This document shows, one piece after another, positions 1 through 42,948 of a DNA stretch of 42,948 nt. Each line of letters starts with the position of its first letter. Position 1 is the first letter of the stretch. Under the pieces are notes generated by a model. The model ran no database searches and was not told the origin of the DNA. It saw only the letters and a list, made by a program, of their open reading frames with translations. The translations under genes and the position numbers were made by a program. This DNA comes from an uncultured Acholeplasmataceae bacterium (GTDB lineage: Bacteria; Bacillota_I; Bacilli_A; Acholeplasmatales; Acholeplasmataceae), in NCBI GenBank assembly GCA_927441705.1, contig CAKMKH010000076.1, positions 1 to 42,948 of the forward strand. Direction: 5' to 3'.

Positions 1-255
1 CCCAGTAACGTCGCAATGAGTGCGGGCAGAACCAGAGACAATAACAAAAGTGTTATGTAATGAGCGCCAGTGGCAAATATTCCAACGATCAGATAGTAAG
101 GCAAGGTTGTAGAGGGTGGCGATATCATTGAGAGAACTGCACCCGCTGCCGTGCGAGAGTCCTTGGTATCGGTATTTCAAAATAAATACGCAGAAGGTTA
201 TCCCGATGAAGATATGCGCTGGATGACCGAGTCTCAAATTCTGGAAAATACTTAA
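1..255. other. Atypical higher-GC edge segment, origin unknown
   Basis: Counting G and C in bases 1-240 gives 112 (about 47%), far above the roughly 30% of the rest. Two frames are open. On the plus strand, codons 100-255 run to a TAA at 253-255 and end in the residues RWMTESQILENT. On the minus strand, the frame from 176 leftwards runs off the window edge; after a Met at 128 it is strongly hydrophobic, like one or two membrane helices. I recognise neither family. The composition break near 255 fits a contig-end chimera, a recently acquired fragment, or the remnant of a neighbouring gene. Confidence 0.45.
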
Positions 256-282
256 GAATTTCTTTTGTTGGTATTTGGAAAC

Positions 283-438
283 ATGATTAACATGTTGTTA
301 GGTATGGATTTTCTTATCGTTAAATGCATTGTAAAAGAAGGCATTATGATACTAGGGCCAGGTATGGCTTATGAAGTGGATGAAAATCAGAAAATAAAAA
401 TATTAAAAAGACCAGAAAACGGACATAGAAAAAAATAA
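283..438 (+). CDS. Possible small ORF or gene remnant (51 aa)
   Basis: This frame is open from 256 to a TAA at 436-438 and could start at ATG 283, 292 or 304. It encodes a short hydrophobic start followed by a basic tail ending RPENGHRKK. It has no good Shine-Dalgarno sequence (only a weak GGAAA before 283) and I recognise no family. It lies directly after the composition break near position 255. It may be the 3' end of a gene whose front was lost at the junction, or it may be non-coding. Confidence 0.22.
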   Translation: MINMLLGMDFLIVKCIVKEGIMILGPGMAYEVDENQKIKILKRPENGHRKK

Positions 439-481
439 ATTCATACACTACCAAAATTAATTTAAATGGAGGTGTGCATAA

Positions 482-913
482 ATGAAAAAAATATCAGTAA
501 TTATTATAATTAGCATAACTATAATGCTTTTATCTAGTTGTGTAGAGACTCATCAATATGAATATTTATATGATGAAACAAGAATTGAAACCATTGATAT
601 TGTTTATGTCGAGATGGACCAAGATGATCTTGATATAACTTTAATTATGAGTATTGATGATATGAGTGAATTTATTCATGAATTTAATCAAATAGAATTT
701 CAAAAATACTTATACGTTGATCAACCTACAATATATCAAAAAATAAGCATCATGATTACTTATGATACTAATGATATTGAAATTATTACATATGATGCTC
801 AAGAAGTATTTTTTGATATTGATCAAACATCAAGACAGGGTAGATTTTATTGTAGCAAAGAAGTATTTGAAGCATTTTTACAATTATATGATGAAGAAAT
901 TCAAATTGATTAA
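482..913 (+). CDS. Small secreted lipoprotein of unknown function
   Basis: The 143-residue product starts with a lysine pair and a hydrophobic stretch, then a lipobox LSSC with the lipidated cysteine at about residue 20. It should therefore be exported and anchored to the outer face of the membrane. The mature part is acidic and rich in Asp, Glu, Ile and Tyr, with no motif I recognise. A strong ribosome binding site (GGAGGTG, 468-474) sits 7 bases before the ATG and fixes the start. It stands alone, about 70 bases ahead of the next gene, which seems to have its own promoter. The lipoprotein call is firm; the role is unknown. Confidence 0.8.
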   Translation: MKKISVIIIISITIMLLSSCVETHQYEYLYDETRIETIDIVYVEMDQDDLDITLIMSIDDMSEFIHEFNQIEFQKYLYVDQPTIYQKISIMITYDTNDIEIITYDAQEVFFDIDQTSRQGRFYCSKEVFEAFLQLYDEEIQID

Positions 914-984
914 ATTATTTTAATTGTGTGCATAAAATCATGTTAAAATAAAAATACGGACAAAAGAAAGCATGAGGTTAAGAC

Positions 985-1521
985 ATGATAGTATGTGTTG
1001 GTGCTAGCGCAAGCGGTAAAACAGAATTAGCTAAAGAGTTATATAAAACTTATGGTTATAAGAAATGTGTGACTACAACCACAAGAGAAAAGCGAAAAAA
1101 TGAAGTTGACGGTATTGATTATCATTTTTTATCTAAAAGTGATTTTTTAGCTTTGGTTGATAAAGACGCATTTTTTGAAGTAACCATTTATAATCATTTA
1201 CTCTATGGTATTCAAAAAAAAGATGTTTTTAATCATGGAATGATTATAGTTGACCCTAGCGGGGCGAATAAACTCATTGACCAATTAAAAAGTGATGTAT
1301 TTGTTGTTTTTGTCTCAGCAAGTGAAGCGACTAGAAGACAAAGAATGATAAATAGAGGCGATGAAGAAGAAGTTATAGAAAAAAGAATTATCCAAGACAG
1401 AGATATTTTTGTGAAAGAAAATTTACAGAAAATTGATTTGCATATAGTCAATGAAGATAAAAAGATTAATCAGTTGGCGTCTTTAGTTAATGAAGCATAT
1501 AGTAATCATCTTAAAAAATAA
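985..1521 (+). CDS. Guanylate kinase-like P-loop protein
   Basis: At 178 residues this is slightly shorter than usual guanylate kinases. It has a Walker A loop (GASASGKT, residues 6-13), then the family's GMP-binding signature: R34 followed by E40, VDG and DYHF at 41-48. An Arg-rich lid segment lies near 130-150. Guanylate kinases transfer phosphate from ATP to GMP in nucleotide synthesis. The loop here reads GKT where typical Gmk has GKGT, and the usual NxxYYGT element is changed (YNHLLYG, 69-75). It may be a divergent paralogue rather than the housekeeping enzyme. AGGT precedes ATG 985, and a TGTTAAAAT element (941-949) may be the promoter. A terminator hairpin follows. Confidence 0.75.
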   Translation: MIVCVGASASGKTELAKELYKTYGYKKCVTTTTREKRKNEVDGIDYHFLSKSDFLALVDKDAFFEVTIYNHLLYGIQKKDVFNHGMIIVDPSGANKLIDQLKSDVFVVFVSASEATRRQRMINRGDEEEVIEKRIIQDRDIFVKENLQKIDLHIVNEDKKINQLASLVNEAYSNHLKK

Positions 1522-1540
1522 AAATAATAACAATAAATTA

Positions 1541-1567
1541 AAATGATGGAGCACATCATTTTTTTTG
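1541..1567 (+). terminator. Rho-independent terminator after the kinase gene
   Basis: Eight-base-pair stem AAATGATG (1541-1548) with CATCATTT (1554-1561), loop GAGCA, followed by a T run to 1566. Confidence 0.8.
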
Positions 1568-1598
1568 TAAAATAAAGCTCTTTTTTTAACTAAAATGT

Positions 1599-1604
1599 TA
1601 TAAT
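1599..1604 (+). promoter_or_regulatory. Promoter -10 box for the MFS gene
   Basis: A consensus TATAAT at 1599-1604 lies 23 bases before the ATG at 1627. No good -35 is visible. A GGAGG ribosome site follows at 1618-1622. Confidence 0.55.
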
Positions 1605-1626
1605 AATTTTATCTGTTGGAGGTTCT

Positions 1627-2841
1627 ATGAAAAAAACACTTATTTTAACAATTCTATATTTCTTAATTCAAGGTATCGTTCATAATATAGGACATCCTGT
1701 GACACCAGCATTTGTAAGATCTCTTGGTATACCAGACTTTATGTTTGGGGTATTTTTTGCCTCTATGAGTTTCGGGCTCATGATTGGTGGACCTATTTGG
1801 GGTATATTGGGCGACAGAGGCAAGAAAAAAAATTATATTATAATAGGTTTATTGCTATATAGTGTAGGACAACTCTTCTTTGGATATGTTGGAAACCAAT
1901 ATATCATGATTATTTTTAGGTTTGTAAGTGGAGTAGGAGCTGTTGCAGCATCAACATTACTAATTAGTCATTTAATTGAAATATCTGATATTAGAGAAAG
2001 AGCAAAAAACTTAGCGTATGCCGCTGCAGCATTAACTTTAGGTGGCTCGATGGGATATTATTTAGGTGGATTCTTAGGTACAAACACATTTATGGTGGAT
2101 TTACTAAATTTAACATCTTATAACAAAATATTTTTAATTCAAGCTATTTTAAATACAGCATATGCAGTATTAATTTATATAACTTTTATTGATTCTAAAT
2201 ATGATAAAAACACAGAAAACAAAGGGAATATATTTACAAACTTAAAAGAGATTACACATATAAGATTAAGTTTATTATTCTTTTTGATTTCACTTACATT
2301 TATGACAATTGGCGCGACCAATTTAAGCAAATATATTGATGTATATTTTGATGAATTAGGTTACTCTCCACAAGATTTGGGAACATTTGTATTTGCTACC
2401 GGCATAGTTTCAGTTTTTGCGAGTGTTGTTATTGTACCAATATTCTCTAAAATCAAAAAACAAATTCTCGCAATATCTATCATACAGCTTTTGAGTGCTG
2501 CCATTGTATTTTACGTTTTTAGAGCTTCAAATTTCTTATTGATTGTTTATACTGTCTATATGTTATATGTTGTTTTTAAAGCAATCTACTTACCATTAGA
2601 ACAAAACTATATCTCGCTTCATGCAGAACCTGGTAAATTCGGTAGAGTTATGGGAGTAAGACAGTCGTTTCTATCAATAGGTATGGTTATAGGACCGCTA
2701 CTTGGAGGTTTCTTATATGAGAAAGATTCGCTTTTATTATTTGACTCATCTGCTATAACTTTTGTGATAGGTGTTTTATTATTAGGTGTTGTTTATATAC
2801 TTGAAAGAAGATATCAAAGTCAAAAAAAGATAGAGAACTAA
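1627..2841 (+). CDS. MFS family efflux-type transporter
   Basis: The 404-residue protein is hydrophobic throughout, with about twelve predicted membrane spans. The diagnostic MFS motif A, GGPIWGILGDRGKKK at residues 54-68, sits in the loop between helices 2 and 3. The GxxxGPxxGG-like element near residues 350-360 (GMVIGPLLGG) fits drug:proton antiporters of the TetA/NorA type. It most likely exports a small molecule using the proton gradient; the substrate cannot be told. It has its own promoter and terminator, so it is monocistronic. Length is normal for the family. Confidence 0.85.
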   Translation: MKKTLILTILYFLIQGIVHNIGHPVTPAFVRSLGIPDFMFGVFFASMSFGLMIGGPIWGILGDRGKKKNYIIIGLLLYSVGQLFFGYVGNQYIMIIFRFVSGVGAVAASTLLISHLIEISDIRERAKNLAYAAAALTLGGSMGYYLGGFLGTNTFMVDLLNLTSYNKIFLIQAILNTAYAVLIYITFIDSKYDKNTENKGNIFTNLKEITHIRLSLLFFLISLTFMTIGATNLSKYIDVYFDELGYSPQDLGTFVFATGIVSVFASVVIVPIFSKIKKQILAISIIQLLSAAIVFYVFRASNFLLIVYTVYMLYVVFKAIYLPLEQNYISLHAEPGKFGRVMGVRQSFLSIGMVIGPLLGGFLYEKDSLLLFDSSAITFVIGVLLLGVVYILERRYQSQKKIEN

Positions 2842-2954
2842 ATCATGAAAAATTTTGAAGCAAATGATGTGACATTGAAAATTCAATTTGCTATAATCAA
2901 AGTATCAAACATCTTGTCAAATGTATTGATATTATCCACTTTCTCCGGATTATA

Positions 2955-2990
2955 TAAAAAAGACGCTACCCATTTAGCGTCTTTTTTATT
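2955..2990. terminator. Bidirectional terminator between MFS and GNAT genes
   Basis: Stem AGACGCTA (2961-2968) with TAGCGTCT (2975-2982), flanked by an A run on the left and a T run on the right. It can therefore stop both the plus-strand MFS gene and the minus-strand GNAT gene. Confidence 0.85.
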
Positions 2991-3003
2991 TTATATAGGA
3001 GGT

Positions 3004-3519
3004 TTATGATAAATCGATCCAAAATCTTTGAATAATCTCATGATCTGTTACATCATAAACCTCGTTTTCTAATATACCACCATTTGCGATAATTGTTTTG
3101 GCTGAGGCTCTATTTGATTTATCGCAAACCATTAATACCCTATTTATACCTTTTTCTTTTGCTTTTTCTAAAGCTAATTTAAGCATGATTTTTGATAGTC
3201 CTTGACCTCTTTTAGAAGGTTTAATACCATAAGCGATGTGACCCCTGATTCTTAATAAGATATCATTTAGGTAATGTCTAATATTTACAAAACCTAAAAT
3301 TTCATTGTTTTCATCAATAAAAAAGTAATTTGAATCAGGAACATATCCACGAGGAAGATTAATATCATGTTCAGCCTGATAAAAATAATTTAATAATTCA
3401 TCATATTCCATTTCTTTTATATCTGAAGTTAATGGTGTCATGGATTGGTCTCCCCAATCTTTAACATAATCCAAGTATTTTTCTTTATATTCTTTTGTTG
3501 GTTTAATTAATTTATACAT
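3004..3519 (-). CDS. GNAT family N-acetyltransferase
   Basis: Counted from the preferred start, the protein is 171 residues. The acetyl-CoA pyrophosphate loop is visible as KRGQGLS (residues 103-109), after a strand YGI, and the C-terminal half carries the usual Asn and Gly-rich helices (NRASAKTIIANGG). It resembles the COG3981 group of predicted acetyltransferases, whose substrate is unknown. An upstream ATG at 3537 would add six residues, but a GAGGTG ribosome site lies between the two ATGs and correctly serves only the one at 3519. It is a single gene convergent with the MFS gene. Confidence 0.85.
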   Translation of the reverse strand: MYKLIKPTKEYKEKYLDYVKDWGDQSMTPLTSDIKEMEYDELLNYFYQAEHDINLPRGYVPDSNYFFIDENNEILGFVNIRHYLNDILLRIRGHIAYGIKPSKRGQGLSKIMLKLALEKAKEKGINRVLMVCDKSNRASAKTIIANGGILENEVYDVTDHEIIQRFWIDLS

Positions 3520-3651
3520 AAATACACCTCGTATCATCTATATTTATAATATCATTATTTGCCTTATAAAGCAAAGAAGTCAATAAAATTAATTTTCTAC
3601 CAATAAAAACTGAGTTTCATTCGTTTATATGGTGAAAGGTAGGTAATTAAG

Positions 3652-4761
3652 ATGAAAAAAATATTAGGAGTATTAGTATTAGGATTTACGTTATTAATGT
3701 TGGGAGCTTGTTCAGAGTTAAATACAGCTCAGTTTAGTTTAGATACAGATGAGGAAGTTTTATCATTTAGTGCAATTTCAACTTCTTCATTATTAATTAA
3801 TCAAATGGATGCAGATGCATTATTGTCGAATAATTCGAATAATGTTGAGTTAAGTAAAATATTTGGAACTGTGAATGAAACAGATCCAGTTGATGAAACA
3901 GATCCAGTCGAAGAAAAAGATGAATCAGTAGAAAATGCTGAAAAATTCTTAAGCTTAATTGAATTGTTTGCATCAGGTAAATCTGCACTTGAAGTAGGAA
4001 ATGAAGTTTCTGATGATGTACTATATGAACATAAATTAACATTTAGTACACTTGATATGTTAGGAGAAACAATCACTTATACATTATATTATAATGAAAC
4101 AATTATAATGGATGAAGAAGATGAAGTTGATGAAACAGAAGAAACTGATGAAGTAGACGAAATAGAAGAAACTGATGAAGTAGATGACCTTGAAGAATCT
4201 GAAGAAGATGACGAAAAAGAGTATTATATCGAAGGAAAATTAGTCTATGGTGATCAAACATTTGAAGTATATGGTGAAAAAGAAATAGAAGATGATGAAC
4301 AAGAAATCGAATTTACAGCTTATATGGATGAAAATAACTATGTTACATCTAGATATGAATTAGAAAATGATGAAACTAAATTCTATATTGAAGAAGTAAG
4401 AAATGGTTTGTTGTATTCAGAAACAGAAATCGAAATCGAAACTGAAGATGATGAAAGTAAAATTGAATTAATGTACATAATTGGTGAAGAAGAATATAAT
4501 TATGAGTTCAAATTCGAAACTGAAGATGGTATTCCAACGATTAAAGTTGAATATGATACTTATGTTGATGGCATAAGTGAAGATGGAGAAATGTTAGTTT
4601 ATATTATTGTTGATGAAGTAACTGGAGAAACTTCTTATCAAATCGCTGTAGATAGTGATAAAGATGGAGAAGAAGATCATAACTATACAAAAGATAGAGA
4701 TGATGACGACGAAGAAGATGAAGACGAAGAAGATGACGATGATTTTGAAGACGAAGAATAA
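3652..4761 (+). CDS. Acidic lipoprotein, paralogue of the anti-sigma outer domain
   Basis: The 369-residue product has a signal peptide ending in lipobox LGAC (Cys20), so it is surface-anchored. After about residue 35 it matches the extracytoplasmic part of the protein at 5380-6531 almost end to end. Shared blocks include EVLSFSAISTSSLL against EVVSFSAMSTTSLL, FTAYMDENNYVTSRY against FTAYIDDNNYVSSKY, and VYIIVDEVTGETSY against VYVIVDEITLETSY. It carries an extra internal Asp/Glu tract (about 150-190) with a nine-residue repeat. It ends, like its paralogue, in a DxDxDG-like loop followed by a poly-Asp/Glu tail (333-369). I know no family for it. Position next to the sigma/anti-sigma pair suggests a partner or decoy for the same signal. 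Confidence 0.85.
   Translation: MKKILGVLVLGFTLLMLGACSELNTAQFSLDTDEEVLSFSAISTSSLLINQMDADALLSNNSNNVELSKIFGTVNETDPVDETDPVEEKDESVENAEKFLSLIELFASGKSALEVGNEVSDDVLYEHKLTFSTLDMLGETITYTLYYNETIIMDEEDEVDETEETDEVDEIEETDEVDDLEESEEDDEKEYYIEGKLVYGDQTFEVYGEKEIEDDEQEIEFTAYMDENNYVTSRYELENDETKFYIEEVRNGLLYSETEIEIETEDDESKIELMYIIGEEEYNYEFKFETEDGIPTIKVEYDTYVDGISEDGEMLVYIIVDEVTGETSYQIAVDSDKDGEEDHNYTKDRDDDDEEDEDEEDDDDFEDEE
3875..3908 (+). repeat. In-frame 16-bp direct repeat in the lipoprotein gene
   Basis: The 16-mer ATGAAACAGATCCAGT occurs at 3875-3890 and 3893-3908, period 18 bases. It encodes the repeated residues ETDPVD / ETDPVE. Confidence 0.8.
4138..4184 (+). repeat. In-frame 20-bp direct repeat in the acidic tract
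   Basis: GAAGAAACTGATGAAGTAGA occurs exactly at 4138-4157 and again at 4165-4184, period 27 bases. It encodes a nine-residue repeat (EETDEVDEI, EETDEVDDL). The anti-sigma paralogue lacks this tract. Confidence 0.85.
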
Positions 4762-4795
4762 TTTTAAATTCGAAGTTATAATTTAAATAAAAAAA

Positions 4796-4851
4796 TTCTA
4801 TATATGTTAGAATATGGTAGAAGAGACATTACTCTTCTACCACTATAGAAT
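4796..4851 (+). promoter_or_regulatory. Stem-loop between lipoprotein and sigma factor genes
   Basis: A perfect ten-base-pair stem pairs GGTAGAAGAG (4816-4825) with CTCTTCTACC (4832-4841), loop ACATTA. Outer arms ATTCTATA (4796-4803) and TATAGAAT (4844-4851) can extend the pairing. No T run follows, so it is not a standard terminator. An extended -10-like TGTTAGAAT (4805-4813) lies just before the stem. The structure ends a few bases before the ribosome site of the sigma gene, so it could be an operator, a 5' stabilising hairpin or a translational control element. Confidence 0.6.
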
Positions 4852-4865
4852 TTGAGGTAATAGGC

Positions 4866-5378
4866 ATGATCATTAAGCAAAAATATATTGATAAATTAAT
4901 ACAAAAAGATGAAGAAGCATTTGAATATATTTATGCCCTAACTAAGAAAGGTGTTTATATTATCATCTATAATGTTGTTAAAGATCATAGTGTAGTTCAA
5001 GATGTCATGCAAGATGTTTACCTTAAGATGTTAAACTCTATGCATTTGTATAAAAAGAAAACTAACTTTTATAATTGGTTATTAATGATTGCGAAAAATC
5101 AAGCTATTGATTATTATCGAAAAGAGAAAAAAATAGTTCACATGGATGAAAATGATTTTCAAGAACAGTTTTCATCAAATGAAGAAAATCCAGATGAAAA
5201 AAATAGATTTGAAAGTTTATTAAGCGTTTTATCTGAAGATGAGAGACAAATCATATTATTAAAAATTGTTGATAATATGAAACATAAAGATATCGCATCA
5301 CTATTGGATATGCCTTTAGGAACAGTATTATGGATGTACCAAGAAGCACTTAAAAAAATGAAGGAAGTGAGGGAATAA
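4866..5378 (+). CDS. ECF-type RNA polymerase sigma factor
   Basis: The 170-residue protein has the two-domain ECF layout. Region 2 spans about residues 8-90, with the core-binding stretch DVMQDVYLKM (46-55) and NWLLMIAKNQAIDYYR (70-85). A linker follows, then region 4 at about 115-168 (LSEDERQIILLKI and the helix-turn-helix DIASLLDMPLGTVLWMYQEA). It should direct RNA polymerase to a small regulon. The recognition helix is unusual: GTVLWMY replaces the common GTVKSR. The gene is one base from the anti-sigma gene, the classic pairing, and follows the acidic lipoprotein. The ribosome site is GAGG at 4854. Confidence 0.9.
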   Translation: MIIKQKYIDKLIQKDEEAFEYIYALTKKGVYIIIYNVVKDHSVVQDVMQDVYLKMLNSMHLYKKKTNFYNWLLMIAKNQAIDYYRKEKKIVHMDENDFQEQFSSNEENPDEKNRFESLLSVLSEDERQIILLKIVDNMKHKDIASLLDMPLGTVLWMYQEALKKMKEVRE

Positions 5379-5379
5379 A

Positions 5380-6531
5380 ATGAGAAAAAAAGAAATAAAA
5401 AGAATAATTAAATCTGAGTTTGATCAGCATATTCCTGAACGCCTAGAAACTAGTGGTTTTGGATTGAGACAATCAATAAATCCAAGCACAAATAGAAGAC
5501 TTTCCTTGCAGTTTAAATATGGATTATCTTTAGCTAGTTTTATCATTATATTTATTGCTGCTGCAATGTTTTTATATGAACCAGCTAGTCAACAAGTACC
5601 AACTCAACCGTATACTTTTAAGGCAGATAACGAAGTTGTATCATTTAGTGCAATGTCAACTACTTCATTGTTATCTTATACAGAAAGTCAAAATTTACTA
5701 ACTCAAGTTACAAAACTTTCTATGACTCAAAGTCAAGCGAATAGTATTGTTGATTACGTTGAGCCATATCTCAAACTATCTGAAAGATTCTTATCTCAAG
5801 AAAATGGTTTTCTAATTACTGAACTTGAATCAGATTTGATAGAATATACAAATAAGACTGAATTCGAGACTGTTGACGCATTAGCTAATAGTATTAGATA
5901 TATAATGTATTATAATATAGTGAATCAAGAAATAGAAAATGAAGAAGAAACCTATGAAATGAAAGGTATTTTAATTCACGGTAATAAAACATATCAGTTT
6001 GATGGATCTAAAGAGATTGAAATAGATGAAGAAGTGTTTGAGTTTACTGCTTATATAGATGATAATAATTATGTATCTTCTAAATATAAAGTTGAAGAGG
6101 CAGAAACAAAATTTGAATTTAAAACTATTGTTAATGGAGTTTTAACTGAAGAATCAATTATAGAAATTGAAATTGAAAATGATGAAAAAGAAATCGTTCT
6201 TGAATTCATAAAAGATAATAATTTTGGCACTTATAAGTTTAAATATGAAACTAAAGATGGTATGACTATACTATCAATTGACTTTGATGTTGAAACTGAT
6301 GGCTTAGAACAAAAAGGTGAAATTGAAGTCTATGTTATTGTTGATGAAATCACTCTTGAAACGAGTTATAAATTAATCGTCGATACAGATGACGATGAAG
6401 TTTATGAATATAGAAGAGATCGTGATGACGATGATGATGACGAAGAAGACGAAGAAGACAGCGAAGATGAAGAAGACAGTGAAGATGAAGAAGATAGTGA
6501 AGATGAAGAAGATAAAGAAGACGATTTATAA
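5380..6531 (+). CDS. Membrane anti-sigma-like protein with acidic sensor domain
   Basis: The 383-residue protein has a short basic cytoplasmic N-terminus (1-46) without the zinc HxxxCxxC motif, then one membrane helix (about 47-67) and a large outer domain (about 75-333). It ends in a poly-Asp/Glu tail (334-383). Being directly downstream of an ECF sigma gene with one membrane span is the standard anti-sigma arrangement, so I infer that the N-terminus holds the sigma factor. The outer domain is homologous to the lipoprotein at 3652-4761 and matches no family I know. The tail is built of SEDEED repeats. A bidirectional terminator lies beyond. Confidence 0.75.
   Translation: MRKKEIKRIIKSEFDQHIPERLETSGFGLRQSINPSTNRRLSLQFKYGLSLASFIIIFIAAAMFLYEPASQQVPTQPYTFKADNEVVSFSAMSTTSLLSYTESQNLLTQVTKLSMTQSQANSIVDYVEPYLKLSERFLSQENGFLITELESDLIEYTNKTEFETVDALANSIRYIMYYNIVNQEIENEEETYEMKGILIHGNKTYQFDGSKEIEIDEEVFEFTAYIDDNNYVSSKYKVEEAETKFEFKTIVNGVLTEESIIEIEIENDEKEIVLEFIKDNNFGTYKFKYETKDGMTILSIDFDVETDGLEQKGEIEVYVIVDEITLETSYKLIVDTDDDEVYEYRRDRDDDDDDEEDEEDSEDEEDSEDEEDSEDEEDKEDDL
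6457..6510 (+). repeat. 18-bp tandem repeat encoding SEDEED units
   Basis: Three near-identical 18-base units begin at 6457, 6475 and 6493 (GAC/GAT AGC/AGT GAA GAT GAA GAA) and a partial fourth follows. Being a multiple of three, slippage would change tail length without a frameshift. Confidence 0.85.
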
Positions 6532-6669
6532 TTAAAATCATATCATAAAAAATAGTCAATAAATGACTAGAAAGTAATGATACAATGAAACAAAAACATT
6601 TTATTTTAGTTATTAAGTAATAGTTTTATTGGGTGAAATTATATACGTTATAATACCTTTATAAAAGTG

Positions 6670-6696
6670 AAAAGTGCTCTTAGGAGCACTTTTATT
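6670..6696. terminator. Bidirectional terminator, anti-sigma gene / ggt
   Basis: Ten-base-pair stem AAAAGTGCTC (6670-6679) with GAGCACTTTT (6684-6693), loop TTAG. A-rich left and T-rich right flanks serve both converging genes; the stem reaches the stop codon of the minus-strand gene. Confidence 0.85.
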
Positions 6697-8269
6697 TATA
6701 TGCAATTGTACCATCACATCTTTTTTCAGTTCCAACAATGAATTGGTCATCATTTTTTAATATTATTTGACCTCTACCAAAATGACCTAGATCTTCTTGA
6801 ATTATGATATCGTGACCTCGTGATTTTAATCCATTTATAGTTTTTTTATCTAGTGAAGGTTCTATATAAATGGTCTTATCTTTTATCCATTGAAATCTTG
6901 GTCTGTCAAGTGATTCTTGTGGAGATAAATGAAAATCGATAAAACTAGATATGACTTGAAGATGACCTTGAGGTTGCATGAACCCTCCCATGACTCCAAA
7001 TGGTCCTACTTGTTTATTATCTTTTGTAATAAATCCAGGAATGATTGTATGGTATGTTTTTTTATTAGGACCTATGTAATTCACAGATTTTGGATCTATG
7101 GATAAATTGTGTCCTCTATTTTGTAGTGCTATACCAGTATTTGGTACAACTAAACCTGAGCCAAAACCCATATAATTGCTTTGAATAAATGAAACCATAT
7201 TACCTTCTTTATCTGCTGTTGCTAGATAAACAGTACCTTTTTGTTCTGGTTTCCCACATATTGGTAAAATAGATTCATCTTTAATTTCTAAGAATCTTTT
7301 TTTTGCATATGATTTTGATAGCAACTCGTCAGTAGATATATTCATATATCTAGGATCAGCAATATAGTTGAGTCCATCACTAAAAGCGAGTTTTATAGAT
7401 TCAATATATGCATGATATGTTTCTATTTCATTTAGATTTTCAAAATTAAAGTTTTCTAATATATTCAGCCCCATTAGGCCAATAATTCCTTGTGTATTTG
7501 GTGGAAGTTCATGGATTTCGTAACCTCTATAATTTGTTGATATTGGTTTTACCCATTGGACTTCATGTTTTTCTAAATCGTTTTTTCTTAAAAGACCATC
7601 ATTTTGTACTGAGTATTCATGGATTTGATCAGCAAGTTTTCCAAAATAGAAACTATCACCATGAGTATCTGCTATTTCTTTTAATGTTCTAGCATGATCA
7701 ATTAATTTAACTGTGTCACCATCTTTAGGCACATTCCCAAATGTTTTAAACCAACTTTCAAACATAGGATCTTTTAAACTTTTTTGATAAATTTGGAATG
7801 CTCTTTCCCAGTAATATCTCACTGTTGGAGCTATTTTATATCCCTTTTCAGCTAACTTTATAGCAGGTTGTAATACTTCTTTAAATTCTAGTTTTCCATA
7901 TTTTTTAGACAACTCTGACCATCCTTTGACTACGCCAGGCACAGTAACAGGTATAAATCCAAATGTAGGAATAACTTCCAGATGTCTTTGTTTTAAAACA
8001 TCATGAGATAATAATGCAGGTGTCATTCCACTTGAATTCATCCCAATTAGTTTTCCGTTAAACCATATAATCGCAAAATTATCGCCACCAATCCCATTAC
8101 TTGTTGGTTCTGTAACAGTTAAAGCTGCAGCACAAGCTATGGCAGCATCGATAGCATTTCCACCTTTTTCTAAAATGTCTAATCCTGCATTTGCTGCATT
8201 CGGTTCACTCGTTGCTACAACACCATATTTGGCTTTAATAGAACTCTTTTTTTGGTTTTCTGTAAACAT
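6692..8269 (-). CDS. ggt: Gamma-glutamyltransferase family protein (YwrD-like)
   Basis: The 525-residue protein has the Ntn-hydrolase GGT layout. The N-terminal block ILEKGGNAIDAAIA (32-45) precedes EPTSNGIGG (54-62). The autoprocessing site is G345-T346, where Thr346 becomes the nucleophile of the small subunit, followed by ATADKEGNMVS. GFGSGLVVPNTG and MGGFMQPQGHLQ follow. These enzymes cleave or transfer gamma-glutamyl groups, for example from glutathione. There is no signal peptide, so it should act in the cytoplasm, like Bacillus YwrD and unlike secreted Ggt. It is transcribed alone, opposite to its neighbours. The substrate is not certain. Confidence 0.88.
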   Translation of the reverse strand: MFTENQKKSSIKAKYGVVATSEPNAANAGLDILEKGGNAIDAAIACAAALTVTEPTSNGIGGDNFAIIWFNGKLIGMNSSGMTPALLSHDVLKQRHLEVIPTFGFIPVTVPGVVKGWSELSKKYGKLEFKEVLQPAIKLAEKGYKIAPTVRYYWERAFQIYQKSLKDPMFESWFKTFGNVPKDGDTVKLIDHARTLKEIADTHGDSFYFGKLADQIHEYSVQNDGLLRKNDLEKHEVQWVKPISTNYRGYEIHELPPNTQGIIGLMGLNILENFNFENLNEIETYHAYIESIKLAFSDGLNYIADPRYMNISTDELLSKSYAKKRFLEIKDESILPICGKPEQKGTVYLATADKEGNMVSFIQSNYMGFGSGLVVPNTGIALQNRGHNLSIDPKSVNYIGPNKKTYHTIIPGFITKDNKQVGPFGVMGGFMQPQGHLQVISSFIDFHLSPQESLDRPRFQWIKDKTIYIEPSLDKKTINGLKSRGHDIIIQEDLGHFGRGQIILKNDDQFIVGTEKRCDGTIAYK

Positions 8270-8351
8270 ATAATCACCAGATTTCTTTATGTATATGTCT
8301 ATTTTAACATTAATTTATAATTTCTTATCATGGGTATCTAAGTTAAATACA

Positions 8352-8360
8352 TGATATAAT
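8352..8360 (+). promoter_or_regulatory. Extended -10 promoter for the DNA glycosylase/gnd/zwf run
   Basis: TGATATAAT (8352-8360) is a perfect extended -10 without a clear -35. Transcription would begin near 8367, downstream of the ATG at 8361. This supports the later start at 8388 for the first gene. Confidence 0.7.
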
Positions 8361-8387
8361 ATGATTATCAAAAACAGAGGTATATTT

Positions 8388-9005
8388 ATGGAAAATCGAA
8401 TTATTTATAAAAACAATTCCAAAGAAGTCAATTATTTAATTGAAAAAGATCCAAATTTAATACCACTATTTAAAAAAACAGAAGAAGTCGTTGTCAATAT
8501 TTCTAAAGATTACTATAAATCTTTAGTTCAAACAATTGTTGCACAACAGTTATCAAGCAAAGTCGCGAATGTGATTTATCAAAGGTTTGAAAAACTTATG
8601 CAAAATGATATGACACCACAAAACATTTTAAACACAAGTGAAGAAGATTTAAGAAGTATAGGATTATCACGACCTAAAATAAAATATTTGTTTTCTTTAG
8701 CTGAACATGTAATCAATCAAGACTTAAAATTTGATAAGTTTGAGGATATGAATGATGAAGAGATTATTGAAGAATTAGTTAAAGTTAAGGGTATTGGTAT
8801 TTGGACAGCACAAATGTTTTTGATGTTTTCAATGGGAAGAAGTGACATCTTTTCAACACATGATTTAGGACTAAGAAATGCATTAAAATTATTATTAAAT
8901 AGACCTGATATGACGCACGATGACATTGAGGCGTATAGTTTAAAATGGATACCATATCGCACAATTGTATCACACTATTTGTGGCATATATGGGATGAAT
9001 CATAG
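8388..9005 (+). CDS. HhH-GPD DNA glycosylase (3-methyladenine glycosylase, AlkA type)
   Basis: The 205-residue protein has the helix-hairpin-helix GPD fold: an alpha-helical core with QTIVAQQLSSKVA (48-60), the hairpin LVKVKGIGIWTAQMFL (130-145) and the catalytic Asp159 in STHDLGL. No C-terminal iron-sulfur cysteines are present, which points to the AlkA/MPG group that removes alkylated bases rather than the Nth or MutY group. An upstream in-frame ATG at 8361 overlaps the promoter; AGAGG before 8388 makes that the likely start. It leads the run of genes that contains gnd and zwf, separated from gnd by 14 bases. Confidence 0.88.
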   Translation: MENRIIYKNNSKEVNYLIEKDPNLIPLFKKTEEVVVNISKDYYKSLVQTIVAQQLSSKVANVIYQRFEKLMQNDMTPQNILNTSEEDLRSIGLSRPKIKYLFSLAEHVINQDLKFDKFEDMNDEEIIEELVKVKGIGIWTAQMFLMFSMGRSDIFSTHDLGLRNALKLLLNRPDMTHDDIEAYSLKWIPYRTIVSHYLWHIWDES

Positions 9006-9019
9006 AAAGGAAGATTTAG

Positions 9020-9913
9020 ATGAAAATAAAGTTAATTGGTTTAGGAAAAATGGGTTCAAATTTAGCATTAAATCTTAAAGAGAATGGATATGAAGTCATT
9101 GGATACGATTCAAATGATAAAGTCAGAGAACTACTAAAAGATGACATAACAATCGCTCATTCTATAAAAGACTTATTAAAAAGTGAAAATAAAAGAAGAG
9201 TTATATGGTTGCTGATTCCAAGTCAAATTGTCGATAAAGTTTTAGAAGAGATGTTACCATATCTTAATGAAAATGATATCATCATCGATGGTGGTAATTC
9301 TAATTTTAATATATCGATTAGAAGATATCATTATTTAAAAACAAGACATATTGATTTTGTTGATTTAGGCACATCAGGTGGTACAGATGGTGCAAGAAAT
9401 GGTTTATGCTTGATGGCCGGAGGAGAACAAGAAGTTGTTGATTTTCTATCGCCTATATTTAAGGCTGTCTCAGTTGAAAATGGTTTTGCCTATGTAGGAA
9501 AGCCTGGAGCTGGGCATTTTGCTAAAATGGTTCATAATGGCATTGAATACGGGATGATGCAAGCTATCGCAGAAGGTTTTGATCTTTTAGAAGCTTCTCC
9601 TTTTGAGTTTAATCATCAGCAAATAACTGAAATGTGGAATCATGGATCTGTTATTGAATCAACACTTTTAAAACATGCTGGACAAGCATTTAAGAATAAT
9701 CCAAGGTTTACTAACATAGAAGGTCGTGTGGACGATTCAGGTGAAGGTATGTGGATGATTGAAGAAGCGCTAAAACTTAAAGTTTCTATGCCAGTTATTA
9801 CACAGTCATTATATGCTAGATACAAATCTAGAGATAAAAATCATTTTGCAGAAAAAGTAGTGGCAGCTATGAGAAAGGAATTCGGTGGGCACGCCGTATA
9901 CAAGAAAAAATGA
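9020..9913 (+). CDS. gnd: 6-phosphogluconate dehydrogenase, short form
   Basis: The protein oxidises and decarboxylates 6-phosphogluconate to ribulose 5-phosphate. It has a Rossmann start GLGKMG (7-12), the substrate loop SGG (119-121) and catalytic K169 with N173 in HFAKMVHNGIEYG. At 297 residues it belongs to the short class (YqeC/GndA-like), which lacks the long C-terminal domain of the 470-residue enzymes. Acidic residues after the second strand (YDSND, 29-33) suggest NAD preference, which is inference. It overlaps zwf by four bases (ATGA), so the two oxidative pentose phosphate steps are translationally coupled. An AAGGAAG ribosome site precedes the start. Confidence 0.92.
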   Translation: MKIKLIGLGKMGSNLALNLKENGYEVIGYDSNDKVRELLKDDITIAHSIKDLLKSENKRRVIWLLIPSQIVDKVLEEMLPYLNENDIIIDGGNSNFNISIRRYHYLKTRHIDFVDLGTSGGTDGARNGLCLMAGGEQEVVDFLSPIFKAVSVENGFAYVGKPGAGHFAKMVHNGIEYGMMQAIAEGFDLLEASPFEFNHQQITEMWNHGSVIESTLLKHAGQAFKNNPRFTNIEGRVDDSGEGMWMIEEALKLKVSMPVITQSLYARYKSRDKNHFAEKVVAAMRKEFGGHAVYKKK

Positions 9914-11274
9914 AAAAATTGATATTTACGATATTTGGATCCACTGGAGACTTAACTTCGAGAAAGTTACTTCCAGCAATCGCAAAACTTTATAAAGATA
10001 AATTAATTCCAGATGAAACACAAGTGATTTGTTTAGGTAGAAAAAATTTAAACACAAAAGACTATTTAACATATATGAATGATGAAGCAAGTACTGAACT
10101 TGACCTAAAAACATTAGAAAAAATAGTCATATACCATAAAATGCAAATCACAAATAGTGATGAATATGATTATTTGAAGGAAATGATTGAAATAGAAACT
10201 CAAAAAGATACAAAACAACTTTACTATTTAGCTATTGGTCCTGAATTGTTTTTTGATGTTGCAAAGAATATTAATCATGCTAATCTCGTTGATAAAAATA
10301 ATTTAAATCAATCAATTATCTTTGAAAAGCCTTTTGGACATGATTTAGAAAGCGCAAAAAAAATTAATCAAAAACTATGGGAATACTTTGATGAAAAACA
10401 AATTTTTAGAATCGATCATTACTTAGGTAAAGAAATGATTCAAAACATAATGATGGTCAGATTTGCGAACAGAATTTTTGAAGATATTTGGTATAATCGG
10501 ACCATAAAAAATGTCAAAATTATAGTCAAAGAGACTGAAGGCATTTTAAATCGTGGTGGTTATTACGATCAATCTGGTGCATTAAAAGATATGGTACAAT
10601 CCCATCTACTTCAAATGTTAAGTTTAGTAGGCATGGAAGTTCCGGTTTCTTATCATAGTGAAGATGTCAAAAATGAAAAAGTAAAAGTGTTTGAAAATGT
10701 TACAATTGATTCAAATTCTTTAGTATTTGGTCAGTATGATGGGTATTTAAAAGAAGATAAAGTAAAAGAAGACTCTAAGACTGAAACTTTTGTATTTCTA
10801 AAAGCATCCGTTAATACACCAAGATTTAAAGGTGTACCATTCTACTTAATGACAGGTAAAAAATTAGACAAAAAAGAATCTGTAATTATTATAGAATTCG
10901 AAGAAACATCAGAGCAAAGAAAGTGGAATCTTCCTCTATCAACAAATAAACTTTATATAAAAATTGCTCCTGAAGATGGTGTTGGATTAAGATTTAATTC
11001 TAAAGTTCCTGGTTTATCTGATGGTGTTGAAGAAGTAGAATTAGAGTATTGTGCAGCATGTGAAGCTGTTGGAAATATGAGCGAGGCATATGAAAAACTA
11101 CTACTAGATGCAACTGAACATCATAAATCATTATTTACAAGATGGGATGAAATAGAACTATCTTGGAAACTTATAGATCATATCAAGCAAAAACAACTAG
11201 ATCCAATAATTTATAAGGACTATAAAGAATTAAAAACACTTATTAAAGACAAATTGGATGTGGATATGCCATGA
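9910..11274 (+). CDS. zwf: Glucose-6-phosphate 1-dehydrogenase
   Basis: The 454-residue enzyme starts the oxidative pentose phosphate pathway by oxidising glucose 6-phosphate to the lactone with NAD(P). It shows the nucleotide-binding start IFGSTGDLTSRKLLP (8-22), EKPFG (139-143) and the active-site signature RIDHYLGKE (167-175). Length is slightly under the usual 480-510. No lactonase (pgl) gene is adjacent. It overlaps gnd upstream and the cyclase gene downstream by four bases each, so all are in one operon. Confidence 0.95.
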   Translation: MKKLIFTIFGSTGDLTSRKLLPAIAKLYKDKLIPDETQVICLGRKNLNTKDYLTYMNDEASTELDLKTLEKIVIYHKMQITNSDEYDYLKEMIEIETQKDTKQLYYLAIGPELFFDVAKNINHANLVDKNNLNQSIIFEKPFGHDLESAKKINQKLWEYFDEKQIFRIDHYLGKEMIQNIMMVRFANRIFEDIWYNRTIKNVKIIVKETEGILNRGGYYDQSGALKDMVQSHLLQMLSLVGMEVPVSYHSEDVKNEKVKVFENVTIDSNSLVFGQYDGYLKEDKVKEDSKTETFVFLKASVNTPRFKGVPFYLMTGKKLDKKESVIIIEFEETSEQRKWNLPLSTNKLYIKIAPEDGVGLRFNSKVPGLSDGVEEVELEYCAACEAVGNMSEAYEKLLLDATEHHKSLFTRWDEIELSWKLIDHIKQKQLDPIIYKDYKELKTLIKDKLDVDMP

Positions 11275-11888
11275 ATTATTACGATGTAAGTATGATTGTC
11301 TCAAATGACATGCAAGTTTATAAAGATAAAGAGGATAAAAAGCCTGTTTTTAAGATTGCTTCAGATTTTAATACTGGGACTAGTCATGAAACCAAAGTAG
11401 AACTAAATCTCCATACAGGTACACACATGGACTTTCCACTTCACATGATTAAAGATGGACAAACATCTAGTGAACTCCAATTAGATAGATTAATTAGAGA
11501 AGTTAAAGTTTTTGATATGACCAGAGTTAAAGATTCTATAGAAGCTCAAGATTTATTAAACCTAGATATTTCAAAAGGTGATTTTGTATTATTTAAAACA
11601 AGAAATAGTTTTGAAAGTGAATTCAATTTTAAATTTATATATATTAAAGAAAGTGCTGCTCGCTATCTAGCACAAAAAGGCATAAGTGGTGTCGGTATTG
11701 ATGCTTTAGGTGTTGAAAGAGATCAAAATGATCATCCAACACATAAAATATTATTTGAAAACGATATTTATATCATTGAAGGATTAAGATTAAAAGAAGT
11801 TAATGAAAGCACTTATTTTATGTATGCCCTGCCTATAAAAATGCCAAATGCTGATGCACTTTTACTAAGTGTCATTTTAGTGGAGTAA
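11271..11888 (+). CDS. Cyclase family protein (KynB-like metal hydrolase)
   Basis: The 205-residue protein carries the metal-binding signature of the cyclase/kynurenine formamidase family, HTGTHMDFPLH (48-58), with His48, His52, Asp54 and His58 as ligands. A conserved GIDALGVE follows near 142-149. Family members hydrolyse formamides, lactams or related compounds. No tryptophan-degradation gene is nearby, so formylkynurenine is not a safe substrate call. A lactone or amide of sugar metabolism is possible given zwf and gnd upstream, but this is a guess. It overlaps zwf by four bases. Confidence 0.82.
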   Translation: MNYYDVSMIVSNDMQVYKDKEDKKPVFKIASDFNTGTSHETKVELNLHTGTHMDFPLHMIKDGQTSSELQLDRLIREVKVFDMTRVKDSIEAQDLLNLDISKGDFVLFKTRNSFESEFNFKFIYIKESAARYLAQKGISGVGIDALGVERDQNDHPTHKILFENDIYIIEGLRLKEVNESTYFMYALPIKMPNADALLLSVILVE

Positions 11889-11892
11889 ATAT

Positions 11893-12420
11893 ATGATTAG
11901 ACTAGCTAAATTAAGCGATTTAGATGCCATTTGGGCATTAAGATTACAAACAACAGCATTGTTAAAATCAAGAGGTATTGATCAGTGGCAATACTTTAAA
12001 CCAGAAAAAGAAACATTTATCAAAGACATTAATCAAAATGAGTTTTATGTATATGAATTGGATTCTAAAATTATTGGAATGATTGCGATTAAAAGTGGTA
12101 TTGAAGAAACATATTTAGACATCTATGAAGGCGCTTGGACTAAAGATGAGCTGTATTATACAATTCATCGATTAGCAGTTGATACTCAATTTTTGGGCAA
12201 AAATATTTCTAAAGAGTTAATGACATTTGCGCATCAATTAGCAATAAATCATAATATTTATTATGTTAGAATTGACACGCATGAAGACAATATAAAAGCA
12301 CAAAGATTATTTACAAGTATTGGATATAAATTAACTGGTTATATCTTGTTAGAAAAAGATCATCCAGGAGAAAGAAAAAGACTTGCCTATGACATCACAT
12401 TAGAAGGAGAAACATTATGA
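11893..12420 (+). CDS. GNAT family N-acetyltransferase
   Basis: The 175-residue protein follows the single-domain GNAT pattern. It has an N-terminal strand-helix (MIRLAKLSDLDAIWALR), a central strand (IIGMIAIK), and a cofactor region IHRLAVDTQFLGKNISKELM, where the usual Q/RxxGxG/A loop is QFLGKN. The C-terminal signature is EDNIKAQRLFTSIGYKLTGY. It acetylates an unknown amine. It lies four bases after the cyclase gene and overlaps the dehydrogenase gene by four bases, so it belongs to the same operon. Confidence 0.85.
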   Translation: MIRLAKLSDLDAIWALRLQTTALLKSRGIDQWQYFKPEKETFIKDINQNEFYVYELDSKIIGMIAIKSGIEETYLDIYEGAWTKDELYYTIHRLAVDTQFLGKNISKELMTFAHQLAINHNIYYVRIDTHEDNIKAQRLFTSIGYKLTGYILLEKDHPGERKRLAYDITLEGETL

Positions 12421-13337
12421 AAGTTTTTTTAGATGAACGCATTGTTAAACTTGAATATTTTGAGTCATTTATAAATAAGTATCCAGAACATACTTTTGTT
12501 TATACTGTGGAAAATAGCTATGATTCAGAAGTTATTATTTCTATGGGGCATTTATTTGAAAATAAAGATTTTGATCGCTATCAGAGTCTCAAATATATCG
12601 CTTTAGTTTCTGCAGGTTATGATACTCTTGATTTAGATTACTTAAAAAAACGTCACATACTAGTAACAAATGCGAAAGATGTTTTTAGTATTCAAATTGC
12701 TGAAGATGTGATAGCTAAAATATTGTATTTTAATAAAAACTTAAAATTCCATATGGAGAAACAAAAAGAAAGTGAATGGAAGTTCAAATCTCAATCACAT
12801 GAATTATATGGATCAACTGTAGGTATATTAGGTACAGGTTCTATTGGACAGCATGTTGCTGAGAGAGTTAAAGCATTTAAGACTAAAGTGATTGGATATC
12901 GTAGAGTGTTTGATCATGTACCCTTTTTTGATCAAATCTATACTAAAGAGGATGGATTGCATCAACTCTTAAAAGAAAGTGATTATGTTATATGTGCATT
13001 ACCTTTAAATGATAATACTAGATTTTTACTAGATGCTAAAGCATTATCTATGATGAAGCCTGACGCAATATTAATTAATGTAGCTCGAGGAGAAATCATT
13101 GATCAACAGGCACTTATTAAAGCATTAGTAAGCGATCAAATAAGAGGAGCTGCATTAGATGTTGTTTATCCTGAACCTCTTCCTAAAGACCATATATTAT
13201 GGACACTAGAAAGATGCTTTATTACGCCTCATAATGCAAGTGCTTCACCAAAAATTCATGAACGAATTGCAGATGAAATTGAAGATACTTTTTATCGATA
13301 CATTAACCATAAACCTTTTGATAACAAAATTATTTAA
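12417..13337 (+). CDS. D-2-hydroxyacid dehydrogenase family protein
   Basis: The 306-residue protein has the NAD(P) fold motif GILGTGSIG (136-144) and the catalytic triad R224 (NVARGE), E253 (YPEP) and H272 (PHNASASP). These enzymes interconvert 2-keto acids and D-2-hydroxy acids. The basic pair YRR (161-163) after the second strand suggests NADP(H) rather than NAD(H), as in GhrA/GhrB-like reductases. If so, it could use the NADPH made by zwf upstream. The last gene of the operon; a strong terminator follows immediately. Confidence 0.88.
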   Translation: MKVFLDERIVKLEYFESFINKYPEHTFVYTVENSYDSEVIISMGHLFENKDFDRYQSLKYIALVSAGYDTLDLDYLKKRHILVTNAKDVFSIQIAEDVIAKILYFNKNLKFHMEKQKESEWKFKSQSHELYGSTVGILGTGSIGQHVAERVKAFKTKVIGYRRVFDHVPFFDQIYTKEDGLHQLLKESDYVICALPLNDNTRFLLDAKALSMMKPDAILINVARGEIIDQQALIKALVSDQIRGAALDVVYPEPLPKDHILWTLERCFITPHNASASPKIHERIADEIEDTFYRYINHKPFDNKII

Positions 13338-13339
13338 AG

Positions 13340-13363
13340 AGTGTGCTCAAGCACACTTTTTTT
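13340..13363 (+). terminator. Terminator of the gnd-zwf operon
   Basis: Stem AGTGTGCT (13340-13347) with AGCACACT (13350-13357), tight loop, followed by a T run to 13363. Confidence 0.85.
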
Positions 13364-13387
13364 ATTGTGTAAAATATATGTTTTTAA

Positions 13388-13415
13388 TTGACATTATTAT
13401 ATATTGTGATAGAAT
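13388..13415 (+). promoter_or_regulatory. Strong promoter of the acc-fab cluster
   Basis: A consensus -35 TTGACA (13388-13393), 16-base spacer, and extended -10 TGATAGAAT (13407-13415). Transcription should start near 13422, giving a leader of about 140 bases before accB. Confidence 0.8.
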
Positions 13416-13426
13416 AGAAACAGTAT

Positions 13427-13450
13427 TTTGATATTCAAATCATTTGATAT
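13427..13450 (+). promoter_or_regulatory. FabT-like palindromic operator at the acc-fab start site
   Basis: A perfect 5-3-5 palindrome TTTGATATTCAAA (13427-13439) sits a few bases after the predicted transcription start. A second TTTGATAT half-site follows at 13443-13450, forming the overlapping palindrome TCAAATCATTTGA. This resembles the TTTGA-N3-TCAAA box of the MarR-family fatty acid repressor FabT of Gram-positive cocci (known family property). The link to FabT is inference, since no such gene is in the window. Confidence 0.55.
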
Positions 13451-13560
13451 GCAAAAAAAGAAGGTGGTATTATACCGATTTATCTAGGAAATAAAATGCC
13501 GATTTTGAAAAACCTTAAAACATGAAAAATTAAAATAAATATAAAAAGCGATGGTATAAA

Positions 13561-14007
13561 ATGACTATAAAAGAAATACAGAATATCATTAAAGAATTTG
13601 AATCATCAACTCTTATGAGTTTAGAACTTGAAACAAAAGATGTCAAAATTAAATTATCAAAACAAAAAAATGAATTTAATGAAAAACGTATCGAAGAACA
13701 ACCACAAAAACAAACGAAATCTAATTATATAAACGAACATGTTATCGAAGATAAAACCCATACCACAATAAAATCACCACTTGTTGGTACTTTTTATGCT
13801 GCTGGAACACCAGATCAAAAACCATTTGCTCAAGTTGGTCAAAAAGTTAAAAAAGGCCAAGTTGTTTGTATAATTGAAGCAATGAAAATCATGAATGAGA
13901 TTACATCTCCTGTATCTGGGGTCATTAAATCAATAGAAGTCAATAACAAGGACGTCATTGGATATGATCAAGTATTAATGACGATTGGTGATCTTGTTGA
14001 AAAATAA
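13561..14007 (+). CDS. accB: Biotin carboxyl carrier protein of acetyl-CoA carboxylase
   Basis: The 148-residue protein carries biotin between the carboxylase and carboxyltransferase halves of acetyl-CoA carboxylase. The biotinyl domain is the C-terminal 80 residues, with the acceptor K109 in EAMKIMNEI. The N-terminal part (1-60) is a charged helix and flexible linker, as usual. The thumb-like insertion typical of AccB is present (FYAAGTPDQKPFA, 78-90). It is the first gene of the fatty acid cluster and overlaps accC. The ribosome site before ATG 13561 is weak (GATGG). Confidence 0.93.
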   Translation: MTIKEIQNIIKEFESSTLMSLELETKDVKIKLSKQKNEFNEKRIEEQPQKQTKSNYINEHVIEDKTHTTIKSPLVGTFYAAGTPDQKPFAQVGQKVKKGQVVCIIEAMKIMNEITSPVSGVIKSIEVNNKDVIGYDQVLMTIGDLVEK

Positions 14008-15361
14008 ACTTTTAATTGCAAATCGTGGGGAAATTGCTGTTCGGATTATTCGTGCTGCAAAAGAGTTAGGTATTGAAACTGTAGCAATATACTCAAAAGC
14101 TGATCAAGATAGCCTACATGTCAAACTCGCTGATCAAGCTGTTTGTATAGGAGAAAATTCAAGTACTGATAGTTACCTTAATATCAACAGAGTTTTATCA
14201 GCAGCAATATCTACAGGATGTAATGCGATTCATCCAGGATATGGTTTTTTATCTGAAAATTCAGAATTTGTTGAAATGGTTGAAAGTTGTCAAATTAAAT
14301 TTGTTGGTCCTTCTTCAAAAACTATTGAGCTAATTGGTGATAAATCATCAGCAAGAACAATTGCTAAAAACAATCATGTACCAATTGTTGAAGGTAGTGA
14401 TGGTGTTGTTTTAGATGTTGAAGATGGACTAAAAATAGCTAAAAAAATTGGATATCCTGTCATGATAAAAGCTTCAAGTGGAGGCGGAGGTCGTGGCATT
14501 AGCATTGTGCGCTCTGACGATGAATTTATGAGTGCTTTTTCTCGTACAGCAATGGAAGCTTTGTCAAATTTTGGTGATGGGTCGCTATACATTGAAAAGT
14601 TCATTGAATCACCAAGACATATTGAAATTCAAATTATTGGGGATCATGAAGGAAATTATGTACATCTTTTTGAAAGAGATTGTTCAATGCAAAGAAGAAA
14701 TCAGAAGATGATTGAAGAAGCTCCGAGTCCTGTTTTAAACGAATTATTAAGAAGAAGAATGGGACAGACGGCACTTAAGTTGGCAAAAGCAATTCATTAT
14801 GTAAATGCTGGAACCATAGAATTTTTAATTGATGCTAAACAAAATTTTTATTTTATAGAAATGAACACAAGAATTCAAGTAGAACATCCAATTACAGAAA
14901 TGGTAACCGGCATAGATATCGTAAAAGAACAGCTAAGAATTGCTTATGGAAAAACTTTAAGTTTTAAACAAAGAGATTTAAAAATAAAAGGACATGCTAT
15001 CGAGTGCAGAATCAATGCAGAAAACCCATTAAAAAACTTTATGCCTACACCTGGACAAATAAAGAATGTTTTATTTCCTGGTGGGCCTGGAGTTAGGGTT
15101 GATACACATATTTACCCAGGCTATTATGTACCTCCTTTTTATGATTCATTATTAGCAAAACTTATTGTATATGCACCAACAAGATTAGAAGCTATTAAGA
15201 AAATGAGAGTCGCATTAGAACAGTTTGTTATTGAAGGCATTGATACTAATATTGAATATCAGTATTTAATCATGTATAACCCTGAATTCATCAAAGGTGT
15301 CTACGATACAGGATTTATTCAAAGATTTCACCTACTAGTGGAGGAAAAGAATAATGAATGA
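13997..15361 (+). CDS. accC: Biotin carboxylase subunit of acetyl-CoA carboxylase
   Basis: This ATP-grasp enzyme carboxylates the biotin on AccB using bicarbonate. Visible are the start KLLIANRGEIAVRI, the glycine-rich loop KASSGGGGRGISIV and the metal/catalytic segment EMNTRIQVEHPITEMVTG. From the chosen start it is 454 residues, the usual length. There is no ATG near the start: codons TTG 13985, GTG 13988, TTG 13994 and TTG 13997 are in frame. TTG 13997 gives MKNKLLIANRGE, matching the family, and sits six bases after GGTGA. The gene overlaps the end of accB by 11 bases and accD by 8. Confidence 0.94.
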   Translation: MKNKLLIANRGEIAVRIIRAAKELGIETVAIYSKADQDSLHVKLADQAVCIGENSSTDSYLNINRVLSAAISTGCNAIHPGYGFLSENSEFVEMVESCQIKFVGPSSKTIELIGDKSSARTIAKNNHVPIVEGSDGVVLDVEDGLKIAKKIGYPVMIKASSGGGGRGISIVRSDDEFMSAFSRTAMEALSNFGDGSLYIEKFIESPRHIEIQIIGDHEGNYVHLFERDCSMQRRNQKMIEEAPSPVLNELLRRRMGQTALKLAKAIHYVNAGTIEFLIDAKQNFYFIEMNTRIQVEHPITEMVTGIDIVKEQLRIAYGKTLSFKQRDLKIKGHAIECRINAENPLKNFMPTPGQIKNVLFPGGPGVRVDTHIYPGYYVPPFYDSLLAKLIVYAPTRLEAIKKMRVALEQFVIEGIDTNIEYQYLIMYNPEFIKGVYDTGFIQRFHLLVEEKNNE

Positions 15362-16241
15362 TTTTTTGGAACAAAGAAAAAAAAGATTAGAAGAATTTAA
15401 AAAAACAGTTCGCAAAAAAGAAGTCACTTATAAACCTATTGATATACCAGAAGGTTTGTTTATTAAATGTGAACAATGTGGAGCTGCTATATATGAAAAA
15501 ACACTACAAATCGGCCATTATATATGTCCTTTTTGTGATTTTCATTTTAGGATGAATGCGACAAGTCGTATTGAATTAATTGCAGATGAAGGATCATTTG
15601 AAAATTTATTTGATGACATAGAATCGTTAAATCCACTTGGAATTGAAAGTTATGAAAACAAAATAAATATTGGGAAAGCATTATCAAAACTTAATGAAGC
15701 TTTTTTATGTGGAACTAGTAAAATCGTAGGTATAAAAGTAGCGATTGGGGCATTGGATTCTACTTTTATGATGGGATCTATGGGTAGTGCTGTAGGTGAG
15801 AAAGTTACTCGATTAATTGAATATGCAACAAAACATAAGCTACCACTTGTGATTTTTTCAGCTTCTGGTGGTGCACGTATGCAAGAAGGCATTTATTCTT
15901 TAATGCAAATGGCTAAAACTTCAGCTGCACTTGTAAAACATGATGCTGAAAAATTGTTATATATAAGTGTTTTAACGAATCCAACAACTGGTGGAGTTGC
16001 AGCAAGTTTCGCTTCATTAGGTGATATTATGATTGCCGAAAAATCTTCTTTAATCGGTTTTGCTGGTGCTAGAGTTATTAAACAAACTATCAGACAAGAA
16101 TTGCCAGATGGTTTTCAAACTGATGCATTTCAATTAAGTCATGGACAAGTCGATATGATTGTACATAGAAGTGATATGAGAAAGACATTGTATAACCTTT
16201 TAAAACTGCACCAAAAGGATGGCCATGATGATGAAAAATAA
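15354..16241 (+). CDS. accD: Acetyl-CoA carboxylase carboxyltransferase, beta subunit
   Basis: The 295-residue subunit pairs with AccA to move the carboxyl group from biotin to acetyl-CoA, giving malonyl-CoA. It has the AccD zinc ribbon with C39, C42, C58 and C61, then the crotonase-like core with SASGGARMQEG and TNPTTGGVAASFA. GGAGG (15340-15344) precedes the ATG. It overlaps accC by 8 bases and accA downstream. Confidence 0.95.
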   Translation: MNDFLEQRKKRLEEFKKTVRKKEVTYKPIDIPEGLFIKCEQCGAAIYEKTLQIGHYICPFCDFHFRMNATSRIELIADEGSFENLFDDIESLNPLGIESYENKINIGKALSKLNEAFLCGTSKIVGIKVAIGALDSTFMMGSMGSAVGEKVTRLIEYATKHKLPLVIFSASGGARMQEGIYSLMQMAKTSAALVKHDAEKLLYISVLTNPTTGGVAASFASLGDIMIAEKSSLIGFAGARVIKQTIRQELPDGFQTDAFQLSHGQVDMIVHRSDMRKTLYNLLKLHQKDGHDDEK

Positions 16242-17049
16242 GACTGCTTGGGATATTGTAAAACTTGCAAGACATCCCAAGAGAATCACTTCAAGAACAC
16301 TTATTGATCACTTAGTGACAGACTTTATCGAACTTAAAGGTGATCGCTTATTTAGAGATGATCAATCAATAGTGGGAGGTATAGCTAAATTTAATGCAAT
16401 GCCAGTTACAATTATTGCTCAAGAAAAGGGTAAGGATACCAACGATAAAATTAAGCATAATTTTGGTATGCCACACCCTGAAGGATATAGGAAAGCGATA
16501 AGATTAATGAAACAAGCAGAAAAGTTTAACAGACCAATTATTTCTATTATTGATACACCTGGTGCTTATCCGGGAATTGAAGCAGAAGAAAGAGGACAAG
16601 CACGAGCAATTGCACAAAATTTATTTGATATGATGACAATATCAGTTCCGATAATTGTTATTGTTTTAAGTGAAGGTGGATCAGGTGGTGCTTTAGCGAT
16701 TGGTGTAGGTGATCGAATTTTAATGTTTGAAAATGCAATTTATTCTATTTTGTCACCTGAAGGATTCGCATCAATTTTATATAAAGATAGTTCAAAAGCT
16801 GAAGAAGCTGCAGAGATTATGAAGTTAACAGCAAAGGATTTATTATCGTTTCAAATCATTGATAAAGTAATTTTAGAAAAGGAAGGTCTTCATGAAGATC
16901 CAACATTTGGAGTAAATGAACTAAAAAAACAATTATCTAAACATTTAAATCAATTACTTAAATTAAATAAAAAAACATTACTTGAAAATAGATATCAAAA
17001 ATTCAGAAAGATTGGTGTTTATCAAGAAGAAGGAGTTAAACATGAATGA
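16228..17049 (+). CDS. accA: Acetyl-CoA carboxylase carboxyltransferase, alpha subunit
   Basis: The protein is the partner of AccD in forming malonyl-CoA. Family features seen are AWDIVKLARHPKRITS near the start, DRLFRDD, IDTPGAYPGIEAEERGQ and GGSGGALAIGVGD, followed by SPEGFASILYKD. Four in-frame ATGs lie at 16219, 16225, 16228 and 16231. The ribosome site AAAAGGATGG (16213-16222) best serves 16228 or 16231, so the outermost start is unlikely. The gene overlaps accD by 14 bases and fabH by 8. About 273 residues, shorter than the 315-320 of enterobacterial AccA but normal for Gram-positive relatives. Confidence 0.93.
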   Translation: MMKNKTAWDIVKLARHPKRITSRTLIDHLVTDFIELKGDRLFRDDQSIVGGIAKFNAMPVTIIAQEKGKDTNDKIKHNFGMPHPEGYRKAIRLMKQAEKFNRPIISIIDTPGAYPGIEAEERGQARAIAQNLFDMMTISVPIIVIVLSEGGSGGALAIGVGDRILMFENAIYSILSPEGFASILYKDSSKAEEAAEIMKLTAKDLLSFQIIDKVILEKEGLHEDPTFGVNELKKQLSKHLNQLLKLNKKTLLENRYQKFRKIGVYQEEGVKHE

Positions 17050-17974
17050 TACACTTATAAAGGTCATATCAAGCGGAAAATATATTCCAAAAGATATAAT
17101 TACTAACCAAGATTTAGAAAAAATAGTAGATACAAACCATGAATGGATTGTATCAAGAACAGGAATTGTAGAGCGCCATAAAGTAAAAGATGAATTGACA
17201 AGTGACATGGCTTATTTAGCTGCTATCGATGCGATAAATAAAGCAAATCATGATATTAACACTATAGATTTAATCATTGTTGCATCAATTACGGGTGACC
17301 AATTAACACCATCTACAGCTAATTTAGTTCAAAAGAAACTTGGTATCACACATGACTGTATGAGCTTTGACATCAACGCTGCATGCACAGGATTTGTGTA
17401 TGGTCTAGATATTGCATCACAAATGTTGCAATCCAGAAGATATAGATCAGCACTCATCATTGGTGCGGAAAGATTAACAACTGTCACTGATTATACAGAT
17501 AGAAATACATGTATCTTATTTGGTGATGGTGCTGGAGCACTCATCATAAAGCCAAGTGATGATCAAAAAGATCAAGCATTTTTTTATAATGCTGCAAAAG
17601 CTGATGATCTAGATTCATTAACTGTTGTAAAACATATAAAAATGGATGGAAGAAAAGTATTTTTATTCGCTGTTGATATCATGCAAAAAAGCATAGATAA
17701 AGTGCTAAATGATGCAAAATTAACAATAGATGATATCGACATGATTATTCCACATCAAGCAAATATAAGAATTATTCAGGCTGTTTCAAAAAGCATGAAT
17801 ATTCCAATAGATAAATTCTTAATTAATATCGAATCTTATGGTAATACTTCAGCTGCAAGTATTCCAATAACACTTGATGATTATTTTTTGATTGATAAAT
17901 ACAAAAATAAAAAAATAATTCTAGTCGGTTTTGGTGGAGGATTCACATGGGGTAGCGCTTTGCTGTCTTTATAG
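17042..17974 (+). CDS. fabH: Beta-ketoacyl-ACP synthase III
   Basis: FabH starts fatty acid chains by joining acetyl-CoA (or another short acyl-CoA) to malonyl-ACP. The 310-residue protein has the full Cys-His-Asn triad: C115 in NAACTGFVYG, H238 in IPHQANIR and N268 in SYGNTSAAS. A longer open frame begins at 16982, but AAGGAG at 17028-17033 directs the start to ATG 17042, where the family's usual N-terminus begins. It overlaps accA by 8 bases. The ordinary fabH length shows no truncation. Confidence 0.95.
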   Translation: MNDTLIKVISSGKYIPKDIITNQDLEKIVDTNHEWIVSRTGIVERHKVKDELTSDMAYLAAIDAINKANHDINTIDLIIVASITGDQLTPSTANLVQKKLGITHDCMSFDINAACTGFVYGLDIASQMLQSRRYRSALIIGAERLTTVTDYTDRNTCILFGDGAGALIIKPSDDQKDQAFFYNAAKADDLDSLTVVKHIKMDGRKVFLFAVDIMQKSIDKVLNDAKLTIDDIDMIIPHQANIRIIQAVSKSMNIPIDKFLINIESYGNTSAASIPITLDDYFLIDKYKNKKIILVGFGGGFTWGSALLSL

Positions 17975-18004
17975 AATAATACACTATTTAAGAAATCACA
18001 TAGA

Positions 18005-18052
18005 AAGGAGCAAAGATTTAACTTTATACAATTTAAATCTTTAACAACCAAG
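18005..18052 (+). promoter_or_regulatory. Distant Shine-Dalgarno with intervening hairpin before fabD
   Basis: The only good ribosome site before fabD is AAGGAG (18005-18010), 42 bases from the ATG at 18053, and no other start codon uses it. Between them lies a perfect ten-base-pair stem AAAGATTTAA (18012-18021) with TTAAATCTTT (18033-18042). Folding it leaves 11 bases between ribosome site and start. No T run follows, so it is not a terminator. Confidence 0.55.
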
Positions 18053-19003
18053 ATGAATAAGTTAGCAATTGTTTTTTCTGGCCAAGGTAGTCAATATTTA
18101 AATATGGGACTTGATTTTATTAATGCTTCTAAAGATTATCATAAAATGGCTAATGAAGCTTCTAAGATATTAGAGTTTGACGTTATAGAATCGCTACATT
18201 CAGAAGAAGCTATGAAAGAAACTAAATATACCCAACCCCTCATGGTTTTAAAAACAATATTAGGATTTGAAGAAATTAAAAAATTAAATCCTACTATAAG
18301 TGCAATTTCTGGGTTTAGTCTAGGCGAGTATAGTGCATATTATGCAGCTTCAGTGTTTAATTTTGAAGCAATAATGAATATAGTATCAAAAAGAGCATTA
18401 TACATGGATTTAGAAACTAAAAAAATACCAGGATTAATGGCTGCAGTTATAGGATTAGATAGGAATTCCATAGAGGAAGTTTGTCAGGCTTTATTAAAAG
18501 AGGGCACGATAGATATTGCAAATGAAAATGAACCTAATCAATATGTCATATCTGGTGAAGAAAAACTCATTTATAAAGCTATCGAGGCTCTAAAACAAAA
18601 AGGAGCAAGAAGGGTAGTTTTACTTTCAACAAGTGGTGCATTCCATACTGCTCTAATGAAAGAAGCAAGTGAAAAATTAGTCCGAGATATTAAAAATAAT
18701 GTTATACTAAAACCACAAGCTAGTCAAATTAAAATCTATATGAATATAGATGCTAAAATATTAAATGATGAAGATATCTTATTTCATATTGAAAATCAAA
18801 TGACACACCGTGTATTGTTTATAGATACGATTTTAAATATGAAAGCAGATGGCATAACTCATATTTTAGAAGTTGGCCCAGGTAGAGTTTTAACAAATTT
18901 AATTAGAAAAATAGATTCTAGTATCGAAACTATTAATTTCGATCAATTAGAATCATTTAATACTGTGAAAGGTTGGTTAGAAACATATGGATTTACAAAA
19001 TAG
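18053..19003 (+). CDS. fabD: Malonyl-CoA:ACP transacylase
   Basis: FabD loads malonyl groups from CoA onto acyl carrier protein. The 316-residue protein has FSGQGSQYLNMG (8-19), the nucleophile S89 in GFSLGEYSA and the catalytic H198 in SGAFHTALM. No upstream in-frame ATG, GTG or TTG exists back to the ribosome site at 18005, so ATG 18053 is the only sensible start despite poor spacing. It overlaps fabG by 17 bases. Confidence 0.94.
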   Translation: MNKLAIVFSGQGSQYLNMGLDFINASKDYHKMANEASKILEFDVIESLHSEEAMKETKYTQPLMVLKTILGFEEIKKLNPTISAISGFSLGEYSAYYAASVFNFEAIMNIVSKRALYMDLETKKIPGLMAAVIGLDRNSIEEVCQALLKEGTIDIANENEPNQYVISGEEKLIYKAIEALKQKGARRVVLLSTSGAFHTALMKEASEKLVRDIKNNVILKPQASQIKIYMNIDAKILNDEDILFHIENQMTHRVLFIDTILNMKADGITHILEVGPGRVLTNLIRKIDSSIETINFDQLESFNTVKGWLETYGFTK

Positions 19004-19730
19004 AGTTATTATTGTTACAGGTGGAGCTTCAGGTATAGGTAGAACTATATCACTAACTTTAGCTAAACATCAAGCAATAGTTGTTATTAATTATAGAAGT
19101 AGTGAACAAAAAGCAAAAGCTTTAGTCGAAGAAATTGAAAAATTAGGATCTAAAGCATTGGCGGTTAAAGCTGATATTTCTAAGTTTGATGAGGCTAAGT
19201 TTTTAGTGGATGAAACAATCAATCAATTTGGAAGATTAGATGGCCTAGTTAACAATGCTGGCATCACAGATGATCAACTTATTTTAAGAATGCAAGAAAG
19301 TCAGTTTGATAATGTAATGGATACTAATTTAAAAGGTGCATGGAATATGGCAAAACATAGTGCTAAATATCTTTTGAAATCACCTTTTGGAAGAGTTGTA
19401 AATATCTCAAGTGTTATCGGACTTACAGGAAATGTTGGACAAACAAACTATAGTGCTTCTAAAGCGGGACTAATTGGATTAACAAAAGCTTTAGCTCGAG
19501 AGTTTTCAACACGTGGAGTTTGTGTTAACGCTGTATGCCCTGGATTTATCAAAACTGAAATGACTGAAAAGTTAGATCCGAAATTTGTTGAAGCTTATCT
19601 TGAAAAAATACCACTTAGACGTTTAGGAGATCCAACTGATGTTGGAAATCTAGTATTATTCTTACTAAGTGATTTATCAAGCTACATAACAGGACAAGTT
19701 TTAGTAGTTGATGGCGGGTTGGTGATGTAG
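18987..19730 (+). CDS. fabG: 3-oxoacyl-ACP reductase
   Basis: This short-chain dehydrogenase reduces 3-oxoacyl-ACP with NADPH. The 247-residue protein has the cofactor motif TGGASGIG (11-18), NNAG (89-92) and the catalytic S142, Y155 and K159 (NYSASK). The C-terminal TGQVLVVDGGLVM is typical. It overlaps fabD and is directly followed by fabF with no gap. Context in the cluster makes FabG far more likely than another SDR. Confidence 0.94.
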   Translation: MDLQNRVIIVTGGASGIGRTISLTLAKHQAIVVINYRSSEQKAKALVEEIEKLGSKALAVKADISKFDEAKFLVDETINQFGRLDGLVNNAGITDDQLILRMQESQFDNVMDTNLKGAWNMAKHSAKYLLKSPFGRVVNISSVIGLTGNVGQTNYSASKAGLIGLTKALAREFSTRGVCVNAVCPGFIKTEMTEKLDPKFVEAYLEKIPLRRLGDPTDVGNLVLFLLSDLSSYITGQVLVVDGGLVM

Positions 19731-20972
19731 ATGGATAAAAGAAGAGTAGTAATCACAGGCATGGGGTTAGTTTCACCAGTTGGAAATGATGTTGAGTCCT
19801 CATTTAAAGCTTTAGTTGAAGGGAAAAACGGCATTGATTTTATCACATTAAGTGATGCTACAAACTGGAAAGTAAAAATTGCTGGTGAAGTTAAAAACTT
19901 AAATTTTGAAGACTATATAGAAAAAAAAGAAATTAAAAGGGCAGATCGTGTAACAAACTTAGGATTAGTTGCTGCTGAGCAAGCGTTTAATCAATCAAAA
20001 ATAGACCTAGATGATATAGATCCTTATAGATTTGGAACATTTGTTGGTAGTGGCATTGGTGGATTAACGACTATATTTGAAGAAGTTAAAACATCTGTTA
20101 CTAGAGGACAAGATAGAATTTCTCCATTTTTTATTCCGAATTCAATTATCAATATGGTTGGTGCAAAAATAGGAATAAAATATAAAGCAAAAGGTCCAAA
20201 CCTTCCAATGGTTACTGCATGTTCTGCAGCAACCAATTCAATTGGAGAAGCTTTTAGATACATTAGAGATGGTTATTTAGATCTTGCATTTGCAGGAGGT
20301 TCAGAAGCTCCAATTAATGAAATTGGCGTAGGTGGATTTGCAAGTTTAAAGGCTTTAGATTTTTCTAATAATCCAGAGTATGCATCAAGACCATTTGATC
20401 TATCTAGAACAGGATTTGTCATTGCTGAAGGTGCGGGTGTTTTGATGCTTGAAAGTTTTGAGCATGCGACAAATAGAGGTGCCGAAATTATAGCTGAAGT
20501 TGTTGGTTATGGTACAACAGCTGATGCTTTTCATATGACTGCTCCAGATGATGAAGCAAATGGAATTACTAAATGTATCCAATTAGCATTAGAAGATGCT
20601 AAGATCAAACCAGAACAATTAGGTTATATTAATGCACATGGGACTTCTACAGTTTTAAATGATAAATTAGAAACTTTAGGCATAAAAAAAGCTTTAGGTG
20701 ATCATGCTTATAACATTCAAATTAGTTCAACAAAATCGATGACTGGACATGCTTTAGGTGCTGCTGGCGCGATAGAATCTATTTCTGTGATTAAATCAAT
20801 TATCACATCTTTAATTCCACCGACTATTCATCTAAACACGATAGATCCTGAATGCGATTTAAACTATACACCAAATCACTTTGTTAAAAAAGATTTAGAA
20901 TACGGAATGAATATTAATATTGGCTTTGGTGGACAAAATGCAGCTGTTATATTTAAGAAGGTAAGTTTATGA
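19731..20972 (+). CDS. fabF: Beta-ketoacyl-ACP synthase II
   Basis: FabF elongates acyl-ACP with malonyl-ACP. The 413-residue protein has the nucleophile C164 in VTACSAATNS and the two histidines in NAHGTST and MTGHALGAAG. The signature GFGGQN is near the end. It starts directly after the fabG stop codon and overlaps fabZ by four bases. Being the only elongating synthase here, it probably handles all chain lengths, though another could lie outside. Confidence 0.95.
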   Translation: MDKRRVVITGMGLVSPVGNDVESSFKALVEGKNGIDFITLSDATNWKVKIAGEVKNLNFEDYIEKKEIKRADRVTNLGLVAAEQAFNQSKIDLDDIDPYRFGTFVGSGIGGLTTIFEEVKTSVTRGQDRISPFFIPNSIINMVGAKIGIKYKAKGPNLPMVTACSAATNSIGEAFRYIRDGYLDLAFAGGSEAPINEIGVGGFASLKALDFSNNPEYASRPFDLSRTGFVIAEGAGVLMLESFEHATNRGAEIIAEVVGYGTTADAFHMTAPDDEANGITKCIQLALEDAKIKPEQLGYINAHGTSTVLNDKLETLGIKKALGDHAYNIQISSTKSMTGHALGAAGAIESISVIKSIITSLIPPTIHLNTIDPECDLNYTPNHFVKKDLEYGMNINIGFGGQNAAVIFKKVSL

Positions 20973-21400
20973 AATTAACACAAGAACAAATTAAAGAAAT
21001 TATTCCTCATCGTGATCCATTTTTATTTTTAGATGAGATTACAGAGTTAGAAACATTGAAATATGCTGTAGGAACAAAATATATGCATGAAGATGAATTT
21101 TACTTTAAAGGTCATTTTCCAGGTAAACCGGTTGTTCCTGGTGTGATTTTAGTTGAAACCATTGCTCAAGTCGGTGCTGTAGTTTTACTATCTGATAAAA
21201 AATATAGAGGAAAAATAGCCTATTTTACCGGTATAAAAAATGCAAAATTTAGAAAAAGTGTTCTACCAGGAGATACCGTTACTTTTAAATGTGAGTTAAC
21301 AAAAATAAGAGGTGTTTTTGGATTTGGAAAAGGAGAAGCTTTTGTGGGAGATGATTTAGTGTTAGAAGTTGAAATTTCCTTTGCTGTTGGAAATGAATAA
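20969..21400 (+). CDS. fabZ: 3-hydroxyacyl-ACP dehydratase
   Basis: This hotdog-fold enzyme removes water from 3-hydroxyacyl-ACP. The 143-residue protein shows IIPHRDPFLFLDEI (11-24) and the active-site H49 in FKGHFPGKPVVPG, with E63 in LVETIAQ. There is no FabA, so the sequence gives no sign of anaerobic unsaturated fatty acid synthesis. It overlaps birA by 8 bases. Confidence 0.95.
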   Translation: MKLTQEQIKEIIPHRDPFLFLDEITELETLKYAVGTKYMHEDEFYFKGHFPGKPVVPGVILVETIAQVGAVVLLSDKKYRGKIAYFTGIKNAKFRKSVLPGDTVTFKCELTKIRGVFGFGKGEAFVGDDLVLEVEISFAVGNE

Positions 21401-21911
21401 TTATACAATATTAACATTTGATGAAATATCATCAACTAGCGATTTATTAAAAGAGCATTATAGCTCTTTTTCTAATTTTACAATCATTAAAGCTAACTAT
21501 CAAAGTGAAGGTAGAGGTCAGTTTGATCGTAAATGGATTTCTAATCAAGGGGAGAATCTACTTTTTAGTATTTTATTAAAAGATTTAAATATAAAAAATC
21601 TAGAATTTCTAAAAAAATGGATTATAGAAGGATTATTTAAGTTATTAAAATCATATAATATGCAACCTATATTTAAAGAACCAAATGATATATATATCAA
21701 TGAAGACAAAATATGTGGTATTTTATTTGAAACAAGAACACTAAACGACTTGTTAGAGTATGTGGTTATTGGTATTGGACTGAATATTAATCAAACTGAT
21801 TTTAATGGTATAAAGGCAACATCAATTAAAAAAATAAATAATTATATTGTAGATAAAGATGAAGTTTTTGAAAAATTACTTGAAATCTTATTAAGTTCAT
21901 ATAAAACATAA
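21393..21911 (+). CDS. birA: Biotin--[acetyl-CoA carboxylase] ligase
   Basis: The enzyme attaches biotin to AccB. The 172-residue protein contains only the catalytic domain: SSTSDLLKE (13-21), the biotinyl-AMP loop EGRGQF (39-44), KEPNDI (95-100; usually KWPNDI) and GIGLN (127-131). The N-terminal DNA-binding domain of bifunctional BirA is absent, so it should not be a repressor. The open frame extends back to 21369 but the family's N-terminus and the overlap with the fabZ stop favour ATG 21393. Its place at the end of the acc-fab run links cofactor loading to enzyme synthesis. Confidence 0.9.
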   Translation: MNNYTILTFDEISSTSDLLKEHYSSFSNFTIIKANYQSEGRGQFDRKWISNQGENLLFSILLKDLNIKNLEFLKKWIIEGLFKLLKSYNMQPIFKEPNDIYINEDKICGILFETRTLNDLLEYVVIGIGLNINQTDFNGIKATSIKKINNYIVDKDEVFEKLLEILLSSYKT

Positions 21912-21930
21912 TTTTTATGATAAAAAAATA

Positions 21931-21939
21931 TGATATAAT
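21931..21939 (+). promoter_or_regulatory. Extended -10 promoter for the DUF1295 gene
   Basis: TGATATAAT at 21931-21939, 25 bases before ATG 21965; no clear -35. GAGGGG follows as ribosome site. Confidence 0.65.
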
Positions 21940-21964
21940 ATAAAAAAAGTTCGAGGGGAATTAT

Positions 21965-22861
21965 ATGACAAAAAAACATAAGGATTTATTAGTTGTTTTT
22001 CTATTATATGTTGTCGCAATTGCATTAGCAGGTGTCGTATTTTACGTATTTAAAGACTTTTCTTTAATTGCACGACTATTTATTGCTGATATCGCCGCAA
22101 TGCTTTTCATTTATATCATGAGTCTTATTATTAATAACGCAAGTCTTTATGATCCATATTGGAGTGTGATTCCACCGGTTGTTCTCATATTTGCTTTTCT
22201 TTATTCAGGACAAGCATTGAACTTACCATATTTTTTGATGATGTTGGCAATTAGCTTTTGGGCTATAAGATTAACACTTAATTGGATAAAAGGTTGGCAT
22301 GGTTTTTCTGAAGTTGATTGGCGTTATCTAATGATAAGAGATAAAGCACCAAAATTATATTTTCTAACAAACTTTTTAGCTATACAGCTTTTCCCAACTC
22401 TCATTGTATTTGTACAAATACTAGTTGGGATTCATATTTTTGAATTTACTGCAGCATTAAATTTAGTATTTGTAATTGGCTTTTTAATGGTCATTGGTGC
22501 AACCACTATTCAATATATTTCAGATGAACAAATGCGAAGATTTAGAACTAGCAATCAAAAAGAGAAGAAATGCATTGACGAGGGTCTATGGCGTTATTCA
22601 AGACATCCTAATTATTTTGGTGAAGTGATGGTTTGGTGGGGATTGTATGTCATGTATATTGGTATTGCTAAACAGCTAGACATCTACATTTTTGCACCAA
22701 TTTCAATGAGTATGCTCTTTATTTTCATTAGCATTCCAATGATGGAAAAGAAGATTTTAAAGACTAGACCTGAGTATAAACTTTATCAAGAACAGGTATC
22801 AATGATTGTGCCATTTATTAGAAAAGAAGATGAAGTTTCAACGTATCAAAAAGAAAGTTGA
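21965..22861 (+). CDS. DUF1295 / steroid 5-alpha-reductase-like membrane protein
   Basis: The 298-residue protein has about seven hydrophobic spans and the C-terminal signature of the DUF1295/isoprenylcysteine methyltransferase-like superfamily: DEGLWRYSRHPNYFGE followed by VWWGLY. Members are integral membrane reductases or methyltransferases acting on lipids; the true substrate of the bacterial group is not established. It is alone behind its own promoter, next to the fatty acid genes, which would fit a lipid role but does not prove one. Confidence 0.85.
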   Translation: MTKKHKDLLVVFLLYVVAIALAGVVFYVFKDFSLIARLFIADIAAMLFIYIMSLIINNASLYDPYWSVIPPVVLIFAFLYSGQALNLPYFLMMLAISFWAIRLTLNWIKGWHGFSEVDWRYLMIRDKAPKLYFLTNFLAIQLFPTLIVFVQILVGIHIFEFTAALNLVFVIGFLMVIGATTIQYISDEQMRRFRTSNQKEKKCIDEGLWRYSRHPNYFGEVMVWWGLYVMYIGIAKQLDIYIFAPISMSMLFIFISIPMMEKKILKTRPEYKLYQEQVSMIVPFIRKEDEVSTYQKES

Positions 22862-22885
22862 CAATTTAGTTAAAATCTTTATAAT
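22858..22885 (+). promoter_or_regulatory. Promoter of the fluoride riboswitch/antiporter transcript
   Basis: Consensus TTGACA (22858-22863), 16-base spacer and TATAAT (22880-22885). Transcription would start near 22892, exactly at the front of the riboswitch aptamer. Confidence 0.85.
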
Positions 22886-22892
22886 AGTGTTT

Positions 22893-22948
22893 AGGGAATG
22901 AATGTCTCCCTTAGTTATACTAAAACCGCGTACGCTGATGACTTCTAC
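22893..22948 (+). ncRNA. Fluoride riboswitch (crcB motif) aptamer
   Basis: The leader matches the fluoride aptamer element by element. P1 pairs GGGA (22894-22897) with TCCC (22907-22910). The P1 loop GAATGTC (22900-22906) forms the pseudoknot with GACTTC (22940-22945), leaving one bulged base. The conserved AAACCGC lies before a very short P3, followed by GCTGATGA and CTAC. An extra small hairpin TTAGT-TAT-ACTAA (22911-22923) sits between P1 and AAACCGC. The aptamer 3' side overlaps the terminator arm at 22938-22951. Fluoride binding should block that terminator and switch the antiporter on. The class is well known; the assignment here is from reading the motif. Confidence 0.9.
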
Positions 22949-22977
22949 AACTTTTTTGTTGTAGAGTCATTTTTTTT
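22938..22977 (+). terminator. Riboswitch-controlled terminator
   Basis: ATGAC-T-TCTACAAC (22938-22951) pairs with GTTGTAGAGTCAT (22958-22970), one bulged T, loop of six T, then eight T. The left arm is also part of the fluoride aptamer, so the two folds exclude each other. Confidence 0.88.
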
Positions 22978-22992
22978 AAAAGGAGAATTGTT

Positions 22993-24174
22993 ATGTTATT
23001 AAGTATATCGCTGATTATTTTAATTAGTTTAATGCTTTCAAAAATCTTTAATCTATTAAAACTACCTCCAATATTAGGTATGCTTCTTGCGGGTATTATT
23101 ATTGGACCTTTTGCTTTAAATTTGATAGACCCTAACATTTTAAATATATCTACAGAATTAAGAGAAATTGCACTTGTAGTTATTTTAATTAGAGCGGGAT
23201 TATCATTAGATATAAGTGATTTAAAAAAAGTGGGTAGACCTGCGATTTTATTGTCATTTGTTCCAGCTACTATTGAAATATTAGCTGTATTCATATTTGC
23301 ACCCATGATTTTTGGTATTGATTATGTATCAGCACTTATTATGGGATCTATTATTGCAGCAGTGTCACCTGCTGTGGTAGTCCCAAGAATGATAAAGATG
23401 ATGGAAAGTGGTTATGGAAGAGAAAAAAGAATTCCTCATATGATTTTAGCTGGAGCATCTATTGATGATGTTTATGTAATTGTTTTATTTTATGCATTTT
23501 TAAAATTAGGACAAGGTGATAATTTTCAGATTACTACACTATTAAATGTGCCTATTTCAATTTTATTAGGAGTGATTATTGGTGTTTTTATAGGTTTGAT
23601 GGCATCAATTTTCTTTAAGAAATTTCATATGCGTGACACAGTTAAAGTCTTAATTATATTTGCGCTAGGATTCTTATTCATAGCATTAGAAGATGGTATT
23701 AGTAAGTATATAGCATTAAGTGGATTATTAGCTGTAATGTCATTTGGTATAGCCCTTAATAGAAGTTATCCATTACTTGCTAAAAGATTAGTTAAAAAGT
23801 TTGAAAAAATATGGGTGATTGCAGAAATAATGTTGTTTGTTTTAGTTGGTGCTTTAGTCGATATTAGTGTACTGTTGAATGTTGGCTTATTATCAATTTT
23901 ATTAATCATCATTTCTATGTCTTTTAGAATGCTAGGCGTATATTTATCTTTACTTAAAACATCACTCAACACTAAAGAAAAACTTTTTACAGCAATTTCT
24001 TATACACCAAAAGCAACCGTTCAAGCTGCAATTGGTGCAATTCCACTATCACTTGGACTACCTTATGGTGAACTTATTTTAATGGTTTCTGTGCTTGCAA
24101 TTATAATTACTGCCCCATTTGGAGCTATTTTGATGGACCATTTACATACTAAATGGTTAGAAAAGTCTCAGTAA
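22993..24174 (+). CDS. Cation:proton antiporter under fluoride riboswitch control
   Basis: The 393-residue protein has 12-13 hydrophobic spans and belongs to the cation:proton antiporter superfamily. It opens with KLPPILGMLLAGIIIGPFAL (23-42) and has the paired aspartates D158-D159 in GASIDDVY, the ion-binding site of electrogenic CPA2-like exchangers. TPKATVQAAIG lies near the end. No C-terminal TrkA domain is fused. It is preceded by AAAAGGAG and the fluoride riboswitch. Antiporters are among gene classes reported behind this riboswitch, besides crcB and CLC-F. It may export fluoride indirectly, restore ion or pH balance in fluoride stress, or carry fluoride itself; the sequence cannot decide. 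Confidence 0.88.
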   Translation: MLLSISLIILISLMLSKIFNLLKLPPILGMLLAGIIIGPFALNLIDPNILNISTELREIALVVILIRAGLSLDISDLKKVGRPAILLSFVPATIEILAVFIFAPMIFGIDYVSALIMGSIIAAVSPAVVVPRMIKMMESGYGREKRIPHMILAGASIDDVYVIVLFYAFLKLGQGDNFQITTLLNVPISILLGVIIGVFIGLMASIFFKKFHMRDTVKVLIIFALGFLFIALEDGISKYIALSGLLAVMSFGIALNRSYPLLAKRLVKKFEKIWVIAEIMLFVLVGALVDISVLLNVGLLSILLIIISMSFRMLGVYLSLLKTSLNTKEKLFTAISYTPKATVQAAIGAIPLSLGLPYGELILMVSVLAIIITAPFGAILMDHLHTKWLEKSQ

Positions 24175-24220
24175 AACTTCAAATCTATCCAAAAAAATAG
24201 TAAAATGATATTATATTAAT

Positions 24221-24302
24221 CACTATTCACTTTTAGTGAATTGTGTTAAAATGATATAGGTGAGCAATTATTGTATTTTTACACCACAAAAGGAGTTAAA
24301 TT
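24221..24302 (+). promoter_or_regulatory. Promoter region with palindrome before the K+ uptake operon
   Basis: An interrupted palindrome CAC-T-ATTCACT-TTT-AGTGAAT-T-GTG (24221-24245) lies directly upstream of an extended -10-like TGTTAAAAT (24243-24251). It has no T run, so it is unlikely to be a terminator for the antiporter gene and looks more like a protein-binding operator. AAAGGAG (24289-24295) serves ATG 24303. Confidence 0.5.
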
Positions 24303-24722
24303 ATGAAAAGAAATAAATTCATCGTTATAGGTTCTGGACGCTTGGGATCTAATATCGCAACCTCTATGTCAGAACTAGGTGAAGATGTTATTATCATCGA
24401 TGCTCAAGACGACTCATTTAGAAAGCTACAAGAATCATTTTCAGGTTATCAAGTCGTTGGAGATGCAACAGATTTAACCATCTTAGAAAACTCGTATATC
24501 AAACATGCTAAAACAGTAGTGATTACCACTGATAGTGATAATGTAAATATTTATTTGGCACATATTTGTTTTTATGTGTATAATGTTCCAAAAATATTTG
24601 TAAGACTTTCTGATACTGATAAAGGGAAATTATTAGACGGTACAACTATTCAAGCAATCTATCCATTCAACCTTTCTTATAGTGAGTTTATGGATCTAAA
24701 TGTTGGGGAGGAAGACAAATGA
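24303..24722 (+). CDS. TrkA-N (RCK) potassium uptake subunit, short
   Basis: The 139-residue protein is a single Rossmann domain of the TrkA-N/KtrA type. It has the nucleotide motif GSGRLG (10-15) and acidic D33 at the end of the second strand (IIIDAQ), which fits NAD(H) binding. It lacks the TrkA-C domain that normally follows. It overlaps the next TrkA-like gene by four bases (ATGA), and the channel gene trkH follows. It probably co-assembles with the second subunit into the gating ring under TrkH. Confidence 0.85.
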   Translation: MKRNKFIVIGSGRLGSNIATSMSELGEDVIIIDAQDDSFRKLQESFSGYQVVGDATDLTILENSYIKHAKTVVITTDSDNVNIYLAHICFYVYNVPKIFVRLSDTDKGKLLDGTTIQAIYPFNLSYSEFMDLNVGEEDK

Positions 24723-25381
24723 AAATAGTCATTACAGGCGGAAAGCATGAAGCTGACTATATCGTTAGCATTCTAAAAAAAGAACACCATCATTTGATTG
24801 TGATTAATCAAGATCGTGATTTTGCAGAATATATTAGTGCAAACAACAACATTGATGTATTTCCTGGAGACCCAACAAAAGCATATGTAATTTCAGATGC
24901 TGAAGGACAAAATGCAGATGTATTATTAGCTTTATCAGATAATGATACTGATAATTACATTACATGTATCACTGCAAAAAAATTATTTAATGTCAAAAGA
25001 ACAGTTGCAAAAGTTAAAAATCCAAAAAATGTTGAATTATTTAAACGTTTAGGTATTGATAGTGTTATAAGTTCTACTTATTTATTAGCACAAACAATTT
25101 TAAATGAATCATCAGTTGAAAATATTATTAAAACATTATCGATTGAAGATGAAAAGATAGTTATGTTAGAAATTGGTGTAGAAGAAGAATTCGCAATCGT
25201 TAACAAACGCTTAATGGATATTAAGTTTCCAAGTAACATCAATATAAGCTGTATATTTAGAGATCCACACGTCATCATTCCTAAAGGGGATACGTTAATT
25301 AAAGCTGATGATAAACTCATCATTATTTCCACACCAAATGATCAAGACGAAATTGTAGAATTTATTCAAAAGAGAAAGTAA
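24719..25381 (+). CDS. trkA: TrkA-type potassium uptake subunit with TrkA-C domain
   Basis: The 220-residue protein has a TrkA-N Rossmann domain (about 1-130) and a TrkA-C domain (about 140-220, with FPSNINISCIFRD and IIPKGDTLIKADDKLIII). Its glycine loop is degenerate: TGGKHEADYIV replaces GxGxxG, so nucleotide binding may differ from its partner upstream. TrkA-C domains bind regulators such as c-di-AMP in related Ktr systems. It lies one base before trkH. Together with the short TrkA-N protein it suggests a ring made from two different subunits. Confidence 0.88.
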   Translation: MKIVITGGKHEADYIVSILKKEHHHLIVINQDRDFAEYISANNNIDVFPGDPTKAYVISDAEGQNADVLLALSDNDTDNYITCITAKKLFNVKRTVAKVKNPKNVELFKRLGIDSVISSTYLLAQTILNESSVENIIKTLSIEDEKIVMLEIGVEEEFAIVNKRLMDIKFPSNINISCIFRDPHVIIPKGDTLIKADDKLIIISTPNDQDEIVEFIQKRK

Positions 25382-25382
25382 T

Positions 25383-26852
25383 ATGGAAGAAAAAAGACAT
25401 ATTTCAGGATATCCATTAATCATAAACTATTTAGGCATATTTGCGATTTTAATTGGATTAATTTTGCTTATACCGCTTACTGTGATTATTTTCTATCCGT
25501 CAGAAGTTACAGAAGCTACTAATTTTTTAATTCCATCATTATCATCGATTGGTCTTGGAACTATCGTTGTTTGGATCTTCAAAGGTAGGGAAAAGGAAAG
25601 ATTAGGACGCTCTCAAGATGCTATTTTGGTCGTTTCTATTTGGATTTTAGCAATTTTTATTTCTGCATTACCTTTTGTGTTAACTAACAATTATAATTTC
25701 ACACAAGCGATATTTGAATCAACATCGGGCTATTCAACTACAGGATTAACTGTTGTTGATGTCACACAGACACCAAATATCTACTTATTTTTCAGAAGTT
25801 TATTACAATTTGTCGGAGGGGTTGGACTTGTATTAGTTTTAACTTCAGCTATTTCTGATAAATTTGGAATGCGTCTATATAGTGCAGAAGGTCATAGTGA
25901 TAAATTAGTTCCCAATTTAATTCGATCAGGTAGAATGATTTTATCAATTTATATTGGTTATATTTTAGTTGGATCAATCTTTTTAGTTATTTTCGGATTA
26001 ACTCCATTTGATGCGCTTAATCATTCAATTACTGCAGTAGCTACAGGCGGATTTTCAACTCAAGCAGCTAGTATTGGTGCATTTAATAGCTTAGGTGTAG
26101 AAATAACTATTATGGTGTTAATGTTACTTGGAGGAACCAATTTCTTCGTCCATTTAATGTTACTAAGAGGTAAATTTAAAAATGTATTTGGTCATGTTGA
26201 AATGAAACTATTAGGTATATTACTTGTTGTTTTCATTCCATTACTTGTCATTAATACATTTAGTATGTATAATGGTAATTTTTTTGAATCATTAAGAATC
26301 TCGTCATTTCAATTTATATCAGCTGTAACAGGCACAGGGTTTCAAACAATAAGCACATTTAGTGTCATGCCACCATTCTTTATGAGTGTCTTGATTATTG
26401 TTATGGTTTTAGGTGCAGGTATGGGTTCAACGGCTGGTGGTATGAAACAATACCGTGTTGCTCTAGCCTTTAAGAGTCTTTATTGGAATATAAGAGAACA
26501 ATTCGGTCATAAAAAAATAATTAGAACACACTATATAAACAAAATTGGTACACCAACAGTTGTTGTAGATAAAGAAGTTATTCAAAATTATTCTTTCTTA
26601 ATGACTTATTTACTTGCTTTATTTACTGGAGCATTAATATTTTCTGGATTTGGATATAGTATTAAAGATTCGTTGTTTGAATTTGCGTCTGCATTAGGTA
26701 CAGTTGGATTGTCTGTTGGAATTGTAAGTTATACTGCAAATCCAATTATATTATGGACATCAACGGTAGGTATGTTTTTAGGAAGACTTGAATTCTTTGT
26801 AGTCTTTATAGCAGGAGCTAAAATTTTAATGGATATTAAGAAAAAAAGATAA
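25383..26852 (+). CDS. trkH: TrkH family potassium uptake channel
   Basis: The 489-residue membrane protein has the four-fold repeat of the Trk/Ktr/HKT superfamily. Selectivity-filter loops are visible as STSGYSTTGLT, AVATGGFSTQAAS, VTGTGFQTIS and LGTVGLSVGIV, each with the central glycine. TrkH imports K+ driven by the proton or sodium gradient and is gated by TrkA. It starts one base after the second trkA gene, and a terminator overlaps its stop codon, so the operon is trkA-like, trkA, trkH. KtrB is an alternative name; length is closer to TrkH. Confidence 0.92.
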   Translation: MEEKRHISGYPLIINYLGIFAILIGLILLIPLTVIIFYPSEVTEATNFLIPSLSSIGLGTIVVWIFKGREKERLGRSQDAILVVSIWILAIFISALPFVLTNNYNFTQAIFESTSGYSTTGLTVVDVTQTPNIYLFFRSLLQFVGGVGLVLVLTSAISDKFGMRLYSAEGHSDKLVPNLIRSGRMILSIYIGYILVGSIFLVIFGLTPFDALNHSITAVATGGFSTQAASIGAFNSLGVEITIMVLMLLGGTNFFVHLMLLRGKFKNVFGHVEMKLLGILLVVFIPLLVINTFSMYNGNFFESLRISSFQFISAVTGTGFQTISTFSVMPPFFMSVLIIVMVLGAGMGSTAGGMKQYRVALAFKSLYWNIREQFGHKKIIRTHYINKIGTPTVVVDKEVIQNYSFLMTYLLALFTGALIFSGFGYSIKDSLFEFASALGTVGLSVGIVSYTANPIILWTSTVGMFLGRLEFFVVFIAGAKILMDIKKKR

Positions 26853-26889
26853 AATCACGTTAAACTATACGTGATTTTTCCTTTTTTTG
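26852..26889 (+). terminator. Terminator of the K+ uptake operon
   Basis: Stem AAATCACGT (26852-26860) with ACGTGATTT (26869-26877), loop TAAACTAT, followed by two T runs. Confidence 0.85.
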
Positions 26890-26908
26890 ATATGATGTTG
26901 ATATATGT

Positions 26909-26964
26909 GCAAGATATCGGTCATAATTGCATGTTATCAAGAAACTATTGTTAATTAATAAAAT
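26909..26964 (+). promoter_or_regulatory. Candidate LytTR operator and promoter
   Basis: Two imperfect direct repeats, GCAAGATATC (26909-26918) and GCATGTTATC (26929-26938), start exactly 20 bases apart, about two DNA turns. A -10-like TAAAAT lies at 26959-26964 with no recognisable -35. Paired direct repeats upstream of a weak -35 are typical of LytTR activator sites, and the next gene encodes a LytTR protein, so autoregulation is plausible. Confidence 0.4.
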
Positions 26965-26997
26965 CTATCATATATTTAGGTTGGGAGGATCTCTTAC

Positions 26998-27510
26998 ATG
27001 ATTAAAATCATATGGAGTAAGAATGAGTTATCTAGTTTAGAAGAAAAACTAAATCAACATGATATTCATTATATGATTCTAGATAGTCTAGATGAGATTC
27101 CTGAACATATGATCGGTATAGAAATTGATGATACAAATAAAGAAAATTTTAAAAAAACACTTGAAGTTATTGAATATGAAAAAATGCAAATGTTTTTTCC
27201 AACGCAAGAAGGTTTTGTTCAAATTCATCTAAGAGATATAGTTTATGTTGAATCCTTTAAAGATGATATTTACTTGCATCTATTAGGAAATAAGACTGAA
27301 CATATAAAAAAACCACTATATCAACTAGAGGAAATGTTGATACCGTATCATTTTATAAGAATTTCTAAATCGTATATCGTTAATATCAGAATGATTTTGT
27401 ATATTAAAGTTGCTCTTAATGCTAAATTAAATTTAGAACTAAAAGAAGGAACTAAACTAGATGTAACCAGATCCTATGTTAAACGATTTAAGCAAGGTTT
27501 AAAACTTTAG
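26998..27510 (+). CDS. LytTR-domain DNA-binding protein
   Basis: The 170-residue protein has a C-terminal LytTR domain (about 70-168) with IHLRDIVYVES, HIKKPLYQLEEML and the HFIRISKSYIVNI segment typical of the fold. The N-terminal 65 residues are not a receiver domain and have no phosphoacceptor Asp pocket. This is therefore a stand-alone LytTR regulator rather than a two-component response regulator. It sits 12 bases before a membrane-anchored beta-propeller gene and probably controls it. GGGAGG lies about 13 bases before the ATG. Confidence 0.88.
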   Translation: MIKIIWSKNELSSLEEKLNQHDIHYMILDSLDEIPEHMIGIEIDDTNKENFKKTLEVIEYEKMQMFFPTQEGFVQIHLRDIVYVESFKDDIYLHLLGNKTEHIKKPLYQLEEMLIPYHFIRISKSYIVNIRMILYIKVALNAKLNLELKEGTKLDVTRSYVKRFKQGLKL

Positions 27511-27522
27511 GAGGTATTAAAC

Positions 27523-29541
27523 ATGACTACTTTTGGATGGATAGTTATATCAGCTTTAAGTATAATTGTATTGTATTTACTCTACAACTTCATATTGGAA
27601 TTCATACTTAATAAAAAATTGAATATTTTTAAGAATAAGTTAAATAGCTCTAATGTGGCTGTTAGTCAAGTTGTATTATTTAAAAAAGCCTACCAAGTAG
27701 CGCTTGCAATGATGTTAGTATTTACATTAAGTATTTCAGGCATATTTCAAGAACAAATAATCCTAGAAAACCAAAAAATATTAACACAAGCACAGCAAGT
27801 TGGTACAAGGGCTAAGCTTATAAAACTATTGACAGCAACAAACTCAAATTATTGGGGACTCTTTCCAGAAATGGGAGATCTAGAAGCTCAAAGTACAGCA
27901 CCAGATTTGAAGGCAACTGCTCAATCAAGAGATTTTATTGATACCAATGAACAAGTTGAAGGTGTTTCTGAAGCTGATATCATAAAAACAGATGGAAATT
28001 ATATTTATTATGCATCAAGGTATTATCAAAAGATTAATGTTGTATTAGTGAATGAAGATTATGAAGTAGAAGTGTTAGACTCTATAGATTTAGGTGATGT
28101 GTATACTGAAAATATTTATTTAACAGAAGATTATGTAATTGTTGTGGGGTATACATATGAGCAAACGCCATATCAATATGCAGTAGGCGCAATGGATTTT
28201 ATATGGACTTATAGTAGTCCAACTGGTACAGTAGTTGTTATTGATAGAGATACAAATGACATTGTTTATGAAGTTGAGACAGATACATACTTTTTTGATC
28301 ATAGAATTATAGATAGTACTATGTATTTAGTATCAAGAAAATACAGCAATCAGTATGATGAAGAATTAAGACCAACGATTACTGAAACAAAAGATAGCCA
28401 AGAATATAAGTCATATATTGACTATGATAGTATTTATTATTATGATGATGTCTCTTCACCAGCAATGACGATTATCACGAGTATTAACTTAAACGATTTT
28501 AGCTATGAAGCTCAAGCTTTTATAGGTGATGTCAATCATGTCTATGTTGATGAAGATAGCTTATATACAGCGTCTAGTTATTATGAATATCATTTAGATC
28601 AAAGTAGAACACAATATAGTAAAATTATAAAATTCAAAATAAACCCAGAAGAAAGTAGTTTTACATATCAAGGCGGACAGACTGTTGATGGTATTATTCA
28701 AGATTCATATTGGATGGATGAGTATCAGGGATATTTAAGAGTTGTTACTTCTCAATCATGGCCAGCAAAAAATAGAATATTTATACTAGAAGAAGATGAA
28801 TTTGAAGATAAATTAAATATCGTCTCTAAAATTGATGAAGGATTAGGGCTTGAAGGTGAAACAGTAAAATCTGTAAGATTTAATAAAGATTATGCTCAAG
28901 TTGTCACATTCGAACAAACAGATCCATTATATACAATCGATTTATCTGATCCACTCAATCCTTTTATAAAAGAAAATCCAATTAAAGAAGAAGGATATTC
29001 TACATATATGCATGTATGGAATGAAGATCATTATCTAATTGGTTTCGGATTTGATGCGACTTCTGAAGGTAGAATAACTGGTCTTAAGCTTAGTGCTTAT
29101 GATACGAGATTAGAAGTGCCACTTGATACATATAGTTTTGCTAGTGATGAACAAGCAGGATTTAGCTACAGTTTTTCAGAAGCTATTTATAATCCAAAAG
29201 CTTTAATGGTTGATGCAACTAAAGGCATCATAGGATTTCCAATGAGTTTATATAGATATACAGATGTTGATTATTATTATGAAAGTTCATTTGTATTATT
29301 CTTTATAGATTTTGAGAGTGATAAAATTATTTCAAAACCTATCTTTATTTCACATAACCAAACGGATTATTATATGCAAGTAGATAGAGCAATCTATATT
29401 GAAAATAGTGTAGGTGATGTAGTAACTGATAGATATATTTATACATTCTCATATGAACAAGTGATTGTGTATCATATAGAAACAAATACAATCATCCAAA
29501 AAGTAAAACTAAATGACGCCGTAAACGCATATTTAGACTAA
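27523..29541 (+). CDS. Membrane-anchored beta-propeller domain protein
   Basis: The 672-residue protein has a membrane helix at about 5-28 and a second at about 53-75. A large outer part follows, whose start, TNEQVEGVSEADIIKTDGN, is the hallmark of the secreted beta-propeller domain family (Pfam PF09826 as I recall it). Later blades appear as repeated strand patterns with Tyr/Asp-rich turns (for example YSTYMHVWNEDHYLIGFGFD). The function of this family is not established; propellers usually bind proteins or ligands. TAGGAGG overlaps the LytTR stop, so the two genes are one operon. The pair may form a surface sensor and its regulator, which is inference. Confidence 0.82.
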   Translation: MTTFGWIVISALSIIVLYLLYNFILEFILNKKLNIFKNKLNSSNVAVSQVVLFKKAYQVALAMMLVFTLSISGIFQEQIILENQKILTQAQQVGTRAKLIKLLTATNSNYWGLFPEMGDLEAQSTAPDLKATAQSRDFIDTNEQVEGVSEADIIKTDGNYIYYASRYYQKINVVLVNEDYEVEVLDSIDLGDVYTENIYLTEDYVIVVGYTYEQTPYQYAVGAMDFIWTYSSPTGTVVVIDRDTNDIVYEVETDTYFFDHRIIDSTMYLVSRKYSNQYDEELRPTITETKDSQEYKSYIDYDSIYYYDDVSSPAMTIITSINLNDFSYEAQAFIGDVNHVYVDEDSLYTASSYYEYHLDQSRTQYSKIIKFKINPEESSFTYQGGQTVDGIIQDSYWMDEYQGYLRVVTSQSWPAKNRIFILEEDEFEDKLNIVSKIDEGLGLEGETVKSVRFNKDYAQVVTFEQTDPLYTIDLSDPLNPFIKENPIKEEGYSTYMHVWNEDHYLIGFGFDATSEGRITGLKLSAYDTRLEVPLDTYSFASDEQAGFSYSFSEAIYNPKALMVDATKGIIGFPMSLYRYTDVDYYYESSFVLFFIDFESDKIISKPIFISHNQTDYYMQVDRAIYIENSVGDVVTDRYIYTFSYEQVIVYHIETNTIIQKVKLNDAVNAYLD

Positions 29542-29598
29542 GTTTAAATTATATGCGTTTCAGATAGGAAAAAGGCTAGAATCACTTAGCCTTTTTCT
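29523..29598 (+). terminator. Tandem hairpins ending the beta-propeller gene
   Basis: The first stem AAACGCATAT (29523-29532) with ATATGCGTTT (29551-29560) spans the stop codon. A second stem AAAAAGGCTA (29569-29578) with TAGCCTTTTT (29587-29596) ends in T residues and is the terminator proper. Confidence 0.8.
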
Positions 29599-29630
29599 CT
29601 TTGTTTGTTATAATAGTTATAGGTGATGCT

Positions 29631-30062
29631 ATGAAATATAGAGTAGAGATGTTAATTGAATTAAGTAGAAAAGAAGTTTTTGAGATGTATACAACTAAAG
29701 AGCATTTTGAAAGATGGGAACTTGGATTGGATCGCATAGAATCAAATGAATCGAATATTTTCGCAAAAGATGCGGTCTCTTTTTTGATTTTTAAATATAA
29801 TGATAAAGAAATGAAGATGAAGATGACCGTTAAAAACATTAAGGCACCAGACAAGTTAGAAGTTATCTATGAAGTGCCAGGAGCATATAATCTTTGTAAA
29901 AATTATTTTTATGATGAAAATGATCAGACGAAATGGATCATGGACGTTGAGTTTTTATTTTCTCCAAAGGTCAATATTCCGAAAGAAAATTTCATCAATA
30001 AAACTAAATCAGGTATGCAAATATTTAAGGACTATGCTTTAAATAAACAAAATAAGAAATAA
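29631..30062 (+). CDS. SRPBCC (START-like) domain protein
   Basis: The 143-residue protein fits the SRPBCC fold. It has an N-terminal strand (MKYRVEMLIELSRKEVFEMY), the loop EHFERWELGL where family members have W-containing helices, several beta-strands and a long C-terminal helix. These proteins have a deep pocket for hydrophobic ligands; no specific role can be given. The frame extends to 29601, but a TATAAT (29609-29614) and AGGTGA (29620-29625) before ATG 29631 place the start there. It is followed about 70 bases later by the UPF0316 gene. Confidence 0.72.
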   Translation: MKYRVEMLIELSRKEVFEMYTTKEHFERWELGLDRIESNESNIFAKDAVSFLIFKYNDKEMKMKMTVKNIKAPDKLEVIYEVPGAYNLCKNYFYDENDQTKWIMDVEFLFSPKVNIPKENFINKTKSGMQIFKDYALNKQNKK

Positions 30063-30130
30063 CCATTTCATCTATTGACAAATGATAGGTTTTTATAGAC
30101 AATAGATAAGGACATAAAGGAGTGAGAAAT

Positions 30131-30685
30131 ATGTGGGAAGTAATTGTTAATTTTTTTACAGCAGTTTCATTTTGGGAACTACTATTAATTTTTATAGCAA
30201 AAATAGTTGAGGTGACCATTGGGACGATGCGTATCATCTTGATTAGTAAAGGGTATCGTAAACAAGGGACAGCATTAGCTGTCGTTGAAATACTATTATG
30301 GGTGTTTATTGCAAGTTCAGTTATTCAAGGTGTAACTGAAGCCCCTATTAAAGGGATTGTTTATAGTGTAGGTTTTGCATTAGGTGTTTATGTGGGATCA
30401 TTTATTGAAAACAGAGTAGCAGTTGGTAAAATCTTAATACAAGCAATATCAGATAAAACAGGTGCAGATATTATTATGCATGTTTTAAGAGCTAATGGTC
30501 ATGGTGTTACTAGCATTGATGCTCATGGTAAAGATACAGATCGCACAGTGTTAATGATTTTTGCAAATAGAAAAAACAAACTTACAATTCTAGACTTAAT
30601 CAAAGAAACAGAACCAAAAGCTTTAATTGTTGCAAATGAGGTTTCGATTGTTCAAGGTGGATTTGTGAGTCCATGGAGAAAACTA
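30131..30685 (+). CDS. UPF0316 / DUF2179 membrane protein (YebE-like)
   Basis: The protein has an N-terminal membrane part of three helices, including the well-conserved EVTIGTMRIILISKGYR, and a cytoplasmic DUF2179-type domain (about residues 100-180: GADIIMHVLRANGHGVTSIDAHGK as separate conserved blocks). This is the UPF0316 family of unknown function, known from Bacillus YebE and staphylococcal homologues. An alternative GTG start at 30122 overlaps the AAAGGAG ribosome site, so ATG 30131 is preferred. The coding frame ends with TAA shortly after PWRKLAK, at 30692-30694; the end given here is conservative by nine bases. Confidence 0.85.
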
Positions 30686-30722
30686 GCTAAATAAATATGT
30701 TGAAAATATAAAAATATCTAAG

Positions 30723-30728
30723 TATAAT
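30723..30728 (+). promoter_or_regulatory. -10 box for tRNA-Val
   Basis: TATAAT at 30723-30728, 13 bases before the mature tRNA 5' end, in a good position for a tRNA promoter. Confidence 0.55.
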
Positions 30729-30740
30729 GAATATATGTGT

Positions 30741-30815
30741 GGAGTTATAGCTCAGCGGGAGAGCACTTGCTTGACGTGCAAGGGGTCCCGAGTTCGATCC
30801 TCGGTAACTCCACCA
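30741..30815 (+). tRNA. tRNA-Val (anticodon GAC), CCA encoded
   Basis: A full cloverleaf can be drawn. Acceptor GGAGTTA (30741-30747) pairs with TAACTCC (30805-30811). The D stem is GCTC/GAGC, and the anticodon stem CTTGC/GCAAG encloses loop TTGACGT with anticodon GAC (30773-30775). The T stem is CCGAG/CTCGG around TTCGATC. Discriminator A and the CCA end are encoded (30812-30815). It reads GTC and GTT valine codons. Highly reduced Mollicutes usually keep only the UAC valine tRNA, so this argues for a fuller tRNA set. Confidence 0.96.
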
Positions 30816-30843
30816 TATTTTTTTATTAGAATATGGGGCAAGT

Positions 30844-32241
30844 ATGAATAAAGAAAATGAAAAATTACTAAGAGAATATGATGTAAAAAAATTACTCATT
30901 AAATTATCCATTCCGGCGTTTGCAGGAATGGCAATTAATGCTCTTTATAATTTTGTGGATACTTTATTTGTTGCTAGAGCTGCTGGAGAACTTGCTATTG
31001 GTGGTCTTGCTTTTGCTTTTCCAATTCAGATGATTGTTATCGCTGTTGGATTGATGATCGGTATAGGTTCGGCATCTGTATTTAGTAGAGCTTTCGGTAG
31101 AAAAGATTATAAAAAAATGGAACAAGCTGTTAATACAGGCATTAGAGTTGATATAGTATTAGCCGTTATATTTACAGTGTTAAGTTTTATCTTTATTGAG
31201 GATTTATTAATATTTTTTGGTGCAACTGCTGAAAATATGGGATATGCATATGATTATTTAAGTATTATTCTTATTGGACTAATTCCACAATCATTATCGA
31301 TTGTATTAAATAATTTAACTAGAGCTGAAGGTAGATCTAAGGTTGCGATGTATTCATTAGTTATTGCAGCTGGAGCAAATATTATATTAGATCCAATCTT
31401 TATTTTCGGATTTGACATGGGTGTAAGTGGTGCAGCAATAGCAACCGTGATTGCTCAGTTTATTGGGCTCACTTATATATTTATTAGAGCACTAGATAAA
31501 GACTCTAATTTAAAAATTAGACTTAATCAATGGTTTAAAGTGGATTTTAAAACTACTAAAGAGATTATTGTTGTTGGATTTCCAACCTTTTTAAGAAATT
31601 CTTTAGGAGCCTTTATAGCAATAATTATTTATAGACTCATCAATAGATATGGTGGAGAAGAACCAGGCATATACATTTCGATATATGGTGTTATTAACCG
31701 AATAATTAACTTTGTGTTCCTTCCTAGTTTTGGAATTGTACAAGGTATGGTTCCTATTGTAGGTTTTAATTTTGGAGCAAAAAACTATAAAAGAATGCGA
31801 GATACGATAATATTTGCGACAAAGGTTATTGTCGTTTACTTTATTTTTGGTTTTCTTTTTATTCAAATTTTCTCACCTGCACTCTTTAGATTGTTTTCTG
31901 AAGATAAAAATCAATTATTTATAGAGTATGGTAGTTATGCATTTAGAATCATTTCAATAGGATTTTTACTTGTAGGTTTTCAAATTATTGTTGGAGCAAT
32001 TTTCCAAGCGCTTGGCTATCCGATTAGAGCAATGATTGTAACATTATCAAGACAAGTTGTGTTTTTTATACCATTTGTATACTTGCTCACTTATTTATTT
32101 GACGATATGAAAGGTATATGGTTTGGATTTGCGGCTGCTGATATACTATCAGGCCTTATAAGTATAACTTTATTAATTATTGAAATGAGATATATTCATA
32201 AAATGTCGATTGATTTTCCTAGTTTAGCTCTTGACGCATAA
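30844..32241 (+). CDS. MATE family efflux transporter
   Basis: The 465-residue protein has twelve membrane spans in two related halves. The MATE N-terminal pattern is clear: LSIPAFAGMAINALYNFVDT followed by GLAFAFPIQM and GIGSASVFSRAFGRKD. The second half begins near FPTFLRNSLGAFIAI and has PSFGIVQGMVPIVGFNFGAK. MATE proteins export cationic drugs or metabolites using Na+ or H+ gradients; the substrate is unknown. The gene follows tRNA-Val within 30 bases, with GGGGCAA as ribosome site, so part of its transcription may come from the tRNA promoter. A bidirectional terminator follows. Confidence 0.92.
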   Translation: MNKENEKLLREYDVKKLLIKLSIPAFAGMAINALYNFVDTLFVARAAGELAIGGLAFAFPIQMIVIAVGLMIGIGSASVFSRAFGRKDYKKMEQAVNTGIRVDIVLAVIFTVLSFIFIEDLLIFFGATAENMGYAYDYLSIILIGLIPQSLSIVLNNLTRAEGRSKVAMYSLVIAAGANIILDPIFIFGFDMGVSGAAIATVIAQFIGLTYIFIRALDKDSNLKIRLNQWFKVDFKTTKEIIVVGFPTFLRNSLGAFIAIIIYRLINRYGGEEPGIYISIYGVINRIINFVFLPSFGIVQGMVPIVGFNFGAKNYKRMRDTIIFATKVIVVYFIFGFLFIQIFSPALFRLFSEDKNQLFIEYGSYAFRIISIGFLLVGFQIIVGAIFQALGYPIRAMIVTLSRQVVFFIPFVYLLTYLFDDMKGIWFGFAAADILSGLISITLLIIEMRYIHKMSIDFPSLALDA

Positions 32242-32276
32242 AAAAAATGGCACACTTCACTTTTTGCCATTTTTTT
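32242..32276. terminator. Bidirectional terminator, MATE gene / hxlR
   Basis: AAAAAATGGCA (32242-32252) pairs with TGCCATTTTTT (32265-32275). The A and T flanks allow use by both converging genes. Confidence 0.85.
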
Positions 32277-32574
32277 ATATCCAATTTTGACTCCAAACTT
32301 CTATTGCTTTAATGACAGGATCTAATCCTTCACCCTTTTTTGTTAAACTATATTCTACTTTAACAGGAGTTGTTGGATATACATCTCTTTTGATTAAATC
32401 AAGAGCTTCGAGTTCTTTTAACTTTTCAGATAATACTTTTCCGGATATGTTAAGTTCAGATTCTAATTGATTAAATCTTTTGGGACCTTCTAGGAGTTGA
32501 TGTATAATTAAACCAACCCATCTTTTACTTAAAATCTTAGATGCACTCTCAAATTTCACGCAGATTTGACTCAT
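32275..32574 (-). CDS. HxlR family winged-helix transcriptional regulator
   Basis: The 99-residue protein is a compact HxlR winged helix: KRWVGLIIHQLLEGPKRFN, the recognition region NISGKVLSEKLKELEALDLI and the wing VEYSLTKKGEGL. Members are often activators or repressors of adjacent redox or detoxification genes. It has a single early Cys (CVKF), as in redox-sensing members such as YodB/CatR, but a sensor role is inference. The frame opens at a GTG three codons earlier; GAGGTG before ATG 32574 makes that the start. It diverges from the FMN reductase gene, and an operator-like palindrome lies between them. Confidence 0.9.
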   Translation of the reverse strand: MSQICVKFESASKILSKRWVGLIIHQLLEGPKRFNQLESELNISGKVLSEKLKELEALDLIKRDVYPTTPVKVEYSLTKKGEGLDPVIKAIEVWSQNWI

Positions 32575-32629
32575 AAATAACACCTCGCTTACCTACATTA
32601 TATATAATTTCATTAGAAAAGCAAATTAC

Positions 32630-32677
32630 TTTACATTATAAGATAACTTTATTATAATTAACTTACAAATAGTAAGT
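32630..32677 (+). promoter_or_regulatory. Promoter and operator of the FMN reductase gene
   Basis: A -35 TTTACA (32630-32635), 17-base spacer and TATAAT (32653-32658). Immediately downstream, at the expected start of transcription, is the palindrome ACTTAC-AAATA-GTAAGT (32661-32677). This spot suits a repressor, most likely the divergent HxlR protein. Confidence 0.7.
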
Positions 32678-32695
32678 AATATAAAGGAGATTATT

Positions 32696-33244
32696 ATGGA
32701 AAAATATAAATTAAACATTGGTATCATATTAGGATCTACAAGAGAAGGTAGAATGAGTCCACAAGTTGGAAGTTGGGTTAAAGATTTTGCAGATCAAAGA
32801 GATGATGCAATTTATGAAATTGTGGATATTAAAGATTATAACCTACCGTTGCTCGGTGAAAGCAGTGACATCACTGGCATCACCAAGTGGAACAAAAAAC
32901 TAGATTCACTTGATGGATTCGTCTTCATCGCTCAAGAGTACAATCATTCAATGTCAGCAGCTTTGAAAAATGCACTAGATTTAGCAAGAGATGCTTGGAA
33001 TAATAAGTCAGCAGGTATTGTTTCATATGGATCTATTGGTGGAGCAAGAGCTGCAGAACACTTAAGAAATGTTTTAGGTGAACTTCAAATTGCGGATGTC
33101 AGAACTCAAGTTTTATTATCATTATTTACTGATTTCGAAAATGGTTCTATCTTTAAACCACAAGCATTGCATGAAGCTAATTTAACTACATTATTAGATC
33201 AAGTTAATACGTGGGCAAAAGCTTTAAAAACTATTAGAAAGTAA
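32696..33244 (+). CDS. NADPH-dependent FMN reductase family protein
   Basis: The 182-residue flavodoxin-fold protein has the FMN phosphate loop GSTREGRMSPQVG (14-26), the central YNLPLLGE segment and the flavin-contact loop EYNHSMSAALKNALD (81-95). GSIGGARAAEHLR follows. It belongs to the ArsH/azoreductase/quinone reductase group using NAD(P)H. With a divergent HxlR regulator, the likely role is reduction of quinones or other electrophiles under stress. AAAGGAG precedes the start. Confidence 0.9.
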   Translation: MEKYKLNIGIILGSTREGRMSPQVGSWVKDFADQRDDAIYEIVDIKDYNLPLLGESSDITGITKWNKKLDSLDGFVFIAQEYNHSMSAALKNALDLARDAWNNKSAGIVSYGSIGGARAAEHLRNVLGELQIADVRTQVLLSLFTDFENGSIFKPQALHEANLTTLLDQVNTWAKALKTIRK

Positions 33245-33249
33245 ATCTT

Positions 33250-33277
33250 AAAAGTATCTTAAATGATACTTTTTTTA
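33250..33277 (+). terminator. Terminator after the FMN reductase gene
   Basis: AAAAGTATC (33250-33258) pairs with GATACTTTT (33265-33273), loop TTAAAT, followed by T residues. Confidence 0.82.
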
Positions 33278-33297
33278 TGCTTCAATTATTTTATTTA

Positions 33298-33306
33298 TGA
33301 TATAAT
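33298..33306 (+). promoter_or_regulatory. Extended -10 promoter of the second MATE gene
   Basis: TGATATAAT at 33298-33306 with no clear -35; transcription would start near 33313, leaving a very short leader. Confidence 0.65.
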
Positions 33307-33329
33307 AGTTTGGTTGGACGGTGATTTTT

Positions 33330-34733
33330 TTGACTAAAGATGAAAGAAAACAGTATTTAATCCTTCAAGATCCTAATATATATAAAGGGCTTTTAATACT
33401 GGCTATTCCTTTAATGTTAAATAATTTAATCAAAACACTTCACGATGTCATTGATATGTTTTTCGTAAGTGAAATACCAGGATTTGCAACTGAAGCAATC
33501 AATTCGATTTCTTTAACTTTTCCTGTATTTTTTACATACCTATCTTTAGGTATTGGATTAAGTGCTGCAGGCACTGCACTTATAAGTCAACATGTAGGAT
33601 CAAAACAGATAGATAAAGCTAAAAGATTTGCGAGTAATTTATTTGTTATTTCGATTATATTAGGATTAGTTTTAAATGTTGTGGCATTCTTCATCGCAGA
33701 ACCTATTATGCGATTAATGGGAACTGACGGTTTTGTTCTAGAAAATAGTGTAAAATACTTAAAAATTAGAGCTTTTGAGTTACCATTTGTTTTTATATTC
33801 TTTGCATTTACAGCAATTAGACAATCCAGTGGAGATACTGTAACTCCAGTGATTTACGGAGTTATTACAGTAGTTTTAAATATTATATTATCACCACTAT
33901 TTATAACAGTTTTTGGTTTTGGAGTCAGCGGTGCAGCAATTGCAACTTTAATTGCAAATGTTGTGATTATGCCATTTATGATTCATCAGTTATTTAATGC
34001 AAAAGAAGGCATTACTGTTGATAAAAAATATCTTAGATTAGATAGAGAAGTATCGCGTATTATTGTTAAATATTCAGTACCAGCATCGCTTGGTCAATCT
34101 ATTACAGCCATCGGGTTTATTATTATGAATACCATTATTGTAACTTATGGTGATCCTACAGTAGCTGCATTTAGTGTAGGTAATAGAATCACGAGCATAA
34201 TCTTACATCCAGTAATGGCAATTGGAGGTGTGCTTGCAGCATATCTTGGCCAAAACATTGGAAATGAAAATCCAGATCGTGCTAGATTAGCATTTAGAAA
34301 AGCAATGGTATTATCATTTTGGCTTATGGCATTAGGATCATTTATGATTATTTGGTTTAGATCACCTTTGCTATCTATTTTCATTAAAGATGATCCAGTA
34401 GCCCTTGCTTTAGGCATTGAGTACATGTTTTATTTATTAATTGGTTTACCTTTAATGGGTATATTTCAAACTTTTGTTGGGACATTTAGTGGGACTGGTA
34501 ATACAAAATTCACATTTGCATTTACTATTGCAAGACTGTGGATACTTAGAATTCCAGCCATTATGATCTTCAAGTATTTTACTGAGCTTGGAAGCAGTGG
34601 TATTTGGTATGCAATGCTCATCAGCAATGTTGTTATTATTCTTCCAGGTATTTACTTTTATAGACAAATAGATTTTAAGCCGAAGATAGAAATAGATCGA
34701 AAACGTAAAAAATTAGAAAATTTGAATGTGTAA
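33330..34733 (+). CDS. MATE family efflux transporter
   Basis: This second MATE protein (about 467 residues) has the same twelve-helix plan: LAIPLMLNNLIKTLHDVIDM, then GLSAAGTALISQHVGSKQ, and in the second half SVPASLGQSITAIGFIIMN and GGVLAAYLGQNIGNENPDRA. It is only distantly similar to the exporter at 30844, so it is not a recent duplicate. There is no ATG at the start: GTG 33321 and TTG 33330 are the options. GGTGA (33320-33324) overlaps the GTG and is correctly spaced for the TTG, so 33330 is preferred. The substrate is unknown. Confidence 0.9.
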   Translation: MTKDERKQYLILQDPNIYKGLLILAIPLMLNNLIKTLHDVIDMFFVSEIPGFATEAINSISLTFPVFFTYLSLGIGLSAAGTALISQHVGSKQIDKAKRFASNLFVISIILGLVLNVVAFFIAEPIMRLMGTDGFVLENSVKYLKIRAFELPFVFIFFAFTAIRQSSGDTVTPVIYGVITVVLNIILSPLFITVFGFGVSGAAIATLIANVVIMPFMIHQLFNAKEGITVDKKYLRLDREVSRIIVKYSVPASLGQSITAIGFIIMNTIIVTYGDPTVAAFSVGNRITSIILHPVMAIGGVLAAYLGQNIGNENPDRARLAFRKAMVLSFWLMALGSFMIIWFRSPLLSIFIKDDPVALALGIEYMFYLLIGLPLMGIFQTFVGTFSGTGNTKFTFAFTIARLWILRIPAIMIFKYFTELGSSGIWYAMLISNVVIILPGIYFYRQIDFKPKIEIDRKRKKLENLNV

Positions 34734-34737
34734 TATA

Positions 34738-34770
34738 AGTCTTTAAGATAAATCTTAAAGGCTTTTCTTT
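34738..34770 (+). terminator. Terminator after the second MATE gene
   Basis: AGTCTTTAAGAT (34738-34749) pairs with ATCTTAAAGGCT (34752-34763), allowing one T-G pair. The stem is followed by T-rich sequence. Confidence 0.82.
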
Positions 34771-34797
34771 TTTCTCGTTTTAACTCCATAAATTACA

Positions 34798-34806
34798 TGA
34801 TATAAT
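34798..34806 (+). promoter_or_regulatory. Promoter of the Nfn/proline dehydrogenase operon
   Basis: TGATATAAT (34798-34806), extended -10, 26 bases before ATG 34833. AGAGG follows as ribosome site. No riboswitch or palindrome is apparent in the short leader. Confidence 0.7.
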
Positions 34807-34832
34807 GAAAGAAAACAATAGAGGCTTTTACT

Positions 34833-35669
34833 ATGTATAAAATCACTTTAAAAAAGACTTTAACAGAGCAAGTCACACTTATGAAGGTCTATGCACCTGA
34901 TGTTGTTAAGCATGCTAAAGCTGGAGAATTTGTTATCTTAAGAGTAGATGAACAGGGAGAAAGAATCCCTCTTACGATTGCAGAAGCTAATTCCAATGAT
35001 GGATGCATTACCATTATTTTTCAAATTGTTGGTAAGACGACTTATTTGTTGAATCAAAAACAAACAGGAGATTATATTCAAGATTTTGTAGGACCTCTTG
35101 GGACGCCTACAAGTATTGATCATTTAAATAGGGTATTAGTTATTAGTGGAGGGGTGGGTTCAGCAATCGCTTATCCATTATGTAAAGCTTTGTTTGAACA
35201 ACATACTAATGTTGAATTGATTGCAGGATTTAAAACAAAATCTCAAATGATTTTATTAGAAGAATTTAAAAAAGTAACAAATCAGCAAAATTTTACAACA
35301 GATGATGGTAGTTTTGGATATAAAGGGTTTGTTACTGATATATTAATAAAAATACTTGAAAAAGATCAAAAATATGACCATGTTTTTGCGATTGGTCCTA
35401 TTGTCATGATGAAAGCTGTAAGTGAAATAACTAAGACCTATAACATACCAACAACAGTTAGTTTAAATCCGATTATGGTTGATGGTACTGGCATGTGTGG
35501 AGGATGTAGGGTTAAAGTTGGAGAACACATGAAATTTGCTTGTGTTGATGGTCCTGATTTTGATGGTCACTTAGTTGATTATGATAATTTAATTAAACGA
35601 AACCAAATGTATATTGAAAAAGAGAGAAAAGACTTTGAAGATATAAAATCTAGAGGTGATGACTTATGA
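34833..35669 (+). CDS. nfnA: NfnA-like FAD/NAD-binding [2Fe-2S] subunit
   Basis: The 278-residue protein belongs to the ferredoxin-NADP reductase-like group that includes NfnA, SudB and the PyrK dihydroorotate dehydrogenase subunit. It has the FAD domain with ERIPLTIAEAN (43-53), the NAD-binding GGVGSAIAYPL and the C-terminal [2Fe-2S] cysteines in GTGMCGGCRVKVG plus FACVDGP. It overlaps the next gene (NfnB/GltA-like) by four bases, the usual Nfn pairing. NfnAB couples NADH, NADPH and ferredoxin by electron bifurcation. Here it probably accepts or distributes electrons for the dehydrogenase encoded downstream. Without biochemical data a simpler ferredoxin:NAD(P) reductase role is possible. Confidence 0.88.
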   Translation: MYKITLKKTLTEQVTLMKVYAPDVVKHAKAGEFVILRVDEQGERIPLTIAEANSNDGCITIIFQIVGKTTYLLNQKQTGDYIQDFVGPLGTPTSIDHLNRVLVISGGVGSAIAYPLCKALFEQHTNVELIAGFKTKSQMILLEEFKKVTNQQNFTTDDGSFGYKGFVTDILIKILEKDQKYDHVFAIGPIVMMKAVSEITKTYNIPTTVSLNPIMVDGTGMCGGCRVKVGEHMKFACVDGPDFDGHLVDYDNLIKRNQMYIEKERKDFEDIKSRGDDL

Positions 35670-37048
35670 ATCATGCCTTAGAAAAAATGAAGATGCATCT
35701 TCAAGATCCATCAATTAGAATTCATAACTTTTTAGAAGTTGAACTGGGTTATGATAGTAAAGATGCTATATTAGAAGCAAATAGATGTCTAGAATGCAAA
35801 CATAAACCTTGTGTGAGTGCATGTCCCGTTTTAATTGATATTCCTGGTTTTATCCATGAAATAAAAGCACAAAACTTTGATAAAGCTTATCAAATCATTA
35901 CAAATGATAGTATGCTTCCTGCTGTATGTGGCAGAGTTTGCCCACAAGAAAGTCAATGTGAAAGTGTATGTGTAAGAGGCATTAAAGGAGAATCTGTTGC
36001 TATTGGAAGACTAGAGAGATTTGTTGCAGATTATCATTATGATCAAAAAGATTCTAAATGTATACTAGATATTCACAAAAACCATAGAAAAATTGCGATT
36101 GTTGGATCTGGTCCAGCGGGTTTATCTTGTGCATGCGAACTTCTCAAAAGAGGATATGATGTGACTGTTTTTGAAGCTCTACATGCCCCAGGAGGCGTTT
36201 TAACTTACGGCATACCAGAGTTTAGGTTACCTAAATCAATTGTCTTAAAAGAGATTAACAACTTGATAGAACACGGTGTTGAACTTAAAACAAATACTGT
36301 GATTGGAAAAACATTATATTTAGAAGACTTATTTGAAAGAGGATATAAAGCGGTTTTTATTGGAACAGGAGCTGGATTACCTCAGTTTATGAACATTGAT
36401 GGAGAAACATTAAATGGTGTTTATTCTGCCAATGAATTTTTAACAAGAGTTAATTTAATGAAAGCTTATGAAATAAATCAAGCAACACCAATATATGAAG
36501 GTTCTATTGTATCAGTTGTAGGTGGTGGTAATGTTGCGATGGATGCAGCAAGATCAGCATTAAGATTAGGAGCAAAAGAGGTTCACATTATTTATAGAAG
36601 ATCAATAGAGGAACTGCCAGCAAGAAAAGCAGAAATTGATCATGCTATTGAAGAGGGAATTATCTTTGATTTATTGACAAATCCTATCCAAATTATGGGA
36701 GATGAAGAAGGATTTGTTAAATCAATTAAATGCATAAAAATGATGCTTGGACAAGCTGATGAGTCAGGAAGAAGAAGACCTATAAAAATTGAAGGATCAG
36801 AGTTTGAAGTGAAAACTGATGTTGTTATCATCGCAGTTGGAACGACACCGAATCCTTTGATATCAAAAACAAGTCCGGAGTTAAGTATTAATCAAAAAGG
36901 TTGTATCATAACTAAAGATGATACAGGCTTAACATCAAAAGCATTTGTATTTGCAGGTGGAGATGCAGTTACAGGTGCAGCAACAGTGATTGAAGCGATG
37001 GGTGCTGGCAAAAAATCAGCTATAGCCATCGATCAAATATTATCTTAA
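35666..37048 (+). CDS. nfnB: NfnB/GltA-like NADPH oxidoreductase, large subunit
   Basis: The 460-residue protein has an N-terminal iron-sulfur domain with cysteines in RCLECKHKPCVSACPV and CGRVCPQESQCESVCVRG, enough for two [4Fe-4S] clusters. The FAD motif VGSGPAGLSCA and the NADPH motif VVGGGNVAMDAA follow, with FVFAGGDAVTGA at the end. This is the layout of NfnB and of the glutamate synthase small subunit. No large glutamate synthase subunit is nearby, and an NfnA-like gene overlaps it, so Nfn is the better reading. It lies 19 bases before the [2Fe-2S] subunit of the dehydrogenase. Confidence 0.9.
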   Translation: MNHALEKMKMHLQDPSIRIHNFLEVELGYDSKDAILEANRCLECKHKPCVSACPVLIDIPGFIHEIKAQNFDKAYQIITNDSMLPAVCGRVCPQESQCESVCVRGIKGESVAIGRLERFVADYHYDQKDSKCILDIHKNHRKIAIVGSGPAGLSCACELLKRGYDVTVFEALHAPGGVLTYGIPEFRLPKSIVLKEINNLIEHGVELKTNTVIGKTLYLEDLFERGYKAVFIGTGAGLPQFMNIDGETLNGVYSANEFLTRVNLMKAYEINQATPIYEGSIVSVVGGGNVAMDAARSALRLGAKEVHIIYRRSIEELPARKAEIDHAIEEGIIFDLLTNPIQIMGDEEGFVKSIKCIKMMLGQADESGRRRPIKIEGSEFEVKTDVVIIAVGTTPNPLISKTSPELSINQKGCIITKDDTGLTSKAFVFAGGDAVTGAATVIEAMGAGKKSAIAIDQILS

Positions 37049-37067
37049 GTGTATAGAGGGAGACATT

Positions 37068-37373
37068 ATGCGCATTCATTCACATCCGATTTTAGAGTTT
37101 GAAGAAAAAGAAGACATTACCTTTATGTTTGAAAAAAAGATTATGGTTGGCAAAAAAGGCGATACAATTGCATCTGCACTTGTAAATCTTGGTATTGATG
37201 TATTTAGTTATTCGATTAAACTTAAAAGACCAAGAGGCTACTATTGTGCAATTGGTAATTGTGCCTCATGTAAGATGATCGTTAATGGAAAACCGAATGT
37301 TAAAACATGCATAACTAAGTTAGAACCCAATATGGTTGTTGAAAGACAAACTGATAAGGGGGTCTACGAATGA
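37068..37373 (+). CDS. [2Fe-2S] subunit, N-terminal part of a PDH1-like alpha chain
   Basis: The 101-residue protein is a plant-type ferredoxin-like domain with cysteines in YYCAIGNCASCKM and a fourth in KTCIT. It corresponds to HcnA and to the N-terminal domain of sarcosine oxidase alpha. In archaeal PDH1 proline dehydrogenase the alpha subunit is a single chain of about the combined length of this protein and the next (101 + 364). Here the chain appears split, with a four-base overlap (ATGA) that would keep production equal. Confidence 0.85.
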   Translation: MRIHSHPILEFEEKEDITFMFEKKIMVGKKGDTIASALVNLGIDVFSYSIKLKRPRGYYCAIGNCASCKMIVNGKPNVKTCITKLEPNMVVERQTDKGVYE

Positions 37374-38464
37374 TATATAAAGACGTATTAATCATTGGTG
37401 GAGGACCATCTGGATTATGTGCAGCAGCAATGCTATTAGAGAGTAACTTAGAAGTGATGATTGTTGATCGAGGATTATCACTTGGGGGACAATTAATAAA
37501 ACAAACGCATAAGTTTTTTGGATCGAAAGATCAATATGCAAAGACAAGAGGATTTGATATTGCGAGTATATTGATCAATCAAGTCAAAGATCATCCGAAA
37601 CTTAAAATCTTACAAGAGGCAACTGTTCTAGGTTTATATAAAGATAAGGTTGCAACTATTTCTCATGAAAATGAGTATAAGAAGATTAAAGCAAAAACAA
37701 TTATTGTAGCAACTGGTGCTAGTGAAAAGTTTTTAGCATTTGAAAATAATGATCTACCTGGTATATATGGTGCTGGAGCAGTACAAACATTAATGAATCA
37801 ATTTGGGGTTAAACCTCAAGATGATATCGTTATGATTGGTTCCGGAAATATCGGTTTAATTGTTAGTTATCAACTTATGCAAGCAGGTGTTCATGTAAAA
37901 GCTGTGATTGAGGCTTCTAGTAAGATTGGTGGATACAAAGTTCATGCATCTAAATTAAGACGATTAGGTGTACCCATTTATACAAATAAAACTATAAAAA
38001 GAGCTATTGGTAAAGAAAGAGTAGAAGCTGCTGAAATTATATCTTTAGATGAACATTTTAAAGAGATAGAAAATTCATCAGAGATTATAAAAACAAGCGG
38101 TATTTGTATATCAGTTGGGCTTGCTCCTAGTTATCAAATGCTAGACATGGTAGATGCTAAGATTGGTTATATTCCCGAACTAGGAGGTAGTGTTCCTCTT
38201 GTTGATGAGAAACATATGACTACAATTGATGGTATTTTTTCATGTGGAGATAATATCGGTATTGAAGAGGCTTCATCAGCAATGATGGAAGGGTATCTTA
38301 CAGGTTTGTATGTCTCTAAATATTTAGAACAAAAACATCCAAATTATGATGAATTAGTTAAAAAATATGAAAATGCATTAACAGTTCTTAGAAGTGGCCC
38401 ATTTGGGGTTAAAACATCTAAAGGATTAAATCGGATGAGGGAGTTGATGAATGATGCTAGATAA
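37370..38464 (+). CDS. FAD/NAD-binding subunit (HcnB / PDH1 alpha-like)
   Basis: The 364-residue flavoprotein starts with VLIIGGGPSGLCAAAML and has a second dinucleotide motif, IGSGNIGLIVSYQL. GIFSCGDNIGIEEASSAMMEG follows in separate blocks near the end. It belongs to the HcnB, opine oxidase and sarcosine oxidase alpha-like group. It probably passes electrons between the substrate-oxidising subunit and iron-sulfur carriers or NAD. It overlaps the preceding [2Fe-2S] gene by four bases and the following ferredoxin gene by 14. Confidence 0.88.
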   Translation: MIYKDVLIIGGGPSGLCAAAMLLESNLEVMIVDRGLSLGGQLIKQTHKFFGSKDQYAKTRGFDIASILINQVKDHPKLKILQEATVLGLYKDKVATISHENEYKKIKAKTIIVATGASEKFLAFENNDLPGIYGAGAVQTLMNQFGVKPQDDIVMIGSGNIGLIVSYQLMQAGVHVKAVIEASSKIGGYKVHASKLRRLGVPIYTNKTIKRAIGKERVEAAEIISLDEHFKEIENSSEIIKTSGICISVGLAPSYQMLDMVDAKIGYIPELGGSVPLVDEKHMTTIDGIFSCGDNIGIEEASSAMMEGYLTGLYVSKYLEQKHPNYDELVKKYENALTVLRSGPFGVKTSKGLNRMRELMNDAR

Positions 38465-38927
38465 AACAGGGGTGGCACCTAAAGAACTAGTTTTATCAAG
38501 ATTTTTTGATGAAAAGATTTTAGCTAGACCAAAAGCTATTCTGGAATGTTATGAAGATATTCCTTGTAATCCATGTAGCACAAGTTGTCCTTTTGATGCA
38601 ATTCATATTGGTGATAACATTAATACTCAACCCAAATTAGATCCAGATAAATGTACGGGCTGTGGTATTTGTGTAACTGCATGTCCTGGACTTGCGATTA
38701 TTGTTGCACAAATTAGTTTTGATCAAGCTATATTCAAAATACCTTTTGAATTTAATCCTAAACCATGTGTAGGAGATATTGTAGAGGGTATCAATCGAGA
38801 AGGAATTAAAATTTGTGATGTGAAAATATTAAAAGTGAATATGAGAAAAACAAACGATCATACAGCATTAATAGAAGTCAGTGTGCCTATTGAATACTTA
38901 CATGAATTCGTAACTGTGAGAGTGTAA
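38451..38927 (+). CDS. Dicluster ferredoxin-like subunit (PDH1 gamma-like)
   Basis: The 158-residue protein has cysteines in PCNPCSTSCPFDAI and in CTGCGICVTACPG, enough for two [4Fe-4S] clusters, and a C-terminal domain of about 70 residues without cysteines in motif. It matches in size and motif the gamma (ferredoxin-like) subunit of archaeal PDH1. It is probably the exit point for electrons, feeding free ferredoxin or the Nfn subunits. It overlaps the FAD subunit gene by 14 bases. ATG 38454 is an alternative start. Confidence 0.85.
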   Translation: MMLDKTGVAPKELVLSRFFDEKILARPKAILECYEDIPCNPCSTSCPFDAIHIGDNINTQPKLDPDKCTGCGICVTACPGLAIIVAQISFDQAIFKIPFEFNPKPCVGDIVEGINREGIKICDVKILKVNMRKTNDHTALIEVSVPIEYLHEFVTVRV

Positions 38928-38928
38928 T

Positions 38929-39204
38929 ATGGACAAAAAGAATATTATCATGTGTCGCTGTGAAGATGTGACACTAGAAGATTTACATAAAAAAATTGAT
39001 GAAGGCTATGAGACTTTTGAAGATTTAAAACGTTTATTAAGAATAGGAATGGGTCCTTGTCAAGCGAATACTTGCGGTCAACTCATCCAAAAAGAACTTG
39101 CAACATATCTAGGTAAAAAGGTTGGTGATGTAAAACCACACAAAGCTAGACCGATGTTACAAGGCATCTCTTTGGAAAGTATTGCTAAGGAGGCAAAAAA
39201 ATGA
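38929..39204 (+). CDS. BFD-like [2Fe-2S] subunit (PDH1 delta-like)
   Basis: The 91-residue protein has the BFD-like cysteine arrangement CRC (9-11) and GPCQANTCG. This binds a [2Fe-2S] cluster, as in bacterioferritin-associated ferredoxin and in the C-terminal region of HcnB-like and NirB proteins. In PDH1-type complexes an equivalent small subunit (delta) is separate, as here. It is one base after the gamma-like gene and overlaps the catalytic subunit gene by four bases. Confidence 0.85.
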   Translation: MDKKNIIMCRCEDVTLEDLHKKIDEGYETFEDLKRLLRIGMGPCQANTCGQLIQKELATYLGKKVGDVKPHKARPMLQGISLESIAKEAKK

Positions 39205-40346
39205 AACAGCATGTCGTGATTGTTGGCGCAGGTATTAGCGGTGTCAGTATTGCTTATCATTTGGCTCAAAAAGGTGTAAAAGATATATTAGTGATTGATC
39301 AAGGCTATTTTACCAATGGTGCAACCGGAAGATGTGGTGCAGGTATTAGACAACAATGGGCAACCAAGATGAATTGTTCGATGGCTAAAAAAAGCATGGA
39401 ATTTTTTGAAACTGCAGAAAAAACTTTAGAGTATAACGATTCTATAGAACTTAAGCAGGAAGGCTATTTGATTTTAGCTACTACAAAAGAGGAAGAAGAT
39501 CAATTTAGGAGAAACGTTAAACTACAAAATGAGTTGGATATTCCATCAAAGGTTTTAACAAAAGCTGAAGCATTAGAAATTGTACCTCATTTAAACCCTG
39601 ATGCCTTCTTAAGTGCTACATTTTGTCACACTGATGGGCATCTAAACCCTTTTAAAATGACAGAGGCATTTTATAAAGCATCTATAAAATTAGGCGTTAA
39701 ATACAAATTTTTTGAAGAAGTGAAAGATTTGATAGTTGAACATAATCATGTTAAAAAAGTTGTTACTAATAAAGAAATCTATGAAACAGATATATTGATT
39801 AATGCTGCTGGTGGCTATGCAAAAGAAATTGGGCAATTAGCAGGAGTTGATATTCCAGTGTATTCAGAAAATCATGAAATACTTGCAACTGAGCCAGTAG
39901 AAAAACTACAAGGTCCAATGGTTATGTCATTTTCTAAAAACATTTATTGTCAACAAGTCCCTCATGGCGCATTTTTAATGGGAAGGACTACTCCAAATCA
40001 AGAAAAAGGTCATGATGTATCAAGTTCTTGGCAGTTTCTAGACGAAATGAGCCAAACAGTTTGCGATATCATGCCATTAGTTGGTAAACTAAATATAGTA
40101 AGACAATGGGGTGGCTCTTATAATATGTCACCTGATCATCAACCTATCATATCAAAAGCTATCGAAATTGATAACTTTTATATGGCTTGTGGGTTTTCTG
40201 GACATGGATTTATGTTAGCGCCAATGACAGGATTACTCATTAGTGAACTAGTTTTAGGTCAAAAACTATCCATGGACTTAGAAGATTTATCAATAAAAAG
40301 ATTTAAAAATAAAGAAGATATTCATATCGAAAAATCAGTTGTATAA
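39201..40346 (+). CDS. FAD-dependent dehydrogenase (PDH1 beta-like, proline dehydrogenase candidate)
   Basis: The 381-residue protein is a DAO-family flavoenzyme. It has the FAD motif [15 protein letters not shown] (8-22), the flavin-contact segment [14 protein letters not shown] (43-56) and the C-terminal [18 protein letters not shown]. The family includes sarcosine oxidase beta, HcnC, D-amino acid dehydrogenases and the catalytic beta subunit of PDH1. The adjacent pyrroline-5-carboxylate dehydrogenase makes L-proline the most likely substrate. Hydroxyproline, sarcosine or another secondary amine remains possible. It is translationally coupled to the delta-like gene. Confidence 0.82.
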
Positions 40347-40366
40347 AAAAAAGGGAGAGAGAAAAT

Positions 40367-41923
40367 ATGTCAATTTATGATTACAAAACAGAACCACTAA
40401 CAAATTTTCAAGATGAGCAAAATGTAAAAAACTATGAAGATGGGATTAGAAAAGTTTATACTTATTTAGGTGAAACATATGATCTAGTTATCGATGGAAA
40501 AAGAATTAAAACCGATCGAACATTAGATTCACTTAATCCATCAAAATTTGAAGAAGTTGTAGGGACTATTCATCAAGCTTCAATGGAACATGCTAATCAA
40601 GCCATGGAAGTCGCTTTAAAAACTTTTGAAACATGGAAAAAAGTTGATCCTAAAATTAGAGCAGATGTTTTATTTAAGTCAGCAGCTATCATTAGAAAAA
40701 GAAAATTCGAATTTTCTGCTTTAATGACTAAAGAAGCTGGTAAACCTTGGCCAGAAGCTGATGCAGATGTTGCTGAAGCTATTGATTTTCTAGAGTATTA
40801 CGGAAGACAAATGTTAACATTAACAAAAATTGATGATGTTGTTTTAAGTAGAAGAAACATTGAGAGAAATGAATATCGTTATATTCCACTTGGAGTAGGT
40901 ATTGTTATTCCACCTTGGAATTTTCCATTAGCTATTTTAGTTGGAATGACAAGTGCTGCAGTTGTTGCAGGTAATACTGTGATTTTAAAACCAGCAAGTA
41001 CAACTCAAGTCATTGCTTATAAATTTATTGAAGTATTAGAAGAAGCTGGACTTCCAAATGGTGTTGTTAATTTCTTACCTGGTAAAGGTAGTGAAGTTGG
41101 TGAATATTTAGTTAATCATCCAAAAACAAGATTCATTTCATTTACAGGTAGTAAAGATGTAGGTGTAGGAATTTATGAAAAGGCTGCTAAACTTCAAAAA
41201 GATCAAATTTGGTTAAAACGAGTGATTGCTGAAATGGGTGGGAAAGATGCAATCGTTGTTGACAAAGATGCTGATATCGATTTAGCTGCTGAATCAATTG
41301 TTAAGGCTGCATTTGGTTTTAGTGGTCAAAAATGTAGTGCATGTTCAAGAGCAATTATTGTTGAAGATGTTTATGATGAAATCATTGATAAAGTAGAGCG
41401 CATCACAAGACAAATAAAAGTAGGTAATCCAGAAAAACTAGAAAACTTTATGGGTCCTGTTAATGATCATCTAGCGTATAAAAAAATCACCAGCTACTTT
41501 GAAGTTGGTGAAAAAGAAGGTAAATTACTTAGTGGTGGTAAGGCAAGTGATGAAAAAGGTTATTTTATTGAACCTACAATTTATCATGATGTAAAACCAA
41601 ACTCTAGATTGATGCAAGAAGAAATCTTTGGACCAGTCTTAGCAATTTGTAAGGTTAAAGATTTTGAACAAGCATTAGAAGTTGCGAATAATACTGAATA
41701 CGGACTAACTGGTGCAGTTTTTTCTAACAATCGTATGCATTTAGAAATGGCTAGAGAAAGTTTTCATGTAGGAAACCTATATTTTAATAGAAAATGTACT
41801 GGTGCGATTGTTGGTTATCAACCATTTGGTGGATTCAACATGAGTGGTACAGATTCAAAAGCTGGTGGACCAGACTATTTAATTTTACATATGCAAGGCA
41901 AAACAATTTCAGAAGCATTCTAA
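40367..41923 (+). CDS. pruA: 1-pyrroline-5-carboxylate dehydrogenase
   Basis: The 518-residue aldehyde dehydrogenase oxidises glutamate semialdehyde to glutamate with NAD. It has [13 protein letters not shown] for the cofactor site, FTGSKDVG, the catalytic glutamate in AEMGGKD and the nucleophile in [11 protein letters not shown]. The last, with the full length near 515, is typical of the RocA/PutA-type group rather than generic aldehyde dehydrogenases. GGGAGAG precedes the start, 20 bases after the PDH1 beta-like gene. It supplies the second step of proline degradation, so the operon forms a complete proline-to-glutamate route. Confidence 0.92.
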
Positions 41924-41934
41924 AAAAACATAAT

Positions 41935-41968
41935 AAAAGAGGATTTATTTAAAAATCCTCTTTTTTTT
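41935..41968. terminator. Bidirectional terminator, pruA / GGDEF gene
   Basis: AAAAGAGGATTT (41935-41946) pairs with AAATCCTCTTTT (41953-41964), loop ATTTAA, with A and T flanks usable from both sides. Confidence 0.88.
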
Positions 41969-42887
41969 AATGTTCATATAGTGTAATATTTCCATTGCCC
42001 CTATGTTTAGATATATACATATGCTTATCACCTAAATCTAGAAGTTTGTGGTAGTCATTATTGTCATATGTAATAGGGATGACTCCAACAGATGCGCTTA
42101 CCCCTAATTCAATGGTCATCTCATTTAGGTTTTCTATATCACGTATTAGAGTATTAGCTCTATCGATGACATCTTTTTTTGTATGATTATATACATAAAT
42201 AAAGAATTCATCACCACCTAAACGGTAGTACATAACATTTTTCTCCCATTTATTTATAAACATTTGAGCTATATCTATTAGTAGTTGATCGCCTTTTTGA
42301 TGACCGTAGACATCATTTACCTGTTTAAAATTATCAATATCAAAATAAATACCATATGAGCCTTCATAATTAGATATACTAGATAAATGTTTTTTCAGTG
42401 TTTCACGAGTAAACAATTTTGTAAGTGGATCTTGGTATGTTTTCTTATAATGAATGATATCATTAGGCGTTCTGTGAAGTACTCTTAGAACTTGACCAAA
42501 GATAATTTTATTGTTGCCTTTTTTTACCCGTTGTAAGCTAATATATAACCAAATGGTTTCAGTTTCATTTTGAATAGGTAGATAAATAAAAGTTTCATCA
42601 TTCATTGATTTGATTCGTTCTTGCAAATCACTTATAAACGAATTTTTACCTTCAACTTCAGCAAGTTCATTATCTATTTTTATGTAAGAAATGATTTCTT
42701 GACTTGTAAAGTGTTCTTGTGTGGGCATTCCTAATAATGACATATCACCATTAATAATATGAAATATCATAGGAGATTCATCAAATGTAAAGTAAAAATG
42801 GATATGGCATCTCTTTTGTAGAAGCATATCTTTAACATAATCAACATGATATTCTGATTGTAATTTATCAATTATTTTTTGATTCAT
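41967..42887 (-). CDS. GGDEF domain protein (diguanylate cyclase candidate)
   Basis: The 306-residue protein has a C-terminal GGDEF domain (about 150-306) with DPLTKLFTRE, the substrate-binding FDIDNFKQVNDVYGHQKGD and an intact active-site GGDEF in YRLGGDEFFIY. It can therefore be expected to make c-di-GMP. The N-terminal 145 residues look like a PAS-type sensor without membrane helices, so it is cytoplasmic. No RxxD inhibitory site is obvious before the motif. The frame opens at TTG 42899, but GGTGA before ATG 42887 makes that the likely start. c-di-GMP enzymes are unusual in Mollicutes-like genomes. Confidence 0.88.
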   Translation of the reverse strand: MNQKIIDKLQSEYHVDYVKDMLLQKRCHIHFYFTFDESPMIFHIINGDMSLLGMPTQEHFTSQEIISYIKIDNELAEVEGKNSFISDLQERIKSMNDETFIYLPIQNETETIWLYISLQRVKKGNNKIIFGQVLRVLHRTPNDIIHYKKTYQDPLTKLFTRETLKKHLSSISNYEGSYGIYFDIDNFKQVNDVYGHQKGDQLLIDIAQMFINKWEKNVMYYRLGGDEFFIYVYNHTKKDVIDRANTLIRDIENLNEMTIELGVSASVGVIPITYDNNDYHKLLDLGDKHMYISKHRGNGNITLYEH

Positions 42888-42903
42888 CTTTATCACCAAA
42901 GCA

Positions 42904-42909
42904 ATTATA
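42904..42909 (-). promoter_or_regulatory. -10 box for the GGDEF gene
   Basis: TATAAT on the minus strand at 42909-42904, 16 bases before the ATG; a TTTGTTG stretch further upstream may act as -35. The spacing to the start leaves a very short leader. Confidence 0.4.
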
Positions 42910-42948
42910 ACACAACAAAAATCTCTTTTGTATATTTGGATTATTAAG

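Follow-up and report, generated by a model that had tools for sequence, protein, structure and literature searches.

A lipoprotein and a putative anti-sigma factor share an outer domain

Why would a lipoprotein and the putative anti-sigma factor encoded beside the same ECF sigma factor be built on one and the same outer domain? The question is raised by a locus at positions 3652-6531 of the window, by which we mean the whole 42,948-nucleotide stretch of DNA from an uncultured Acholeplasmataceae bacterium analyzed here. As given in the preliminary description, three open reading frames follow one another on the plus strand: a lipoprotein gene (3652-4761, 369 aa), an ECF sigma factor gene (4866-5378, 170 aa), and a gene for a putative anti-sigma factor (5380-6531, 383 aa), whose products we call L, S, and A. 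L has a signal peptide with the lipobox LGAC, a sensor-like domain at approximately residues 32-335, and an acidic tail. S contains only sigma-70 regions 2 and 4, as expected of an ECF sigma factor of ~170-200 aa, with Pfam matches to Sigma70_r2 (PF04542, E=1.3e-12) and Sigma70_r4_2 (PF08281, E=6.9e-11) and a TIGR02937 match above the cut-off; because no equivalog cut-off was reached, it was placed in no named ECF subgroup. A consists of a cytoplasmic segment (~1-48), one TM helix (~49-66), an outer domain homologous to L (~82-336), and an acidic tail. An adjacent sigma gene, a single TM helix, and a cytoplasmic N terminus are the features of membrane-bound ECF anti-sigma factors and, together with the sigma-70 regions of S, they support the ECF/anti-sigma architecture first proposed for the locus. 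Pfam and NCBIfam gave no anti-sigma family match for the N terminus of A; the zinc-type (ZAS) domain zf-HC2 had no Pfam match in A, and residues 1-48 contain no His/Cys motif. A comparison with plasmids gave no match. Elsewhere in the window, at 13561-21911, lies an apparent fatty-acid synthesis cluster (acc-/fab-like genes and biotin ligase), judged from translations only.

L aligns with the outer part of A at 33% identity and 55% positives (E=1e-41 with composition-adjusted statistics). This homology had been suggested before, and the domain starts quoted for it, EVLSFSAISTSSLL and EVVSFSAMSTTSLL, are present; one detail needs correction, in that L carries an extra acidic insert of ~30 residues (about 152-188) that A lacks. 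The alignment spans nearly the whole outer part and stops before the acidic tails and is therefore no low-complexity artefact. The D/E-rich tails of both proteins could hint at a chance or low-complexity similarity of two acidic proteins, but this reading has next to no probability: it is refuted by the composition-adjusted E value, by the tail-free alignment, and by a tail-less profile that finds both genes across the class.

The outer domain belonged to no Pfam or NCBIfam family in L and A, nor in any of 38 relatives scanned individually, and its profile gave only an insignificant match against the PDB. On this point the preliminary description stands. Structure models of L and A were of low confidence (pLDDT 54.5 and 55.3, respectively) and depict a helix followed by ~13 antiparallel strands; Foldseek searches of these low-confidence models against the PDB returned nothing at E<=0.001. 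The domains are uniformly acidic, with a mean net charge per 100 residues of -18 for L and -12 for A. Conservation is 46% identity for L versus 32-40% for the copy in A, and L, being at least as conserved, is thus no decaying by-product. Within genomes, L-A identity slightly exceeds that across genomes in three of four segments (p<=6e-4; excess about 3.5 points), and no such co-similarity was found in the N-terminal segment, 82-130. An AU test marginally rejected one single lipoprotein clade (p=0.034), which is too weak to claim gene conversion or repeated exchange over one old duplication. Taken together, the within-genome excess and the AU result could reflect either co-adaptation or gene conversion.

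The three genes travel together across a bacterial class

With A as query, matches were found in 39 of the 88 genomes of the family; a genus with many genomes of 0.3-0.9 Mb, presumably phytoplasmas, had no match in this search. The order L-S-A was intact in the loci read from 18 further genomes of the window's clade. For order- and class-wide searches we used a profile (A1) built from the outer domain without the acidic tails. Within the order, 71 of 160 genomes and 19 of 28 genera gave a match; in a class-wide sample of 395 genomes, mostly drafts, the domain was present in 110, and in 53 of 192 genera. Gene orders were taken from a uniform re-annotation of 77 loci. L-S-A was present in 31; two further loci resemble it, one having a duplicate L and the other an A below the profile threshold. 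S-A-L was present in 11; in another locus L occurs twice, and in two more the third gene is an exported copy whose lipobox is atypical or absent. In 17 loci S and A were followed by an RsgI_M lipoprotein, in 5 S and A stood alone, and in 8 L stood alone. Among the five S-A loci, two have a divergent lipoprotein where RsgI_M would stand, one runs to the end of its contig, and in another L is encoded elsewhere in the genome. Almost all loci read have an exported partner beside S and A. In complete loci the A gene directly follows or overlaps the sigma gene, and homologs of A have a short cytoplasmic N terminus and one TM helix. The profile searches and the 77 loci confirm, order- and class-wide, that homologs of the lipoprotein, sigma, and anti-sigma genes co-occur in other genomes.

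The domain also occurs away from such modules. In genomes of family f12, same-domain lipoproteins (L135-L138) have neither an adjacent sigma or anti-sigma gene nor an ECF-type site, which implies an effector role of their own; one genome of this family, G216, has four domain matches. A further orphan same-domain lipoprotein (L096, 3722-4717 in G000:C15; L097, 4644-5639 in G024; L124, 2453-3448 in G452) lies close to transposase-like ORFs, likewise without an ECF site. The three genomes concerned, of which one belongs to another family, share 1.4-1.6 kb of DNA here at 100% identity, which may reflect either recent transfer or shared contamination. The sole locus from a related-locus search of genome contigs (L033) was a false positive inside a phosphoglucomutase-like gene.

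A conserved ECF-type promoter is predicted before the lipoprotein gene

The predicted promoter of L lies on the plus strand at 3600-3627 and consists of a -35-like element, CCAATAAAA (3600-3608), a 13-bp spacer, and a -10-like CGTTTA (3622-3627). Near L, the consensus across relatives is CCAAYAAAA-N13-CGTTTA (or TTGTATA). In all 20 clade-1 loci compared, the 150 bases upstream of L contain CCAAYAAAA, 13-14 bp, and CGTTTATATAGTG, with small variants, immediately ahead of the ribosome-binding site. The window has one match to the pattern, at L, with 0.01 expected by chance; genomes of the genus carry the exact pattern about once each, and it stands at L in the four that have the module. Two extra exact matches (one in G022 and a second in G000, on C77) were rejected as targets, both being inside genes. 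A strict pattern sought within 120 bp upstream of the genes in the loci read was found at 32 of 39 same-domain lipoproteins and 15 of 17 RsgI_M proteins, as opposed to 0 of 418 other genes. It was also found at 1 of the 23 remaining lipoproteins, itself the lipoprotein of a sigma/anti-sigma module, and most genes missed by the strict pattern show a variant by eye.

The -10 elements also vary together. In families where the sigma gene has its own such site, its -10 matches that of its own lipoprotein at 81%, versus 66% for shuffled pairs (n=25), with a p value of 1e-4 that is indicative only because related genomes are not independent. In L103, TGTCTTATTA stands at both the sigma gene and the lipoprotein, and in L104/L105 the two genes, though unlinked, share one type of site. 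In L130 (4956-7081) each of two tandem lipoprotein copies before the sigma gene has its own ECF-type site. In genomes with both modules, that of the window included, the -10 is of the CGT type at clade-1 and of the TGT type at clade-2 lipoproteins. Recognition by S of a two-part promoter with a CGT/TGT-type -10 is predicted by comparison, from the conserved sites and the -10 co-variation. L is very probably the main target of S, since the site is found at L-type genes as opposed to 0 of 418 others, occurs about once per genome, and co-varies in its -10. The earlier suggestion of feedback was premised on control of the L gene by the sigma factor, and the conserved promoter just upstream of L backs that premise. 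In a genome search for further targets allowing two mismatches, the motif was no commoner than its reversed control, and we therefore claim no regulon beyond the lipoprotein for the S of the window; weaker targets may have escaped a near-exact motif search in a draft genome that is 97% complete.

Between the L and S genes lies a hairpin with an 11-bp perfect stem and a 6-base loop (4815-4842, plus strand), just downstream of a vegetative-type -10, TAGAAT (4808-4813, plus strand). A TATAAT-like hexamer just 5' of the hairpin was seen in most of 17 loci, and in most clade-1 loci a stem directly follows such a hexamer; it measures 9 to 20 bp and keeps its position, while its sequence differs between genomes. 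The hexamer probably belongs to a vegetative promoter for basal S and A, with the stem as a leader hairpin or possible attenuator that may in addition reduce transcription running through from the L promoter.

A second ECF module in the same genome

The genome of the window encodes a second ECF module (L083, G000:C60:87000-97000), in which the sigma gene (3229-3750) is followed by that of an anti-sigma factor with a diverged copy of the domain (3743-4819) and then by an RsgI_M lipoprotein gene (4889-5974). ECF-type sites stand before the sigma gene (3186) and before the lipoprotein gene (4837). The lipoprotein carries RsgI_M (PF23750, E=6e-27) with a DINPSVEL motif, the only place in this genome where the domain was found. 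The presence of RsgI_M on a free lipoprotein instead of an anti-sigma factor seems unusual.

Discussion

To our knowledge, work on Mollicutes rarely takes up ECF sigma factors. We propose that the locus is a self-limiting ECF module in which A holds S, S makes L, and L removes the signal of A through the shared domain, a reading to which we give about an even chance. S would be held at the membrane by the short cytoplasmic N terminus of A, as gene order and topology suggest. The outer domain of A would detect an envelope ligand or stress, A would be removed, probably through regulated intramembrane proteolysis (an M50 site-2 protease gene is present in the genome), and S would be set free. S would then transcribe mainly the L gene from CCAAYAAAA-N13-CGT/TGT promoters, a step with strong comparative support, and in the S-A-L arrangement it would also transcribe its own operon from the same promoter type. 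L, exposing this domain on the same side of the membrane and presumably more abundant than A, would bind the ligand of A and neutralize or handle it, so that the signal would disappear in a negative feedback. The ligand is most likely shared by L and A. Decoy, co-receptor, and homotypic partner of the sensor, the roles first suggested for L, are candidate roles. We prefer a shared ligand to direct L-A pairing for four reasons: some same-domain lipoproteins stand alone with no sigma gene beside them, L is no less conserved than the copy in A, all domain copies are acidic, and RsiV offers a worked precedent (PMC5014341). Since the domain is so acidic, one may speculate that its ligand is positively charged, for instance a cationic peptide, a basic protein, or a metal ion. 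Two observations count against the self-limiting model: the unrelated RsgI_M partner in 17 loci, which implies that the sensor is compatible with other targets, and the absence of L/A co-similarity in segment 82-130.

The main rival, itself on the unlikely side, is that L binds the outer domain of A directly and keeps A intact, such that consumption or mislocalization of L leads to cleavage of A and S restores L. Both proteins carry the same domain, the sole main target of S is L, and the protection of RseA by RseB is a non-homologous precedent (PMC8103513). The within-genome excess of L-A identity is compatible with the co-adaptation that such binding might bring, but it is small and could be explained by gene conversion or shared composition; moreover, two such strongly acidic domains might need cations to pair directly, and the RsgI_M partners of clade 2 are not homologous to A. 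We regard as unlikely the fully closed version of this circuit, in which A measures free L by homotypic contact and an ECF sigma factor for essentially one gene sets the level of L; if true, such a circuit would have arisen through duplication of a single, undescribed domain and persisted across a bacterial class. Less probable is that L is an ordinary envelope-stress effector under S, with a generic domain whose two copies are functionally unlinked. The replacement of L by RsgI_M lipoproteins would suit this reading, as would the lipoprotein target encoded in the same gene order in mpt83-sigK-rskA (PMC7509140), but an L-type partner is kept across many families of the class, and if the domain had been co-opted as a generic module, its repeated pairing on both sides would not be expected. 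That A is no anti-sigma factor and instead a second surface effector, with S controlled otherwise, we hold to be highly improbable; the lack of an anti-sigma family match for the N terminus of A speaks for it, but the position of the A gene directly behind the sigma gene and the topology of its homologs are the standard ECF arrangement.

Several parts of the proposed self-limiting module have precedents. The closest arrangement is mpt83-sigK-rskA of Mycobacterium and Yersinia, where a sigma site lies upstream of the lipoprotein gene and the lipoprotein is a principal target, while a resemblance of MPT83 to the outer domain of RskA is not described in the part available (PMC7509140). The order of lipid-anchored protein, ECF sigma, and anti-sigma genes and the site before the lipoprotein, here predicted by conservation, are shared with the window module, whereas promoter and taxa differ. 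MPT83 carries a FAS1 domain, and Pfam gave no RskA or FAS1 match in the window module. RseB binds the periplasmic domain of RseA and is not known to be a copy of it, unlike L and A, which are homologous in the window module. The likeness of RpoE-RseA-RseB lies in an extracytoplasmic protein encoded with the sigma factor that modulates the anti-sigma factor (PMC8103513). In SigV-RsiV of Bacillus and Clostridioides, the outer domain of the anti-sigma factor senses a ligand, lysozyme, and RsiV, overproduced under its sigma factor, is held to bind, inhibit, and so neutralize it (PMC5014341). There the anti-sigma factor itself is the sponge, whereas the window module has a separate lipoprotein copy; the RsiV-family domains DUF4163/DUF3298 were not found on A or the relatives scanned, and the structural relatives of RsiV found in that study are not near ECF genes (PMC5014341). 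In Clostridium thermocellum, anti-sigma-I factors have CBM3/GH10 outer domains and their sigma factors regulate CBM3/GH10 proteins, so that in SigI-RsgI (C. thermocellum, Bacillus) the type of outer domain is shared with some regulon products (PMC4711584). RsgI_M itself stands on the sister-module lipoprotein; however, sigma-I is no ECF sigma factor, its targets there are secreted enzymes, and Pfam found neither the RsgI N-terminal domain nor RsgI_M on the A of the window.

The statement in the preliminary description that no described family has this arrangement was therefore too strong as to gene order and sigma site, both known from mpt83-sigK-rskA (PMC7509140), while a lipoprotein that copies the sensor domain of the anti-sigma factor appears to be undescribed. 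In the open-access literature, whose silence is no proof of novelty, the available descriptions of mpt83-sigK-rskA and sigma-I/RsgI each lack the combination of this order with a shared domain. In the accessible passages of papers on A. laidlawii and A. oculi the module is not mentioned, and a promoter-mapping study that includes A. laidlawii does not use the term ECF. The parts have precedents in mpt83-sigK-rskA, RsiV, and RsgI; the combination, the domain, and its breadth look new.

The same outer domain on the target lipoprotein and on the sensor suggests a self-limiting circuit made from one duplicated domain. The module supplies a promoter sequence ready for use, one main target by prediction, and two copies of a domain, in sensor and target, that lend themselves to direct comparison; it would also make a clean test case for an anti-sigma factor switched off by its own output in wall-less cells. 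It also appears to define a so far undescribed exported domain spread across a class and, in wall-less Acholeplasma-related bacteria and many relatives, what appears to be a switch that acts mainly on one surface lipoprotein.
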